NCBI GenBank assembly: GCA_026396195.1
Contig: JAPLXH010000002.1
Coordinates: 1 to 51,740 of the forward strand
Direction of reading: 5' to 3'
Length of the DNA stretch: 51,740 nt
Origin: Candidatus Nealsonbacteria bacterium
Lineage (GTDB): Bacteria; Patescibacteriota; Minisyncoccia; Minisyncoccales; JAGGXC01
Shown here: positions 1-51,740 of the stretch, piece after piece
Position numbering within the stretch: position 1 is the first letter of the stretch
Layout of the letters: every line of letters begins with the position of its first letter
Notes under the pieces: model-generated
The model's database searches: none
What the model was told of the DNA's origin: nothing
The model's input: the letters and a program-made list of their open reading frames with translations, nothing else
Position numbers and translations under genes: made by a program

Positions 1-2
1 TG

Positions 3-146
3 ACATCAAAAACAAGCAAAAAAAGTAAAGGGCAGAAGAAAACTAATTATATAGACTTTATTCGCGACTTAGGAGATATAGGCAATATGAGACAAGAGGC
101 GTTGGAGAGTCAGCAGAGCCTTTCTTCAGCAGACACTCATATTTAG
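3..146 (+). CDS. C-terminal end of an unknown protein (5' truncated)
   Basis: An open frame runs in from the window edge and stops at TAG 144-146, leaving about 47 residues. The first part is rich in Lys, Ser and Thr. It is followed by a more ordered tail containing DFIRDLGDIGNMRQEALE and ending ADTHI. I do not recognise the family. A T-rich stretch follows the stop, and the gene converges on dnaE. The ordered tail makes it likely to be real, but the function cannot be stated. Confidence 0.45.
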   Translation, partial: TSKTSKKSKGQKKTNYIDFIRDLGDIGNMRQEALESQQSLSSADTHI

Positions 147-282
147 CTCTTTTTATTTATACTCTTTTTATTTTTAATGGCAACTTTATGTTTTTTGGTT
201 GCTGTTTTTATTTTGACTCGATTTGTTAGGGCAAAAGACTTGTTTTAAAAGGGGATATCCTGTTCTTTCAGAACGGAGTAGT

Positions 283-3200
283 TCATTCTTCTATGATTTC
301 TTCAATTTCGTCGCAGATAATTTTTGGAGAATCGTCCCGATTATCAACTTTTCCTTTTACAATGACAATTTTATTTTCCTGGAAAGCGGTCAGATTTTTT
401 TCCATCACTCTCGGGAAAACAACCATCTCTATTTTATCGTGAAAGTCCTCCAGTTTTACAAAGAGCATCGGTTGCCCTTTTTTGGTTATAATTTTTTTTA
501 TATTGGAAATAATTCCCCCGACTTTAATTACCTGGCCCCAAATTTTTCCTTTTGCATCTTTTATCGGCGAAACATTTTTTTCAAAAATTTTTCTATAACC
601 TTCCAGCGGATGAGAGCTGATATAAAGCCCCAAAAGCTCTTTTTCCCAGGTTAACTTTTCTTTATTAGTAGCCGGTTTCGCTTCGTCTAATTTTATCGCG
701 GAATTTGAATGGAACAATTCGCCGAATAAATTTTTTTGATTGTTATTTTTTGTCTTTTGAATTTCCCGATGATTATCTAAAATTTTTTCCATATTAAAAA
801 GAAGCTTATTTCTTTCTTCTAATTTGTCCAAAACGCCGGTTTTAATCAAACTTTCCAAAGATTTTTTATTTAAAACCTTTGAGTTAAGCCGGGAAACAAA
901 ATCGGAAATTGTTTTAAAGAGCCCTTTTTCTTTTCTTTCTAAAATTATAGCTTCAACAACCGCTTCGCCAACGTTTTTGATGGCTAAAAGCCCGAAACGG
1001 ATTTGGTTTTTATGGGGGATAACCGAGAAATTTCTGAAACTTTCGTTGATGTCCGGCGGCAAAACTTCAATTTCCATCTTTTTGCATTCGTTAATTAAAT
1101 CGGAAATTCTTTCAATGTCGCTCTTTTCCGAAGTTAATAAAGCAGCCATGAATTCAACGGGGAAATGGGCCTTTAGGTATGCGGTTTGATAGGCGATGGT
1201 GGCGTAAGCTGCGGCGTGGCTTTTATTGAAGCTGTAACTGGCAAATGGCTCTATCCAGTCCCAAATTTTTTGAGATACTTCAGGGCTGACATTATTTTTT
1301 TTCGCCCCTTCCATAAACTTTGTTTTTTGGGCTAAAAGTAGCTCTTTTATTTTTTTACCGATAGCTCTTCTTAACACATCCGCTTCTCCCAGGGTAAAGC
1401 CGGCTAACTTCTGGGCGATTTGCATTATTTGTTCCTGATAAACCGGCAGTCCGTAAGTGGAGGCCAAAATCGGCTCGAGCAAAGGATGAAAATAATCAAC
1501 GCTTTTTAATTTATTTTTTCTTTGGATATAATCCGGAATAATTGCCATCGGGCCCGGCCGATAAAGGGCGACCATGGCGATTATGTCTTCAAAATTAGAG
1601 GGTTTTAATTGTTTCAGATATCTTCGCATTCCGTCGGACTCCAATTGAAAGACCCCCACCGTGTCTCCTTTTTTGAAGATTTGAAAGGTTTGTTTGTCTT
1701 CATTTGGGATATCGTCAATATTGATTTTTTTATTTTTAACTTTATAAATTCGAGAAAGCGCGTCTTCGATTATGGTCAGATTTTTCAATCCCAGCAAATC
1801 CATTTTTAAAAGACCCAAATCTTCGATGGAATGCATTTCGTATTGGGTGACGATGGCTTCATCGTTTTGGGTGGGGTGTTGGAGGGGAACTATATTTTCT
1901 AACGGGTCGTTAGAGATAACTATTCCGCAGGCGTGAGTGGAAGCGTGGCGGGCGCAACCTTCCAGTTTTTTGGCAAAATCAATTAATCTTCTGGCTTCCT
2001 CCTCGGCTTCATAAAGTTGGCGGAATTCGGAAATTTTTTCCAAAGAATCATTTAAAGAGAAGCCGAAAGGAATAATTTTAGCCACCCGGTCGCAAAAACT
2101 ATAAGGCATTCCCAATGCCCGGCCAACATCCCTGATTACGGCCCGAGAACTCATTGTTCCGAAAGTGATAATTTGGGCTACTTTTTCCCGGCCGTATTTT
2201 TGGGCGATGTAATCAATCACCTCGTCTCTTCTTCGGTCGGTAAAATCCATATCAATATCGGGCAGGGAAATCCGGTCTTTGTTTAAAAATCTTTCAAATA
2301 GTAAATCATATTTTAAAGGGTCAACGTTGGTGATATTTAACAAATAAGCGACAAGTGACCCGACCGCCGAACCTCGTCCCGGTCCCACCACGATTCTATT
2401 TTGTTTCGCCCAATTAACAAAATCTTGAACTATCAGAAAGTAAGAGGCAAAGCCGGTTTCGCCGATAACCGACAATTCGTAATTCATTCTTTCTATTACC
2501 TCCTTTTTAGGCAAGATTCCGAATCTTTTTTTAAGCCCTTCCATGGAAAGTTCTTTTAAATAACTTTCCGGAGTTTTGCCTTCGGGAACTTGAAAAGAGG
2601 GAAGCTTGGTTTCGCCCAATTTAAATTCAAAATTACAAAGAGAAGCTATTTTTTGAGTATTATCAAGAGCTTCGGGAGTTTCTTTAAAAGAATCGGCCAT
2701 TTCTTGGGCGCTTTTCATTGAAAAATCGTCAATCTTCATAGTTAATCTTTCGGGGTCGTTAATGTCAGCTCCGGTGTTGATCAGCATTAAGACATCCTGG
2801 GCATCGGCATCTTCTTTGTTTAAATAATGGACATCGCAAGTCGCTACCAAGGGAATATCCAGCTCTTTTGAAAGTTTTATCAGCCCCTGATTCACCTTTT
2901 TTTGTTCTTTTATATTGGGATGGTGCTGGATTTCAAAATAAAAACTGTCCGGTTCGAAAATTTTTTTATATTTTAAAGCCGTTTCCTTGGCTTCGTCTAA
3001 CCTGTTAGAAAGAATTAATTGGGGAATTTTTCCTTGAATGCAGGCCGTGAGAGCAATTAATCCGGAGCTATGTTTTTTTAATAGCTCATCGTCAATTCTC
3101 GGCCTGTAATAAAAACCCCTTAAATGAGCTTGGGTGATTAATTTCACTAAGTTTTTATATCCTTGTTCATTTTTTACCAAGAGTATGAAGTGATATCTTC

Positions 3201-3450
3201 TGTCGTCGACATTGGGTCTTTTTTCATCCATTGAATTAAAAGCCTGATATACTTCACAGCCGATAATCGGCTTTATTCCTGCTTTTTTCGCTTTTTTATA
3301 AAATTCTACGGCGCCGTAAAGGTTGCCGTGGTCGGTTATTGCCAAAGAATCCATGCCTAATTTTTTGACTTGGTCTATCATTTCATCAATCTTTGGCAGG
3401 CCGTCAAGCAAGCTGTAGTGGGAGTGGAAATGGAGGTGAGTAAATTTCAT
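283..3450 (-). CDS. dnaE: DNA polymerase III alpha subunit
   Basis: Replicative DNA polymerase of the C family, 1055 residues. The N-terminal PHP domain opens with HLHFHSHYSLLDG and includes AITDHGNLYG. The catalytic palm motif PDIDMDF is at residues 397-403, with D398 and D400 equivalent to the metal-binding aspartates of E. coli PolC-alpha. A helix-hairpin-helix/fingers segment contains YQEQIMQIAQ and FTLGEADVLRRAIGKK. An OB-fold (GQVIKVGGIISNI region) lies near the C-terminus. It is about 100 residues shorter than E. coli DnaE because it ends soon after the OB domain, so the usual clamp-loader-binding tail appears reduced. The ATG at 3448-3450 fits the PHP start. A sigma70-type promoter lies just upstream on the minus strand. 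Stops at TGA, converging on the truncated gene at the window edge. Confidence 0.97.
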   Translation of the reverse strand: MKFTHLHFHSHYSLLDGLPKIDEMIDQVKKLGMDSLAITDHGNLYGAVEFYKKAKKAGIKPIIGCEVYQAFNSMDEKRPNVDDRRYHFILLVKNEQGYKNLVKLITQAHLRGFYYRPRIDDELLKKHSSGLIALTACIQGKIPQLILSNRLDEAKETALKYKKIFEPDSFYFEIQHHPNIKEQKKVNQGLIKLSKELDIPLVATCDVHYLNKEDADAQDVLMLINTGADINDPERLTMKIDDFSMKSAQEMADSFKETPEALDNTQKIASLCNFEFKLGETKLPSFQVPEGKTPESYLKELSMEGLKKRFGILPKKEVIERMNYELSVIGETGFASYFLIVQDFVNWAKQNRIVVGPGRGSAVGSLVAYLLNITNVDPLKYDLLFERFLNKDRISLPDIDMDFTDRRRDEVIDYIAQKYGREKVAQIITFGTMSSRAVIRDVGRALGMPYSFCDRVAKIIPFGFSLNDSLEKISEFRQLYEAEEEARRLIDFAKKLEGCARHASTHACGIVISNDPLENIVPLQHPTQNDEAIVTQYEMHSIEDLGLLKMDLLGLKNLTIIEDALSRIYKVKNKKINIDDIPNEDKQTFQIFKKGDTVGVFQLESDGMRRYLKQLKPSNFEDIIAMVALYRPGPMAIIPDYIQRKNKLKSVDYFHPLLEPILASTYGLPVYQEQIMQIAQKLAGFTLGEADVLRRAIGKKIKELLLAQKTKFMEGAKKNNVSPEVSQKIWDWIEPFASYSFNKSHAAAYATIAYQTAYLKAHFPVEFMAALLTSEKSDIERISDLINECKKMEIEVLPPDINESFRNFSVIPHKNQIRFGLLAIKNVGEAVVEAIILERKEKGLFKTISDFVSRLNSKVLNKKSLESLIKTGVLDKLEERNKLLFNMEKILDNHREIQKTKNNNQKNLFGELFHSNSAIKLDEAKPATNKEKLTWEKELLGLYISSHPLEGYRKIFEKNVSPIKDAKGKIWGQVIKVGGIISNIKKIITKKGQPMLFVKLEDFHDKIEMVVFPRVMEKNLTAFQENKIVIVKGKVDNRDDSPKIICDEIEEIIEE

Positions 3451-3468
3451 AAAAAATAAACTTATCTT

Positions 3469-3497
3469 ATTTTATGTCCTCAAAAAATTTCCGTCAA
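3469..3497 (-). promoter_or_regulatory. Promoter of dnaE
   Basis: On the minus strand TTGACG (3492-3497), 17 nt and TAAAAT (3469-3474) lie about 20-45 nt upstream of the dnaE ATG. A good sigma70-like match; read from sequence only. Confidence 0.6.
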
Positions 3498-3549
3498 TTA
3501 AAAGTTGACAAATAAATTATTTAGATTAAAAAGACAGAGGAGGTTGGAA

Positions 3550-3864
3550 ATGATAAATATAGAAATTCATGGTCTTGGATTGCATATCGCATCAAGAATA
3601 AGGCAGGGGATAATCAAGATTTTTTTAGTAGACGAAATAAAAGTATCAATCTTTGATCATTAGATAATAGATGTCAAGCAAAAAGAATCTCCCTTTTTAA
3701 GGGTTTACGCCACTTCCCAAGAGAATAGTGAGAAAATCAGAGAGAAATTGTTAGTTTTAGACATGGATATTGAATATATAAGTCTTGATAACTATTGGTA
3801 CGCTTTTCCAAGAAAAAAACAAGGAGCGAGAAAATATTTCTTCCTCCTTTTTTATTTTATATAG
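3550..3864 (+). pseudogene. Small unknown gene interrupted by an in-frame TAG
   Basis: A strong Shine-Dalgarno (GAGGAGG, about 3536-3542) precedes ATG 3550. The frame reads 37 codons (starts MINIEIHGLGLHIASRI) to TAG 3661-3663. It then stays open in the same frame for 66 more codons with ordinary composition (KESPFLRVYATSQENSEKI) to TAG 3862-3864, inside the terminator. The uninterrupted product would be about 104 residues. The simplest reading is a small gene broken by one nonsense mutation. Readthrough or a sequence error would look the same. Family not recognised. It is divergent from dnaE, and TTGACA at 3505-3510 may be its -35 box, although no good -10 follows at normal spacing. Confidence 0.5.
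3823..3854 (+). terminator. Intrinsic terminator after the interrupted small gene
   Basis: GGAG (3823-3826) plus GAGAAA (3828-3833) pair with TTTCTT (3837-3842) and CTCC (3844-3847). A T-rich run follows. The last codons of the interrupted frame overlap it. Confidence 0.65.
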
Positions 3865-3897
3865 CATCGCAGCAAGTTTTGTTTAAAAAGGGGATCA

Positions 3898-3925
3898 TTG
3901 ACTTTTTCTATTATTTTGGTATAAT
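3898..3925 (+). promoter_or_regulatory. Strong sigma70-type promoter
   Basis: TTGACT (3898-3903), a 16-nt spacer and TATAAT (3920-3925). The expected start near 3932 gives a leader of about 130 nt before the gene at 4061, long for this genome. Confidence 0.7.
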
Positions 3926-3966
3926 AATAAAATTGAAATAGTTCTTTAATAAAAAAGGTTCAAACT

Positions 3967-4033
3967 TTGAGGCGAGCGTTTTGGACGCCAGAAAACTGGT
4001 TTCTAAACCGCTCGTCTCAATTCCGAGACAAGC
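3967..4033 (+). promoter_or_regulatory. Structured, possibly fold-switching 5' leader
   Basis: Arm A TTGAGGCGAGCG (3967-3978) pairs over 12 bp, with one G-U, with arm B CGCTCGTCTCAA (4009-4020). It encloses a CCAG-AAAA-CTGG hairpin (3988-3999). Arm B can instead pair with arm C GAGACAAGC (4025-4033) through GCTCGTCTC (4010-4018), with one mismatch. The two folds exclude each other and lie just before the ribosome-binding site of the gene at 4061. This is the architecture of a cis-regulatory RNA. The ligand, if any, is unknown. Confidence 0.5.
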
Positions 4034-4060
4034 AGGAAACAAAAAAGGAAGGTATGTCAT

Positions 4061-4696
4061 ATGGAAAAAACTTTTAGACTAGCAACAAGCCCAAAACGCA
4101 GCCGTGAAATCATGGGAAAGAACTTTTTCGGCCTTGAAGAGATCTTTAGTCACTTCGTGGCTAGAATTACCAAAAAGAAAAAGCAGTTCGCTGCTCTTTC
4201 GGAGGTTCCGTTCTCCGAAGCAGTTCTCGAAGAATTAAAGGATACCCATATCCTGATAGCGGTCTTACCGTTCTCAATTCTAGAGATTCGTAGCAAAGTA
4301 GCCTCAAGTCTCTTCCTGTCTCACGAAGGCGCTTGGTACAACAAGAAATCATTTGCCAAAAAGCACGGTCAAACAAAATGGCAACTGGTTCGCAAAACCG
4401 AAGTGGCAAACTCGACCTCGAAAAGCTGGCGAGAACAGCAAGTGCTGCTCTCAAAAGACGAAGAAGTGCCCACAGCTCAAGTGATGGTATACACCATCAT
4501 CGGTCATTATCTAGCTACCGGCGAACATCTATTCAAAAACACCAATGTTCGTACCTCATCTGTGGTTTCGAATGGCGGTCACGTCGGTGTCTGCTATATC
4601 GATTCAATAGACTCAATCCCTCCACGGATAGGTATCAATATCAACACCTTCTCTGATCGTACTCACTTGGGCATTGCGTCCGCTCGGAAGTTCTGA
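4061..4696 (+). CDS. Hypothetical protein ending in RTSS...GIASARKF, candidate variable protein
   Basis: 211 residues with no signal peptide or membrane segment. The body has an N-terminal lysine-rich part, then FSEAVLEELKDTHILIAV and QVMVYTIIGHYLATGEHLF. The last roughly 45 residues run from VRTSSV through repeated short Gly/Ser/Asp turns to GIASARKF. From memory, similar proteins occur in several copies in Parcubacteria, nearly constant except for this tail. The tail recalls the C-type-lectin-like ends of formylglycine-generating and diversity-generating-retroelement target proteins. That link is inference, since no reverse transcriptase or template repeat is in the window. The gene is clearly richer in G+C than its neighbours, which suggests transfer or special selection. 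SD AGGAAGG precedes ATG. It is a single-gene unit with its own promoter, structured leader and terminator. Confidence 0.75.
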   Translation: MEKTFRLATSPKRSREIMGKNFFGLEEIFSHFVARITKKKKQFAALSEVPFSEAVLEELKDTHILIAVLPFSILEIRSKVASSLFLSHEGAWYNKKSFAKKHGQTKWQLVRKTEVANSTSKSWREQQVLLSKDEEVPTAQVMVYTIIGHYLATGEHLFKNTNVRTSSVVSNGGHVGVCYIDSIDSIPPRIGININTFSDRTHLGIASARKF

Positions 4697-4734
4697 ACCT
4701 TAAAGTCTTGAGAATTTGTTTCTCTTGACATTTT

Positions 4735-4776
4735 GAGCCTTCGGCAAATTTTTTCGCAGTAGGCTCTTTTCTTTTT
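4735..4776 (+). terminator. Terminator of the 4061 gene
   Basis: GAGCCT (4735-4740) pairs with AGGCTC (4761-4766) across a 20-nt loop. The run TTTTCTTTTTT follows. Confidence 0.6.
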
Positions 4777-4844
4777 TGCTTTGTCCGGCATAAATTCTAA
4801 TGTTTATAGGAGTCATGGGTCATTAAAGTTTTTTTATGTATCTT

Positions 4845-4876
4845 AGAGGCTAAAGCTTCTTTTTTATTTATTTTTT
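4845..4876 (+). terminator. Second terminator-like hairpin ahead of rnhB
   Basis: AGAGGC (4845-4850), loop TAAA and GCTTCT (4855-4860) precede a long T-rich run. It ends about 20 nt before the rnhB ATG, so rnhB would need its own promoter; TTAGAAT sits 6-12 nt before that ATG. Confidence 0.5.
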
Positions 4877-4895
4877 AAAATGTTAGAATTTAGAA

Positions 4896-5534
4896 ATGGA
4901 CATTCTAAAGGAAGAAAAAAATCTTTGGAAAAAAAAATTTAAATTTGTAGCCGGTACGGACGAAGTAGGCAGAGGTCCTTTGGCCGGACCCGTTACCGCT
5001 TGCGCGGTTTTTGTTTCAAAAAAATTTAGACTTCAGAAAAATTTAAAAAAAATAAAAGATTCAAAAAAATTAACTCCTAAAAAAAGAGAAGAGTTTTGCG
5101 AGATTTTGAAAAAACATCCCCAGATTGAATGGGGGATAGCCAATGTTTCGGAAAGAATAATTGATAAAATAAATATTTTTGAAGCGTCAAAACTGGCAAT
5201 GTTAAGGGCGATCAAAGATTTAAAAAATAAACTAAAGAAAAAGATCGACTTTTTAATTCTTGACGGAAACTTTAAAATAAACTCAAAAATACCCCAAAAA
5301 CCGATTATTAAGGGTGACAGCAAAGTTTTTTCAATAATGGCGGCTTCCGTGATTGCCAAGGTGACGAGAGATAATTTAATGGCAAAATTAGATAGAAAAT
5401 ATCCAAAATACAAATTTTTAGTCCATAAGGGTTATCCAACCAAGCTTCATCAAAAGCTTTTGAAAAAATACGGGCCTTGCAAGATTCACAGAAAAACTTT
5501 CAGTCCCGTTAAAAATTTATTAATCAAGAAATAA
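4896..5534 (+). CDS. rnhB: Ribonuclease HII
   Basis: Cleaves RNA in RNA-DNA hybrids and removes single misincorporated ribonucleotides. 212 residues. The N-terminal signature GTDEVGRGPLAGPV carries the first two acidic catalytic residues. FLILDGNF supplies the next Asp. ASVIAKVTRD carries the last catalytic Asp. The C-terminal HKGYPTKLHQKLLKKYGP and HRKTFSPV stretch is typical of bacterial RNase HII. Length is normal. A -10-like TTAGAAT ends 6 nt before ATG, with no Shine-Dalgarno, so the mRNA may be leaderless. Converges with the unknown gene at 5576, sharing a hairpin between them. Confidence 0.95.
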   Translation: MDILKEEKNLWKKKFKFVAGTDEVGRGPLAGPVTACAVFVSKKFRLQKNLKKIKDSKKLTPKKREEFCEILKKHPQIEWGIANVSERIIDKINIFEASKLAMLRAIKDLKNKLKKKIDFLILDGNFKINSKIPQKPIIKGDSKVFSIMAASVIAKVTRDNLMAKLDRKYPKYKFLVHKGYPTKLHQKLLKKYGPCKIHRKTFSPVKNLLIKK

Positions 5535-5566
5535 ACAAAAAAATCATTAGGCAAAAACCTAATGAT
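5535..5566 (-). terminator. Convergent terminator between rnhB and the 5576 gene
   Basis: ATCATTAGG (5543-5551), loop CAAAAA and CCTAATGAT (5558-5566) form a perfect 9-bp hairpin. On the minus strand it is followed by a run of T. The plus-strand tail is weaker, so it mainly serves the minus-strand gene. Confidence 0.7.
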
Positions 5567-5575
5567 ATGTTAATT

Positions 5576-6226
5576 TTACTTAGATCTTAAAGGATCGACT
5601 CGTACTTTCCAGGTGATTTCTGACTTTTTTGTTCCCGGCAAAAGTTTAACTGTTTTACCAGCAATCAAGCTATCTAGAAATTGCTCGTCAACATTTATAC
5701 TGGTTTTTGTCTTTATTAATCTGTCCGTGTCTTCCTTAGGAATTCTTAGATCGCATAGGGCTTTCTTTATAGCTTTTTCTATTATTTCTTTTTGGGCCAT
5801 CGGCGTGCCTTTAAGTATATACGGCGTGGGAAGTGTAATATTCACGATAAAAGTTCTGTTTATTACCATAGAACGCCATTTGCCTACACTTTTTCGAAGC
5901 TTAGCTTCGTTCCAAATGATATGCTCACTAGGGGAGACAGTTAAGTTGAAATTATTTTTTTCTGAAATAATCCCTCGAAGACCATTGTTTGCTTTTGCTA
6001 TATCGATAATTTCTTCTCTTCGTTCTTCTTGCCGTTTGCGCGCACTGTCAATTTTCCATTGTTTTCTGCTAAATGTTTGAGCCAGATCGCAGAGTAGTAC
6101 TAAAATTTTTGAAGGAATTTTTAGCTTGGTTCCAGGTTCCACTTTCAATCGTATATCCGGGAAAAAAGTGGGTAGAAGATCAAATCTTTCTTTCTTCTTT
6201 TTCTCTATTACTTCATTTTCTTTCAT
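5576..6226 (-). CDS. Hypothetical soluble protein, 216 residues
   Basis: Family not recognised. The N-terminus is highly charged (MKENEVIEKKKKERFD). It is followed by hydrophobic IPSKILVLLCDLAQTF, a basic/acidic helix (RKRQEERREEIIDIAKANN), and a mixed alpha/beta C-terminal half ending ITWKVRVDPLRSK. No signal peptide, membrane segment or metal motif is visible. A good SD (AAAGGTGAT) stands 6 nt before ATG. The gene has its own promoter and terminator, so it is expressed alone. No function is proposed. Confidence 0.8.
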   Translation of the reverse strand: MKENEVIEKKKKERFDLLPTFFPDIRLKVEPGTKLKIPSKILVLLCDLAQTFSRKQWKIDSARKRQEERREEIIDIAKANNGLRGIISEKNNFNLTVSPSEHIIWNEAKLRKSVGKWRSMVINRTFIVNITLPTPYILKGTPMAQKEIIEKAIKKALCDLRIPKEDTDRLIKTKTSINVDEQFLDSLIAGKTVKLLPGTKKSEITWKVRVDPLRSK

Positions 6227-6260
6227 TTATTATCACCTTTTTTAAAGAACCTCCATCTTT

Positions 6261-6289
6261 TTATTATTAAATTTCCAAAGACTTGTCAA
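6261..6289 (-). promoter_or_regulatory. Promoter of the 5576 gene
   Basis: On the minus strand TTGACA (6284-6289), 17 nt, TAATAA (6261-6266). Near-consensus. Its -35 box overlaps the -35 box of the rpmF promoter on the other strand. Confidence 0.65.
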
Positions 6290-6311
6290 ATGATTATTTT
6301 TTTGTTAGTAT
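6283..6311 (+). promoter_or_regulatory. Promoter of the rpmF-nusB-rnc-rpsP operon
   Basis: TTGTCA (6283-6288), 17 nt, TAGTAT (6306-6311). This gives a leader of about 30 nt before rpmF. It shares the palindromic TTGTCAA with the divergent promoter. Confidence 0.5.
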
Positions 6312-6346
6312 TGAAACCAGTTTAAAGTTTTTAATTAAAAAACATT

Positions 6347-6631
6347 ATGGCAGTTCCAAGAAAAAAACATACTAAAAGCCATCGGAATAATCGCCGGAGG
6401 AATATTTTTATTACTCCGCCATCTTTAAATAAATGTTCAAAATGCGGAAAGTTTGTTTTGCCGCATGCTATTTGTTGGAATTGCGGTTATTACAAGGGCT
6501 TTGAGGTAATAAATGTTCTGCAAAAATTGGAGAAGAAAGAAAGAAAACAAAGAGAAAAAGAAATTAAAACAAAGGAAGGCGAGGCCCAAGAAGAAAAGCC
6601 CTTGAGCGCAGAGGGTTTGTCAAAAAAATAA
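6347..6631 (+). CDS. rpmF: Ribosomal protein bL32 with charged tail
   Basis: Component of the large ribosomal subunit. The N-terminus MAVPRKKHTKSHRNNRR is the L32 signature. Two cysteine pairs (CSKC near residue 28 and CWNC near 44) form the zinc ribbon. The core ends around residue 57. The remaining roughly 37 residues are mostly Lys and Glu with no motif, so at 94 residues the protein is longer than the usual 55-65. First gene of an operon with nusB, 17 nt downstream. Confidence 0.95.
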   Translation: MAVPRKKHTKSHRNNRRRNIFITPPSLNKCSKCGKFVLPHAICWNCGYYKGFEVINVLQKLEKKERKQREKEIKTKEGEAQEEKPLSAEGLSKK

Positions 6632-6648
6632 ACAGTAAATTTTAAATT

Positions 6649-7113
6649 ATGTCCAGCCGACATCTTTCTCGTTCTATCGCCATGCAGAGTTTGTATGAGT
6701 GGGATTTTTACGGCCAAAAACCGGAGGCTCTTAAAAAAATTGTTGAAAGAAACATAAAAGAATTCGGTCCCGGATTGGAAAGCGTGGATTTTATTTGGAA
6801 ATTGATTGACGGAGTGACTTCTAATTTATCCCAGTTAAACCAGATTATTGAAAAAACCGCACCCGAATGGCCTTTGGAACAAATCACAATAATCGACAGG
6901 AATGTTTTAAGAATCGGTCTTTATGAGTTGATTTACGAAGACAAAAGCGAAGTTCCTCCCAAGGTGGCGATTAACGAAGCTATAGAATTAGCCAAGAATT
7001 TTGGCGGTGAGAGTTCGGGAAAGTTCATTAACGGAGTTCTGGGCACGGTTTACAAAGAAATGGAAAAAATAAGCGGAGCCAAAGAAGAAAAAAAAGAAAA
7101 TAAAAAAGTCTGA
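6649..7113 (+). CDS. nusB: Transcription antitermination factor NusB
   Basis: 154 residues, all-helical RNA-binding factor that joins NusE and boxA RNA in rRNA antitermination. Start [18 protein letters not shown] matches the family's first helix with the RNA-binding arginines. [14 protein letters not shown] and [19 protein letters not shown] are the conserved central helices, and [14 protein letters not shown] is the family C-terminus. A short KEEKKENKK tail follows. A boxA-like element lies in the 23S leader at 18411 in this same window. rnc starts 6 nt after the stop. Confidence 0.95.
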
Positions 7114-7119
7114 TTTTTT

Positions 7120-7812
7120 ATGCGAGAATTTTCTTTGCTTGAAAAAAAATTAAATTTAAACTTTAAAAACAAAAAACTTTTAACCCAGGCTTTTGTTCAC
7201 CGGTCTTTTTTGAACGAAAATCCGGACTTTAAAATAGGGAATAATGAAAGATTGGAATTCTTAGGAGATGCCGTTTTGGAGCTGGTTGTGACGGAATATC
7301 TTTACCAAAAATATCCTAAAAAATCCGAAGGAGAGCTGACTAATTGGCGGGCGGCCTTGGTGAATGCCGATTCTCTGGCGAAAATCGCCGAAAGAATCGG
7401 TTTGAATAATTTTCTTTTGCTTTCCAAGGGAGAGTCAAAAGAAATGAACAAAGCCCGGAGATACATACTGGCTAATACCATAGAGGCCTTTATCGGCGCC
7501 CTTTATCTTGATTTGGGATATAAAGCGAGCCAGGAATTTATAAAAAAACAAGTTATAAAAGAACTTCCCCAGATAATAAAATCAGGCTCTTACAAGGATT
7601 CCAAATCCCATTTTCAAGAGAAAGCTCAGGAAAAAACGACCGTTACCCCCACTTATAAAATTCTAGAAGAATGGGGGCCGGACCACGCCAAGCACTTTAA
7701 GGTGGGAGTTTTTTTGAAAGAAGGATTGATTGCCGAAGGAGAGGGCTCTTCCAAGCAGGAAGCCGAAGTAAAGGCCGCTGAAAAAGCTTTGAAAATTAAA
7801 GATTGGCTCTAA
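7120..7812 (+). CDS. rnc: Ribonuclease III
   Basis: Double-strand-specific endoribonuclease, 230 residues. The catalytic signature NERLEFLGDAVLEL starts at residue 42, and the second acidic site is in NTIEAFIGALYLDLG. The double-stranded-RNA-binding domain covers about residues 155-228 (DSKSHFQEKAQE through KQEAEVKAAEKAL). Length and order are normal. The long inverted repeat flanking the 23S gene at 18425 and 21421 is an obvious substrate. Follows nusB by 6 nt; rpsP follows after 30 nt. Confidence 0.96.
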   Translation: MREFSLLEKKLNLNFKNKKLLTQAFVHRSFLNENPDFKIGNNERLEFLGDAVLELVVTEYLYQKYPKKSEGELTNWRAALVNADSLAKIAERIGLNNFLLLSKGESKEMNKARRYILANTIEAFIGALYLDLGYKASQEFIKKQVIKELPQIIKSGSYKDSKSHFQEKAQEKTTVTPTYKILEEWGPDHAKHFKVGVFLKEGLIAEGEGSSKQEAEVKAAEKALKIKDWL

Positions 7813-7842
7813 ATTTAAAAAGAAATTATTAAAACAAAATTT

Positions 7843-8301
7843 ATGTTGTCAATAAGATTAAAAAGAATAGGGAAAAAAAATCAACCATCGTTTAAGGTTA
7901 TTGTTACGGAAAAAAAGAAATCATCTAAAGGCGGAACCAGGATTGAAGAATTGGGTTTTTTTAATCCTTTAACTAAAAAAATATCTTTAAAAAAAGAAAG
8001 AATTTTATATTGGCTGAGCAAAGGAGCCAAATGTTCCGATACCATTCATAATTTATTAATCAAACAAAAAATTTTAGAAGGCAAGAAAATTGCCGTTCAT
8101 AAAAAAAGCAAAAAGAAAGAAGAGGTAAAACCCTCTGTTCCCGGTGAAAAACCTGCAGTTCCGGCAGCTCCGGAAAAGACACCGGAAAAAATCGCAGAAC
8201 AAAAACCCGTAGAACAACCAAAACCATCCGAAGAAAAAAAAGAAACTGTTTCGCCGGAGCCTCCGCCAGAAAAGGAAAAACCCTTGGAAGAAAAAAAATA
8301 G
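7843..8301 (+). CDS. rpsP: Ribosomal protein bS16 with long Pro/Glu/Lys tail
   Basis: Small-subunit assembly protein. Residues 1-80 are S16 (MLSIRLKRIGKKNQPSFKVI, then EELGFFNPLTKK and YWLSKGAKCSDTI). The remaining roughly 70 residues are Lys, Glu, Pro and Ala with repeated KPxEE-like units and no fold, nearly doubling the usual 80-90 residues. Last gene of the rpmF operon, closed by a strong terminator. Confidence 0.95.
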   Translation: MLSIRLKRIGKKNQPSFKVIVTEKKKSSKGGTRIEELGFFNPLTKKISLKKERILYWLSKGAKCSDTIHNLLIKQKILEGKKIAVHKKSKKKEEVKPSVPGEKPAVPAAPEKTPEKIAEQKPVEQPKPSEEKKETVSPEPPPEKEKPLEEKK

Positions 8302-8325
8302 AATCCGGATAAAAAAGCAATTCTT

Positions 8326-8350
8326 GCCCGAGTTAATCTCGGGCTTTTTT
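8326..8350 (+). terminator. Terminator of the rpmF-rpsP operon
   Basis: GCCCGAG (8326-8332), loop TTAAT, CTCGGGC (8338-8344), then six T. Confidence 0.9.
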
Positions 8351-8384
8351 AATAAAAAAACCGCAAGACTTTTGTCTTCTATTT

Positions 8385-8412
8385 TTGTTATCAACAGTTT
8401 TTGTGGTAAAAT
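8385..8412 (+). promoter_or_regulatory. Probable promoter of the two-component/pilus block
   Basis: TTGTTA (8385-8390), 16 nt, TAAAAT (8407-8412). The start would be near 8419, placing the repeats at 8433-8517 inside the transcribed leader. Confidence 0.5.
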
Positions 8413-8432
8413 AAAAAAATAATCAAAAAGGC

Positions 8433-8517
8433 GAAGTAAGCATTAATACGAAGTAAGCATTAATACGAAGTAATCTCTAATACGAAGTAATCTTTAATAC
8501 GAAGTAAGCATTAATAT
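8433..8517 (+). repeat. Five tandem 17-bp repeats in the leader of the histidine kinase gene
   Basis: Five adjoining units of exactly 17 bp start at 8433, 8450, 8467, 8484 and 8501. Units 1 and 2 are identical (GAAGTAAGCATTAATAC). Units 3 and 4 read GAAGTAATCT(C/T)TAATAC, and unit 5 differs from unit 1 only in its last base. The array contains stops in all frames and ends 10 nt before the kinase ATG. There is no spacer sequence, so it is not a CRISPR array. Confidence 0.9.
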
Positions 8518-8527
8518 TCAGAATAAT

Positions 8528-9250
8528 ATGCGAAAAAAGGAATTTTCAAAAAAACAAAAAACCGAAGAAATGGTTTCCATTATTGCTCATCAACTAAAAA
8601 GCCCGGTTGCGGCGATAAAAGGATATTTAGAGGCCTTGATTTCCGGAGATTGCGGCCAAATCAATAATTTTCAAAAAGAATATTTATCCGATGCTTTAGA
8701 GAACCTGATCAAAATGTCCGGATTTATTGATAATCTTTTGGATGTTTCCCGGATTGAAGAAGAGCATTTTGAAGTCAAACTGAAACCTACATCCCTGGAA
8801 AACGTAGCGGAAAAAGTTATTTCCGATTTGTCCGTTTGGACAGAAGCCAGCAACTGCAAAGTTCTTTTTGAAAAACCCGAGAGCTCTCTTCCTAAGGTTT
8901 TGACCGACCCTGATAAAATTGAAAAAGTTATCCAGAATTTAGTTACCAATGCCGTAAAATATAAAAAAATAGGTCCGGGCAATATTGAAATAAAAATAGA
9001 AAAAGAAGGCCAAAAAATTTTATTTTCCTGCAAAGATAATGGAATCGGAATCCCTCAAGAAGATTTAAAAAAAGTTTTTACTAAATTTTACCGCTCAAAA
9101 AAAGCCATGACGATTGATATTTTTGCTTCAGGAATAGGCCTTTATATAAATAAAGCCACAATTGAGCTTAGTGGCGGAAAAATTTGGTTTGTCAGAAACA
9201 AGAAGGGCGGTACGACCTTTTATTTCACTTTGCCTATTGTCAAAAATTAA
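8528..9250 (+). CDS. Soluble sensor histidine kinase
   Basis: 240 residues without membrane segments or a recognisable sensor domain. The H-box is IIAHQLKSPVAAIKGY with H21 as phosphorylation site. Next come the dimerisation helices, the N-box (VIQNLVTNAVKYK), G1 (DNGIGIP), F-box (FTKFYRSKKA) and G2 (ASGIGLYI). With so short an N-terminus it must sense through a partner or a cytosolic cue. No Shine-Dalgarno before ATG. The receiver protein starts 3 nt after the stop, and pilus genes follow, so it probably controls or is controlled with piliation. Confidence 0.92.
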   Translation: MRKKEFSKKQKTEEMVSIIAHQLKSPVAAIKGYLEALISGDCGQINNFQKEYLSDALENLIKMSGFIDNLLDVSRIEEEHFEVKLKPTSLENVAEKVISDLSVWTEASNCKVLFEKPESSLPKVLTDPDKIEKVIQNLVTNAVKYKKIGPGNIEIKIEKEGQKILFSCKDNGIGIPQEDLKKVFTKFYRSKKAMTIDIFASGIGLYINKATIELSGGKIWFVRNKKGGTTFYFTLPIVKN

Positions 9251-9253
9251 AAC

Positions 9254-9643
9254 ATGAGTGAAGAAAAACAAAAAATATTAATGATAGAAGAGGACCGTTT
9301 TTTAAGGAAGATTTATAAAAATAAATTATCAAAAGAAAACTTTGAATTCATTGAGGCTACCAACGGAGAGGAAGGCTTGAATAAAGTAATTTCTGAAAAT
9401 CCGGATGTCGTTTTGCTGGATTTGATTCTAACAAGAAAAAGCGGTTTTGATGTTTTGGTTGAAATGAAGAGAAACAGAAAAACCAAAAAAATTCCCGTTA
9501 TCATTCTTTCCAACCTTGGCCAGGAATCAGACATTCAGAGGGGTCTTTCTTTGGGAGCAAAAGAATATTTGGTTAAAACTGAAATTAGTCTTTCTGATGT
9601 GGTTAATAAAATAAAAGAATGGGCGGTTAAAATAAAAACATGA
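9254..9643 (+). CDS. Single-domain response regulator
   Basis: 129 residues, only a receiver domain. The acidic pocket is in MIEEDRFLR, the phospho-acceptor is D56 in VVLLDLIL, and the conserved Thr/Ser is replaced by S in IILSNLG. The conserved Lys is K108 in YLVKTE. There is no output domain, so it acts by protein contact, as CheY-like proteins do in pilus motility systems. Its TGA overlaps the pilB start (ATGA), which argues for translational coupling. Confidence 0.92.
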   Translation: MSEEKQKILMIEEDRFLRKIYKNKLSKENFEFIEATNGEEGLNKVISENPDVVLLDLILTRKSGFDVLVEMKRNRKTKKIPVIILSNLGQESDIQRGLSLGAKEYLVKTEISLSDVVNKIKEWAVKIKT

Positions 9644-11322
9644 TAATTACGGAAAATCTTTTAAAAAAAATTTTAGTTGATACTGAAATAATTTCTTTAA
9701 AAGATTTCAATTTAGCCATAGACCAAGCCTGCCAGAAATCAGAGCCTCTTGAGCAGATAATTATAGAAAAAGGATTTATTTCCGACGATGAATTAGGACA
9801 GCTTATTGCCGATGAAATCGGCTTTCCTGTTATTAATTTAAGAAAAATAAAGATAAACAAAGAAGTTTTAAGCATAGTTCCCGAGATAGTGGCAAAAAAA
9901 CAAGAAATAATTGTTTTTGAAAGGATAAAAGAAGGATTGAAGGTTGCAATGGCTAATCCCGAAAATTTGGAAATAAGAGAATTTATTGAAAGAAAAACAG
10001 GGGAAAAGGTTATCCCTTATTTTGCCACCAAAAACAGTATCAAAGATTCTTTTAAATTTTACAGGAAAGAAATCAAAGAAGAGTTTGAAGAAATTATCGG
10101 AAAAAATATAGAAGATTTAAAAAAAGTAAAAGACAAAGAAGAGCCTCTGCCGGCAATAAAAACAGTGGATTTGATTTTAAATTCGGGTTATGAAAATCGG
10201 GCTTCCGACATCCACATTGAGCCTTATGAAAATAAAATAATATTAAGATATCGAATTGACGGAGTTTTGCACGACGTTTTAACCCTGCCTAAAGAAGTTC
10301 AGGATTTTTTAGTTTCAAGAATTAAAATCATGGCTCGCTTGAGGACCGACGTTCATGATGCCGCCCAGGACGGGCATTTTTCCTTTCCAACCGCCAACGA
10401 AAAAGTTGATGTCCGGGTTTCAGTTGTTCCCATTGAAGAAGGAGAAAAAATAGTGATGAGAGTATTGGCGGAAAAATCAAAAAAATTCGACCTTAAAGAG
10501 CTGGGCTTTCTTCCTAAAGACCTGAATCTTATCAAGGAAAATTTAAAAAAGCCCTGGGGAATGATTATTTCTTCGGGTCCCACAGGTTGCGGAAAAACTA
10601 CGACGCTGTATGCATTGTTAAAAATTTTAAACACCCGCGATGTTAATATAATGACCATTGAAGACCCGATTGAGTATGACATCGAAGGGATTAATCAAAT
10701 TCAGGTTAATGCAAAAACCCATTTGACTTTTTCCAAAGGGTTAAGATCGATAATGAGACAGGACCCCAATATCATAATGGTCGGGGAAATAAGAGATTCC
10801 GAAACCGCTAAACTCGCGGTAAGCGCCGCCATGACCGGCCACTTGGTTCTTTCAACTTTCCATGCCATTGACGCTTCAACGGTTTTAACCAGGCTTACTG
10901 ACATAGGAATTGAACCCTATATCATATCTTCCACAGTCAACATTATTATTGCCCAAAGATTAGTCCGGAAAATTTGCCCTAAATGCATTGAAAGCTATGA
11001 AATTTCATCTCAGAAATTAGAAGTTCTTCTGTCCAAAGATTTAATTTCTAAGTTGCCAAAAACTAAAAAAGGAAACATCTGTCTTTTTAAAGGAAAAGGA
11101 TGTCCGGTTTGTCAGAAAACCGGATATTTGGGAAGAGTGGGTATTTTTGAAATTTTGGAAATGAACGACCCTATTAAAAAATTGGTAATGGAAAAAGCCA
11201 ATGCTTCTCAAATTAGAAATGAGGCCTTAAAGTCGGGGATGACTCCGATGATTGACGACGGTCTGTTGAAGGCGGAAAACGGCTTAACGACCCTCGAAGA
11301 AATTTTAAAAGCAGTAAAATAA
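9640..11322 (+). CDS. pilB: Type IV pilus assembly ATPase PilB
   Basis: Hexameric ATPase that powers pilus polymerisation; 560 residues. The N-terminal MshEN/GSPII_E_N region runs to about residue 150. The ATPase has Walker A GPTGCGKT (313-320), an Asp box (TIEDPIEYD), Walker B IIMVGEIRD (from 378) and a His box (STFHAIDAS). The four-cysteine zinc site is C446-x2-C449 and C488-x2-C491. Ends in the usual TTLEEILKAV. Overlaps the receiver gene by 4 nt; pilC follows after 4 nt. Confidence 0.97.
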   Translation: MIITENLLKKILVDTEIISLKDFNLAIDQACQKSEPLEQIIIEKGFISDDELGQLIADEIGFPVINLRKIKINKEVLSIVPEIVAKKQEIIVFERIKEGLKVAMANPENLEIREFIERKTGEKVIPYFATKNSIKDSFKFYRKEIKEEFEEIIGKNIEDLKKVKDKEEPLPAIKTVDLILNSGYENRASDIHIEPYENKIILRYRIDGVLHDVLTLPKEVQDFLVSRIKIMARLRTDVHDAAQDGHFSFPTANEKVDVRVSVVPIEEGEKIVMRVLAEKSKKFDLKELGFLPKDLNLIKENLKKPWGMIISSGPTGCGKTTTLYALLKILNTRDVNIMTIEDPIEYDIEGINQIQVNAKTHLTFSKGLRSIMRQDPNIIMVGEIRDSETAKLAVSAAMTGHLVLSTFHAIDASTVLTRLTDIGIEPYIISSTVNIIIAQRLVRKICPKCIESYEISSQKLEVLLSKDLISKLPKTKKGNICLFKGKGCPVCQKTGYLGRVGIFEILEMNDPIKKLVMEKANASQIRNEALKSGMTPMIDDGLLKAENGLTTLEEILKAVK

Positions 11323-11326
11323 ACCT

Positions 11327-12370
11327 ATGTTTAATTTTCAAAAAGAAAAAATGTTATTTGCCGAGCATCTTTCTTTGTTAATCAAGGGCGGAACAACCCT
11401 TAACGAGGCATTGGACATTTTGAAAGAAGAATCAAAATCAAGAACCTTTAAAAAAGCCCTGGACAGTGTTTCCAAAAGAATTTTAGAAGGAGAAAGCCTG
11501 AATAAAAGCTTGGCAAGATATCCTAAAATTTTTAATAAATTTTTTCAAAACGTGGTAAAAGTAGGGGAGGAAAGCGGAACTCTTGAGGAAAATTTAAAAT
11601 ATTTGAGCCTTTGCCTTAAAAACCAATACTCCTTAAAACAAAAATTATTGGGCGCCTTGATGTATCCCATTATTGTTATTGCCTTAGCTTTAGTTATTGT
11701 TTCAGGAACCATGATTTTTATTTTGCCAAAATTATTTACCACACTAAATGTTATTGAAGCTCAACTGCCTTTATCTACCAAAATTTTATTTGGAATCAGT
11801 GTTTTTATACAAAAATACTGGATTTTTTTAATAGTAATTTTTATTTTTTTAATTTTAATTTATAAAATTTTTAATTATATAAAAATTACCAGGTTTTATT
11901 TTCATAAAATTATTTTTTTTATGCCTTTTTTCGGAACTACCAATAAAAATAGCAATTTGGCTGAATTTTCCCGGGTTTTTTTCACTCTTCTGAAAAGCGG
12001 AGTGCCGATTCTGGAAGCTTTTGATATTTGCAATGAAACGGTAACCAGTGATGTTTATAAAAAATATTTGAAATTAGTAAAAGCTCGCGTTGAAAAGGGA
12101 CAAAAGCTCAGCAAATCTTTTAAGGCGTTTCCTAAGATTTTTCCTTCAATTTTTTCCCAGATGATTTTGGTCGGTGAAAAGTCAGGAACCCTGGAAGAAA
12201 GCATGTCTTATTTGGCTGAGTTTTACGAACAGGAAGCCGACTCGGCTCTTAAAAACTTTTCTGCAATAATAGAACCTATTCTGTTAATTTTAGTCGGATT
12301 TTTTGTTGCTTTCATTGCTCTATCCATAATTACTCCAATTTATCAGATTACCAGTAATCTGTCTCAATAA
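11327..12370 (+). CDS. pilC: Type IV pilus inner-membrane platform protein PilC
   Basis: 347 residues with the two-fold repeated T2SF domain. The first half has FAEHLSLLIKGGTTLNEALDIL and VGEESGTLEENL; the second has FSRVFFTLLKSGVPILEAF and VGEKSGTLEESMSYL. Hydrophobic segments are near residues 110-135, 160-185 and 320-342. It transmits PilB strokes to pilin subunits. About 50 residues shorter than the typical 400 because the N-terminal cytoplasmic extension is short. Confidence 0.95.
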   Translation: MFNFQKEKMLFAEHLSLLIKGGTTLNEALDILKEESKSRTFKKALDSVSKRILEGESLNKSLARYPKIFNKFFQNVVKVGEESGTLEENLKYLSLCLKNQYSLKQKLLGALMYPIIVIALALVIVSGTMIFILPKLFTTLNVIEAQLPLSTKILFGISVFIQKYWIFLIVIFIFLILIYKIFNYIKITRFYFHKIIFFMPFFGTTNKNSNLAEFSRVFFTLLKSGVPILEAFDICNETVTSDVYKKYLKLVKARVEKGQKLSKSFKAFPKIFPSIFSQMILVGEKSGTLEESMSYLAEFYEQEADSALKNFSAIIEPILLILVGFFVAFIALSIITPIYQITSNLSQ

Positions 12371-12380
12371 TTTATAATCT

Positions 12381-13340
12381 ATGACCGTAAAGAAATCTCA
12401 GAAAGCTTTTACTTTGATTGAGATTTTGCTTGTGATTGGAATATTTTCAATCTTGGCGATTCTTACTTTGCCTTTATCTTTGGATTTTTATAAAAAATAC
12501 CAGCTTGATATTTATACTCAGGAAATCGTTCAGGCCCTAAGAAGAGCTCAATTAAAGTCAATGTCAGTTGAGCAAGATTCAAGATTCGGAATTTATTTAG
12601 CCGAAGGAAACTATGTTTTATTCAGGGGCAATTCTTATGCGGTCCGGGAATTGCAATATGATGAAATTTTTGACATTCCTTATAATATTTCTTTAAGCGG
12701 GTTGTCGGAAATAGTTTTTTCTAAACTATCTGGCCTGCCATCGGTTAGTGGCGATATTATTTTAACCAATGGCAACGAAGAAAGAATTATAAATATTAAT
12801 AGCATAGGAAGAATAAGTTATAAAATAAAATTAGTATCACCACCTCCTCCGCCACCGCTCAATTGTTGGGGAACCGGAGGTTCTTGCGATTCTCTTTGTC
12901 AATATTTAAACTATGGAACTTTAACGAGTTATTATGTAAACCCAGGTTGTGCCACTTCTTGTCTTGCTACCGGTTCAATTTATGTAGGCCCAAGTGGTTT
13001 TTGTAGCACAGACGGTACGGGTAATTGTTATAAAATGGAAAGTCCTGCTGTTCAATACACTTCCTCTTCTCAGGGAACAAGTTGCAGAGGCGCTTGTTCG
13101 GGAGTATGCAGGCCTTGTACTCTTCTCCGCACCCAATCAACATGTATTAACCAACGTGGTTGTAGTTGGGTTTCAGGAAGATGTCTAGGAACATGTTTGT
13201 CGTGTTCTGATTCTTATTTTAATAATAGGGTCTTATGCGAGAATCAAAGAATTTGTTCTTGGGCAGATACAAGTTGGTATTGGAATTTAAGTAATTCTCA
13301 AAATGGATACAATTCTTATGTTACATGTCAATGGTATTGA
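12381..13340 (+). CDS. Minor pilin (GspH/FimT-like) with cysteine-rich C-terminal module
   Basis: 319 residues. The class III signal is KKSQKA then FTLIEILLVIGIF, with Glu at +5 and Ala rather than Gly at -1. The pilin domain (residues about 10-150) includes QALRRAQLKSMSVEQDSRF, as in GspH/FimT. A proline hinge (PPPPPP) leads to a module of about 155 residues with 19 cysteines, starting NCWGTGGSCDSLCQ and ending CQWY. The module includes two copies of a C-x-NQ-x2-C-S-W unit. The next two pilins carry the same module. The module is probably disulfide-rich and surface-exposed at the pilus tip (inference). Overlaps the next gene. Confidence 0.88.
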   Translation: MTVKKSQKAFTLIEILLVIGIFSILAILTLPLSLDFYKKYQLDIYTQEIVQALRRAQLKSMSVEQDSRFGIYLAEGNYVLFRGNSYAVRELQYDEIFDIPYNISLSGLSEIVFSKLSGLPSVSGDIILTNGNEERIININSIGRISYKIKLVSPPPPPPLNCWGTGGSCDSLCQYLNYGTLTSYYVNPGCATSCLATGSIYVGPSGFCSTDGTGNCYKMESPAVQYTSSSQGTSCRGACSGVCRPCTLLRTQSTCINQRGCSWVSGRCLGTCLSCSDSYFNNRVLCENQRICSWADTSWYWNLSNSQNGYNSYVTCQWY

Positions 13341-14634
13341 TAAAAACAAGGGTCAATCTCTTATGGAGTTATTAATTGCCATAGGAGTTTTTATTATATT
13401 ATTTAGCGGTATAGTTTTTTTAATATTAAACGATTATACTTCAAGCCTTTTAACTCAGGAAATGAACACAGCGAATTTTTTAGCCGGAGAAGGGATCGAG
13501 GTTACAAAATCTATTCGGGATAATTCTTGGGATGACTTAATAATCGGGGAACACGGTTTGGCAATTTCCGAGAACAAATGGATTTTTCAAGGCATAGAAG
13601 AAAATATAAGCAGCCAGCTTAGAGACGGGAAAAGAAAGATAATCGTAAATACCATAAATTCAGACAAAAAAGAAATAATTTCTAAGGTAACCTGGAAATT
13701 AAATGAAGCTCGTTCTCAAGAAGTTATTCTAGTTACTTATCTTACTAACTGGCAAAAGATTTTATCTTTTTTACCTGATGTTTTTTTTGATTCGGACAAA
13801 TACTCAGTTTCAGAAGACGGAGGAAGCGTTATTATTCCAGTTGAACTTTCTGCCTCGAGCAGTAATGAAATTTCAGTAGATTATATAACAAGCGATGACA
13901 CGGCAATGGGTTGTTCTGTGTGTAATGCTGATTGTGACTATATTACCGCTTCAGGAACCTTAAACTGGGTTCAAGGCGATAATTCTCCAAAGACCTTTGT
14001 TATTACTATTTGCAATGATTCTATTAAAGAAACAGAAAATGAAACGCTTAATCTTTTTTTGATTAATCCGGTTAATGTTAATTTGGGTAATCCCAGTATG
14101 GCTGTCCTGACAATAAAGGATGATGATAAACCACATCAAAACTGTTGGGGAACAGGAGGTTCTTGTGATTCTCTTTGTCAGTATGCCAATTATGGCTCTC
14201 TAAATAGTTATTATACTAATTTTGGCTGTACTTCTACCTGTCCTGTTGCCGGTTCTTTCTATATTAATTTTAGTGGAGCTTGCAGTAATAATGGAACAGG
14301 TTTTTGTTATAAGATGGAAAATTTTTTAACTCGATTTACTTCTTGTTCTCAGGGAGCAAGTTGCGGAGTAGCTAATTGTTCGGGAGCATGCACGCCTTGT
14401 AATAATTTTTACACTGAACTAGCTTGCCTTAATCAACTTGGTTGTCGTTGGCTTATAAGCCCTGAAGAAGGAGAGGGAACCTGTGCAGGAACATGTCGGT
14501 CGTGTTCTAATTTTAACAATAGAGCTTTATGCGAAAATCAAAGAGGTTGTATTTGGACAGACGCAAGGTGGAATTGGACCTTAAGTAATTCTCGAACAGG
14601 TTATTCTTCCTATGCTAGCTGTACTTGGTACTAG
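13318..14634 (+). CDS. Minor pilin (PilV/GspI-like) with Calx-beta domain and cysteine-rich module
   Basis: Starts possible at 13303 and 13318. Either overlaps the previous gene; 13318 leaves a shorter leader (MLHVNGIDKNKG) before the cleavage point G/QSLMELLIAIGVF, with Glu at +5. About 438 residues. After the pilin part, residues about 155-275 form a Calx-beta-like domain (DKYSVSEDGGSVIIPVEL, then DSIKETENETLNLFL and LTIKDDD). The cysteine-rich module follows, starting QNCWGTGGSCDSLCQ and ending CTWY. Calx-beta domains often bind Ca2+ in adhesins. A G at -1 suggests normal prepilin peptidase processing. Candidate pilus-tip adhesin. Confidence 0.88.
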   Translation: MLHVNGIDKNKGQSLMELLIAIGVFIILFSGIVFLILNDYTSSLLTQEMNTANFLAGEGIEVTKSIRDNSWDDLIIGEHGLAISENKWIFQGIEENISSQLRDGKRKIIVNTINSDKKEIISKVTWKLNEARSQEVILVTYLTNWQKILSFLPDVFFDSDKYSVSEDGGSVIIPVELSASSSNEISVDYITSDDTAMGCSVCNADCDYITASGTLNWVQGDNSPKTFVITICNDSIKETENETLNLFLINPVNVNLGNPSMAVLTIKDDDKPHQNCWGTGGSCDSLCQYANYGSLNSYYTNFGCTSTCPVAGSFYINFSGACSNNGTGFCYKMENFLTRFTSCSQGASCGVANCSGACTPCNNFYTELACLNQLGCRWLISPEEGEGTCAGTCRSCSNFNNRALCENQRGCIWTDARWNWTLSNSRTGYSSYASCTWY

Positions 14635-14640
14635 TAATAA

Positions 14641-15552
14641 ATGATTAAAAACATGAAAGGATTTACTTTTATTGAATTAATAATTTACATAGCCATTCTT
14701 TCTGTTATTTTAGTTTTAGTTGGCAATCTTACTTGGAATATTATTCAAGGCAATACCAAGAATGCTTCTTATAGAGAAGTTCAGCAAAATATCAGTTTTG
14801 CTATGGAAAAAATTACTAAAGACCTTAGGCTAGGCTCCAACCCCAATATTTTTTCTGTTTTAGATGGAGTTCTTTACCAGAACAATATTCCTCTTACTAC
14901 CGCTCAAGTTAAGGTAATAAATTTCCAAATTACTCCCATTGCTAATACTTATAAAATTGGCTTAAGTATTGAATACAATAATCCTAGCAACAGAAATGAA
15001 TATAAAGCAGCGATAGTTTTAAACTCAACGGTAACTTTAACGGCAATAGGCAGCGTGCCTTCTCAGGGCTGTTGGGGAATCGGAGGCTCTTGCGACCCTA
15101 TTTGTCAACATAATAGTTACGGTTCTTTAATCAGTTACTATGCTAATCCTGGTTGTACTTCTACCTGTCCTGTTGCCGGTTCTTTCTATATTAATTCCGG
15201 TGGCGCTTGCAGTAATGATGGAACAGGTTCTTGCCACAAGATGGGAAATTCTTTAACTGCATCTACTTCTTGTTCGCAGGGAGCAAGTTGTGGAGGCACT
15301 TGCTTGGGGATATGTACTCCCTGTTCAGGTTTAAATCAGGCCCAGTGTTCTCAACAACAGCGTTGCCGGTGGTTTTCTTTTTCTGGAGGGCGGTGTTTTG
15401 GTCGGTGCACTATCTGTAGTAATTTTTCCGACCAAACTTTTTGTCAAAATCAATTAGGATGTTCATGGCAGAGCACAGGATGGAATTGGACCCTAAGTAA
15501 TTCTCAAGGAGGTTATTCTTCCTACGCTAATTGTGAATGGTATGTCCAATAA
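14641..15552 (+). CDS. Minor pilin (PilW/GspJ-like) with cysteine-rich module
   Basis: 303 residues. Signal MIKNMKG then FTFIELIIYIAILSVIL, cut after Gly with Glu at +5. Pilin part to about residue 137 (ISFAMEKITKDLRLGSNP resembles PilW/GspJ). The third cysteine-rich module then starts QGCWGIGGSCDPICQ and ends CEWYVQ. A 43-nt segment (15154-15196) is identical to one in the preceding gene (14227-14269), so the modules were duplicated or converted recently. The stop lies inside the start region of the next gene. Confidence 0.88.
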   Translation: MIKNMKGFTFIELIIYIAILSVILVLVGNLTWNIIQGNTKNASYREVQQNISFAMEKITKDLRLGSNPNIFSVLDGVLYQNNIPLTTAQVKVINFQITPIANTYKIGLSIEYNNPSNRNEYKAAIVLNSTVTLTAIGSVPSQGCWGIGGSCDPICQHNSYGSLISYYANPGCTSTCPVAGSFYINSGGACSNDGTGSCHKMGNSLTASTSCSQGASCGGTCLGICTPCSGLNQAQCSQQQRCRWFSFSGGRCFGRCTICSNFSDQTFCQNQLGCSWQSTGWNWTLSNSQGGYSSYANCEWYVQ

Positions 15553-15940
15553 TAATCAAAAAAATCAAGAGGGATATATTGCTTTAATTTCAGTAATTAC
15601 GGCTTCGGCAATAGCTTTAATGATAGTGATTAGCGCCGGCTTATTAGGCATTTCTGATTTAAAGATGGAGTTGCAAAAAATCCAGTCTTTGCAATCTTAT
15701 TATCTGGCCAATCTCTGTGCTGAACATTCTTTAATGCGACTAAAAGAAAATATGAGTTATAATGGAGACGAGACAATAAATTTGGCGGAGGGCACCTGCC
15801 GGATTTTACCGATTGAAGGAAACTGGACCGTAAAAGTTTTTGCCAGTTCTTCCGGGCAGGTCAGAAAGATGAAAATAATAATTAGCCAAATTAATCCCAA
15901 AATGTCTATTTATTCTTGGGAAGAAGTAGCTGAATTTTAA
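15542..15940 (+). CDS. PilX/GspK-like pilin-associated protein
   Basis: About 132 residues from ATG 15542. A GTG at 15533 in the same frame is less likely. The N-terminal segment MSNNNQKNQEG then YIALISVITASAIALMIVI resembles PilX-type proteins, but the +5 residue is Ile rather than Glu. The missing Glu is also typical of tip-initiating GspK/PilX members. Two cysteines are present (NLCAEHS and GTCRIL), and the cysteine-rich module is absent. It overlaps the previous gene by 11 nt and precedes pilM by 4 nt. With the three minor pilins it likely forms the tip complex. Confidence 0.75.
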   Translation: MSNNNQKNQEGYIALISVITASAIALMIVISAGLLGISDLKMELQKIQSLQSYYLANLCAEHSLMRLKENMSYNGDETINLAEGTCRILPIEGNWTVKVFASSSGQVRKMKIIISQINPKMSIYSWEEVAEF

Positions 15941-15944
15941 TTCC

Positions 15945-17555
15945 ATGGTTAATTTTTATAAAAAACAATTTTTGAGTTTTAATATATCTGATTATTCAGT
16001 AGAGCTGATTTCGCTGAAGGGCTTTTTGGAATCTCCTGAAATTAGAGTTTTTGGCAGAACGGTGCTTGAAAAGGGAACGGTTGAAAACGGTAAAATTTTA
16101 AACAAAGAAAAGTTAAAAGATTCTATTCAAAAATTAATTAAAAATCCCGATTTTGGAAAACCAAAAACAAAAAAAATAATTTTTTCAATACCCGAGTCAA
16201 AAACCCTTTTTTGCACCTTTGAGCTTCCAAAAGACCTGGAAGGAGACGAAGAAGAAGAGCTTAATTTCATAAAGAGAGAGGCGGAACAAACTTTTCCTTA
16301 TTCGCTGGAAGACCTTTATTTGGATTTTAAAATCAACAATAAAGAAGTTTTTTTGTTTGCCGTTCCCAGGGAAACAACGGACGAGTTTTTAGAAATTTTT
16401 AAAGATTGCAAGTTAGAACCTGTAATTTTTGAGCCGGAATCGGAAAGTCTTTTTCGTTCTTTAATCAAAGGAAAAAAAGACCCCATTCTAATTGTTGATA
16501 TTGGCGAGAAAACCACCGATTTTAGCGTTTTCAACAAAGGTTTTTTAAAAACAAGCATTTCAATTGAAACCGCGGGAAACAAATTTACGCAATCTATTTC
16601 AGAAGGCCTGAAAGTTTCTTTTAAAGAAGCTCAGAAGCTGAAAGAAAAATTTGGATTAAGTCCGGAAAAGAAACAAGGAAAAATATTTTTAATTCTTCAA
16701 AAAGAAGTCAGAGAAATTATTGATGAAATAAAAAAAATTGAAGATTATTTTAAGAACAAAGAAAGCAAAGGCCTTGAAAAAATAATTCTGACCGGAGGTT
16801 CGGCACTCTTGCCTTGTTTTTCAGAATATCTGGCTGAAAATTTGCAAAAATCTGTAATTATCGGCAGCCCTTTGGAAAATATTAATATAGACGATTTACC
16901 AAACAGAAAAACTTTTAAAATGAAGTCTGTTATTTATTCAGCGGCAATCGGCTCCGCTTTGAGGGGATTGGACAAAGATCCGGAAAATTCAGGAATTAAT
17001 TTGATAAAGGAAATAAAAAACAAAACTCCTAAAAAAAGACAAACGTCCGAAACTGATTTACCATCTCCTAAAAAATCATCTGCCCGGAAATTGCCGCGGA
17101 AAAAAATTTTAATTTGGATTGCGGTTGCAAGCGCAATTGGAATTTCAGCAATCCTTGCGATTAAGTTTGTGCCGGGATTATTTAATTCGCAAGAAAAAAA
17201 ATTTGAAAACAAAGAAGTGCCGGCAGTTTCTCCGGTCCTTCCGGAGGAAGAATTAATCAACCCTAATCCTATTCCGGAGCCTCAAGGGGGATTAGAAGTA
17301 GTTTCCAGCAGCAGTGAAGAAAAAAAAGAAGAAGAAAAGGGTTTAGAAATAACTAATCCTAAATTAAAGATTACAGATACGCCGACCGGATGGCTCAATG
17401 TCCGCGATGAAGCTTCCTTTGACGGAAAAGCGATTACAAAAGTTTACCCTGACGAGGAATACGAATATACCGACGAAAAAGACGGTTGGTACAGGATTAT
17501 TTTGCAAGATAAAACAGAGGGATGGGTTTTTGGGGGTTATATTATAAAGATTTAA
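15945..17555 (+). CDS. pilM: PilM-like actin-fold protein fused to a membrane segment and SH3b domain
   Basis: 536 residues. Residues 1-345 are PilM-like, with nucleotide-pocket motifs DPILIVDIGEKTTDFSVF and IILTGGSALLPCF. A Lys/Arg-rich linker leads to one membrane span at about 388-410 (IWIAVASAIGISAILAIKF). A Pro/Glu-rich linker follows, then a bacterial SH3 domain at about 475-536 (GWLNVRDEASFDGKAI, DGWYRIIL, EGWVFGGYI). Normal PilM is cytoplasmic and ends after the actin fold. The added span and SH3b would place a wall-binding domain outside the membrane, perhaps replacing PilN/PilO/PilP, none of which is seen here (inference). Confidence 0.85.
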   Translation: MVNFYKKQFLSFNISDYSVELISLKGFLESPEIRVFGRTVLEKGTVENGKILNKEKLKDSIQKLIKNPDFGKPKTKKIIFSIPESKTLFCTFELPKDLEGDEEEELNFIKREAEQTFPYSLEDLYLDFKINNKEVFLFAVPRETTDEFLEIFKDCKLEPVIFEPESESLFRSLIKGKKDPILIVDIGEKTTDFSVFNKGFLKTSISIETAGNKFTQSISEGLKVSFKEAQKLKEKFGLSPEKKQGKIFLILQKEVREIIDEIKKIEDYFKNKESKGLEKIILTGGSALLPCFSEYLAENLQKSVIIGSPLENINIDDLPNRKTFKMKSVIYSAAIGSALRGLDKDPENSGINLIKEIKNKTPKKRQTSETDLPSPKKSSARKLPRKKILIWIAVASAIGISAILAIKFVPGLFNSQEKKFENKEVPAVSPVLPEEELINPNPIPEPQGGLEVVSSSSEEKKEEEKGLEITNPKLKITDTPTGWLNVRDEASFDGKAITKVYPDEEYEYTDEKDGWYRIILQDKTEGWVFGGYIIKI

Positions 17556-17679
17556 AATTTACTGAAATTTGTTTTTTAGTTATTCACAGCCTTGCTCTTC
17601 TAAAAAATTTTTAAAAAGGTAAAATTAAAAAAAGACCAAAAAGGTCGAGGATAAATATTATATTTTTGTATTTAAACTT

Positions 17680-18159
17680 ATGAAAAACAAGGGTTTTACT
17701 TTAATCGAATTATTGATAGTAGTTGGAATTTTAGCTGTTTTAATAGGCGCAATAGCTGCTGCAGTTAACCCGCCGAAACAATTTGCCAAAGCCAATAATT
17801 CTCGACGCTGGGCGGATATTATGAATATTATGAATGCGGTTTCCCAAAATATAATTGAAGGAAAAGGAGTGTTTACCACATCTTCATCGTGCACACAGCT
17901 TATTCCTACGACAACCGCCACTAACATACAAAAGACAGGAGGTTATGACCTTTGTGCTTGCATAGTTCCCAACTTCATAGGAAGTTTGGCAGTGGATCCG
18001 TTGCAAGGCTCTCCGGCCAATGGAGTAACAGATTGCGCCGCAGCTTATAGCACATATTACCAGATTCAACGAAACGAAATTACCGGCCGAATAACAATTA
18101 CTGCTCCTCTTGCCCAATCAGAAGGCGGAACAACACCTGTAATTTCTCTTACCCGTTAA
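17680..18159 (+). CDS. Type IV major pilin
   Basis: 159 residues. Signal MKNKG then FTLIELLIVVGILAVLIGAI, with Gly at -1, Phe at +1 and Glu at +5: a textbook class III prepilin. The globular part has QFAKANNSRRWADIMNIMNAV, as in PilA/PilE-like pilins, and four cysteines, but not the cysteine-rich module of the minor pilins. It stands 124 nt after pilM, with a small GACC-AAAAA-GGTC hairpin (17634-17646) and TATTATAT-like sequence between, and has its own terminator. Separate, stronger expression is plausible for the main subunit. Confidence 0.93.
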   Translation: MKNKGFTLIELLIVVGILAVLIGAIAAAVNPPKQFAKANNSRRWADIMNIMNAVSQNIIEGKGVFTTSSSCTQLIPTTTATNIQKTGGYDLCACIVPNFIGSLAVDPLQGSPANGVTDCAAAYSTYYQIQRNEITGRITITAPLAQSEGGTTPVISLTR

Positions 18160-18189
18160 TTTATTAAAATTTTAAAGACACCAGAAATT

Positions 18190-18216
18190 AACCCTGACTT
18201 TTTGTTAGGGTTTTTT
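18190..18216 (+). terminator. Terminator of the major pilin gene
   Basis: AACCCTGAC (18190-18198), loop TTTTT, GTTAGGGTT (18204-18212) and a T run to 18216. Confidence 0.85.
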
Positions 18217-18238
18217 CGTTGATAAAATTATTGAGGGG

Positions 18239-18267
18239 TTGACAAGGGTTAATTAATTTTCTAATAT
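18239..18267 (+). promoter_or_regulatory. rRNA promoter
   Basis: TTGACA (18239-18244), a 17-nt spacer and TAATAT (18262-18267), the best promoter match in the window. Start near 18274, about 185 nt before mature 23S. Confidence 0.8.
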
Positions 18268-18314
18268 TAAAGCGCATGATAAATACCGTTATTAATTTGA
18301 AGAAACAAAAACAA

Positions 18315-18382
18315 AGAAGCGGTTAAAATATTCTGGGAATTTTAGTTCTCAGAACAATCGCTTCTAAAAGAAGCGGTTTTTT
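18315..18382 (+). promoter_or_regulatory. Attenuator-like leader upstream of 23S rRNA
   Basis: CGCTTCT (18359-18365), loop AAA and AGAAGCG (18369-18375) then G and six T form a complete intrinsic terminator. The same CGCTTCT can instead pair with an identical AGAAGCG at 18315-18321, enclosing a 9-bp hairpin (18331-18339 with 18346-18354). This is a terminator/antiterminator arrangement. Alternatively, 18274-18382 could be a free small RNA of about 108 nt. Confidence 0.6.
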
Positions 18383-18410
18383 ATTGAAGGACTATTGATA
18401 GAGCGCGAAA

Positions 18411-18422
18411 GAACTTTGAAAA
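18411..18422 (+). promoter_or_regulatory. boxA-like antitermination element
   Basis: GAACTTTGAAAA just before the 23S processing stem resembles the boxA (TTCTTTGAAAAC-type) of many rRNA leaders, bound by NusB-NusE. nusB lies at 6649. The match is short, so this is moderate evidence. Confidence 0.4.
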
Positions 18423-18424
18423 TT

Positions 18425-18450
18425 AATGATTATTAATTACTAGCCAAGAG
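18425..18450 (+). repeat. 23S processing stem, 5' arm (3' arm 21421-21446)
   Basis: The 26-nt arm is complementary to 21421-21446 with only a few mismatches. Both contain TAGCCAAGAG or its complement at the base nearest 23S. The pair brings the two ends of the precursor together as an RNase III substrate. Confidence 0.85.
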
Positions 18451-18457
18451 ATGCACT

Positions 18458-21418
18458 TACATAATATATATTAAAGGCAGATGGTGGATGCCCTGGGAGA
18501 CTGCGGCGAAGAAGGACGTGGCGTAGCTGCGATAAGCTTCGGGGAGGTGCTTAGCAACCTATGATCCGGAGATTTCCGAATGGGGAAACCTATTCTGATG
18601 ATGAATCAGAATGTCTCAATTTAAAATTGAGAAGCAAACCCGCTGAAGTGAAACATCCTAGTAAGCGGAGGAAAATAAAAAAAGTTCCGACTTGTCGGAA
18701 TCATTTCCTTAGTAGCGGCGAGCGAAAAGGAAGGAGCTCAAACCTTTTTTGATGCAAATCGAGAGAGGGGTAGTAAGAAGATAACGTTGGGGGCATTTCT
18801 GGTGCACAGAAATGCTTTCTAAGGAGAACATTTAGGCAAAGTTTGATTAGTCGAAATACCCTGGAAAGGGATACCATAGAGGGTAAAAGTCCCTTAGGCG
18901 AAAATCACTTTGTGCTCCTTGTTATTTATCTTGAGTACTTCGGGAAAAGACAAACCTGAAGGAAGCAGGCTGAACTATCAGCCAAAGCTAAATACGTCAG
19001 TCTCACCAATAGTGAACCAGTACCGTGAGGGAAAGGTGAAAAGTAGGGGGGTGACCCCGGTGAAATAGAACCTGAAACCATTTTGCCTACAAAGAGTCGA
19101 AGCCCCGGTCGCAAGATCGTGGGTAACGGCGTGCCTATTGAAGAATGAGCCAACGAGTTTGGGCGTTTTCTTAGTCTAAGTCCCTATGGGACAGAGGCGT
19201 AGCGAAAGCAAGCGTCAAAAGCGCGTTAAGAAAGTGTCCAAGACCCGAAGCCAGTGCGAGCTTGCCATGACCAGGATGAACCCCGACGAAAGTTGGGGGG
19301 AGGTCCGAACCCGTGAGTCGTTCAACTCTCTGGGATGAGTTGTGGTAAGAAGTGAAAAGCTAAACGAGCCTGGTAATAGCTGGTTCTTCCCGAGATAACT
19401 TTCCGGTTAGCGTCGAGCTTATGCAATTGGAGGTAGAGCACTGGATGGAATACCGTGGTGTTTCGCCAGGTTTTCCAACCAAACTCCGAATGCCATTTGC
19501 AACTACTCGGCAGTTAGACTCCGGGCGCTAAGGTTCGGGGTCGAGAGGAAAAGAGTCCAGACCTTCATCTAAGGTCCCAAAATTTGAGCTAAGTGTACTT
19601 AAGGAGGTGGAGCCTCTGTGATAGTTAGAAGGTTAGCTTAGAAGCAGCTATCCTTTAAAAAGTGCGTAATAGCTTACTAACTAAGAGACTCTGCACCGAA
19701 GATTTCCGGGACTAAAGCTCAGTACCGAAGATAAGGCTTCATATGGTATTTATACAATGTGAGGGGTAGGGAAGCGTTCTCTTCTGCGATGAAGCTTCGA
19801 CGTGAGTCGGGGTGGAGCGGAGAGAAGTGAAAATGTTGGCATGAGTAACCACAATCCTGATGAAAACTCAGGACACTGATATCCTTAGGTTTCCTTGGCA
19901 ATGAAAATCAGCCAAGGGTTAGGCGGGCCTTAGGGGATGCCGAAAGGCGTACCTGATGGACAGCCGGTTAATATTCCAGCCCGTCCGTTAATTAACCTCA
20001 AAATGACGAAGAGTTGTATTCTGGGCGTATTATTGGATTTACGTTTGTCCTATGAGGATTTTTCCAAGTAGGCCAGAAATTTTTTTCCTCGGAAAGGAAA
20101 ATTCAGACGAGCACTCTTCCGAGAAAAGTTTTGAGTATTATTAACGGGCACCGTACCGTAAACCGACACAGGTGGGATGGTGTAAGTGTACCAAGGTGAA
20201 CGAGTGAAAGCTCCTAAAGGAACTCGGCAAACAAGCAGGCGTAACTTAGGAATAAGCCTTGCCCTCGCTTGACGAGGGCCGCAGCAAAAGTATCTCTGAC
20301 GACTGTTTACCAAAAACACAGGTTCCTGCTAACTCGCAAGAGGATGTATAGGAACTGAGGCCTGACCAGTGCTGGAACGTTAACAGCGGCGGTCTTTTCA
20401 ACGCAAGTTGGAAAGGCTAACTGCTCGAAGCGCCAGTAAACGTCCGCGGTAACTATAACCGTGTTAAAGTAGCGTAACCCCTTGCCAGGTAAGTTCTGGC
20501 CCGCATGAAAGGCTTAACGATTGGAGAACTGTCTCTAGGAGCTGCTCGGTGAAAATGCAAAACCTGTAAAGATGCAGGTTACTTGCGGCTAGACGGAAAG
20601 ACCCCGGGAGCTTTACTGTATCCAGATATTGAATTTTGATTTTTGATGCGTAGCGTAGGTGGGAGACTTTGAAACCTCGATTTTGGTCGGGGTGGAGTCG
20701 CCAATGAAACACCACTCTTTAAAAATCTTTCTTCTAATCTCTGACAAAATCAGAGAGACAGTGTCTGGTGGGCAGTTTAAGTGGGGCACTTGCCTCCTAA
20801 AAGGTAATGGAGGCGTTTAAAGGTCGGCTAGCTCCGGATGGAAATCGGAGTTGTCGGGTAAAGCCATAAGCCGGCTTTACTGCAAGGCGTATATGCCACG
20901 CAGTTGCGAAAGCAGAACTTAGTGAACCGACCCTGGTTTATAGAATCGGGGGAGATCATCAGACAAAAGTTACCCCGGGGAAAACAGGCTGGTAGGGCCC
21001 GCGAGTCCGTATCTACGGCCCTGTTCGGCACCTCGATGTCGGCTCAACGCATCCTGGGACTGGAGTAGGCCCCAAGGGTTTGGCTGTTCGCCAATTAAAG
21101 CGTTACGTGAGCTGGGTTCAAACCGTCGCGAGACAGGTTGGTCCCTATCTACCGCAAGCGTTAGAATTTTGAGGGAGGTTGATCCTAGTACGAGAGGACC
21201 GGATTGAACTAACCTCTGGTGTACCAGTTGTCACGCCCGTGGCATCGCTGGGTAGCTAAGTTAGGTCGGGATAAGAGCTGAAAGCATCTAAGCTCGAAGC
21301 CCATCCCAAGATTAGAATTCATTTTAAGGCCGGTCAGAGACTATGACCTTGATAGGGCACAGGTGTAAGCTCAGCAATGAGTTAAGCCGAGTGCTACTAA
21401 TGGCCAAATATAAAATGC
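18458..21418 (+). rRNA. rrl: 23S ribosomal RNA
   Basis: About 2.96 kb, near normal length, so no large intron. Recognisable landmarks are GGTGGATGCCCTGG at the 5' end, CTAGACGGAAAGACCCCG (about 20590), the peptidyl-transferase loop CCCCGGGGAAAACAGGCT (20973-20990), GATGTCGGCTC (about 21035) and the sarcin-ricin loop AGTACGAGAGGACC (21187-21200). Ends are estimated to within about 10 nt from the terminal helix. One base in the peptidyl-transferase loop is unusual (see findings). No 16S or tRNA lies beside it; 5S follows. Confidence 0.96.
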
Positions 21419-21466
21419 TTCTCTTGGCTAATAAGTGATAATCATTAAAAATCAAATAAAAAAAAG

Positions 21467-21592
21467 AGGCAGTCACGGGGACTATACTAGAAGTGTTCCA
21501 CCTGTTTCCATTCCGAACACAGAAGTGAAATCTTCTAAGGCCCATGATAGTATCCATTAGGATGCGAAAGTAGGTAGTTCCCTTGATTGCCT
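21467..21592 (+). rRNA. rrf: 5S ribosomal RNA
   Basis: About 120 nt with terminal helix I formed by GAGGCAGTCACGGG and CCCTTGATTGCCTC. The core CCATTCCGAACACAGAAGTGAA is shortened here to its landmark TTCCGAACACAGAAG. GATGCGAAAGTAGG marks the loop E/helix IV side. The stable terminal helix followed by a T run (21592 on) probably also ends transcription. Lies about 50 nt after 23S. Confidence 0.93.
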
Positions 21593-21607
21593 CTTTTTAT
21601 TTGTTTG

Positions 21608-21636
21608 TTGACTTTTATTTTTTTTGCAATTATTCT
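21608..21636 (+). promoter_or_regulatory. Promoter of the small membrane protein at 21678
   Basis: TTGACT (21608-21613), 17 nt, TATTCT (21631-21636); leader of about 35 nt with a strong SD. Confidence 0.55.
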
Positions 21637-21677
21637 GATTTAATTAGCACCTGAAAAATTAAGGAGGATCGAGAGAA

Positions 21678-21902
21678 ATGGTAAGAGGAACGCTAAAAAT
21701 GAATTGGAGATATTTGGGATTGGGGTTTTTGTTGTCCGGAGCAGCAATTTTTATAGGTTTCTTTTTTCAAATCGAGAACGACGATTTTCCGGAAAAGCTT
21801 TTGATAGGCATTGCATTGATAGTGGCTTTCATATTGATTGTTGCCGGTTGTAATAACTGCAAGTTTCTTTCAAAGAAAAAAAATAAAACTAAAGAGGTCT
21901 AA
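21678..21902 (+). CDS. Small two-span membrane protein
   Basis: 74 residues. Spans are predicted at about 9-29 (WRYLGLGFLLSGAAIFIGFF) and 40-60 (LLIGIALIVAFILIVAG), with a basic tail (KKKNKTKEV). Strong SD AAGGAGGA 12 nt before ATG, with its own promoter and terminator. No family recognised. Lies alone between the rRNA genes and mreC. Confidence 0.75.
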   Translation: MVRGTLKMNWRYLGLGFLLSGAAIFIGFFFQIENDDFPEKLLIGIALIVAFILIVAGCNNCKFLSKKKNKTKEV

Positions 21903-21917
21903 CTCCCTCTTTTTATT
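21891..21917 (+). terminator. Terminator of the 21678 gene
   Basis: AAAGAGG (21891-21897) pairs with CCTCTTT (21906-21912), followed by a T-rich run. The stop codon lies in the loop. Confidence 0.7.
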
Positions 21918-21953
21918 TTTTTGGATTTGTTATATATAATAAGAGAAAATAAC

Positions 21954-22760
21954 ATGGAAAAAGAAAATATAAAGAAAATAGCCTTAATCCTCATTTTTTT
22001 GTTTTTAATTGTTTTAGCTCTGAATTTTTTAAATAAAAAATCTGATTTTTTGAATAATTTTAAAGGTTTTTTTTATTCAATTTCCCAATCAATTCAAAAG
22101 CCTCTTTGGCAGGCCGGAGACGGCTTTTCCGATTTTTTTGAAGGAATTTCTCAGGGCAAAAAGATAAAACAAGAAAACGAAAAATTAAAAACTGATTATG
22201 AGAATCTTTTATTCCAAAACATTGCTGTTGATGAATTAAAAAAAGAAAATGATTATTTAAGAAAAGCCTTGGAATTGGGGTTAAATGAAGAATTTAAACT
22301 GGTTTTAGCTCAAGTTATTTCCAAAGACATTTCTCAGGACTCAATTTTAATAAACAAAGGCCTAAAAGACGGCTTGTCCCAGGGCATGACCGTGATCACC
22401 GAGCAGAAAGTGCTTTTGGGTAAGGTAGCTGAAGTTTCCGATAAATTTTCCCGGGTAATCTTGATTTCCAACTCCGAAAGCTTTTTTCCCGTGACAATTC
22501 AGGCCGCCCAGGCCACCGGCATTATTAGGGGCAGGGGAAATGGCCAGCTTTCCTTGGAAGAAATACCTCGGGATAAAGAAATAAAAGAAGATGATATTGT
22601 GCTCACCACGTCTTTGGGCGGAAACTTTCCCAGAGGTCTTTTAGTCGGGAAAATTAAAAATATCAAAAAAAGCGACACCGAACCTTTCCAAAAAGCGGAA
22701 GTTTATTCTTTCCTGAAGATTGATGATATAAGAACGGTTTTTGCCGTAACCAGTTTTTAA
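21954..22760 (+). CDS. mreC: Rod-shape protein MreC
   Basis: 268 residues from ATG 21954. A TTG at 21921 extends the frame but sits on the preceding terminator and a TATAAT box (21935-21940), so it is rejected as start. One N-terminal membrane span (ALILIFLFLIVLALNFL), a coiled coil (about 65-105, KKIKQENEKLKTDYENL), then the two beta-barrels of MreC (SILINKGLKDGLSQGMTVIT, TTSLGGNFPRGLLVGKI). It scaffolds the elongasome outside the membrane. First gene of mreC-mreD-mrdA-ABC. Confidence 0.94.
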   Translation: MEKENIKKIALILIFLFLIVLALNFLNKKSDFLNNFKGFFYSISQSIQKPLWQAGDGFSDFFEGISQGKKIKQENEKLKTDYENLLFQNIAVDELKKENDYLRKALELGLNEEFKLVLAQVISKDISQDSILINKGLKDGLSQGMTVITEQKVLLGKVAEVSDKFSRVILISNSESFFPVTIQAAQATGIIRGRGNGQLSLEEIPRDKEIKEDDIVLTTSLGGNFPRGLLVGKIKNIKKSDTEPFQKAEVYSFLKIDDIRTVFAVTSF

Positions 22761-22769
22761 CTTTTTTAA

Positions 22770-23264
22770 ATGAAAAAATTTTTATTTTTATTTTTGGCTT
22801 TCTTTTTTTTCTTTTTGGTTATTTTTCAGACAAGTTTTTTGAATCATTTCAGCTTGTGGGGCGTCTTACCGAATTTCATTTTGATTTTTTTAATCCTTTT
22901 GAATTTTCTGGAAAATTCCCGGGAAAATTCGGGATTGGTTCTGGCCGGATTTAGCGGATTTCTTTTGGACTTTTTTTCCGGATTGCAGTTTGGCGTTTGT
23001 TTTCTGACTTTCATTTTTTTGGCTCTTTTGATTAAAAAATTTCTAAAGTCATTAGGCGAGGAAAACGTTGTTTATTTTGCCTTGGTTCTTATTGTTTCTT
23101 TAATTTTTTATAATTTGGTTTCCTTTGCTTTAAACTCTATTTTTAAGCTTTCTTTTGTTTTTTATTTTAATTTAAGTAAGTTTGATTTTTTTGAAATAGC
23201 ATATAATTTAGCAGTAGGCGTTGCCATTTTTGGCTTAATAAGTTATGTTCGGAAATATTTTTAA
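22770..23264 (+). CDS. mreD: Rod-shape protein MreD
   Basis: 164 residues, almost wholly hydrophobic, with five or six predicted spans. The region GVLPNFILIFLILLNFL and GLVLAGFSGFLLDFFSG matches the MreD pattern. Assigned by composition plus position between mreC (9-nt gap) and mrdA (20-nt overlap). No mreB or rodA is in the window. Confidence 0.88.
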   Translation: MKKFLFLFLAFFFFFLVIFQTSFLNHFSLWGVLPNFILIFLILLNFLENSRENSGLVLAGFSGFLLDFFSGLQFGVCFLTFIFLALLIKKFLKSLGEENVVYFALVLIVSLIFYNLVSFALNSIFKLSFVFYFNLSKFDFFEIAYNLAVGVAIFGLISYVRKYF

Positions 23265-25185
23265 AAAAAATAGAAAATCGGATTTTCTTGAGATAGAGCC
23301 CCATGAAATCTTTTTGGACGAACTGGCTCAAAAAAAAGAAAGAGAATACGGCATTTCCGAGAAAAAATTTGAAGTGCCTCTTAGCCAGACAAAGTTAAAG
23401 ATTTTTTACATCGGCTTTGTTATTTTAGTGGCTTTTCTTTTTTACAAAACCCTGAACTTCGGAATAGTTAAAGGCGATTATTATTCCCAATTGGCTCAGG
23501 ATAACTGCCATAACGTCGGGTTTTTTAATCCGGTCAGAGGGGTGGTTTATGACAGCAAAATGAATCAAATGGTTTTTAACAGAACCAGTTACGATTTAGT
23601 TCTGGATAGAAAAAATTTGCCCCAATATCAAACAAAAAAAACTATCGTTGCCGGAGTCGCGGAAATTTTAAAAGAAAAACCGCAGGATCTCTTAAAAAAA
23701 ATTGAAGAAGGGGAGTTTGATTTTGTTCTGATAAAAGAAAATCTGGACCACGACAATTTGGTTTTGTTGAAAACGAAAATAAAAGATTTTAAGGGTTTTG
23801 AGATTAAAGAAAACACGGTAAGGGAATATAAAGATGCTTCTTTGTTCTCTCATCTTTTGGGCTTTACCGGTAAGATAAGTCCGGAAGAGCTGAAAGATTT
23901 AAAAGAGTATTCAATCACCGACTATATTGGAAAACAGGGTTTGGAAAAATTTTATGAGGAAACCCTGCGGGGCGTTCCCGGCCGGGTTTTAGTTGAAAGA
24001 GATGCCGTAGGAAATAAAGTTTCAGAAAACTTGATTACAGAAGCTCAAACCGGAGACAGCCTGGTTTTGTGGCTGGATTCCGAGCTTCAGAAAAAAGCTG
24101 AAGAAGCTTTGAAAGCCAGCCTGGATCGGGTCGGTTCAAAAAGGGGAGTGGTAATAGCCATGGACCCGAATAATGGCGGAATTTTATCTTTGGTGAGCTT
24201 GCCCAGTTTTGATAATAATCTTTTTTCCCAGGGAATTTCCGCCCAAGACCTTAAAAAGTTAAACGACAATCCAAATTATCCGCTATTTAACCGGGCAATT
24301 GCCGGAGGATATCCCGTGGGCTCCTCTATAAAACCTTTGACAGCTTCCGCCGCTTTGCAGGAAAAAATAATTTCTCCGGACAAAGAAGTTGAATGTAAGG
24401 GCGGAATTTCAATTCCCAATCCCTTTGACCCGGAACATCCTTCAGTTTTCTTGGACTGGGAAACTCACGGCTGGACCGATCTTAGAAAAGCAATTGCCCA
24501 ATCTTGCAATGTTTATTTTTATACGATAGGCGGAGGATACCAAAGCCAGCCGGGCTTAGGAGTAGAAAGAATAAAAAAGTACCTTCAACTATTCGGCTGG
24601 GGAAATAAAACCGGAGTGGACATCGCTGGAGAAATACCGGGTTTGCTTCCTGACCCCGCTTGGAAAGAAAATTATTTCCAAGACGATTCTCAAAAGAAAA
24701 TTTGGCGGATAGGGGATACTTATCATCTGTCAATCGGCCAGGGAGATATTTCAGTTACCCCCCTTCAGGTGGTGATGGCTTTTTCAGCGATTGCTAATGG
24801 CGGGAAACTCTATCAACCTCTTACTGTTAAAGAAATTATTAAGGGCTCCGCTGATTCATCAAAAATAGTTAAAACAATGGAACCGAAAATCATTCGCGAA
24901 AATTTTATTGAACCGGAGAATCTGAAAATAGTAAGAGAGGGGATGAGAGAGGGAGTGATTTACGGTTCCAGCGTTCTTTTGAACGATTTGCCGGTAAAAG
25001 CCGCTTCCAAGACCGGTACTGCCCAAACTTCCAGAGACGAAGTTTATCACAACTGGGTTACGGTTTTCGCTCCTTACGACAATCCCCGGATAGTTTTAAC
25101 GGTGCTTATCGAAGACGTTGAGGGAATGCAGTACGCCGCCTTGCCTGTTGCTAAAGACATTTTAAATTGGTATTTTACAAGATAA
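23245..25185 (+). CDS. mrdA: Penicillin-binding protein 2 (elongation transpeptidase)
   Basis: 646 residues. A membrane span near 55-73 follows a long cytosolic start. The dimerisation/pedestal domain begins NPVRGVVYDSKMNQMV. The transpeptidase motifs are S360-x2-K363 in GSSIKP, S420-C-N in AQSCN, and K589-T-G in SKTGTAQ. It cross-links peptidoglycan during elongation with MreC/MreD and RodA. Its start overlaps mreD by 20 nt, and an ABC exporter starts 6 nt after its stop. Confidence 0.96.
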   Translation: MFGNIFKKNRKSDFLEIEPHEIFLDELAQKKEREYGISEKKFEVPLSQTKLKIFYIGFVILVAFLFYKTLNFGIVKGDYYSQLAQDNCHNVGFFNPVRGVVYDSKMNQMVFNRTSYDLVLDRKNLPQYQTKKTIVAGVAEILKEKPQDLLKKIEEGEFDFVLIKENLDHDNLVLLKTKIKDFKGFEIKENTVREYKDASLFSHLLGFTGKISPEELKDLKEYSITDYIGKQGLEKFYEETLRGVPGRVLVERDAVGNKVSENLITEAQTGDSLVLWLDSELQKKAEEALKASLDRVGSKRGVVIAMDPNNGGILSLVSLPSFDNNLFSQGISAQDLKKLNDNPNYPLFNRAIAGGYPVGSSIKPLTASAALQEKIISPDKEVECKGGISIPNPFDPEHPSVFLDWETHGWTDLRKAIAQSCNVYFYTIGGGYQSQPGLGVERIKKYLQLFGWGNKTGVDIAGEIPGLLPDPAWKENYFQDDSQKKIWRIGDTYHLSIGQGDISVTPLQVVMAFSAIANGGKLYQPLTVKEIIKGSADSSKIVKTMEPKIIRENFIEPENLKIVREGMREGVIYGSSVLLNDLPVKAASKTGTAQTSRDEVYHNWVTVFAPYDNPRIVLTVLIEDVEGMQYAALPVAKDILNWYFTR

Positions 25186-25191
25186 AATTTT

Positions 25192-26931
25192 ATGGAAACT
25201 ATAAAAGAAATAAAAATTCTTTGGAGATATCTAAAAAAATATAAAAAGAAAATTTGGCCTCTTGTTATTTTGGGCGTGATAGCTTCTTCACTTACGGCTT
25301 TTTTGCCATATTTTTATGGAAGATTAATCGATTTAGTTTCGATTAAATCAACGGATTTTAGCTTTATTTTCGCTCTTTTGGGGATGTGGTTTTTAATGAG
25401 CTTTGCTTCTGTTTTTATGATTAGAATTGTGAACAGACATGGAGCTTTTTTATCAATAGATTGTTTGAATGATTTAATTTGTGAAACTTCCGCTCATGTT
25501 ATAAATTTGCCTTTAAAGTTTCACAAAGAGAAAAAAACAGGCGAAATTTTTTCAAAAATTGACCGGGCAGCCGATTATCTTGCCAGGATTGTTAATGAAA
25601 TTATTTTTTGGTTGTTACCTCAGTTTTTTTCAATTATAGTCGGCATTATTATTATGTTTTTTGTTGAATGGAGATTGGCACTGGGAGCGTTAATTATTGT
25701 TTTAGGATACCTATTCATTATAATTTTGAAAACCAGGCCTATCATAAAAAACCAAGATAAGTTAAATAAAGCTTTTGAGGAAGTTTACGGTAATCTTTAT
25801 GATTCTTTCTCTAATATTTTATTAATAAAATCCTCTGCTGCTGAAAAATTCCAAAAACAAAAAACAGAAAAAGATTTTAAAGAAAAATTAAGCGTTATTA
25901 ATAAAGAGTTCGTGAATTTATGGCAAAATCTTCATTTCTGGCAAGACTTATTATTTTCTTTAGGATTTGTTTTAATTTTTGGTTCAGCTATTTTATTCTT
26001 AAGCCGGGGTTTAATTTCTACCGGGAAATTAGTGATGTTTTTAGGCTATTTAAGCTTAATTCAAGCTCCTCTTAAAAATTTGGGATGGTTTTGGCAGTCT
26101 TTTAGAAGCGGAATGACAGCGATAAAAAGAGTGCAAGATTTGTTGGGAATTGAAGCTGAGCACTTTGACAGAAAAGGAAAAATTTTAGATGACCTTAAGG
26201 GAAAAGTTGAGTTTAAAAATATTAGTTTTGGATATAAAGACCATATTTTGGTTTTAAATAATATCAACTTTATCGCCCAACCTGGTGAAAAAATTGCTTT
26301 AGTTGGGGGCAGCGGCGAAGGAAAAACAACTTTGGTTGATTTGGTTTCTCTCTATTTTAAACCTTCAAAGGGCAAAATTTTTTTTGATGATGTAAATATT
26401 CAAGATTTAGACCTTCACTTTTTAAGGAAAATAATAGCTTATGTTCCCCAGGAAATAACCCTGTTCGACGACACCATTAGAAATAATCTTCTTTATGGGA
26501 AACCGGAAGCTACTGACGAAGAAATTTTTGCGGCTACTAAGGCCGCCAATGCCCATAAATTTATTGAATCTTTTCCTCAAAAATATGACACCGTAGTAGG
26601 AGAGCGGGGAATTAAGCTTTCTACTGGACAGAAACAAAGATTAGCCATTGCCCTAGCTTTAATTCAGGATCCTAAAATTTTGATTTTAGACGAGGCAACT
26701 TCTTCTTTGGATTCTGAATCTGAAAAATTAGTTCAAGAAGCTCTCGAAAGGCTGGTAGTTAGCAGAACTACTTTTATTGTCGCTCATCGTTTAAGCACTA
26801 TTCGCAAAGCGGATAAAATATTAGTTTTAGAAAAAGGGAAGATAGTAGAAATAGGAAATCATGAAGAATTGATTAAAAAGAAAGGAGCTTATTATAAGTT
26901 TTATTCTCTCCAGTTTAAAACTTCCGATTAG
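25192..26931 (+). CDS. ABC exporter, fused membrane and ATPase domains
   Basis: 579 residues, MsbA/BmrA-type half-transporter. Six spans occupy residues 15-310. The ATPase has Walker A GGSGEGKT (372-379), the signature LSTGQKQ (from 476) rather than LSGGQ, Walker B ILILDEATSSLD, and the H-loop in VAHRLST. Forms a homodimer or heterodimer that exports lipid, peptide or drug; substrate not predictable. The 6-nt gap to mrdA suggests a cell-envelope role. Confidence 0.93.
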   Translation: METIKEIKILWRYLKKYKKKIWPLVILGVIASSLTAFLPYFYGRLIDLVSIKSTDFSFIFALLGMWFLMSFASVFMIRIVNRHGAFLSIDCLNDLICETSAHVINLPLKFHKEKKTGEIFSKIDRAADYLARIVNEIIFWLLPQFFSIIVGIIIMFFVEWRLALGALIIVLGYLFIIILKTRPIIKNQDKLNKAFEEVYGNLYDSFSNILLIKSSAAEKFQKQKTEKDFKEKLSVINKEFVNLWQNLHFWQDLLFSLGFVLIFGSAILFLSRGLISTGKLVMFLGYLSLIQAPLKNLGWFWQSFRSGMTAIKRVQDLLGIEAEHFDRKGKILDDLKGKVEFKNISFGYKDHILVLNNINFIAQPGEKIALVGGSGEGKTTLVDLVSLYFKPSKGKIFFDDVNIQDLDLHFLRKIIAYVPQEITLFDDTIRNNLLYGKPEATDEEIFAATKAANAHKFIESFPQKYDTVVGERGIKLSTGQKQRLAIALALIQDPKILILDEATSSLDSESEKLVQEALERLVVSRTTFIVAHRLSTIRKADKILVLEKGKIVEIGNHEELIKKKGAYYKFYSLQFKTSD

Positions 26932-26961
26932 GATGAATAAGTGTTAGAATAATATAAAAAC

Positions 26962-27120
26962 ATGATGTATCTTTTTGACTTAGGCTTAGTTTTAGGGATA
27001 GCGGCTTTTGTTATTTTTTGTTTTATGGAAATAGGCTTAGTTTGGGGCTTAGTTTCCTTGGTAGCTGCCATTGCTATTCTTTTGGTTTGGATTCAATCCC
27101 GTACCGAGCTTTTTGGATAA
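26962..27120 (+). CDS. Very small two-span membrane protein (52 aa)
   Basis: 52 residues from ATG 26962 (a second ATG follows at once), too short for most gene finders. Spans: LFDLGLVLGIAAFVIFCF and GLVWGLVSLVAAIAILLV, then WIQSRTELFG. TAGAAT about 12-17 nt upstream suggests an own promoter with a very short leader. Unknown function. Confidence 0.55.
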   Translation: MMYLFDLGLVLGIAAFVIFCFMEIGLVWGLVSLVAAIAILLVWIQSRTELFG

Positions 27121-27138
27121 AATAAAAATTTTAAAAAT

Positions 27139-27306
27139 ATGTCCGCTAAAATAAATGTTTTAATAATGGTAATTTGCTACGGCTTAGCTTTTTTGATTAG
27201 AGCCATTCCGCGCAACGAAAAACCCGAGGAAAAAGTTTTCAAAATTATTAGCATTATACTTTTAATGGGCGCAATACTGTTCGGTTTAGTGTTTTTGTTA
27301 TCTTAA
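27139..27306 (+). CDS. Very small two-span membrane protein (55 aa)
   Basis: 55 residues. Spans: INVLIMVICYGLAFLI and IISIILLMGAILFGLVFLL, joined by a charged loop RAIPRNEKPEEKV. Lies 18 nt after the previous small gene, so probably co-transcribed. A weak CGCG-loop-CGCG hairpin with a T run follows near 27332-27355. Unknown function. Confidence 0.5.
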   Translation: MSAKINVLIMVICYGLAFLIRAIPRNEKPEEKVFKIISIILLMGAILFGLVFLLS

Positions 27307-27364
27307 ATAAAAATTAAATTTAAATCTTTAAATTCGCGATTCCGGCGCGGTTTTTTGTTTTTTT

Positions 27365-27393
27365 TTGACAAAATAATTAATATATGTTATTTT
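27365..27393 (+). promoter_or_regulatory. Promoter of the GNAT gene
   Basis: TTGACA (27365-27370), 17 nt, TATTTT (27388-27393), then SD GGAGG 8-12 nt before ATG 27425. Confidence 0.5.
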
Positions 27394-27424
27394 ACTGCCA
27401 GTACATTTTATGGAGGCATGAATA

Positions 27425-27985
27425 ATGTTAAAAGGAAAAGTAAATGAAAAAGATATATTATTAAGGCCAGTTAGAAAATCTGATCTCGAATGTCTTTTGA
27501 AATGGATGAATGATACGGAAGTTAACCAGTATTTACTTAATCGATTTCCCATGACAGAAATAACCGAAGGAAAATGGATTGAAGAACTTTCGACCACGCG
27601 CAGAAATACAGATATTGTTTTTATGATCGAGGTTAAACAAAAACCCATAGGGATTTGCGGTCTTCACATGATAAACCTTATAGATCAAAATGCCGGAGTA
27701 GGCATGGCAATCGGAGAAAAAAAATACTGGAGCAAAGGTTACGGTACGGAATCGTTAAGGCTATTAGTTAATTATGCTTTCCGGAACCTTAATTTAAATA
27801 GTCTTTCGGCCGGGGCCATGGATTTTAATGAAAGAAGCATAAAAATGCAGAAAAAAATTGGATTCCAGAGAGAGGGAAGAAGACGCCAACATTTTTTTAA
27901 AAACGGCAAATTCCACGACGAAATTCTATTCGGCCTTTTAAGGGAAGAATGGAAAAAGAAACAAAAATTCAAAGACACTAATTAA
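27425..27985 (+). CDS. GNAT-family N-acetyltransferase (RimJ/RimL type)
   Basis: 186 residues. Opening KDILLRPVRKSDLECLLKW and the acetyl-CoA-binding stretch GEKKYWSKGYGTESLRLLV (Q/R-x2-G-x-G/A pattern as SKGYGT). Closing NERSIKMQKKIGFQREGRRRQ is typical of RimJ/RimL-type acetyltransferases acting on protein N-termini or small amines. Substrate not predictable. Single-gene unit with promoter, SD and terminator whose loop holds the stop codon. First of a run of small accessory enzymes. Confidence 0.9.
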   Translation: MLKGKVNEKDILLRPVRKSDLECLLKWMNDTEVNQYLLNRFPMTEITEGKWIEELSTTRRNTDIVFMIEVKQKPIGICGLHMINLIDQNAGVGMAIGEKKYWSKGYGTESLRLLVNYAFRNLNLNSLSAGAMDFNERSIKMQKKIGFQREGRRRQHFFKNGKFHDEILFGLLREEWKKKQKFKDTN

Positions 27986-28001
27986 TAGTGTCTCTTTTTT
28001 T
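27973..28001 (+). terminator. Terminator of the GNAT gene
   Basis: AGACACTA (27973-27980), loop ATTAA, TAGTGTCT (27986-27993), then C and seven T. Confidence 0.85.
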
Positions 28002-28033
28002 AAGCGAACTTGGGTGATAGAATAAAGGCAAAT

Positions 28034-28459
28034 ATGAAAAAAGATTACGGTATTTATCATGTCGGATTCAAAATACTCCTGAAAAAAGAAAACAAGTTTT
28101 TATTTTTAAGAAGTGCCAATAAAAAATATTGGGATTTGCCGGGAGGTCGGGCCGACAATACGGAATACAAGAAACCAGTTTTAAAAATACTTGAGCGAGA
28201 GGTGAGGGAAGAGTTAGGGAATAAAATAAGATATAAGATTGGGGACATGGCATTTCAAAGTCGGCGATATTTTCCAAAAAGAAAAACTTATACTTTAAGT
28301 ACTGTTTACGAAGCAAAATATCTGTCTGGCGAAATTTTAATTTCTCCGGAGCACAGCGGTTACGAGTGGATAAACCCAAAAACATATAAATTTAAAGAAA
28401 AAGGATTTTTTTGCAAGGAAGAATATTTAGCTTTTAAAGAATATTTTAAATTTAAATAA
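28034..28459 (+). CDS. Nudix hydrolase
   Basis: About 141 residues from ATG 28034. A TTG at 28010 adds eight residues but lies over the likely -10 box TAGAAT. The Nudix box is GGRADNTEYKKPVLKILERE followed by VREELG, fitting G-x5-E-x7-RE-x2-EE-x-G. It hydrolyses nucleoside diphosphates linked to another group, exact substrate unknown. The leader is only a few nt long. Two nt separate it from the GrpB gene. Confidence 0.88.
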   Translation: MKKDYGIYHVGFKILLKKENKFLFLRSANKKYWDLPGGRADNTEYKKPVLKILEREVREELGNKIRYKIGDMAFQSRRYFPKRKTYTLSTVYEAKYLSGEILISPEHSGYEWINPKTYKFKEKGFFCKEEYLAFKEYFKFK

Positions 28460-28461
28460 TA

Positions 28462-28998
28462 ATGAAAAAAATTATAGGTTTACAGAGAAAAAAAGTTAAG
28501 CTTTTGCCCTATAATCCAAATTGGGAGAAATTATATAAAAAAGAGGAAAAATTAATTCGTTCTGTAATTGGGGAATATATTAAAGATATTCAGCATGTCG
28601 GCAGTACTTCTATTCCTGGAGCTAAAGCCAAGCCTATAATTGATATAGCTATTGGCGTAGAATCATTGAAAATAGGCAAAAAATGCATTAAACCTTTGAA
28701 GAAATTAGGATATCAATATGCGTATGATTCTAAAATAGGGGGTCAGCACTTTTTTGCAAAAGGTAAGGAAAAAAATAGAACCCATTATATACATATGATA
28801 AAGCTAAATGGGAGATATTGGAAAAATTGTATACTTTTTAGAGATTATTTAAGAAAGCATAAAGATATTATTAAAAAATATAATAATTTAAAGGAAAAAT
28901 TGGCAAAAATTTATAAAGACGACCGCGATACATATACAATAAAAAAATCTTCTTTTATCAGAATAATAATAAAAAAAGCTGATTCTAAATTTAACTAA
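28462..28998 (+). CDS. GrpB/UPF0157 family protein
   Basis: 178 residues. VKLLPYNPNWEKLYKKEE and IQHVGSTSIPGAKAKPIIDI are the family signatures; the fold is a nucleotidyltransferase-like domain, sometimes fused to dephospho-CoA kinase. Here it is free-standing. The biochemical role of the family is not firmly known. Lies between Nudix and CYTH genes with gaps of 2 and 4 nt, clearly one transcription unit. Confidence 0.88.
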   Translation: MKKIIGLQRKKVKLLPYNPNWEKLYKKEEKLIRSVIGEYIKDIQHVGSTSIPGAKAKPIIDIAIGVESLKIGKKCIKPLKKLGYQYAYDSKIGGQHFFAKGKEKNRTHYIHMIKLNGRYWKNCILFRDYLRKHKDIIKKYNNLKEKLAKIYKDDRDTYTIKKSSFIRIIIKKADSKFN

Positions 28999-29002
28999 AA
29001 AT

Positions 29003-29560
29003 ATGAATATCGAAGTAGAAATTAAGGTCAAAATAATTGATTTTAAAGAGATAAAAAAAGAACTGGTTAAGTTTGGTAAGCTTAAAAAATCAATTAGGCA
29101 AATTGATGAGTATTATATTCCTTGCCATAGAAATTTTTTTGCCCATAAGCCCACACCTACAGAATGGCTAAGAGTCAGAACAAACCCCGACAAGACAATT
29201 TTTGAATACGATAAATCATTTGATAGTAAAACAGGAAAACATTACTATGCCGAGGAATATGAAACAGAAGTTTCCCATCCTGATGAATTCAAGAAGATAT
29301 TAAAATTTCTTGATTTTAAGAAGGTCGTGGTTATTGATAAAAAAAGAGAGTATTGGGATTGCGGAGACTTCGAAGTATGCTTGGATAAAGTTAAGGGATT
29401 GGGGAATTTTATAGAAGTAGAAGCAAAAGGAAAGTTTAAAAATTCAAAAGTGGCCAGAGAAGGATGCGCTGAATTTTTAAAAAAACTTGGTATAAAACAA
29501 GAGAGGGACGAAGTAAAAACCGGTTATCCCACTTTGCTTTTAAAAAATAAAAAAGTATGA
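29003..29560 (+). CDS. CYTH-domain protein (class IV adenylate cyclase/triphosphatase-like)
   Basis: 185 residues. Starts with the ExExK metal-binding motif E4-x-E6-x-K8. It continues with alternating charged strands (WLRVRTN, RYxxWDCGDFEVCLDKV, GNFIEVEAKG) as in CYTH triphosphate-tunnel enzymes. Possible activities are adenylate cyclase, thiamine triphosphatase or inorganic triphosphatase. Its TGA overlaps the ATG of the next, interrupted gene. Confidence 0.87.
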   Translation: MNIEVEIKVKIIDFKEIKKELVKFGKLKKSIRQIDEYYIPCHRNFFAHKPTPTEWLRVRTNPDKTIFEYDKSFDSKTGKHYYAEEYETEVSHPDEFKKILKFLDFKKVVVIDKKREYWDCGDFEVCLDKVKGLGNFIEVEAKGKFKNSKVAREGCAEFLKKLGIKQERDEVKTGYPTLLLKNKKV

Positions 29561-29952
29561 ATAAAAAATATAAAGGCATAATAATTGAGGAAAGCTTAGA
29601 AAACAAAGATTTTTTTAAAGAAATTAAAATCATTTAGACAACGGTTGAACCGGTTGCCGAAAAACATAGAACTCCTTGGGTAAAACAATGGACTATGTAT
29701 AGTATAGAAATACCGGAAGATAAAGCATTAGATATTGCGGAAAAGATCAGCAAATCCTTGGACTCAAAACATAATTGGTACGCTGATTTTAAAAATGAGG
29801 AAAATGATTTTATTATTTTTCGCGATAAAGTATTTAAAATAAACAGAACAAATAAAGAACAGTATGATGAAGCGACAAGATACGGAATTTCAATTGGTAT
29901 TCCGGACTATCAGGTTGATTTTTCGCCTCATATTAAAAAATGGGAAAGGTAG
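29557..29952 (+). pseudogene. Small conserved-looking gene interrupted by an in-frame TAG
   Basis: ATG 29557 overlaps the CYTH stop (ATGA). The frame reads 26 codons (MNKKYKGIIIEESLENKDFF), meets TAG 29635-29637, then continues open for 104 codons (EKHRTPWVKQWTMYSIEI, KHNWYADFKNEENDFIIFR, GIPDYQVDFSP) to TAG 29950. From memory, intact relatives of this hypothetical family exist in other genomes and read through this point. An internal ATG at 29695 could give an 85-residue C-terminal product. Nonsense mutation, readthrough or sequence error are all possible. Confidence 0.65.
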
Positions 29953-29969
29953 ATTATAATTTAAAAAAT

Positions 29970-30536
29970 ATGAGCAATATCCAGGCAATTATATTTGATT
30001 TGGTGGGAGTTTTAGTATTTAAAAGGAGAGATTACGTACCAGAGAGTAAAGAGCAATTAAGCGCTGATAAAATCGAAAAATTATATAATCATTTAGATGA
30101 TAAAAAGCTCTTGTTTGATATAAAAGAAAAATTAGGCTTGGCTGATGAAGAAATAGAAAAAGTTTTAGCCTGTATTCCTCAAAAATACGAAAAGAATGAA
30201 GAATTATGGAAATTATTACCAGAATTAAAAAAGAAATATAAATTAGCCATAATAAACAACGGCAATTCTTTAGCGCTTAAATACTGGAATAAAATTTTTA
30301 ATTTTGAAGTTTTTGATTTTTTTATTAATTCTGCGATAGAAGGCTTTAAAAAACCAAACCATAAGATTTATCTTATTGCCTGTAAAAAATTAAAAGTAAA
30401 TCCGAAAAATTGTCTTTTTATAGATGATTTAGAAGCAAACATTAAAACAGCTAAAAGATTAGGAATGGAAACAATATGGTGGAAAAAAGATAAAAAAGAA
30501 GAAAATTTAAAAAATTTTAATATCAAAACGCAATGA
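29970..30536 (+). CDS. HAD-family hydrolase
   Basis: 188 residues from ATG 29970. An upstream ATG at 29940 overlaps the previous gene and adds ten residues without homology. Motif I is IIFDLVGVLV (nucleophile Asp; the usual second Asp is Val). Motif II is INNGNS, the Lys motif is GFKKPNHKIY and motif IV is CLFIDDLEANI. HAD-IA members with DxxGVL can be phosphatases or dehalogenases. The missing second Asp argues against a simple phosphatase. Overlaps the C39-like gene by ATGA. Confidence 0.87.
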   Translation: MSNIQAIIFDLVGVLVFKRRDYVPESKEQLSADKIEKLYNHLDDKKLLFDIKEKLGLADEEIEKVLACIPQKYEKNEELWKLLPELKKKYKLAIINNGNSLALKYWNKIFNFEVFDFFINSAIEGFKKPNHKIYLIACKKLKVNPKNCLFIDDLEANIKTAKRLGMETIWWKKDKKEENLKNFNIKTQ

Positions 30537-31038
30537 AAAAAATAATACTTAATGTAAAATCTTTTCAAGAAACCCTGCACGCAGACATGTGCGGTCCGGC
30601 ATCGTTGAAAATCGTATTAGATTATTATGGAACAAAGAAAAGTGAGCAAGAGCTTGCTTGGCTAACCGGATTGGTGCCGGGCCTTGGAATCGACGATAAA
30701 AGCATTCTTAAGGCCGCTGAGTCGCTCGGTTTTAAGGCGCAGATAAAAAATGGAAGCACATTTGACGATATAGAAGAATGGCTTAAAAAAGGGGTGCCGG
30801 TTATTGTTGATTGGTTTACTCGGGGTCGTTGTGATTACAATGATTCAAAATTAGCAGACGGGCATTATTCTGTTGTGTTTGGTTTAGATGACGAATATAT
30901 CTATCTTCAAGATCCGGAAACCGGCGGGGAAAAAAAATTAAGAAAGAGGATTTTATGAAAGTATGGTTTGATTTTACTGGTCATTACATTAAATTGGACG
31001 AGCTAATCATCAGGCAAATTATCGCGATATATAAATAA
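30533..31038 (+). pseudogene. C39-like cysteine peptidase with a frameshift in a poly-A tract
   Basis: The first frame (30533-30958, 141 residues) has a papain-fold C39-like set: C20 in MCGPASLKIVLDYYG, H111 in DGHYSVVFG and D in YLQDPETGG. After eight A (30930-30937) it reads 6-7 more codons and stops. The -1 frame, entered at this A tract, continues KEDFMKVWFDFTG and ends LIIRQIIAIYK at TAA 31036-31038, which looks like the missing C-terminus. A lost A, slippage on the A tract, or a sequencing indel are the choices. The catalytic residues lie before the shift. Confidence 0.7.
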
Positions 31039-31122
31039 AGAAGTGTAAGTATTAATAAAAAAAAGCGCTATTTTTAAATAGTGTCTTTTTTATTCGGAAG
31101 TTTTAAAATTTACCCAAAAGTC

Positions 31123-31163
31123 TTGACAAGTTTTTTTAATTGACTACAATTGTAGTAGAATTG
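31123..31163 (+). promoter_or_regulatory. Promoter with CAATT-N7-AATTG operator-like palindrome
   Basis: TTGACA (31123-31128), 16 nt, TACAAT (31145-31150). CAATT (31147-31151), seven nt and AATTG (31159-31163) overlap the -10 and start site. Almost the same arrangement stands at 34736-34776. Confidence 0.6.
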
Positions 31164-31176
31164 AATACAGTTAATT

Positions 31177-31371
31177 ATGAATGAAAAAATAACCAAAAAC
31201 TGTAAACATAACAGCGTTTTGATACAGGTAGGTTATTGGGATAGCACAGACATAAGAACGGGAGAGCCAATCGGCGGTCCCATTGTAGAATGTAAGATGT
31301 GCAATACCGAATTAAAACTCCCATGGGAGGAATGGAGAGAATTAAAAAAATCAAAAAGTTTTTCCCCTTGA
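31177..31371 (+). CDS. Small protein with a possible zinc-binding site (64 aa)
   Basis: 64 residues. Cys and His in NCKHNS plus the pair CKMC could bind zinc. The middle is Gly/Pro-rich (RTGEPIGGPIVE), the end is basic. Not a recognised family. Own promoter 30 nt upstream, without a clear SD. TGA is absent; it ends in TGA-less TTGATAG context at 31369-31371. Confidence 0.6.
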   Translation: MNEKITKNCKHNSVLIQVGYWDSTDIRTGEPIGGPIVECKMCNTELKLPWEEWRELKKSKSFSP

Positions 31372-31459
31372 TAGTAATTTTTTCTTTGAACACTTAGAGG
31401 AGGCAATTTTAAAAATTATAAAGTCGAATATTTTAAATAAAAAAATAAAAATTAGAACA

Positions 31460-31852
31460 ATGAAAATAAAAAATAATGATATTACTATTAAAGAAATTCA
31501 AAAATGGGAAAAGAATTTCTCAAAAAGAAAAGGGTTGCCCCCAACTGATAAATCTGATGCTCATCAATCAATGATTGTCGGTTTTTTGAAGTTATCAGAA
31601 GAAGTTGGTGAGTTGGCAGAGGTTCTTTTGCGTAAACAATATGATGAAATACCCGCTGAAGTAGCTGATATTCTAATATTCGCCTGCAAGATAGGTAAAA
31701 TTGCGGAAGATTACTTTGGCAAGAGTTCTCTTCCATGCGAGATTAGGGCAAAAATTAATTATGCCGAGAAAAGAGAATATGATAAATCATCAAAAGACCT
31801 AACTAAGCCCAAGGGTGATTTTAAAAATTGGAAAAAAATAATAAAAAAATAA
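31460..31852 (+). CDS. MazG-like nucleotide pyrophosphohydrolase
   Basis: 130 residues. The helices MIVGFLKLSEEVGELAEVLL (ExxE) and EIPAEVADILIFACKIG (ExxD) form the four-acid Mg site of MazG/all-alpha NTP pyrophosphatases, which hydrolyse NTPs or modified NTPs to NMP. Single domain. No toxin-like partner is adjacent, so it is house-cleaning rather than part of a MazEF locus. Followed by the EamA transporter after 21 nt. Confidence 0.85.
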   Translation: MKIKNNDITIKEIQKWEKNFSKRKGLPPTDKSDAHQSMIVGFLKLSEEVGELAEVLLRKQYDEIPAEVADILIFACKIGKIAEDYFGKSSLPCEIRAKINYAEKREYDKSSKDLTKPKGDFKNWKKIIKK

Positions 31853-31873
31853 TAAATAATATATAAATAAAAT

Positions 31874-32749
31874 ATGTTTGAACTTATACTAGCGGGTATT
31901 TTATTTGGGGGGATAACGACGGGCGCTCGTTTTTTAGCAGGATTAGGACTTTCTCTATATGAAATTTCTTTTTTCACCTTAGGCTTGGCGACTTTAATGC
32001 TTTTTCCTTTTGCTATAAATCAAAAAATGAATTGGAAGAAGTTAAAATTTTTAGCTTTATATGGCTTGGGAGGAGCCTTGTTACAACTAGCAGGATTTAG
32101 TGGTATTATTCTCCAGGTTCCAGTGGCAATAGTTTCTTTTTTTATGTATTCACAGCCAATTTGGACAGTTTTTTTAAGTATATTTTTTCTCAAGGAGAAG
32201 ATTGATAAAAAAAAGCTATTGGCGGTTTTTTTTGCTATTGTTGGTGTTATTATTTTAGTTAATTTAGCATCGGTAGAAAATTACAATATATGGGGCATCA
32301 TCGCTCCTTTAATCGGAGGTTTTCTATTGTCAGTTTGGGTTGTTGGCGGCAGAAAAATAGCCATTGAAAAAGAGCCTGCTTCTTTTGTTACCTTCGCTTA
32401 TTGTGGATTTACCACTATTTGGTTGATATTGATCTATCCTTTTTTTAAAAAGTTTGTTCCACAACCAATGTTTTCAGATTTATCTTTTACACATTCGACA
32501 ACTATTTGGTTTCATCTTATTTGGATTATTCTTATATCAAGAGTTATCTCTAATTGGTTGTTTTATAGGGGCATGAAGAGAATAGAAGCTTCGCGGACTG
32601 GCATTATTATTTTGATAGAGCCTATCAGCGTAGCTGTAATTTCGGCAATTGCTTTTTCGCAGCCCATCACAGTAACTTTAGCCTTAGGTGGTGGGTTAAT
32701 TTTATTAGCTAATTATCTTGTTATATTTAATCGGAAAAATTCAACCTAA
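31874..32749 (+). CDS. EamA/DMT-family membrane transporter
   Basis: 291 residues, about ten spans in two five-span EamA halves. The first half ends YSQPIWTVFLSIFFLKEKID, the second SRTGIIILIEPISVAVISAI, the usual paired signatures. Moves metabolites (amino acids, nucleosides or similar) across the inner membrane; substrate unknown. Confidence 0.9.
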   Translation: MFELILAGILFGGITTGARFLAGLGLSLYEISFFTLGLATLMLFPFAINQKMNWKKLKFLALYGLGGALLQLAGFSGIILQVPVAIVSFFMYSQPIWTVFLSIFFLKEKIDKKKLLAVFFAIVGVIILVNLASVENYNIWGIIAPLIGGFLLSVWVVGGRKIAIEKEPASFVTFAYCGFTTIWLILIYPFFKKFVPQPMFSDLSFTHSTTIWFHLIWIILISRVISNWLFYRGMKRIEASRTGIIILIEPISVAVISAIAFSQPITVTLALGGGLILLANYLVIFNRKNST

Positions 32750-32784
32750 AGAATATCTTTTTTATCATGGTAAATTAAAATAAA

Positions 32785-33525
32785 ATGACTAAAAAGCAAA
32801 AAAATTTATCAGAGTTGATTATTTTTGTTGGCCAATCTGGCGCCGGAAAAACAACTATTGCAGACGCAATTGGTTGTAAAAGGATTGCCTCTTGTGACAT
32901 TTTGCGAGAAGAAGTGGCTAATCGCGGGTTGGAAGACAATCATACTAATATTCATGCCGTAGCATTAGATTTAATTTCTCAAGACCCTGCTTGGCAAGCA
33001 AAAAAGGTTTTAAAGATGGTTAAGGATAATCAGCTTTTTATTTTTGACGGACCTAGAAATCCGGCGGACATTCAATTTTTAATGAAATCAGGCAAAAAGA
33101 TTGAAATTATTGGTATCTGTTCTCCGAGAACTGTTCGATATCAACGGGTTTTAGAGAGGGAAAAACGATTAATCACAAAAGAACAATTTATGCAGCGTTG
33201 CGTAGACGAAGTGATATGGGCAGGATTAAATAATTGCTTAAGCTTAGCTACGGTTTATGTTTTTAATAACAACAACTCTTTAGAGCAAATACATCGAACA
33301 GCAGTTTCTTTAATAGCAGCGATACAATCAAAAGATTTTCCTAAAGTCAATCCTACTTTTCAAAAAGGAATGTTAGGGTTTGAGAAATTTATTAACACTC
33401 TTTCTGTCCCTTTCGCCAATTCAGAGCGAATGTGCATGCTAATGAGAGAATATTTTAACTGGGAGAAAGAGCAATTAAAATCTTATCAGAGAAAAGAAAT
33501 TCCTTTAGAAAAATTTTTTATATGA
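32785..33525 (+). CDS. P-loop kinase (dephospho-CoA-kinase/adenylate-kinase-like)
   Basis: 246 residues. Walker A GQSGAGKT at about 16-23, then ASCDILREEVANRGL and LFIFDGPRNPADIQFL, as in archaeal UPF0200/AAA_18 kinases. LEREKRLITKEQFMQR is lid-like. An extra C-terminal part of about 65 residues has no recognised motif. Its TGA overlaps the ATG of the GHMP kinase gene, so the two are coupled and may act in one pathway. Confidence 0.8.
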   Translation: MTKKQKNLSELIIFVGQSGAGKTTIADAIGCKRIASCDILREEVANRGLEDNHTNIHAVALDLISQDPAWQAKKVLKMVKDNQLFIFDGPRNPADIQFLMKSGKKIEIIGICSPRTVRYQRVLEREKRLITKEQFMQRCVDEVIWAGLNNCLSLATVYVFNNNNSLEQIHRTAVSLIAAIQSKDFPKVNPTFQKGMLGFEKFINTLSVPFANSERMCMLMREYFNWEKEQLKSYQRKEIPLEKFFI

Positions 33526-34613
33526 AAGTTAAAGCATCTTCTTTCGATTATACTAATTGGAATGTTAATCTGTTTAAACCAGGCAAATTATTTTGGAAGC
33601 CCAATTTTTTAAGAAAATTAAAAATTGGTCAGTGGAAAAAAATAAAGATTCAAGTTCCGTGCCGATTTGACCCGATTGTTTTAGACCTTACTAAACTTCA
33701 CCCGACGGTAGAGAAAAACGATTATAAAGCTGGAGCACTAGGATTTACCGGAAAAATTTATACTCAAGCCGAAATTGAACTTATAGATAATAAAAAAATC
33801 ATAGCTGACGACATTTTAGCCGAACATGTGGCAAAAATTATTAGAACAGTCACTAAATACAACGGCGGGTTTAAAATAAAGACAAAAAATCATCCATATA
33901 GACATGTTGGTTTTGCGTCTACGGCAACGATTTGTGAGGCAGTAGCTAATGGTATAAATATATTGCTTGGCGAGCCTTTTAATAAAAAAGAAATTGTTAA
34001 GTTTATCGCTCATAATTACGGCGAAGAAAGTGAAAAAAAGAAAGACTATTTGACTCCAGGCATTTCTACTGGTAGTTCGGGGAATTTAGTCCAAAGGGGT
34101 GGGATTGGAATCACCACATCGGATTGCGAGTTAATAATTTGGGATACATATCCGAAGGGAACAAAAATTATCGCTGGCATTCCCAATGTACCAGGAGTTG
34201 GCAAGGGGCCGGAAACTTCTGATGTTGATGTTTTTTCTCTTGATTGGGTAAGACATATCGATAGATTTAATGCGGCTAAAATTTGCTATTGGTTATTAAT
34301 GGATTTTGCACCCGCCCTAAAGCAACACGATCTTAAAAAAATGGGAGCCATTCTCTATGATATTTCCTTTTGTGGTACTAAAGGAGCCCCTCTAATTGCT
34401 TTGCATGGAGGGGATTTATTAGGAATTATTCTTGAAATGCGTTTATCGGGAATAGAAGTTTGTTTTATGAGTTCAGCTGGGCCGGGCTTAATTGCTATGA
34501 CAAAAAATAAAGTTGATAAAGCAATAGAAATTTTTAACAAACATAAATGTAAAACAATAGAAATAGAACCCGACAATGAAGGATTTAAATATCAATTTTT
34601 AAAAATTCGATAA
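33522..34613 (+). CDS. GHMP-kinase-superfamily protein, resembling beta-RFAP synthase
   Basis: 363 residues. The phosphate loop is VGFASTATICEAVANGIN (PxxxGLGSSAA-like). LVQRGGIGITTS and GVGKGPETS recall beta-ribofuranosylaminobenzene-5'-phosphate synthase, the first enzyme of methanopterin synthesis. The third GHMP motif is MSSAGPGLIAM. Other GHMP kinases remain possible. Rare in reduced bacteria. Overlaps the P-loop kinase gene by ATGA and ends before a terminator. Confidence 0.75.
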   Translation: MKVKASSFDYTNWNVNLFKPGKLFWKPNFLRKLKIGQWKKIKIQVPCRFDPIVLDLTKLHPTVEKNDYKAGALGFTGKIYTQAEIELIDNKKIIADDILAEHVAKIIRTVTKYNGGFKIKTKNHPYRHVGFASTATICEAVANGINILLGEPFNKKEIVKFIAHNYGEESEKKKDYLTPGISTGSSGNLVQRGGIGITTSDCELIIWDTYPKGTKIIAGIPNVPGVGKGPETSDVDVFSLDWVRHIDRFNAAKICYWLLMDFAPALKQHDLKKMGAILYDISFCGTKGAPLIALHGGDLLGIILEMRLSGIEVCFMSSAGPGLIAMTKNKVDKAIEIFNKHKCKTIEIEPDNEGFKYQFLKIR

Positions 34614-34693
34614 AAAAATAAAATTATTCGAGGTAAATTTTTATTAAAGAGCTATTACAAAAAGAGAGACTAATAATCTAAAAATTAATATTT

Positions 34694-34720
34694 CGACAAA
34701 AATTTTCTGTCGGATTTTTT
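34694..34720 (+). terminator. Terminator of the kinase/GHMP pair
   Basis: CGACA (34694-34698) pairs with TGTCG (34708-34712), then GA and six T. A wider AGAGAC/GTCTCT pair may surround it. Confidence 0.6.
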
Positions 34721-34735
34721 GTCTCTAATAATAAC

Positions 34736-34776
34736 TTGATGTTTTATTTTAATTGACTACAATTATGGTACAATTG
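34736..34776 (+). promoter_or_regulatory. Promoter with the second CAATT-N7-AATTG operator-like palindrome
   Basis: TTGATG (34736-34741), 16 nt, TACAAT (34758-34763). CAATT (34760-34764), seven nt, AATTG (34772-34776). The segment TTTAATTGACTACAATT is shared exactly with the promoter at 31123. Confidence 0.6.
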
Positions 34777-34787
34777 GTTAAAAGATT

Positions 34788-35624
34788 ATGAATTTAATAG
34801 GATTAATAAAATCGAAAACAAGGGAAAAAATTTTACGTTTTTTCTTTGCCAATCAGGAAAAAAAATATTATCTAAGGGAATTAGAAAGAATTCTCAAGCT
34901 TTCGGTTGGAAATATACGTCGAGAACTGATTTCTTTGGAAAAATTAGGGCTTTTCAAGCAAGAAAAAACTGGAAATTTGGTTTATTATTATTTAAACAAA
35001 AATTCTCCATTTTTTGGAGTTGTTGAAAATATTATTTTAAAAGCTTCAAATAAAAAAAAGCAAAAGGAACTTGAGAAAGATATAGAAAGAAAGAAAAATA
35101 AAAATTTAATGATCGTCCAAAAAGATGACCTAGATATATTATTTTCTAAAATAGGTGAATTAGAAAATATACTAGAATCTCTTTCGCAAAAAAAATCAGA
35201 GATTGAAGATTTAATTAATTTAGGGATAGTGGTTAATGGTAATAAAGAAGTTTTATTAATTAAAAGAGTAAAAAGAGAGAAAGGAAAAGACGGTTCAGTC
35301 TTGACTTGGGCTTTTCCGGGTGGCAAACAACGGATAAACGAAACTAGAAAAGAGTGTGTTGCTAGAGAAGTACTAGCTGAAACTGGTTATAAGATCGAAC
35401 CAGTCGAGGAGATTTCTCTTCGACTTCATCCTCAGTTTTCAGTATTTATAGTTTATCATCTTTGCAGGTTAGTTCTGCCAAGGCTTGTAGCAAAACCGAA
35501 AGAACCGCATGAAATAGCCGAGATTAGATGGGTTAAGCCAAAAGAAATAAAAAAATTATTTACAACCGATCTTGATCCAAAGGTTAGTCTTGAACTCGGA
35601 CTATCTAAGACTAATAAAAAATAA
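34788..35624 (+). CDS. Winged-helix/Nudix fusion, probable transcription regulator
   Basis: 278 residues. Residues 1-75 form a winged helix-turn-helix (YYLRELERILKLSVGNIRRE, then LGLFKQEKTGNLVYYYLN). A charged coiled linker follows (75-145). A Nudix domain comes last, with box GGKQRINETRKECVAREVLAETGY; one acidic Nudix residue (EE) is A-E, so catalysis may be weakened. Nudix-HTH proteins such as NrtR sense nucleotide metabolites; here the order is reversed (HTH first). The palindrome over its own promoter and at 31147 suggests self- and co-regulation (inference). Confidence 0.85.
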   Translation: MNLIGLIKSKTREKILRFFFANQEKKYYLRELERILKLSVGNIRRELISLEKLGLFKQEKTGNLVYYYLNKNSPFFGVVENIILKASNKKKQKELEKDIERKKNKNLMIVQKDDLDILFSKIGELENILESLSQKKSEIEDLINLGIVVNGNKEVLLIKRVKREKGKDGSVLTWAFPGGKQRINETRKECVAREVLAETGYKIEPVEEISLRLHPQFSVFIVYHLCRLVLPRLVAKPKEPHEIAEIRWVKPKEIKKLFTTDLDPKVSLELGLSKTNKK

Positions 35625-35650
35625 TTTTTTTAAATTAAATTAAAAAAATT

Positions 35651-35677
35651 AAAAAATCGCTAAAGGGACGATTTTTT
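35651..35677 (+). terminator. Terminator of the HTH-Nudix gene
   Basis: AAAAAATCG (35651-35659), nine-nt loop, CGATTTTTT (35669-35677). A run of A and T makes it potentially bidirectional. Confidence 0.7.
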
Positions 35678-35714
35678 GTTTACACTGAGTTTACCGAAGT
35701 GGTAAAATTAAAAT

Positions 35715-36356
35715 ATGAATAAATTTAAATTGGTTTGTTTTGATATAGATGGAACTTTAGTTGATGGGATTTCTTGGCTTTTGTTAACTAAAGGATTGGG
35801 TTGTTCTATCGAAAAACATCTTGATATTTTTAACCGTTCGAAAAGCGGGGAAATTTCTTTCTTTGAAGGAGAAAGAATGTTAACTAAAATGTACCAGGAA
35901 AGCGGTAACGCTAATCAAAAATTTATTAAAGAACTATTCTCAAAAATTGAATCCAAACCCGAAGCTAAAGAAATTGTTTCTTATTTAAAGAAAAAAGGAT
36001 ATAAAACTTATCTTATTTCGGGCGCAATTGATATTTACGTAGAAGAAATTGCTAAAAAATTGGGCGTAGACGGTTTTTATGCAAATTCTTCCTTGGAATT
36101 TGATAAAAATGGGATTCTTGAAAAAATTTACTACCGAGACAATCAAGGAGAAATTAAGATTAAACAACTCAATGAACTTGTGAAAAAAATCGGAATAAAT
36201 ATAAAAGAAGTTGTTTTTATGGGGGACAGTGATAATGATTTAGAAGTTTTTAAACAAACCGGGTATGGAATTGCCATCGGGTTTTCGAGCGAAGAACTAA
36301 AAAAATTTGCATGGAAAAAAATAGATTCTTTGAAAGAAATTAAGGATATTCTATAA
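35715..36356 (+). CDS. HAD-family phosphatase (SerB-like)
   Basis: 213 residues. Motif I CFDIDGTLVDG, motif II YLISGAIDIYV, the conserved Lys in EIKIKQLNELVKK and motif IV VVFMGDSDNDLEVF match the phosphoserine-phosphatase subgroup. Substrate is a small phospho-compound, not certain. TAAAAT ends 8 nt before ATG with no SD, so the transcript is probably leaderless. Confidence 0.9.
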   Translation: MNKFKLVCFDIDGTLVDGISWLLLTKGLGCSIEKHLDIFNRSKSGEISFFEGERMLTKMYQESGNANQKFIKELFSKIESKPEAKEIVSYLKKKGYKTYLISGAIDIYVEEIAKKLGVDGFYANSSLEFDKNGILEKIYYRDNQGEIKIKQLNELVKKIGINIKEVVFMGDSDNDLEVFKQTGYGIAIGFSSEELKKFAWKKIDSLKEIKDIL

Positions 36357-36371
36357 GGAACAAGAAACCAT

Positions 36372-36408
36372 AAAAAATCGCCCTGAGCTTGTCGAAGGAC
36401 GATTTTTT
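36372..36408 (+). terminator. Terminator containing a CCCTGAGCTTGTCGAAGG element
   Basis: AAAAAATCG (36372-36380) pairs with CGATTTTTT (36400-36408). The loop is CCCTGAGCTTGTCGAAGGA, a dispersed palindromic element common across bacteria. It looks like such an element inserted in, or recruited to, a terminator stem otherwise similar to that at 35651. Confidence 0.65.
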
Positions 36409-36435
36409 GTTGTTATTATTTGGGGAAAAAAGCAA

Positions 36436-36498
36436 GCCCAGTAGTGAAAATTTGACCTATTTCGTAGATAAATATCTGTCAAATTTCTACTACTGGGC
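36436..36498 (+). repeat. Long hairpin, 21-nt arms, in a 300-nt non-coding gap
   Basis: Left arm 36436-36456 (begins GCCCAGTAGT, ends AAATTTGAC) and right arm 36478-36498 match at 19 of 21 positions around a 21-nt loop. No T run follows. The gap from 36357 to 36670 otherwise holds a terminator, a G-rich segment (36540-36600) and the promoter of the next gene. Could be a small RNA or a non-autonomous palindromic element. Confidence 0.6.
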
Positions 36499-36598
36499 AA
36501 GCCCCGTATATCCCCGTCATAAAACCCGTAGAACCCTAGGGATTTATACAGAGTCAAGGACGGAGTAGTTGAGTCGTGGGCGACGGCAGAGAGGAGAT

Positions 36599-36628
36599 TT
36601 GGACTTTTGGGATTATTCGGGGTAAAAT
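36599..36628 (+). promoter_or_regulatory. Promoter of the reductase/prenyltransferase genes
   Basis: TTGGAC (36599-36604), 18 nt, TAAAAT (36623-36628); leader of about 35 nt. Confidence 0.5.
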
Positions 36629-36670
36629 TAATGAAATAGCTTATGAAAATTAAGAGAATTTTTAATAAAA

Positions 36671-37837
36671 ATGGAAGAAAAAATTGAAAATAAACAGAAA
36701 ATGGATAAATATTTTGAAACTATTATTGTTGGAGGGGGACCAGGAGGGCTAATTGCCGGCTCTTATTTAGAAAATGCTTTAATAATTGAACAAAAAAAAG
36801 AAATTGGTAAACCTGTTCAATGCGGAGAAGGAATTAGTAAAAAAGCATTAGAGATTCAAAAAATTAAACCAGATTCAGGTTGGATTTGTTGCAAAATTCA
36901 TAAAGTCGAAAGAATTATGCCAAATCAAAAAATAATTGGAAAGTCACATCAAGATATTATTGGTTATACAATTAATAGATCTAGATTTGAAAAATTTTTG
37001 GCAAAAAAATTAAAAGCCAAGATGAAATTAAATACAAGAGTTGTTGACATAAAAAAAGATAAAGATACTTGGAAGGTAACAACTTCAAGCGGTGAAATAT
37101 TTAAATCAAAATATTTAATTGGTGCTGATGGGGTAAACTCTATTGTTAGAAAGTTAATTTTTAAAAATAAATTAAATACTATTGGAGCTATCGCTTACAT
37201 AATAAAATTAGAAAAAAAAATAGACACAAGAAATCTTAAAATTTATTTTGATAACGAAAAATATCCCCAAGGTTATGCTTGGATTTTTCCGCAGTCAAAA
37301 AATACTGCCAATATTGGAATAGGAGGTAAGGATAGAAACTTAGTAAAAAAATTTAAAGATTTTTTAGAAGAGGAAGTCAAAAAAGAATACGGAAAATATT
37401 CGTTAATAGAGAATAGAAGCGGGGCCATTCCTTTAAGACCTACAGAGCTTAGTCTTTTCAAAGATAATGTTTTGTTATTAGGAGATGCTGCTGGTTTAAT
37501 TGACCCAATTTTTAAAGGAGGAATTAGTCAAGCAATGCTGTCTGGAAAAATCGCCGCTCAGTGTATTTTAGAAAATCAGACATCTCAATACGAAAAAAAA
37601 ATTAAAATGTTACCATTCGCTAATAAAAAAATTATCAAAGCAAGCGAAATTTTCAATTCTTTTGATAATCAAACTCTTAATGAGTTAGGCGAAATTTTAG
37701 AGGAAAAAGGAACTTCATATTTAAAAACTAATCAAGGGCTTTTGGAAATTAAGAGTAAGCTTTGTCTTAAAAAAAATTTTTCTAAAATTTTTGAATTTTT
37801 TTCTCTATGGTGGGATACCCGTGATTATTTATGGTAA
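36671..37837 (+). CDS. Geranylgeranyl-reductase-family flavoprotein
   Basis: 388 residues. FAD site TIIVGGGPGGLIAG at about 18-31, then PVQCGEGISKKAL (GGR signature PVxCGEG), YLIGADGVNSIVRKL, YAWIFPQSKNTANIGIGG and the second FAD motif LLLGDAAGLIDPIFKGGI. The family reduces isoprenoid double bonds (archaeal lipids, chlorophyll side chain, menaquinone). The substrate here is unknown. 15 nt separate it from the fusion gene, so both are one operon. Confidence 0.88.
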   Translation: MEEKIENKQKMDKYFETIIVGGGPGGLIAGSYLENALIIEQKKEIGKPVQCGEGISKKALEIQKIKPDSGWICCKIHKVERIMPNQKIIGKSHQDIIGYTINRSRFEKFLAKKLKAKMKLNTRVVDIKKDKDTWKVTTSSGEIFKSKYLIGADGVNSIVRKLIFKNKLNTIGAIAYIIKLEKKIDTRNLKIYFDNEKYPQGYAWIFPQSKNTANIGIGGKDRNLVKKFKDFLEEEVKKEYGKYSLIENRSGAIPLRPTELSLFKDNVLLLGDAAGLIDPIFKGGISQAMLSGKIAAQCILENQTSQYEKKIKMLPFANKKIIKASEIFNSFDNQTLNELGEILEEKGTSYLKTNQGLLEIKSKLCLKKNFSKIFEFFSLWWDTRDYLW

Positions 37838-37852
37838 TTCAAAAGGTAAGTG

Positions 37853-39769
37853 ATGCAAACAAAAATAACTAATAAAAAAATTAATATTTTAGGAGCGGGA
37901 ATTTCCGGTCTTGTATCGGGAATTGTTTTAGCAAAAAATGGTTATCAGGTTGAAATCTTTGAGAAACGTTCGAGGGTTGGAAGTTTCTTTGAAAAAGACA
38001 TACACTCTTTAAGAAATTACTCTTATGATTACGACGTGATTGAAAAATATAAAGAATTAGGAATCGAAATATCTAATATTTACCCAGTCTTCAAGGAACT
38101 TCGTTTTTCTTCTTCGTCTAAGCACATCGAGGTTTACTCCGAAAACAAACCTCTTTTTTATAACTTTATTCGAGGCTGTTCTGATGAGCGTTCTTTAGAT
38201 AACGAATTATTTGAACAAGCCAAGAGCCATGGAATTAAGTTTCATTTTAATCAAGCCGTGAATCGAGACGATAAAGATATAGATATTGTGGCCGTAGGGG
38301 CTTCTTCAGTAAAAGGGGTAGCTTATGGAAGGCATTATATAAAAGATTCTACCGCAAAGATTGATTCTATCTATTATTTGATGGGGGATTCTCATGCTCC
38401 CCATGGGTATATTTATATGGCTCCTTTTTTTAATGAATTTTCTTTAGTTATCGCTGGTACTAAAATAGAAAGTAAGAAAGAGCTTGAAGAAAGATTTAAC
38501 CTATTGATAAAGGATAATAATATCATTAAGAATTTTCTTAACGGTGCTAAGTTTAAAAATGAGATCTATGGATTTATACATTTCAATCCTCCCAAGACCG
38601 CAAAAAAAGATAAAAAGATTTATGTCGGAGAAGCGGCTGGATTCGTAGACGCAGCTACAGGTTTTGGTACACATTATGCGATTCTTTCTGGATGCTTAGC
38701 GGCCAGAGCAATTATGAACAATGAAGACTATGGTAATCTTTGGAAAAAAAGCTTCGGGAAGGAATTAAAAAAGAAGTATCTTAAAAGATTAAGACTAGAA
38801 AAGTTAAATAGTGAAAATTATGAGATGATGGTAGAAAGTTTATTAAAAATTTTTGGAAAAAGAGTTTCAGTTGAAAATTATAAAAAATACAAATTTATTC
38901 TAGTTGTAATGGAGATGATTAAAAAAGCTTTGAACTCAATACGGAATGAATTTGTTTACGGCGGGCATTTATTGTCGTTGGGCGCCTCAAGTATTGTTTT
39001 TACTTCAGCTATTTTGTTGGGAATAAAAATTACTTGGGATTGTTTATTTATTGTTTACTTGGGAATGCAGTCTGCTTATCTTTATAATCGCTATAAAGAT
39101 TTCAAAAAAGATTATTTAACAAACCCTGAAAGAACAAAACATTTTGAAAAGTATGTTTCAAAAATTCCAATAATTATCGGAATTTTTATATTAATTATTA
39201 TTTTAATGCTTTATTATTTTAGTACGCCAAAAATTTTATTTTTTGGCCTTTCTTTACTTTTAATGAGCTTACTTTATAGTAAAATTTTTAAGAATTTAAC
39301 TAAAAAAATAGTTGGCTTTAAAGGATTTTATGTTTCTTTAATGTGGGCTTCTTTATCTTTATTTCTTATATTTTATTATTATTTGTCATTCAGCTTGTCT
39401 TTATTTTTTATATTAGTTTTTATTTTTTTAAGATGGACAATAAACACAAGTTTTTGCGATATAAAAGACATAGAAAGCGATAAAAAAGAAAAACTATTGA
39501 CACTAGCGGTTGTGTTGAGAAAAGAAAAATTAATAAAATTTTTAAATATTTTAAATATTTTATCTTTTTTACCTATAATTTTGGGAGTTTTTTTTAATCT
39601 ATTTCCATTTTATTCGATAATTCTTGTTTTTACTGTTTTTTATGCGTTTTACTATTTTAAACAAGTTAACAATTTAGTAATAAGCCAGAATTTTTTGTAT
39701 AATGTAATAGTTGACGGAGAATTTATTTTGTGGTCATTTTTTATTTTATTAGGTAAAATTTTAATATGA
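37853..39769 (+). CDS. Fusion of a GGR-like flavoprotein and a UbiA-like prenyltransferase domain
   Basis: 638 residues from ATG 37853 (a GTG at 37850 adds one). Residues 10-330 are a GGR-like FAD domain: INILGAGISGLVSGIVLAKN and the second FAD site IYVGEAAGFVDAATGFGTH. Residues about 365-638 hold seven or more membrane spans. They contain two aspartate-rich motifs, N-R-Y-K-D-F-K-K-D (about 412-420, NDxxDxxxD with the second residue changed) and D-I-K-D-I-E-S-D (about 536-543), as in UbiA prenyltransferases. I infer one protein that attaches and reduces an isoprenoid chain. Overlaps the kinase gene by ATGA. Confidence 0.8.
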   Translation: MQTKITNKKINILGAGISGLVSGIVLAKNGYQVEIFEKRSRVGSFFEKDIHSLRNYSYDYDVIEKYKELGIEISNIYPVFKELRFSSSSKHIEVYSENKPLFYNFIRGCSDERSLDNELFEQAKSHGIKFHFNQAVNRDDKDIDIVAVGASSVKGVAYGRHYIKDSTAKIDSIYYLMGDSHAPHGYIYMAPFFNEFSLVIAGTKIESKKELEERFNLLIKDNNIIKNFLNGAKFKNEIYGFIHFNPPKTAKKDKKIYVGEAAGFVDAATGFGTHYAILSGCLAARAIMNNEDYGNLWKKSFGKELKKKYLKRLRLEKLNSENYEMMVESLLKIFGKRVSVENYKKYKFILVVMEMIKKALNSIRNEFVYGGHLLSLGASSIVFTSAILLGIKITWDCLFIVYLGMQSAYLYNRYKDFKKDYLTNPERTKHFEKYVSKIPIIIGIFILIIILMLYYFSTPKILFFGLSLLLMSLLYSKIFKNLTKKIVGFKGFYVSLMWASLSLFLIFYYYLSFSLSLFFILVFIFLRWTINTSFCDIKDIESDKKEKLLTLAVVLRKEKLIKFLNILNILSFLPIILGVFFNLFPFYSIILVFTVFYAFYYFKQVNNLVISQNFLYNVIVDGEFILWSFFILLGKILI

Positions 39770-41352
39770 CAGAAATTTCTTTAATTTATCAGGTTCTAGT
39801 TTTTTTAATTACTTTTTTAGGCGGATGGTTGGCTTTTTGGGTTTATTTTTTTAATCCTAAAGAAAAAATGAACCAGTGGTTTTTTTTAATGACTATTTTT
39901 CTACTTTTATGGGCTATTTTTGCTTATTTTGGCGCTTCTTCTCAAGTTTCAATATCGATTATTTTATATAGATTAAATTGGGGAGTAATTCCTTTAGCCG
40001 CTTTAGCTACTTATTTTTTTGTAGTATATTTTCCAAAAGAAGAAAAACGATATCCTTTTTTGGAAAAAATTATTATTATTGTTACTTTATTTTTTTGTTT
40101 TATTTCTTTTTTTACAGACCTAATTATTAAAGATGTTAATTCAAAAGAATGGGGGAATGAGGTTGTTTTTGGAAAACTAGGAGACACTTTTTCTATAGTA
40201 TCAGCCATTTTATTAATTATACTTTTAGGTCAACTTTTAAAAAAATACTTTAAACTTTCTCGAGCAGATAAAATAAAAGTCGAATATTTTTTAATAGGCG
40301 GCTTCCTTTGTTTTTTATTTAACCTTATATTCAATATAATTTTTCCTATTATTTTCAAAACCATCCAATACCAACACTTGGGAGATTTTTCAGCTATTTT
40401 TATTTTGGTTTTTACTGCTTATGCTATTGTTAAACAAGAATTGTTCGGAATTAAAGTTATTATTACAAGTATTTTTATTGGATTGATTGCTATCTTGCTT
40501 TCCGTAGATACTTTAGTCTTTACCGATAATTTAATTTTACAACTCTTTAAAGGATTAGCAGTTTTCATCTTTTTATATTTAGGTTTAGCATTAATAAAAA
40601 GCGTTAAGAGAGAAATTGAACAAAGAAAGGAAATAGAAAAACTGAGCAGTGCCAAGTCAGAGTTTATTGCTATTGCTTCCCATCAATTGAGAACGCCTTT
40701 GACTGCCGTAAAGGGCTATATATCCATGATTTTAGAGGGAAGTTACGGGAAGATACCGGAAAAAGCCAAAACACCCATGGAAAAGGTTTATCAGCAAAAT
40801 GAAAAATTGGTGAAATTAGTGAATGATTTGTTGAGCTTGTCCCGAATTGAATCGGGAAAGTTGCAGTTAGAACTGGGAATGGCTTCGATGGAAGATTTGA
40901 TTTCCAGCATAGTAGGCATATTTGACGTTCAAGCAAAGGATAAAAATCTTTATTTAAAATTCGAAAAGCCAAAAGAAATAATTCCTTTGATTATGATGGA
41001 CGTTGATAAAACAAGGCAGGTTATTTCCAATATAATTAACAATTGCTTGAAATACACAGAGAAGGGAGGGGTTGATATAAAATTGAAAATTGTAAATGGC
41101 AAATTGCAAATTGAAATTTCCGATACCGGACTGGGCATGGAGGAGAAAGAACTGGGGAAATTATTCCAGAGTTTCTCGAGGGGGGAAGCGGGCGCGAGAA
41201 TGGATGCCGGCGGAGCCGGACTCGGCCTTCATATTGCCAAGAAATTCATTGAAATGCAGAAGGGAAATATTTGGGCAAAGTCAGCCGGCAAAGGCAAAGG
41301 CTCTCAATTTTATATCGAGCTTCCGATAAATAACCATAATAACCATAAATAA
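39766..41352 (+). CDS. Membrane-bound sensor histidine kinase
   Basis: 528 residues. The N-terminal part has seven or eight spans to about residue 280 (7TM-type sensor). H-box FIAIASHQLRTPLTAVKGY with H306, then the N-box (VISNIINNCLKYT), G1 (DTGLGM), F-box (LFQSFSRGE) and G2 (GAGLGLHIAKKF). No response regulator is adjacent. Start overlaps the fusion gene, so it may sense membrane lipid state (inference). Confidence 0.92.
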   Translation: MTEISLIYQVLVFLITFLGGWLAFWVYFFNPKEKMNQWFFLMTIFLLLWAIFAYFGASSQVSISIILYRLNWGVIPLAALATYFFVVYFPKEEKRYPFLEKIIIIVTLFFCFISFFTDLIIKDVNSKEWGNEVVFGKLGDTFSIVSAILLIILLGQLLKKYFKLSRADKIKVEYFLIGGFLCFLFNLIFNIIFPIIFKTIQYQHLGDFSAIFILVFTAYAIVKQELFGIKVIITSIFIGLIAILLSVDTLVFTDNLILQLFKGLAVFIFLYLGLALIKSVKREIEQRKEIEKLSSAKSEFIAIASHQLRTPLTAVKGYISMILEGSYGKIPEKAKTPMEKVYQQNEKLVKLVNDLLSLSRIESGKLQLELGMASMEDLISSIVGIFDVQAKDKNLYLKFEKPKEIIPLIMMDVDKTRQVISNIINNCLKYTEKGGVDIKLKIVNGKLQIEISDTGLGMEEKELGKLFQSFSRGEAGARMDAGGAGLGLHIAKKFIEMQKGNIWAKSAGKGKGSQFYIELPINNHNNHK

Positions 41353-41355
41353 TAA

Positions 41356-41383
41356 TTGACAAGTTCCATTGAAGAGTTAAAAT
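41356..41383 (+). promoter_or_regulatory. Promoter of the 41400 coiled-coil gene
   Basis: TTGACA (41356-41361), 16 nt, TAAAAT (41378-41383). The first ATG (41388) lies at the expected start point, so the message is leaderless or begins translation at ATG 41400. Confidence 0.65.
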
Positions 41384-41399
41384 GTAAATGAATAATATT

Positions 41400-41645
41400 A
41401 TGCTTACAGATGAAGACATAAAAAAACTTATTGAGGTTTTTGCTACCAGAGAAGAAGTAGCCACTAAGCCAGATTTAGAAGAATTAAGAAAAGATTTTTC
41501 AGATCTTCAGACTTCTGTTGACGCTTACGCCAAGAAAGCGGATACTTATTTTCAAGAAATGCTTGTATTGGCGCACAAAGTTGACCGCCATGAAAAATGG
41601 CTTCACCAAATTGCCGAAAAAGTCGGAATAAAGTTAGACTATTAA
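41400..41645 (+). CDS. Small coiled-coil protein
   Basis: 81 residues from ATG 41400 (MLTDEDIKKLIEVFATREEV); ATG 41388 adds MNNI. Charged heptads (about 20-65) predict a coiled coil. Similar small proteins are common in Parcubacteria genomes, from memory, without known function. Own promoter and terminator. Confidence 0.75.
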   Translation: MLTDEDIKKLIEVFATREEVATKPDLEELRKDFSDLQTSVDAYAKKADTYFQEMLVLAHKVDRHEKWLHQIAEKVGIKLDY

Positions 41646-41673
41646 TTTTTTTTGTTTAAAATTTTAGTTGCCA

Positions 41674-41700
41674 CCCGCGTTTGACGCGGGCTTTTGTTTT
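41674..41700 (+). terminator. Terminator upstream of leuS
   Basis: CCCGCGT (41674-41680), loop TTG, ACGCGGG (41684-41690), then CTTTTGTTTT. The in-frame TTG upstream of leuS is the loop of this hairpin, which rules it out as start. Confidence 0.85.
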
Positions 41701-41737
41701 GGTAAAAAAAAGTAGTAAAATAAGAAAACATAACAAA

Positions 41738-44368
41738 ATGAAAGAATACAATCATAAGAAAATTGAGAAAAAATGGCAGGATTTTTGGGAAAAGAAGAAA
41801 TTCTATCAAGCCGAAGATTTTTCAAAAAAAACCAAAAAATATATTTTGATTGAGTTTCCTTATCCTTCAGGACAAGGATTGCATGTCGGCCATTGCCGAC
41901 CTTATTTGGCAATAGATGCGGTTGTTAGAAAAAAAAGAATGGAAGGTTTTAATGTCTTATTCCCGATTGGCTGGGATGCTTTTGGTTTGCCGGCAGAGAA
42001 CTTTGCCATTAAAACCGGAGTTCATCCGAAAATAACAACGGAAAAAAATATTGCCAATTATAAAAGACAAATTAAAAGCTTGGGAGTTTCTTTTGATTGG
42101 TCCCGCGAGATTAACACTACTGACCCTAAATATTATAAATGGACTCAGTGGATTTTTTTGCAAATGTTTAACAATGGCTTGGCTTATCAGGCTAAGATTC
42201 CGATTAACTGGTGTCCGGCTTGCAAAATTGGGTTGGCCCACGAAGAAGTGGTAGGGGGTAAATGCGAAAGGTGCGGAAAGGGAGTAGAACAAAAAGAAAT
42301 CAAACAATGGATGTTGAAAATTACCAAATATGCCGACAGATTAATTGAGGATTTAAAAAACCTTGATTATCTGGAAAAAATAAAAGCCCAGCAAATAGAA
42401 TGGATAGGGAAGAGCGAGGGGGTAGAGGTCAAATTTCAAATTGTAGATTCCACCCTTCGAGAAACTCAGGATGGTGCTGAGCCGATTCGAAGCACCAAAT
42501 TGCAAATTGAGGTATTCACCACCAGAGCCGACACTCTTTTTGGGGTAACGGCCGTGGTTTTAGCGCCGGAACATCCTTTTGTAAAAAATTTAATTAAAAA
42601 AGAATTTGCGGAAAAAGTTCAGGAATATATAAAACAATCAAGAGAAAAAACAGAATTTGAAAGAACGAAACTGGAAAAAGAAAAAACAGGAGTTTTTACG
42701 GGTTCCCATTGCATAAATCCGGCTAACAACGAGGAGGTACCGATTTGGATCGGTGACTATGTAATTTCCACTTACGGCGGGGGAGCGGTGATGATGGTGC
42801 CGGCTCATGATCAAAGGGACTGGGAGTTCGCAAAAAAATATAATTTAAAAATTAAACCAGTAGTTTTACCAAAAGGGCAATCATTTAACCCCGAAGATTT
42901 AAAATCGTATCCGAAAGAAATAAAAAATATTTACGAAGACCCATTTTTTAAATTGGCGATTGACGAAATTATGGTTAATAAGGCTTTTTGCGACGAAGGA
43001 TTTAATATTAATTCGAGCAATAATGATATAAATCTAAACTTTTTATCAACACAAAAAGCTAAAGAAAAAATAACTTTATGGCTGGAGGAAAAAGACTTGG
43101 GGAAGAAAACCATTAAATACAAACTTCGTGATTGGGTTTTTTCCCGCCAGCATTATTGGGGAGAGCCAATTCCCATAATTCATTGCGAGAAGTGCGGAAC
43201 AGTTCCTGTTCCGGAAAAAGATTTGCCAATTGAATTGCCCTATATTGAAAAATATCAGCCAACCGGCACCGGAGAGTCGCCTTTGGCCGGAATTAAAGAG
43301 TGGGTTAACGTAAAGTGTCCTCAATGCGGGGGGAAAGCCAGAAGAGAAACAGACACAATGCCAAATTGGGCGGGTTCTAATTGGTATTATATGAGATACT
43401 GCGACCCAAAAAACAACAAGGCGATAGCTGATTTTAAAAAATTAAAATATTGGTTTCCGGTTGATTGGTATAACGGCGGGATGGAACACACCACCTTGCA
43501 CCTTTTATATTCCCGATTCATTTATAAATTCCTTTTTGACATCGGCTCAGCTCCCGCTCTCGAACCCTATCAAAAAAGAACTTCCCATGGAATGGTTGTG
43601 GCCGAAGATAACCAGAAAATGTCAAAGTCCAGAGGAAATGTCATTAATCCCGATGACATAGTTAAACAATACGGAGCTGACACTTTGAGAGTTTATGAAA
43701 TGTTTATGGGGCCTTTTGACCAGGCAATTGCCTGGAATTCAAAAAGCGTGAACGGAGTTTTCAGATTTTTAAACAAAGTTTGGAGTTTAGTTTTGGAATG
43801 TAAAAATAATGAACCCCTCCCCGCCGCAAGCGGCGGGGTATCCCGTTGCGAACGGGACAAGTTCTTTCAATCCGACTTATCGGTTCGAAATAAAAAAAGC
43901 GGAAAGGAAGCTATAAAATTAGTTCATCAGTTGAACAAAAAAGTCAGCGAAGATCTGGAAAATATGAAATTTAACACCGCTATAGCTTCTTTTATGGAAT
44001 TTGTTAATTTTGCCCAAGAAAATGAAAAAGAAGTCGGCAAAGATGTAATTGAAAGAATGCTTATTCTATTGGCGCCCTTAGCCCCTCATGTTACCGAAGA
44101 GCTTTGGAAAGAAATGGGAAATAAAAAAAGCATTCATCTGGAAGAATGGCCAAAATATGATGAAAAATTAATTCAGGAAGAAAAAATCGTTTTACTGATT
44201 CAGATTAACGGAAAAATGAGAGACCAGGTAGAAGTTTTACCGGACATTTCAGAAGAAGAAGCTAAAGAGTTGGCTCTTAGCCGGGAAAAAATAAAAAAAT
44301 GGATTGAAGGAAAAGAAATCAAAAAAATTATTTTTGTGCCCAAAAGATTAATTAATATCGTAATTTAA
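41738..44368 (+). CDS. leuS: Leucyl-tRNA synthetase with palindrome-derived insertions
   Basis: 876 residues from ATG 41738. Class I motifs: HVGH at 49-52 (YPSGQGLHVGH) and KMSKS at 627-631. The editing domain has FTTRADTLFGVTAVV. Zinc-type cysteines are in CPACKIG...CERCGKG and CEKCG...CPQCGG. The anticodon-binding helices close the protein. Two stretches do not look like LeuRS, residues about 237-254 (encoded by 42451-42500) and 692-715 (43811-43870). Both are encoded by palindromic DNA. apgM follows after 5 nt. Confidence 0.96.
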   Translation: MKEYNHKKIEKKWQDFWEKKKFYQAEDFSKKTKKYILIEFPYPSGQGLHVGHCRPYLAIDAVVRKKRMEGFNVLFPIGWDAFGLPAENFAIKTGVHPKITTEKNIANYKRQIKSLGVSFDWSREINTTDPKYYKWTQWIFLQMFNNGLAYQAKIPINWCPACKIGLAHEEVVGGKCERCGKGVEQKEIKQWMLKITKYADRLIEDLKNLDYLEKIKAQQIEWIGKSEGVEVKFQIVDSTLRETQDGAEPIRSTKLQIEVFTTRADTLFGVTAVVLAPEHPFVKNLIKKEFAEKVQEYIKQSREKTEFERTKLEKEKTGVFTGSHCINPANNEEVPIWIGDYVISTYGGGAVMMVPAHDQRDWEFAKKYNLKIKPVVLPKGQSFNPEDLKSYPKEIKNIYEDPFFKLAIDEIMVNKAFCDEGFNINSSNNDINLNFLSTQKAKEKITLWLEEKDLGKKTIKYKLRDWVFSRQHYWGEPIPIIHCEKCGTVPVPEKDLPIELPYIEKYQPTGTGESPLAGIKEWVNVKCPQCGGKARRETDTMPNWAGSNWYYMRYCDPKNNKAIADFKKLKYWFPVDWYNGGMEHTTLHLLYSRFIYKFLFDIGSAPALEPYQKRTSHGMVVAEDNQKMSKSRGNVINPDDIVKQYGADTLRVYEMFMGPFDQAIAWNSKSVNGVFRFLNKVWSLVLECKNNEPLPAASGGVSRCERDKFFQSDLSVRNKKSGKEAIKLVHQLNKKVSEDLENMKFNTAIASFMEFVNFAQENEKEVGKDVIERMLILLAPLAPHVTEELWKEMGNKKSIHLEEWPKYDEKLIQEEKIVLLIQINGKMRDQVEVLPDISEEEAKELALSREKIKKWIEGKEIKKIIFVPKRLINIVI
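42451..42497 (+). repeat. Palindromic element inserted in frame in leuS (editing-domain side)
   Basis: TTCGA (42456-42460) pairs with TCGAA (42487-42491), and CTCAG (42465-42469) with CTGAG (42477-42481). The sequence CCCTTCGAGAAACTCAGG resembles the dispersed element at 36381. It adds residues reading STLRETQDGAEPIRST between conserved VKFQI and KLQIEVFTTR. Confidence 0.65.
43811..43860 (+). repeat. Double palindrome inserted in frame in leuS (C-terminal side)
   Basis: CCCCGCCGC (43819-43827), AA, GCGGCGGGG (43830-43838), then TCCCGTT (43841-43847), GCG, AACGGGA (43851-43857). The GC-rich hairpins stand out in an AT-rich gene and encode PLPAASGGVSRCERDKFF. Confidence 0.7.
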
Positions 44369-44373
44369 TTTTT

Positions 44374-45579
44374 ATGAAAAAAATAATTTTTATCGTGCTT
44401 GACGGGTTAGGGGACAGCCCGGTTCCTGAATTGGGAAACAAAACTCCTTTGGAAGCGGCCCAAACTCCCAACATGAACGCACTTTTAAAATCCGGCCTTT
44501 GCGGATTGCTTTCGCCGGTCCATTACAACACATTGCTTCCCACGTCGGAAGAGGGGCATTTTTCATTATTTGGCTATAGCGCCGATAAATATCCGATTCG
44601 CCGGGGATTTTTCACGGTTTTGGGCGCGGGAATTAAAATGAAAAAAGGGGATGTCGCTTTGCGGGGAAATTTTTCCACAGTTGATGATAAAATGGAAGTT
44701 GTTGACCGGCGGGCTGGCAGAGTCGATAATACCTTTGATCTGGTTAAGGCGGTGGACGGGATAAAAATTGACGGAATAAAATTTATCGTTAAATATGCCG
44801 ACGGTTATAGGGTGGGAATAGATTTACGAGGAAAAAATTTAAGTTCCGCGATTTCCGAAGGTGATCCTCATTACGGAAAACTAGAAACAGGATTAAGAAA
44901 AATAGAGCCCTTGGACGAAACCCGAGAAGCCAAGTTCACCGCCGATGTTCTGAATAAATTCTTAGAAAGGAGCCATCAGATTTTAAAGGAGCATCCTTTT
45001 AATAAAAAAAGAAAAGAACAGGGTCTATTGCCAGCCAACTATTTTTTACTTAGAGGGGTCAGTTCTTTTATAGAATTACCCAGTTTTAAAAAAAGATATG
45101 GATTGAAAGCTTGCTGTATTGCGGGTAGAAGTATTTACAAGGGAATAAGCAAGTCTTTGGGAATGAAAATTATAGAAGTAAAGGGGGCGGATGGTTCCAT
45201 CTTAACTAATTTAGCAGGTAAATTTTTATTCGCTAAAAATGCCTTAAAAAAATATGATTTTGTTTTTCTGCATATAAAAGCAATGGACTGCTTGGCCGAG
45301 GACGGAGATTGGAAGGGAAAGAAAGAATTTATTGAAAAAATCGACGAAAACTTAAAACCGCTTTTGGGCTTAAAAGATGTTTTGATAGTCATCACGGCGG
45401 ACCATTCAACCTGCTGTAATTTGAAAAGGCACTGCGATGAATTAATTCCGATTTTAATTTCAGGAACAGGTTTTGAGAATATTTCTAAGTTTTCCGAGAA
45501 GGACTGCAAGGGAGGAAAATTAGGGATTTTAAAACAAACGGATTTGATGGCAAAAATTTTAGAGCTTTACAAAAAATAA
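44374..45579 (+). CDS. apgM: Cofactor-independent phosphoglycerate mutase, archaeal type
   Basis: 401 residues. Converts 3-phosphoglycerate to 2-phosphoglycerate without bisphosphoglycerate. FIVLDGLGDSPVPELGNKTP, the catalytic-Ser region LLPTSEEGHFSLFGY, DRRAGRVDN and ITADHSTCCNLKRH are ApgM signatures and place metal-binding Asp/His residues. Typical length. This archaeal form is common in Patescibacteria. Operon with leuS (5-nt gap). Confidence 0.95.
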   Translation: MKKIIFIVLDGLGDSPVPELGNKTPLEAAQTPNMNALLKSGLCGLLSPVHYNTLLPTSEEGHFSLFGYSADKYPIRRGFFTVLGAGIKMKKGDVALRGNFSTVDDKMEVVDRRAGRVDNTFDLVKAVDGIKIDGIKFIVKYADGYRVGIDLRGKNLSSAISEGDPHYGKLETGLRKIEPLDETREAKFTADVLNKFLERSHQILKEHPFNKKRKEQGLLPANYFLLRGVSSFIELPSFKKRYGLKACCIAGRSIYKGISKSLGMKIIEVKGADGSILTNLAGKFLFAKNALKKYDFVFLHIKAMDCLAEDGDWKGKKEFIEKIDENLKPLLGLKDVLIVITADHSTCCNLKRHCDELIPILISGTGFENISKFSEKDCKGGKLGILKQTDLMAKILELYKK

Positions 45580-45627
45580 AGATTTGGTAATATAGATTAT
45601 TATTAAAAATTAATAAAAAAATAACAT

Positions 45628-46599
45628 ATGTTAAAAAACCTCAAAAACTTCAAAAATTTAGCAGTGCTATCTATTATCATTGCCGCAGTTATAATTAGCG
45701 GAACCTTACTTTACACTAATCATAAAAAATGCGATGCCAACAAGAGTTCAGCCGATGTTCTTTCTTCCCAAACCGTAGCCGAAAAAGCCTTGGCTTTTAT
45801 CAATAAAAATATGCTGCAGGAAGGATTAAGCGCTTCTTTGGTCAGCATAATAAAAGAAAACGAGCTTTATAAATTAAAAATTAAAGTTAACGAAGAAGAA
45901 TTCGAGCCTTATGTCAGCCTTGACGGAAATATGTTGTTTGTCCAGGGTTTTAACATGGAAGAAAAAAAGCAGGAGGTTGGAGCTAAAAGAGATAAACCGG
46001 ACGTTAAATTATTTGTAATGTCTTATTGTCCTTTCGGATTGCAAACCCAAAAAGCTCTTTTACCGGTTCTTAGTTTGTTAAAAGATAAAGCGGACATGGG
46101 AGTATATTTTGTTAACTATATAATGCACGGCAAAAACGAAATTGATGAAAACTTAAGGCAATATTGCATTCAAGCAGAGCAAGGAGATAAATACAGCGCC
46201 TACTTGAGCTGTTTTGTTCAAGAAGGAAACTTTGATAAGTGCCTTTCCGACACAGGAATAGACAAAGTAAAAATGAATTCTTGTATTTCTGCGACAGACC
46301 ATCAATTTAAGATTACCGAGCAATACAACGACAAATCAACCTGGCTTAACGGCCAGTATCCGAAATTTGACGTTCAGGGAGAGCTTAACCAGCAATATCA
46401 GGTTGGAGGTTCCCCGACAGTCGTGATTAACGATAAAGTCGTTAATATCAGCGACAGGTCGCCCGAAGGATTCAAAAAAGCGATTTGCGATGCTTTCACT
46501 ACTGCTCCTGCAGAATGTAACCAAACGCTTTCAACGTCTTCCGCTTCTTCCGGTTTTGGCGTAACAACGGGCGGGACTAGCGGCGGCAGCTGTCAATAA
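45628..46599 (+). CDS. Secreted or membrane-anchored thioredoxin-fold protein
   Basis: 323 residues. An N-terminal hydrophobic anchor (LAVLSIIIAAVIISGTLLY) precedes a linker and a small domain (80-130). A thioredoxin-like domain follows. The active site reads S-Y-C-P-F-G, so the second cysteine of CxxC is missing. The cis-Pro loop is GGSPTVVIN. A cysteine-rich insert (QYCIQAEQG, LSCFVQ, KCLSD, NSCI) recalls GILT-like thiol reductases. Probably acts outside the membrane on disulfides, perhaps of the cysteine-rich pilins (inference). Gly/Ser tail ends GGSCQ. Own terminator. Confidence 0.85.
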   Translation: MLKNLKNFKNLAVLSIIIAAVIISGTLLYTNHKKCDANKSSADVLSSQTVAEKALAFINKNMLQEGLSASLVSIIKENELYKLKIKVNEEEFEPYVSLDGNMLFVQGFNMEEKKQEVGAKRDKPDVKLFVMSYCPFGLQTQKALLPVLSLLKDKADMGVYFVNYIMHGKNEIDENLRQYCIQAEQGDKYSAYLSCFVQEGNFDKCLSDTGIDKVKMNSCISATDHQFKITEQYNDKSTWLNGQYPKFDVQGELNQQYQVGGSPTVVINDKVVNISDRSPEGFKKAICDAFTTAPAECNQTLSTSSASSGFGVTTGGTSGGSCQ

Positions 46600-46610
46600 T
46601 TTGTAATTAA

Positions 46611-46642
46611 AAAAAGCGCCGTCCGGATGGATGGCGCTTTTT
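46611..46642 (+). terminator. Terminator after the thioredoxin-fold gene
   Basis: AAAAAGCGCC (46611-46620), 12-nt loop, GGCGCTTTTT (46633-46642). Confidence 0.9.
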
Positions 46643-46692
46643 GGTTGACGAAATATTTTTTATGTTTTAAAGTCGAAACTGAGGTGATGGGA

Positions 46693-47085
46693 TTGAATCG
46701 TCTTTTAATAAAGGAAAAAAGAAAAAAAGTTAAACTAGCCTTAAAGTATATCAATACCGATTGCGAGTTGGAGAGATTAATCAGGGAAATTCCGATGATT
46801 CGCCGCCAATTGGAATGTTTAAAAAGAAAAAACAAAGAATCTGAAGAATATAAAAGATGTAAAGCTAGTTTTCGAGCGAAAAAAAGGAGAAAAGACAGTC
46901 TCCTGATAAGACGCAAAAAATTATCAACGCAGTTTTGCTTGAAATACGGAATTAGCTTGGAACTTCCGGAAGCTGAAAAAATAGAAATAGCTCGACAAGT
47001 TCTTAAAAAAAATTCACTTTTACGTTTAAAAGCTCAAGGCGGCTGGCCGGAAGAAGCTTACAACAAAATGTCGGATGACAAATAA
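46693..47085 (+). CDS. Small basic helical protein, TTG start
   Basis: About 131 residues. ATG 46627 in the same frame lies in the terminator and is rejected. GAGGTGAT (46681-46688) is a near-perfect Shine-Dalgarno placed 4 nt before TTG 46693; ATG 46687 would overlap the SD itself. Lys/Arg-rich with helix predictions (ELERLIREIPMIRRQLE) and three or four cysteines. Family not recognised. Confidence 0.7.
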   Translation: MNRLLIKEKRKKVKLALKYINTDCELERLIREIPMIRRQLECLKRKNKESEEYKRCKASFRAKKRRKDSLLIRRKKLSTQFCLKYGISLELPEAEKIEIARQVLKKNSLLRLKAQGGWPEEAYNKMSDDK

Positions 47086-47086
47086 A

Positions 47087-47115
47087 AGGTCTCAATTTTA
47101 TCGGGACCTCTTTTT
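47087..47115 (+). terminator. Terminator of the 46693 gene
   Basis: AGGTCTC (47087-47093) pairs with GGGACCT (47103-47109) with one G-T, followed by C and T-rich tail. Confidence 0.75.
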
Positions 47116-47194
47116 ATTTATTTTAATAAATCTGTTAAAATAGATTAATTATAGCGAACATGCCGATATACTTTTTGGCTGTTACCAAAAAATT

Positions 47195-48088
47195 ATGGAA
47201 TATTTAATTGGGGCTGACATAGGGGCGACAAAAACAAGCTTTGTTTTATTAAAAGATTCTTTTATCGTTTCCAGCAGAAAAATAAAAACCCCATCAAATA
47301 AAAACGAAATAATAAAAGCGATTGAAGAAAATATCAAAGACCTGATTTCCAATATTTCAAAATCTGAAATTTCAGGAATCGGTTTGGGTATTGCCGGGCC
47401 TCTTAACAAAAAAGGGGATATTATTTTAAATCCGCCGAATTTAAAGATGCTTTCCAATTTAAAATTGGCTAAAATTATCGAAAAGAACTTGGGAATTAAA
47501 ACCAAAATGGAAAACGACGCAAGGTGTTTTACTCTGGCGGAAGCGATGATGGGGGCGGGCAAGGGTTGCGGGATTGTTTTGGGAATAACTTTGGGAAGCG
47601 GAATCGGCGGAGGACTGGTATTTAAAGTTGCAAACGGCAAATTAGAAATTTACAAAGGCGCTTTTGGCGGAGCGGCAGAAATCGGACACATGGTTTTAGA
47701 TTTTAAAGGCCCTAAATGTTCCTGCGGAAGCAACGGATGTTTTGAAAAATACGCTTCCGAAAAATTTATTAAAATGAAAAGCAATGTTTCTTCGATTGAA
47801 TTAGAAGAAAGAGCTAAAAAAGGAGATAAAGGAGCAAAAAAAATATACGAAGAATTTGGCCGGAATTTGGGAAAGGGATTGGCGAATTTGGTTAATATTT
47901 TAGACCCGGAAATTATTGTAATCGGCGGCGGGTTTGCCAAATCCGGTTTTTTGATTCTGGAACCCGCCAAAAAAGAAATGAAAAAGAGAATCCTCTCCAT
48001 TGAATCCAGAAAAAATGTTAAAATAAAAATAACGAAATTGGGAGATTTTGCCGGCGCTTTGGGAGCGGCATTGTTAATTTCATTATGA
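47195..48088 (+). CDS. ROK-family sugar kinase (glucokinase-like)
   Basis: 297 residues. ATP motif LIGADIGATKTSFVLL. GIAGPLNKKGDI, the catalytic ENDARCFTLAEAMMGAGKG, and the second ATP stretch GITLGSGIGGGLVF follow. The ROK zinc signature is GHMVLDFKGPKCSCGSNGCF, with the C-x-C-G-x2-G-C pattern. Likely phosphorylates glucose or a similar hexose. No HTH, so not a repressor. Overlaps the glutaredoxin gene by ATGA. Confidence 0.92.
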   Translation: MEYLIGADIGATKTSFVLLKDSFIVSSRKIKTPSNKNEIIKAIEENIKDLISNISKSEISGIGLGIAGPLNKKGDIILNPPNLKMLSNLKLAKIIEKNLGIKTKMENDARCFTLAEAMMGAGKGCGIVLGITLGSGIGGGLVFKVANGKLEIYKGAFGGAAEIGHMVLDFKGPKCSCGSNGCFEKYASEKFIKMKSNVSSIELEERAKKGDKGAKKIYEEFGRNLGKGLANLVNILDPEIIVIGGGFAKSGFLILEPAKKEMKKRILSIESRKNVKIKITKLGDFAGALGAALLISL

Positions 48089-48318
48089 TTAAATTATATT
48101 CAACGAAATTTTGCCCCTATTGCGTCAGCTTGAGAGCTTTTTTAGAGCAAAAGAATATTGATTTCAAAGAAGTTGACGTTTCGGAAGACCAGGTAGCCCA
48201 GGATGAAATGATAAAAAAATCAGGCCAAATGACGGTACCCGTTATTGAAATTGACGGAGAAGTGATTGTTGGTTTTGACAGAGAAAAAATTTGTAAAATT
48301 TTAAAAATTAATAAATAG
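48085..48318 (+). CDS. Glutaredoxin-like protein
   Basis: 77 residues. CPYC active site (KFCPYCVSL), the TVPVIEID cis-Pro loop and GFDREKI C-terminal helix are as in NrdH/glutaredoxin. A small cytosolic thiol-disulfide carrier. Translationally coupled to the ROK kinase. Confidence 0.92.
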   Translation: MIKLYSTKFCPYCVSLRAFLEQKNIDFKEVDVSEDQVAQDEMIKKSGQMTVPVIEIDGEVIVGFDREKICKILKINK

Positions 48319-48319
48319 T

Positions 48320-48443
48320 AAAAAGCGCTCGTAATTTAATTTTTGGTACACATCAGTTTTATTCCAGCGATAAAACTGACTCAGGTCCTCGTCCCGATAA
48401 ATCGGGACTGCGGATGGTCCCAAAATTAAATTTCTCGCTTTTC
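48320..48443 (+). ncRNA. Candidate structured RNA or palindromic element between glutaredoxin and gap
   Basis: Outer stem AAAAGCG (48321-48327)/CGCTTTT (48436-48442), then AATTTAATTTT (48333-48343)/AAAATTAAATT (48422-48432). It encloses two perfect hairpins: CAGTTTTAT/ATAAAACTG (about 48353-48378) and GTCCCGAT-AA-ATCGGGAC (48391-48408). The result is a three-way junction of about 124 nt with single-stranded joins. No protein frame. gap starts 44 nt later. It matches no RNA class I know. Strand is uncertain because a palindrome reads both ways. Confidence 0.5.
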
Positions 48444-48486
48444 AAAAATTAATAAATAATAATATACTAAACAATAATTCAAAATT

Positions 48487-49506
48487 ATGATAAAAATTGC
48501 AATCAATGGTTTTGGCCGAATCGGCCGATTAACCTTAAAAAGCATTTTAGATGGCCACCCGGAACTGGAAGTTATGGCGATTAACGATTTAACCGACAGC
48601 AATACCTTGGCTCATTTGTTTAAGTACGATTCCACTTATGGAACATACGACGGTTCCGTAAAAACCGTTAACAGTTCTTTGTTGATTGAGGGAAAATGTG
48701 GCCGCAAGGAAATTAAAATTTTTAACGAAAAAGACCCTTTAAATTTGCCTTGGAAAAAATTAGGCATAGATGTTGTCTTGGAATGCACAGGCCACTTTAC
48801 GGACGAGGAGGGCGCCGGCAAGCATTTGAAAGCCGGAGCCAAAAGAGTGGTGATTTCAGCGCCGGCTAAAAGCGATAACACTCCGTCTTTTATTTTAGGA
48901 ATCAACGAGGACAAGTTTGACCCTTCAAAAGATTTTATTTGCGACATGGGTTCTTGCACGACAAACTGTCTGGCTCCGGTCGCCAAAGTTTTGCATGAAA
49001 ATTTCGGAATTGTTAAAGGATTTATGACTACTATCCACGCTTATACCAACGACCAGAATTTACTGGACCTGCCCCACAAAGATTTAAGAAGAGCGAGAGC
49101 CGCGGCTTTAAGCATTATTCCCACAACTACGGGAGCTGCTAAAGCCATCGGTAAAGTTATTCCGGAACTTAAAGGCAAGCTGGACGGCATGGCTTTCAGG
49201 GTGCCTATATCCACTGTTTCAGTGGTGGATTTGGTTTGCGAGGTTAAGAAAAAAACTACGGCCGAAGAAGTTAATTTCACGTTGAAAAAAGCTTCCAAAG
49301 AAAAAAGATTTCAGGGAATTTTGGAAGTAGAGGATACTCCTTTGGTTTCCTGCGACTACAAAGGCAACTCCCTTTCCTCAATCGTGGATTCTTCTTTGAC
49401 TAAAGTATTTGATAATATGGTGAAAGTTATTTCCTGGTACGACAACGAGTGGGGATATGCTTCAAGGTTCGCCGACTTCATTGAATTTATCGGAAGAAAA
49501 TTATAA
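48487..49506 (+). CDS. gap: Glyceraldehyde-3-phosphate dehydrogenase, type I
   Basis: 339 residues. NAD-binding INGFGRIGRLTLKSI, catalytic C157 in GSCTTNCLAP, IHAYTNDQNLLDLPHKDLRR, and SWYDNEWGYASRFADF. Normal length. Oxidises glyceraldehyde-3-phosphate in glycolysis. Downstream of a structured element that may regulate it; own terminator. Confidence 0.97.
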   Translation: MIKIAINGFGRIGRLTLKSILDGHPELEVMAINDLTDSNTLAHLFKYDSTYGTYDGSVKTVNSSLLIEGKCGRKEIKIFNEKDPLNLPWKKLGIDVVLECTGHFTDEEGAGKHLKAGAKRVVISAPAKSDNTPSFILGINEDKFDPSKDFICDMGSCTTNCLAPVAKVLHENFGIVKGFMTTIHAYTNDQNLLDLPHKDLRRARAAALSIIPTTTGAAKAIGKVIPELKGKLDGMAFRVPISTVSVVDLVCEVKKKTTAEEVNFTLKKASKEKRFQGILEVEDTPLVSCDYKGNSLSSIVDSSLTKVFDNMVKVISWYDNEWGYASRFADFIEFIGRKL

Positions 49507-49544
49507 AAATTTAAAAATCACACAAGACATATAATTAAAAAAAG

Positions 49545-49566
49545 GGTGGAAAGTTTCCACCTTTTC
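49545..49566 (+). terminator. Terminator of gap
   Basis: GGTGGA (49545-49550), loop AAGTT, TCCACC (49556-49561), then TTTT. Confidence 0.8.
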
Positions 49567-49569
49567 GCT

Positions 49570-49597
49570 TTGTCAAAGCTGTTTTTTTTGTTAGAAT
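49570..49597 (+). promoter_or_regulatory. Promoter of acs
   Basis: TTGTCA (49570-49575), 16 nt, TAGAAT (49592-49597); leader about 40 nt. Confidence 0.5.
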
Positions 49598-49643
49598 AAA
49601 AGAGCGAAATTGATTAATGGTAAATTAATTCATTTTTAAATTT

Positions 49644-51560
49644 ATGATAAAAAAAGGAAATCTGTATTATCCTACAAAAGAACAGAAAGAAAGGGCTTGG
49701 GTTAAAAGCCCCTCTATTTATAAAGAGTCGCAAAAAAATCCCCAGAAATTTTGGGCGGGCTTAGCCAAAGAGCTTTTTTGGTTTAAACCCTGGAAAAAAG
49801 TTTTTGTCCACAAACCTCCTTATTTTGAATGGTTTTCCGACGGAAAAATAAACATAACTTATAATGTTCTGGAGAAAAACCTGGAAAAAAGAAAAAACAA
49901 AGTGGCGATAATCTGGGAACCGGAATCCCCTGAAGAAAAGCCGATAATGGTAACTTATTACGAGCTTTACCGGCAGGTCAACAGGTTTGCCAATGGTTTG
50001 AAAAAAATGGGAGTCAAGAAAGGGGACAGGGTGGGAATTTACTTGCCCATGATTCCCGAAACAATAATCTCAATGTTGGCTTGCGCCAGAATAGGCGCCA
50101 TTCACGCAGTGGTTTTTTCAGCTTTTTCCTCGCAAGCTTTAAAAGTAAGATTACAGGACAATGAAGCCGAGGTTTTAATTACAGCAGACGGTTATTACCG
50201 AAGGGGACAGATTATGTCTTTAAAACAAGGAGCCGATGAAGGAATAAAAGAAACTAAAATTAAAAAAGTTATCGTGGTAAAGAGGGCGAAAAATGAAATT
50301 CCCTGGAATCAAGAAAAAGATATTTGGTTTGATGAAGTAATAAAGGACCAACCCGATTATTGCGCTCCTGAGGTTATGGACGCAAACGACACTTTATTTA
50401 TTTTATATACTTCCGGCAGTACCGGAAAACCTAAGGGCTGCGTTATGCACTGCGGCGGATATTCGGTGCAGGCCTTATGGACGGGAAAATTAATTTTTGA
50501 CTGGAAAGACGATGATATCTTTTGGTCAACTTCCGATATGGGTTGGATTACCGGCCACACCTACAGCTGTTATTCTCCCTTGTTAAACGGCGCCACTTTT
50601 TTGATATTTGAAGGAGCTCCGGACTGGCCAACGCCGGCTCGCTGGGCTCAAACCATTGAAAAGCACGGTGTCACTGTTTTTTATACAGCCCCCACGGCAA
50701 TTAGAATGTTTGTTAAGTACGGCAAAGAAATTATTAAAAATTATAAATTTGAAACCCTTCGGCTTTTAGGTTCAGTAGGCGAGCCGATTGACGAATCTTC
50801 CTGGGGTTGGTATTTTAATGAAGTGGGAAAAGGCAGATGTCCGATTGTTGATACTTGGTGGCAGACGGAAACCGGCGGAGTTTTAATCACTTCTTTGCCG
50901 GGAATAGGACCATTCAAGCCCTCTTTTACCGGACTGCCGTTTCCCGGAGTTATTTTTGATATTTTAAATGATAAGGGCAAATCTTTGCCAACGGGAAAAG
51001 AAGGGAATCTGGTAATTTTGCCGCCTTTTTCTCCGGGTCTTTTCGGAGGAATTTATAAGAATCACGAAAAATATGTTGAAACCTATTGGAGCCAGTATGG
51101 CAACAAAATTTATTTTACTTCTGACGCGGCTTTAAAAGATAAAAAAGGATTGTTCAGAATCGTGGGACGGGTTGATGACGTGATAAAAATAGCGGGACAT
51201 CGGGTGACCACCGGAGAATTGGAAGCCGCGATTAACCTGATTCCCGGAGTCGTGGAATCAGCCGTGGTTGGAATCCCGGACGCAATAAAAGGAGAAGTTC
51301 CTTTGGCCTTTGTGGCCTTGAAAGAAGAAAAGCCCTTGGAGGAAATTAAAGCCAGCGTCAAGAATCAAATTATGAAAGAAATAGGGCCGATTTCTTTGCC
51401 AAAAGAAATTTATATAGTTGATGATTTGCCAAAAACCAGGTCGGGAAAGATAATGAGGAGAATTTTAAAGAAAATTTTTATCGGCGAGGAATTGGGAGAC
51501 CTTTCCACTTTATCCAATCCCGAAAGCGTAGAAAAAATTAAGCGAATAATTAAAAAGTAG
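49644..51560 (+). CDS. acs: Acetyl-CoA synthetase (AMP-forming)
   Basis: 638 residues. ATP loop TSGSTGKPKG (256-265), DTWWQTETGG, the acyl motif region GRVDDVIKIAGHRVTTGE, and the conserved C-terminal Lys K602 in KTRSGKIMRR (acetylation site in other bacteria). Start YPTKEQKERAWVKSPSIY is the N-terminal ACAS region. Makes acetyl-CoA from acetate and ATP. Close in length to E. coli Acs (652). proS follows within 5 nt. Confidence 0.95.
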   Translation: MIKKGNLYYPTKEQKERAWVKSPSIYKESQKNPQKFWAGLAKELFWFKPWKKVFVHKPPYFEWFSDGKINITYNVLEKNLEKRKNKVAIIWEPESPEEKPIMVTYYELYRQVNRFANGLKKMGVKKGDRVGIYLPMIPETIISMLACARIGAIHAVVFSAFSSQALKVRLQDNEAEVLITADGYYRRGQIMSLKQGADEGIKETKIKKVIVVKRAKNEIPWNQEKDIWFDEVIKDQPDYCAPEVMDANDTLFILYTSGSTGKPKGCVMHCGGYSVQALWTGKLIFDWKDDDIFWSTSDMGWITGHTYSCYSPLLNGATFLIFEGAPDWPTPARWAQTIEKHGVTVFYTAPTAIRMFVKYGKEIIKNYKFETLRLLGSVGEPIDESSWGWYFNEVGKGRCPIVDTWWQTETGGVLITSLPGIGPFKPSFTGLPFPGVIFDILNDKGKSLPTGKEGNLVILPPFSPGLFGGIYKNHEKYVETYWSQYGNKIYFTSDAALKDKKGLFRIVGRVDDVIKIAGHRVTTGELEAAINLIPGVVESAVVGIPDAIKGEVPLAFVALKEEKPLEEIKASVKNQIMKEIGPISLPKEIYIVDDLPKTRSGKIMRRILKKIFIGEELGDLSTLSNPESVEKIKRIIKK

Positions 51561-51564
51561 AAAT

Positions 51565-51740
51565 ATGCTTCAATCAAAACTTTTTACCAAAACAATAAGG
51601 GATATTTCTAAGGAAGAGCTGCGTGAAAGCGCTAAGTTATTGCTTAGAGCCGGCTTTATTGATAAATTGACGGCCGGGGTTTATACTTTTTTACCATTGG
51701 GGTTGAAGGTACTGAATAAAATTGAAAAAATAATTTCCGA
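51565..51740 (+). CDS. proS: Prolyl-tRNA synthetase, 3' truncated
   Basis: 58 residues are visible. SKLFTKTIRDISKEEL and LLLRAGFIDKLTAGVYTFLP match the N-terminus of bacterial-type ProS (class II), including the GVYTFLPLGLKVL motif-1 region. The gene runs out of the window. In operon with acs. Confidence 0.9.
   Translation, partial: MLQSKLFTKTIRDISKEELRESAKLLLRAGFIDKLTAGVYTFLPLGLKVLNKIEKIIS

What the first reader, a model, noticed from the sequence alone, without database searches (positions are those of the whole stretch)
12835..15552. Three different minor pilins end in the same cysteine-rich module
The GspH-, PilV- and PilW-like pilins each end in about 155 residues with roughly 19 cysteines, starting CWGxGGSCD and ending CxWY, and containing C-x-NQ-x2-C-x-W units. 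The pilin halves belong to separate families, so the module was added or exchanged as a block. It is an attractive candidate for a disulfide-locked tip structure used in attachment to a host cell. Nothing in the sequence proves this.
Basis: partly seen in the sequence, partly recalled or inferred. Interest (0 to 1): 0.82.

Follow-up and report, generated by a model that had tools for sequence, protein, structure and literature searches.

The report
Shared cysteine-rich head on minor pilins
Three of the four proteins that should sit at the tip of a bacterial hair (type IV pilus) in an ultrasmall bacterium end in the same undescribed cysteine-rich block, and smaller versions of that block are grafted at other positions onto the matching tip proteins of distant relatives, so it is probably a tough, exchangeable tip head for gripping something, perhaps a host cell.

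Summary
Genes 12381-13340, 13303-14634 and 14641-15552 (H/GspH-FimT, I/PilV and J/PilW type minor pilins) each end in a 159-164-residue block, CWGxGGSCD...CxWY, with 19, 20 and 20 cysteines. The blocks are 52-61% identical while the pilin halves are barely alike. They match no Pfam, NCBIfam or PHROGs family. PilV also carries a Calx-beta domain. The block is composite: a cap, two copies of a 25-residue unit (C-x-G-x4-C-x2-[FY]-x5-C-x2-Q-x-G-C-x-W), and a C-terminal tail. The unit occurs elsewhere. It is rare (about 1-3% of related genomes), sits mostly on orthologous minor pilins of the same operon, but at different positions (a loop inside H in four genomes, the end of PilV in two, a long PilV extension in three), and in a few genomes it lies on large non-pilin surface proteins. 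This makes them modular pilins, with one new module repeated on three subunits of an HIJK tip set. The best reading is a disulfide-hardened tip head for contact or adhesion. Tip placement rests on gene order and on the K-type partner lacking Glu5. Disulfides and host attachment are inferred. A resemblance to protist surface-coat cysteine domains is a lead only.

The parts
8528..9643 (+). Histidine kinase (8528-9250) and response regulator (9254-9643) at the head of the pil gene run; the same pair precedes pilB in relatives G019, G026, G050 and G089
   Evidence: Pfam HisKA/HATPase_c/Response_reg; synteny
9640..11322 (+). PilB-type extension ATPase
   Evidence: Pfam T2SSE 1.7e-123, MshEN
11327..12370 (+). 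PilC/GspF-type platform protein
   Evidence: Pfam T2SSF 1.1e-59
12381..13340 (+). H-type (GspH/FimT/ComGD-like) minor pilin with C-terminal cysteine block
   Evidence: N_methyl 2.5e-6; ComGD 1.7e-11, below its cut-off; mature end FTLIE, Glu5 present
12835..12860 (+). Proline-rich linker (PPPPPPLN) between pilin half and block
   Evidence: translation; a similar PPPPPPP linker in G001
12864..13337 (+). Cysteine block of H (19 Cys): cap CWG...; units at 13095-13169 and 13182-13262; tail ...CQWY
13303..14634 (+). I-type (PilV-like) minor pilin: pilin half, Calx-beta domain, cysteine block; reading frame overlaps the end of H
   Evidence: prepilin motif G|QSLME by sequence; N_methyl only 0.0034, under its cut-off; position in operon
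13780..14127 (+). Calx-beta domain inside PilV
   Evidence: PF03160 E = 1.5e-13, residues 160-275
14143..14631 (+). Cysteine block of PilV (20 Cys); units at 14377-14451 and 14482-14556; tail ...CTWY
14641..15552 (+). J-type (PilW-like) minor pilin with C-terminal cysteine block
   Evidence: N_methyl 5.7e-6; operon position
15070..15543 (+). Cysteine block of PilW (20 Cys); units at about 15301-15372 and 15394-15468; tail ...CEWY(VQ)
15533..15940 (+). K-type (PilX/GspK-like) fourth minor pilin, no cysteine block, no Glu at +5 (G|YIALI); overlaps the end of PilW
   Evidence: translation; conserved in the same place in relatives
15945..17555 (+). PilM-like protein with a C-terminal bacterial SH3 domain
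   Evidence: PilM_2 3.6e-35 and SH3_3 2.1e-11; TIGR01175 1.4e-33, below its cut-off
17680..18159 (+). Probable major pilin (PilA-like)
   Evidence: N_methyl 3.6e-8; terminator-like hairpin at 18190-18212 (count no higher than in shuffles)

Best explanation
The three genes encode modular minor pilins. The pilin halves assemble through their N-terminal helices into the H-I-J-K set that starts a type IV pilus and stays at its tip. The grafted cysteine blocks project as a three-part, disulfide-hardened cap that makes the first contact with a surface, most likely another cell, while the pilus is extended and pulled. Each block is a cap domain, two tandem copies of a 25-residue mini-domain and a tail that closes it. 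In the lineage's history the mini-domain has been moved between tip subunits and other surface proteins, and the three copies here descend from block duplication within this family, with later sequence exchange between the PilV and PilW copies. Shown here: the block, its copies, its unit, its rarity, its preference for this operon, its different grafting positions, and the operon order. Inferred: tip location, disulfides, contact or adhesion, and the identity of the partner.
For: Operon HK-RR-PilB-PilC-H-I-J-K-PilM-PilA, with K lacking Glu5. The literature places HIJK at the tip, capped by a subunit lacking Glu5 (PMC10191384), and describes modular pilins with grafted adhesive modules (PMC8179133, PMC9934059). 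H pilin alignment: two-unit graft between the '..LP' and 'G.I.L' strands in G019, G026, G050 and G089, full block at the C-terminus in the window, G001 and G002. PilV ends in two units in G026 and G089; PilV extensions with separated units in G465, G532 and G861. In G092 a six-unit 842-residue protein is encoded beside a prepilin-peptidase and pilin cluster. Outside the own genome only 3 of about 380 sampled phylum genomes match at E <= 1e-3. Purifying selection: dN 0.28-0.37 against dS 0.78-2.1. In G019 the whole block CWG...CSWY reads as an insert in a surface protein, so its ends are probably close together. AlphaFold gives pLDDT about 70-83 for the unit pair. The genome has a CPHC thioredoxin domain fused to a DsbD/CcdA-like membrane part. 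Patescibacterial precedent: deletion of TM7x PilX2, a minor pilin with an added C-terminal domain, lowers host binding (PMC12206443).
Against: No binding function is detectable: no family match for the block, and no fold match with E <= 0.001. VKOR and Thioredoxin_4 families were not found in the genome, so a full disulfide-forming pathway is unproven. Cap and tail are predicted with low confidence (pLDDT < 50). The block also occurs on a non-pilin protein. PilW in relatives G019, G050 and G089 and H in G465 and G532 lack it, so the tip does not need it. No host is known.
Confidence: 0.58

Rival explanations
1. The blocks are inert disulfide-rich spacers or armour that raise and protect the tip (as suggested for the cysteine domains of some surface coats), and ligand binding lies elsewhere, for example in the Calx-beta domain of PilV.
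For: The unit pair resembles, by sequence (E = 0.076) and weakly by fold (prob 0.15, TM 0.52 on the target), the C-terminal domain of a trypanosome VSG. In that domain one or two structured regions with four cysteines each, and a conserved aromatic residue, form a conserved fold whose cysteines the authors suggest are dispensable (PMC12226131). In G465, G482 and G861 single units flank a beta-sandwich-like stretch rather than stand alone.
Against: The same block on three subunits, and grafting into a loop of the H head, are more than a stalk needs; the proline-rich linker already serves as spacer in H.
Confidence: 0.2
2. The pilus is a DNA-uptake (Com-like) pilus and the blocks contact DNA at the tip.
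For: The H pilin's best curated hit is ComGD (1.7e-11, below cut-off). Patescibacteria are thought to take up DNA (general knowledge).
Against: The blocks carry few charges: Lys+Arg 5-8 and Asp+Glu 4-8 per block. ComGD similarity lies in the shared pilin half, not in the block.
Confidence: 0.1
3. The cysteines bind metal (zinc, iron or copper) for structure, uptake or electron transfer.
For: Many CxxC and CxGxC pairs; a weak zn-ribbon_14 hit in one relative (E = 0.02); VKOR not found.
Against: The 4-cysteine unit has even spacing and a conserved Gly, Gln and Trp, and no conserved His or Asp ligands. Extracellular cysteine-rich repeats are usually disulfide-bonded (general knowledge). H can lose one cysteine.
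Confidence: 0.06
4. A selfish or neutral in-frame coding repeat spread through surface genes, with no function at the pilus.
For: Patchy distribution (7 of 247 order genomes); several unrelated carriers; a 43-nt identical tract between PilV and PilW copies (permutation p = 0.0003).
Against: dN well below dS. Only pilin copies in the own genome. H-type and W-type blocks stay recognisable between genera of the family: H caps are closest to H, and the G001/G002 C-terminal pieces, both ending in CEWYVQ or CEWYVR, are closest to W.
Confidence: 0.06

Closest known systems
Modular type IV pilins (Streptococcus sanguinis PilB with vWA, PilC with lectin; PMC8179133, PMC9934059)
   Same: A pilin half with an extra module grafted on for display at the pilus tip; several tip subunits in one complex can be modular
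   Different: There the modules differ and belong to known adhesive folds; here one undescribed cysteine module sits on three subunits, and its parts also occur in a loop inside the H head
Saccharibacteria TM7x PilX2/PilX1 (PMC12206443)
   Same: Minor pilins of host-dependent Patescibacteria with added C-terminal domains; PilX2 is needed for normal host binding
   Different: Beta-propeller and jelly-roll domains on X-type pilins; the search of that paper found no mention of cysteine or disulfide. Here the module is on H, V and W, and the X/K pilin has none
HIJK tip complex with PilC/PilY1 (T4aP; PMC10191384)
   Same: Four minor pilin genes in H-I-J-K order, K without Glu5
   Different: No PilY1 match in this genome, though the control was silent, so absence is not shown; the added blocks might replace such an effector
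VSG C-terminal domain (PF10659, PDB 2jwg) and Paramecium surface antigen repeat (PF01508)
   Same: C-x8-C-x5-C-x-W spacing, small tandem cysteine mini-domains on surface proteins; 2jwg appears in both the sequence and the fold search; one relative's protein (G216) passes the Paramecium_SA cut-off (6e-5)
   Different: The window block passes no cut-off; the scores are not significant on their own, and homology across kingdoms is not claimed

Membership tests
Modular type IV pilin | Prepilin N-terminus (class III signal, hydrophobic helix) | tested here: met
   N_methyl 2.5e-6 (H) and 5.7e-6 (W), both over the cut-off; V 0.0034, under it, but with motif G|QSLME (sequence)
Modular type IV pilin | Extra domain not specific to pilus biology | tested here: met
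   Block also on non-pilin proteins of relatives; Calx-beta in PilV
Modular type IV pilin | Displayed by the filament, functional in adhesion | not testable with these tools
   needs bench work
HIJK tip complex | Four adjacent minor pilins, K without Glu5 | tested here: met
   Gene order and translations; K begins G|YIALI
HIJK tip complex | Physical complex at the tip | not testable with these tools
PilC/PilY1 tip adhesin | PilY1 beta-propeller domain PF05567 in the genome | tested here: inconclusive
   no match, but no control genome rang either
VSG C-terminal domain PF10659 | Match over the family cut-off | tested here: not met
   no match for the window proteins
Paramecium surface antigen PF01508 | Match over the family cut-off | tested here: not met
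   window proteins no match; one unit pair from the alignment 0.2; only relative G216's protein passes
PSI/plexin repeat | Pfam match | tested here: not met
   no PSI hit up to E = 1 for the full proteins or up to 10 for unit pairs

The most novel reading that the evidence does not exclude
A previously undescribed 25-residue disulfide mini-domain family serves as a standard, exchangeable tip part of Patescibacteria pili. In this lineage it has been built up into a large block and placed on H, I and J at once, giving a three-part cysteine cap of about 480 residues and 59 cysteines that replaces a PilY1-type tip adhesin for gripping a host cell.
Probability: 0.35. Interest if true: 0.72.

Novelty: new variant of a known kind. 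Interest (0 to 1): 0.56.

Why it matters
How Patescibacteria recognise and hold their host cells is largely unknown, and their minor pilins are leading candidates. A rare, family-defining module that recurs at three positions on the same tip set, and in other forms on orthologous tip pilins of distant relatives, gives a concrete target: 160-residue soluble domains that can be expressed, folded and tested for binding. It also gives a sequence signature (the 25-residue unit) to follow tip remodelling across the group, and suggests that one tip complex can carry the same module on several subunits.

Tried and rejected
Pfam, NCBIfam and PHROGs scans of the block: nothing. PDB sequence search with the block: only chance-level hits. 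Fold search of the whole block model: no E <= 0.001, poor model. Phage, plasmid and viral-contig searches: no relatives, so a phage or plasmid origin is not supported. The wider genome-contig scan gave one locus, a contig of the same length as G002's, ending inside the block. Weak order- and class-level hits in G005, G916, G661, G714 and G601 were read and dismissed as out-of-frame or low-complexity. A zinc-ribbon reading and a PSI-domain reading were considered and not supported. PilY1 search: uninformative because the control was silent.

Full report
OBSERVATION. The window is one complete contig (51,740 bases) of a 792-kb, 98.7%-complete genome. Three consecutive genes at 12381-13340, 13303-14634 and 14641-15552 encode pilin-like proteins that end in blocks of 159, 164 and 159 residues (to the final WY) with 19, 20 and 20 cysteines. 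Cysteine is 12% of the block against 1.1% in 39 other ORFs of the window; the H and W pilin halves have none, and the longer V half, which includes the Calx-beta domain, has four. Blocks match each other at 52-61% identity with E near 1e-54 to 1e-62, while the halves before them are barely alike. A DNA pattern search and a protein search find exactly three copies in the genome, all here.

ANATOMY. The block has three parts. The first is a cap of about 75 residues (CWGxGGSCDxxCQ...GTGxCxKM...SQGxSC). The second is two tandem copies of a unit. The third is a tail (WxWxLSNS...YxSYxxCxWY). Of 29 unit copies collected from nine genomes, 24 are exactly 25 residues from the first Cys to the Trp, with C1, G3, C8, C17, C23 and W25 invariant and Q20 and G22 nearly so. 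A 4-cysteine form occurs in G465, G532, G482, G092 and G861. A 5-cysteine form, with an extra Cys at position 5, occurs in the window genome, G019, G026, G050 and G089. Two tandem 5-cysteine units have an even total, so the extra cysteines may bridge the units (inference). PilV carries a Calx-beta domain between its pilin half and its block. H has a proline-rich linker.

OPERON. The order is histidine kinase, response regulator, PilB, PilC, H, I(PilV), J(PilW), K(PilX-like), PilM, PilA-like. Frames overlap at H/V and at W/K. K's mature N-terminus lacks Glu at position 5 (sequence), which is how the subunit capping the HIJK tip complex is described (PMC10191384). Relatives G019, G050 and G089 have the same run. 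G026 has it as far as its contig goes, and G465 and G532 have the PilB to PilA part, G532 with one further pilin gene between H and V.

WHERE ELSE. Full or partial blocks occur in both same-family genomes, at the C-terminus of the H pilin, with the contigs ending inside the block. The whole block, longer and with 34 cysteines, reads as an insert in a 1701-residue non-pilin surface protein of G019. Two-unit grafts sit inside a loop of the H pilin head in G019, G026, G050 and G089 and at the end of PilV in G026 and G089. Single 4-cysteine units flank a beta-sandwich-like stretch in the PilV of G465 and G861 and in a 1238-residue protein of G482; G532's PilV has two separated units. A six-unit protein of G092 is encoded beside a prepilin-peptidase and pilin cluster. 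G216 has a 1388-residue cysteine-rich protein that matches Paramecium_SA. The unit is rare: 7 of 247 order genomes at E <= 1e-3, 4 of 380 phylum genomes including the own genome, 6 of 380 with the single-unit profile at E <= 0.01, of which two weak hits (G601, G248) were not counted. Counting the own genome, ten genomes carry it on minor pilins. Three carry it only on other proteins, one of these beside pilin genes. One (G019) has both. So it is neither pilin-only nor common on other proteins.

EVOLUTION. H caps of the sister genus are closest to the window's H cap, and the sister C-terminal pieces, both ending in CEWYVQ or CEWYVR, are closest to W (margins are small). This suggests that the copies were already separate before the genera split. 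dN is 0.28-0.37 against dS 0.78-2.1, so the blocks are kept by selection. PilV and PilW share a 43-base identical tract (codon-permutation p = 0.0003), which points to sequence exchange between copies. The loop graft in H and the C-terminal graft in H are two different solutions on orthologous pilins, which is direct evidence of repeated grafting.

STRUCTURE. AlphaFold with only four related rows gives pLDDT 70-83 for the unit pair and below 50 for cap and tail; the unit pair alone reaches 74.8. No PDB fold match has E <= 0.001. One 46-residue chain, 2jwg (C-terminal domain of a trypanosome VSG), is the top sequence hit of the unit-pair profile (E = 0.076) and has the highest match probability in the fold search (0.15, TM 0.52 on the target). 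That domain is described as one or two structured regions with four cysteines each and a conserved aromatic residue (PMC12226131). Neither score is significant alone; I treat it as a lead to a similar small fold, not as homology.

MECHANISM. The pilin halves should enter the filament through their helices, and HIJK should start and cap it; this is established for other type IV filaments (PMC10191384, PMC9934059) and inferred here from gene order. The blocks would then form a bulky tip cap. Cysteine richness, Trp/Gly/Gln conservation, extracellular location and the presence of a CPHC thioredoxin domain fused to a DsbD/CcdA-like membrane part (C6; the DsbD/CcdA reading is mine from the sequence) make disulfides likely. 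The absence of VKOR and Thioredoxin_4 families leaves the oxidant unknown. Contact or adhesion is a common role proposed for grafted pilin modules and has a precedent in Patescibacteria: PilX2 deletion lowered host binding in TM7x (PMC12206443). A spacer or armour role is the strongest rival.

NOVELTY. Modular pilins are a known kind, and Patescibacteria are already among the listed examples (PMC8179133). New here are the module itself, its unit, its use on three tip subunits at once, and its several grafting positions. I rate it a new variant of a known kind.

Noticed in passing
   Followed up: partly
window 15945-17555: PilM-like protein extended by a membrane-spanning stretch and a bacterial SH3 domain (SH3_3, E = 2.1e-11), unusual for a cytoplasmic PilM.
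   Followed up: no
window 8528-9643: A histidine kinase without an obvious sensor domain and a response regulator directly precede pilB, also in four relatives; possibly pilus regulators.
   Followed up: partly
L009, L012, L017, L018 (G001, G002): In both sister-genus genomes, contigs end inside the cysteine block; near-identical copies or population variation may have broken the assemblies. A PilV start joined to a PilW-like end at the edge of G002 contig C3 may be a misassembly.
   Followed up: partly
window 45628-46599: Predicted exported protein with a weak match to BdbD (E = 0.013) but a CPFG in place of a CxxC active site.
   Followed up: partly
L075 (G000 contig C6 near 44500): CPHC thioredoxin domain fused to a DsbD/CcdA-like membrane protein, 384-residue frame; possible extracytoplasmic thiol-disulfide system.
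   Followed up: partly
window 18461-21586: 23S and 5S rRNA genes follow the pil operon; no 16S gene was found in the searched stretch 18100-22000.
   Followed up: no
L074 (G216 C87): 1388-residue protein with 82 cysteines that passes the Paramecium surface antigen cut-off in a bacterial genome.
   Followed up: partly

Follow-up and report, generated by a model that had tools for sequence, protein, structure and literature searches.

The window, a stretch of 51,740 nucleotides from a Candidatus Nealsonbacteria contig, contains three open reading frames that lie on one strand and are separated by gaps of +12 and -4 nt (Table 1), the start of P0003 overlapping the stop of P0002 by 4 nt (ATGA). 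Both the reading frames and the domains confirm the arrangement that an earlier note on this DNA had described, a geranylgeranyl reductase (GGR)-like gene followed by a reductase-UbiA frame that overlaps a 7TM kinase gene. A terminator-like hairpin downstream of P0003 is a possible end of the transcription unit; the consensus scan that returned it gave six such sites in this region, where shuffled sequences gave 2.7 on average. The promoter scan returned 28 sites, not clearly more than the 23.1 +/- 3.6 of shuffled sequences.

Table 1. Features of the operon and of archaeal-type lipid gene clusters in related genomes (positions are those of the window unless a locus is named)
Feature	Position	Strand	Description
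P0001	36671-37837	+	Geranylgeranyl reductase by family, digeranylgeranyl-glycerolipid reductase type, 388 aa
P0002	37850-39769	+	FAD2 half and UbiA half, 639 aa, GTG start
FAD2 (P0002 N-terminal half)	37850-38885	+	Diverged GGR-like flavoprotein domain
A6 run	38882-38887	+	Open frame joining the P0002 halves hinges on it
P0002 C-terminal half	38897-39769	+	UbiA-family membrane prenyltransferase domain; possible own start, ATG at 38909
P0003	39766-41352	+	7TM sensor histidine kinase, 528 aa
Terminator-like hairpin	41674-41690	+	7 pairs, 6 of them G-C, T-rich tail; consensus scan only
Syntenic cluster, L131	L131:6880-16265		Patescibacterium of the window's order
Syntenic cluster, L135	L135:8111-16601		Patescibacterium of the window's order
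Syntenic cluster, L136	L136:3942-13487		Patescibacterium of the window's order

The fusion of FAD2 to UbiA was found in one assembly only. With one A fewer in the A6 run, the first half would end in ...ENYKNTNLF-stop and the UbiA start codon would follow, an arrangement that resembles the one observed in L061 (genome G402), the nearest case with both FAD2 and UbiA, where the two are separate genes 5 nt apart (...ETYKNETKG-stop, then ATG). The joined frame may have arisen by a genuine fusion in the recent past, or it may reflect an error of a single base in the assembly; given its dependence on A6 and the separate genes in L061, we did not accept the fusion as an established feature. The conclusions on linkage, lipid genes and function presented here do not rest on it.

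P0001 scores 187.4 bits against the GG-reductase family model TIGR02032 (cut-off 158.8) and possesses a GGR_cat domain. Among solved structures, its best match is the DGGGPL reductase 3oz2 of the PDB (4e-32), with which it shares the PVxCGEG and GYxWxFP motifs, and the FAD-binding GxGxxG signature is present. It differs from that enzyme type in staying below two equivalog cut-offs, with 118.7 bits against NF041160 (cut-off 780) and 107.5 against NF041080 (cut-off 580), and in being encoded together with UbiA and kinase genes. P0001 is 46-50% identical to the GGRs of archaeal-type lipid clusters in three related genomes (G413, G415 and G416), 55% identical to that of L088 and 44% to that of L078, and in the tree all of these form a single clade with 99/99 support. 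The family score, the 3oz2 motifs and the clade bear out the earlier reading of P0001 as GGR-like, and its sequence marks P0001 as an archaeal-type GGR that very probably reduces geranylgeranyl chains. The second GGR-like domain that had been claimed, FAD2, stands less securely: it retains the Rossmann GxGxxG and a weak similarity to TIGR02032, but its 59.4 bits lie below the cut-off and the CGEG cysteine motif of GGRs is missing. The tree also showed that the GGR-like flavoenzymes now found beside a UbiA of the kinase-linked clade come from three separate lineages.

The C-terminal half of P0002 matches the UbiA family PF01040 with 54.6 bits, above the gathering cut-off of 34.2. Its second Asp motif is intact (DIKDIESD, for DxxDxxxD), whereas its first reads NRxxDxxxD in place of the canonical NDxxDxxxD. 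Across a 22-member alignment of the UbiA group, motif 2 is kept and Lys190, Asp191 and Asp195 are invariant; motif 1 is non-canonical throughout the group and lost in three distant members. The altered motif 1, most degenerate in L018, L020 and L021, and the near-constant pairing with a kinase described below could suggest that the UbiA half has lost its catalytic activity and binds lipid as a sensory subunit for the kinase, a reading that we consider highly improbable given the retention of motif 2 and of the three invariant residues, and given that isoprenoid-synthesis genes adjoin most of the loci.

The group profile finds its best PDB match in the DGGGP synthase 6m31, and DGGGP synthase models (NF009521/NF009522) rank high in frequency among the weak matches of the group in NCBIfam. 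The UbiA half shares with these enzymes the PF01040 domain and motif 2, but scores 23.1 bits against a DGGGP synthase cut-off of 353, and in the tree all 33 kinase-linked UbiA sequences used are split from the GGGP synthase-linked DGGGP synthases of the order (100/99). Score, motif 1 and separate clade led us to reject P0002 as a member of the DGGGP synthases, from which its clade differs further in that a GGGP synthase is usually absent from the same genome. Phylogeny, one of the checks that the earlier note had proposed, places P0001 with the archaeal-lipid GGRs and the UbiA half apart from the DGGGP synthases; the PF01040 score supports the UbiA assignment, while a role in archaeal lipids is not established for this half. 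Judged by its sequence, the UbiA half probably acts as a prenyltransferase on GGPP and belongs to a clade with its own history.

From 379 genomes of the phylum, 247 genomes of the order and a scan of GTDB contigs, we collected 35 loci of the UbiA group. Those whose records name a group belong to Patescibacteria, plus one contig labelled Calditrichaeota. The gene following UbiA encodes a 7TM kinase in 28 of the 34 loci with downstream sequence, overlapping it in 22, and in four others the 7TM kinase comes after one extra gene. L088 instead has a histidine kinase with a GAF domain, so the arrangement does not strictly require a 7TM sensor. Within eight genes of UbiA, a GGPP synthase is found in 19 loci, Idi in eight, a GGR in seven and FAD2 in two; 24 of the 35 loci have one or more of these nearby, and the remaining 11 have no isoprenoid gene within that distance. 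Regulators with a receiver domain lie near 13 loci. In L078, the gene order is GGPP synthase, GGR, UbiA, kinase. Searches of the openly licensed literature turned up no paper on UbiA-histidine kinase pairs in CPR bacteria, nor any activity, lipid or signalling results for the proteins described here. On the contig labelled Calditrichaeota (L106:5905-8599), a UbiA of the clade is followed, as read by eye, by an NtrC-like activator, which could reflect either transfer or mis-binning.

P0003 comprises HisKA, HATPase_c and HisKA_7TM domains. Against HisKA_7TM (PF16927) the whole protein scores 28.5 bits, at the edge of the cut-off (28.6), and the N-terminal 295 residues alone score 30.7. Among the kinases of the group, 18 of 20 N-terminal domains match this family; what sets them apart from other HisKA_7TM kinases is their gene-for-gene coupling to a UbiA protein. 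A sequence search of the PDB with the 7TM profile gave no match. The conserved linkage makes membrane sensing by P0003 plausible.

In isoprenoid quorum sensing of the ComQ-ComX-ComP kind, the gene of an isoprenoid-transferring enzyme likewise lies beside that of a multi-pass histidine kinase. The UbiA-kinase pair shares this layout, and the UbiA protein might make an isoprenoid signal, either released or kept in the membrane, for detection by the 7TM kinase. The tight, conserved pairing of enzyme and receptor kinase, the receiver-only regulators near 13 UbiA loci and the tailoring genes that vary from locus to locus, such as the methyltransferase in L093 and L095, all accord with a signal synthase and its receptor. 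The comparison, which is drawn from general knowledge, has its limits: the enzyme is UbiA and not ComQ, neither a ComX-like peptide gene nor a signal or exporter was identified, and the kinase of L088 is of the GAF and not the 7TM type. We regard this explanation as unlikely.

Some loci carry a further gene between UbiA and the 7TM kinase. In L093 (6810-7709) and L095 (2527-3420) it encodes a SAM-dependent methyltransferase resembling geranyl-diphosphate and cyclopropane-lipid methyltransferases, and in L018 (10226-11212) and L109 (1218-2111) a protein of ~300 residues. The latter two were considered as terpene synthases from motifs read by eye and were set aside, with no support from Pfam (L018), NCBIfam or the PDB. 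The methyltransferase of L093 is also similar to tocopherol- or quinone-type enzymes, and the UbiA group shows weak matches to MenA-type and homogentisate phytyltransferase models, as might be expected if the product of UbiA were a redox cofactor, prenylated and quinone-like or of another type, with the kinase sensing redox state. These matches lie far under cut-off, however, and the neighbourhoods examined contain no quinone-ring genes, which leaves such a cofactor with very little probability.

The assembly from which the window derives (792 kb, 98.7% complete, 13 contigs) contains a GGGP synthase that scores 214.2 bits against TIGR01769 (equivalog cut-off 161.55), a single polyprenyl synthase, which is a GGPP synthase, and an archaetidylinositol-phosphate-synthase-like (AIPS-like) gene. 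It also encodes a G1P-dehydrogenase-like protein whose best NCBIfam match is NF002022 (137 bits, cut-off 413) and whose best PDB matches include the archaeal G1P dehydrogenase 5fb3. CarS was not found in the genome, and the only CdsA is of bacterial type (20.8 bits, cut-off 22). In this genome, the pathway of the operon probably overlaps an archaeal-type G1P ether-lipid route that comprises the G1P-dehydrogenase-like protein, GGGP synthase, GGPP synthase and GGR. The idea of archaeal-style saturated ether lipids, put forward in the earlier note, is therefore largely right for P0001 and for the genome, though not secured for the UbiA half. The search for isoprenoid supply genes that accompanied it found the GGPP synthase; of the MEP and mevalonate steps searched in the 13-contig assembly, IspH and HMG-CoA reductase are absent, which fits the use of imported isoprenoid precursors.

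Archaeal-type lipid genes recur in related genomes. A GGGP synthase is present in 11 of the 247 genomes of the order, and three of these relatives (G413, G415 and G416) carry a syntenic cluster in the order CarS-x-x-PlsY-GGR-DGGGPS-GGPPS-GGGPS-PlsY, with an AIPS-like gene in L131 and L136 and bacterial housekeeping genes on the L131 contig. Contamination was rejected as the source of these genes, since all three genomes share the gene order and the G416 contig includes bacterial genes for ClpP, trigger factor and H+-PPase. Archaeal-type lipid genes in bacteria have been described in Ca. Cloacimonetes, the FCB group and one Ca. Parcubacteria genome, the last with GGGP and DGGGP synthases, and co-localisation within bacteria was seen only in Cloacimonetes (PMC7852524). 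The Patescibacteria studied here likewise hold GGGP synthase, DGGGP synthase, GGR and GGPP synthase in bacterial genomes, but in several of them the GGGP and DGGGP synthase genes adjoin, and in three CarS and GGR are part of the cluster. In L138 (928-3925), a GGGP synthase gene adjoins HMG-CoA reductase and GHMP kinase genes, and in L139 (2410-7977), Idi, GGR, UbiA, GGPP synthase and GGGP synthase form one run, after which comes a gene homologous to the HMG-CoA reductase gene of L138; together these suggest mevalonate-fed ether-lipid synthesis in some members.

The main rival to a distinct isoprenoid read by the kinase is an ether-lipid step carried out by P0002, in which the UbiA half would act as the DGGGP synthase between GGGP synthase and P0001, with CdsA and the AIPS-like protein finishing the head group. 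The window's genome has the GGGP synthase, GGPP synthase, G1P-dehydrogenase-like, AIPS-like and CdsA genes and just two UbiA genes, neither a canonical DGGGP synthase, so that P0002 could fill this step. The 6m31 match and the frequent weak DGGGP synthase matches point the same way, as does G448, a member of the same family that has a DGGGP synthase beside its GGGP synthase. Against this stand the score and the separate clade of the UbiA half and the distribution of the clade across the order: 15 of the 19 genomes with a kinase-linked UbiA have no GGGP synthase, and G416 holds both UbiA kinds, the clade member and a DGGGP synthase. The clade and GGGP synthase do co-occur in four genomes (P = 0.006), a result that is suggestive only, because the genomes are related. 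We consider ether-lipid synthesis proper a possible but distinctly less probable function of P0002, and it is the 15 genomes and G416 that lead us to favour a distinct membrane isoprenoid that is read by the kinase.

The explanation that we prefer, and in which our confidence is about even, is that the operon serves membrane isoprenoid tailoring and sensing in a Paceibacteria-type patescibacterium. GGPP would be made by the cell's own GGPP synthase from IPP and DMAPP that are imported or otherwise supplied, and the UbiA protein would transfer it to a membrane acceptor. P0001 would saturate the chains partly or fully, possibly together with FAD2. The co-translated 7TM kinase would then respond to this product or the membrane that it forms, and signal through a receiver-only response regulator. 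A bolder proposal, that Patescibacteria possess a new class of two-component systems in which the co-translated 7TM kinase has as its ligand an isoprenoid made by a dedicated UbiA-type enzyme and tailored by recruited reductases, we offer as speculation with a rather low chance of being correct; if true, it would mean an isoprenoid signal or a sensor of the cell's own lipids in bacteria presumed to depend on host lipids.

Patescibacteria (CPR bacteria) are tiny and depend on hosts. They have been described as putative symbionts that cannot synthesise membrane lipids (PMC7242380). For the question of where their membrane lipids come from, the kinase-tied UbiA clade and the archaeal-type lipid genes provide concrete, testable enzymes, and the operon may help to explain both where these cells get their membranes and how they watch them. 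The contiguous CarS-GGR-DGGGPS-GGPPS-GGGPS clusters bear on the lipid divide and, if active, could allow a CPR bacterium to make archaeal-type lipids itself.

Elsewhere in the window, a histidine kinase and a response regulator head a type IV pilus operon (8528-13340) that encodes PilB-like and PilC-like proteins and a protein with an N-methylation motif. A P-loop kinase-like gene (32785-33525) has as its neighbour the gene for a GHMP-type protein (33522-34613) with weak similarity to beta-RFAP synthase. Downstream of the operon, at 44374-45579, lies the gene for an archaeal-type (ApgM) cofactor-independent phosphoglycerate mutase, here in a bacterial genome.
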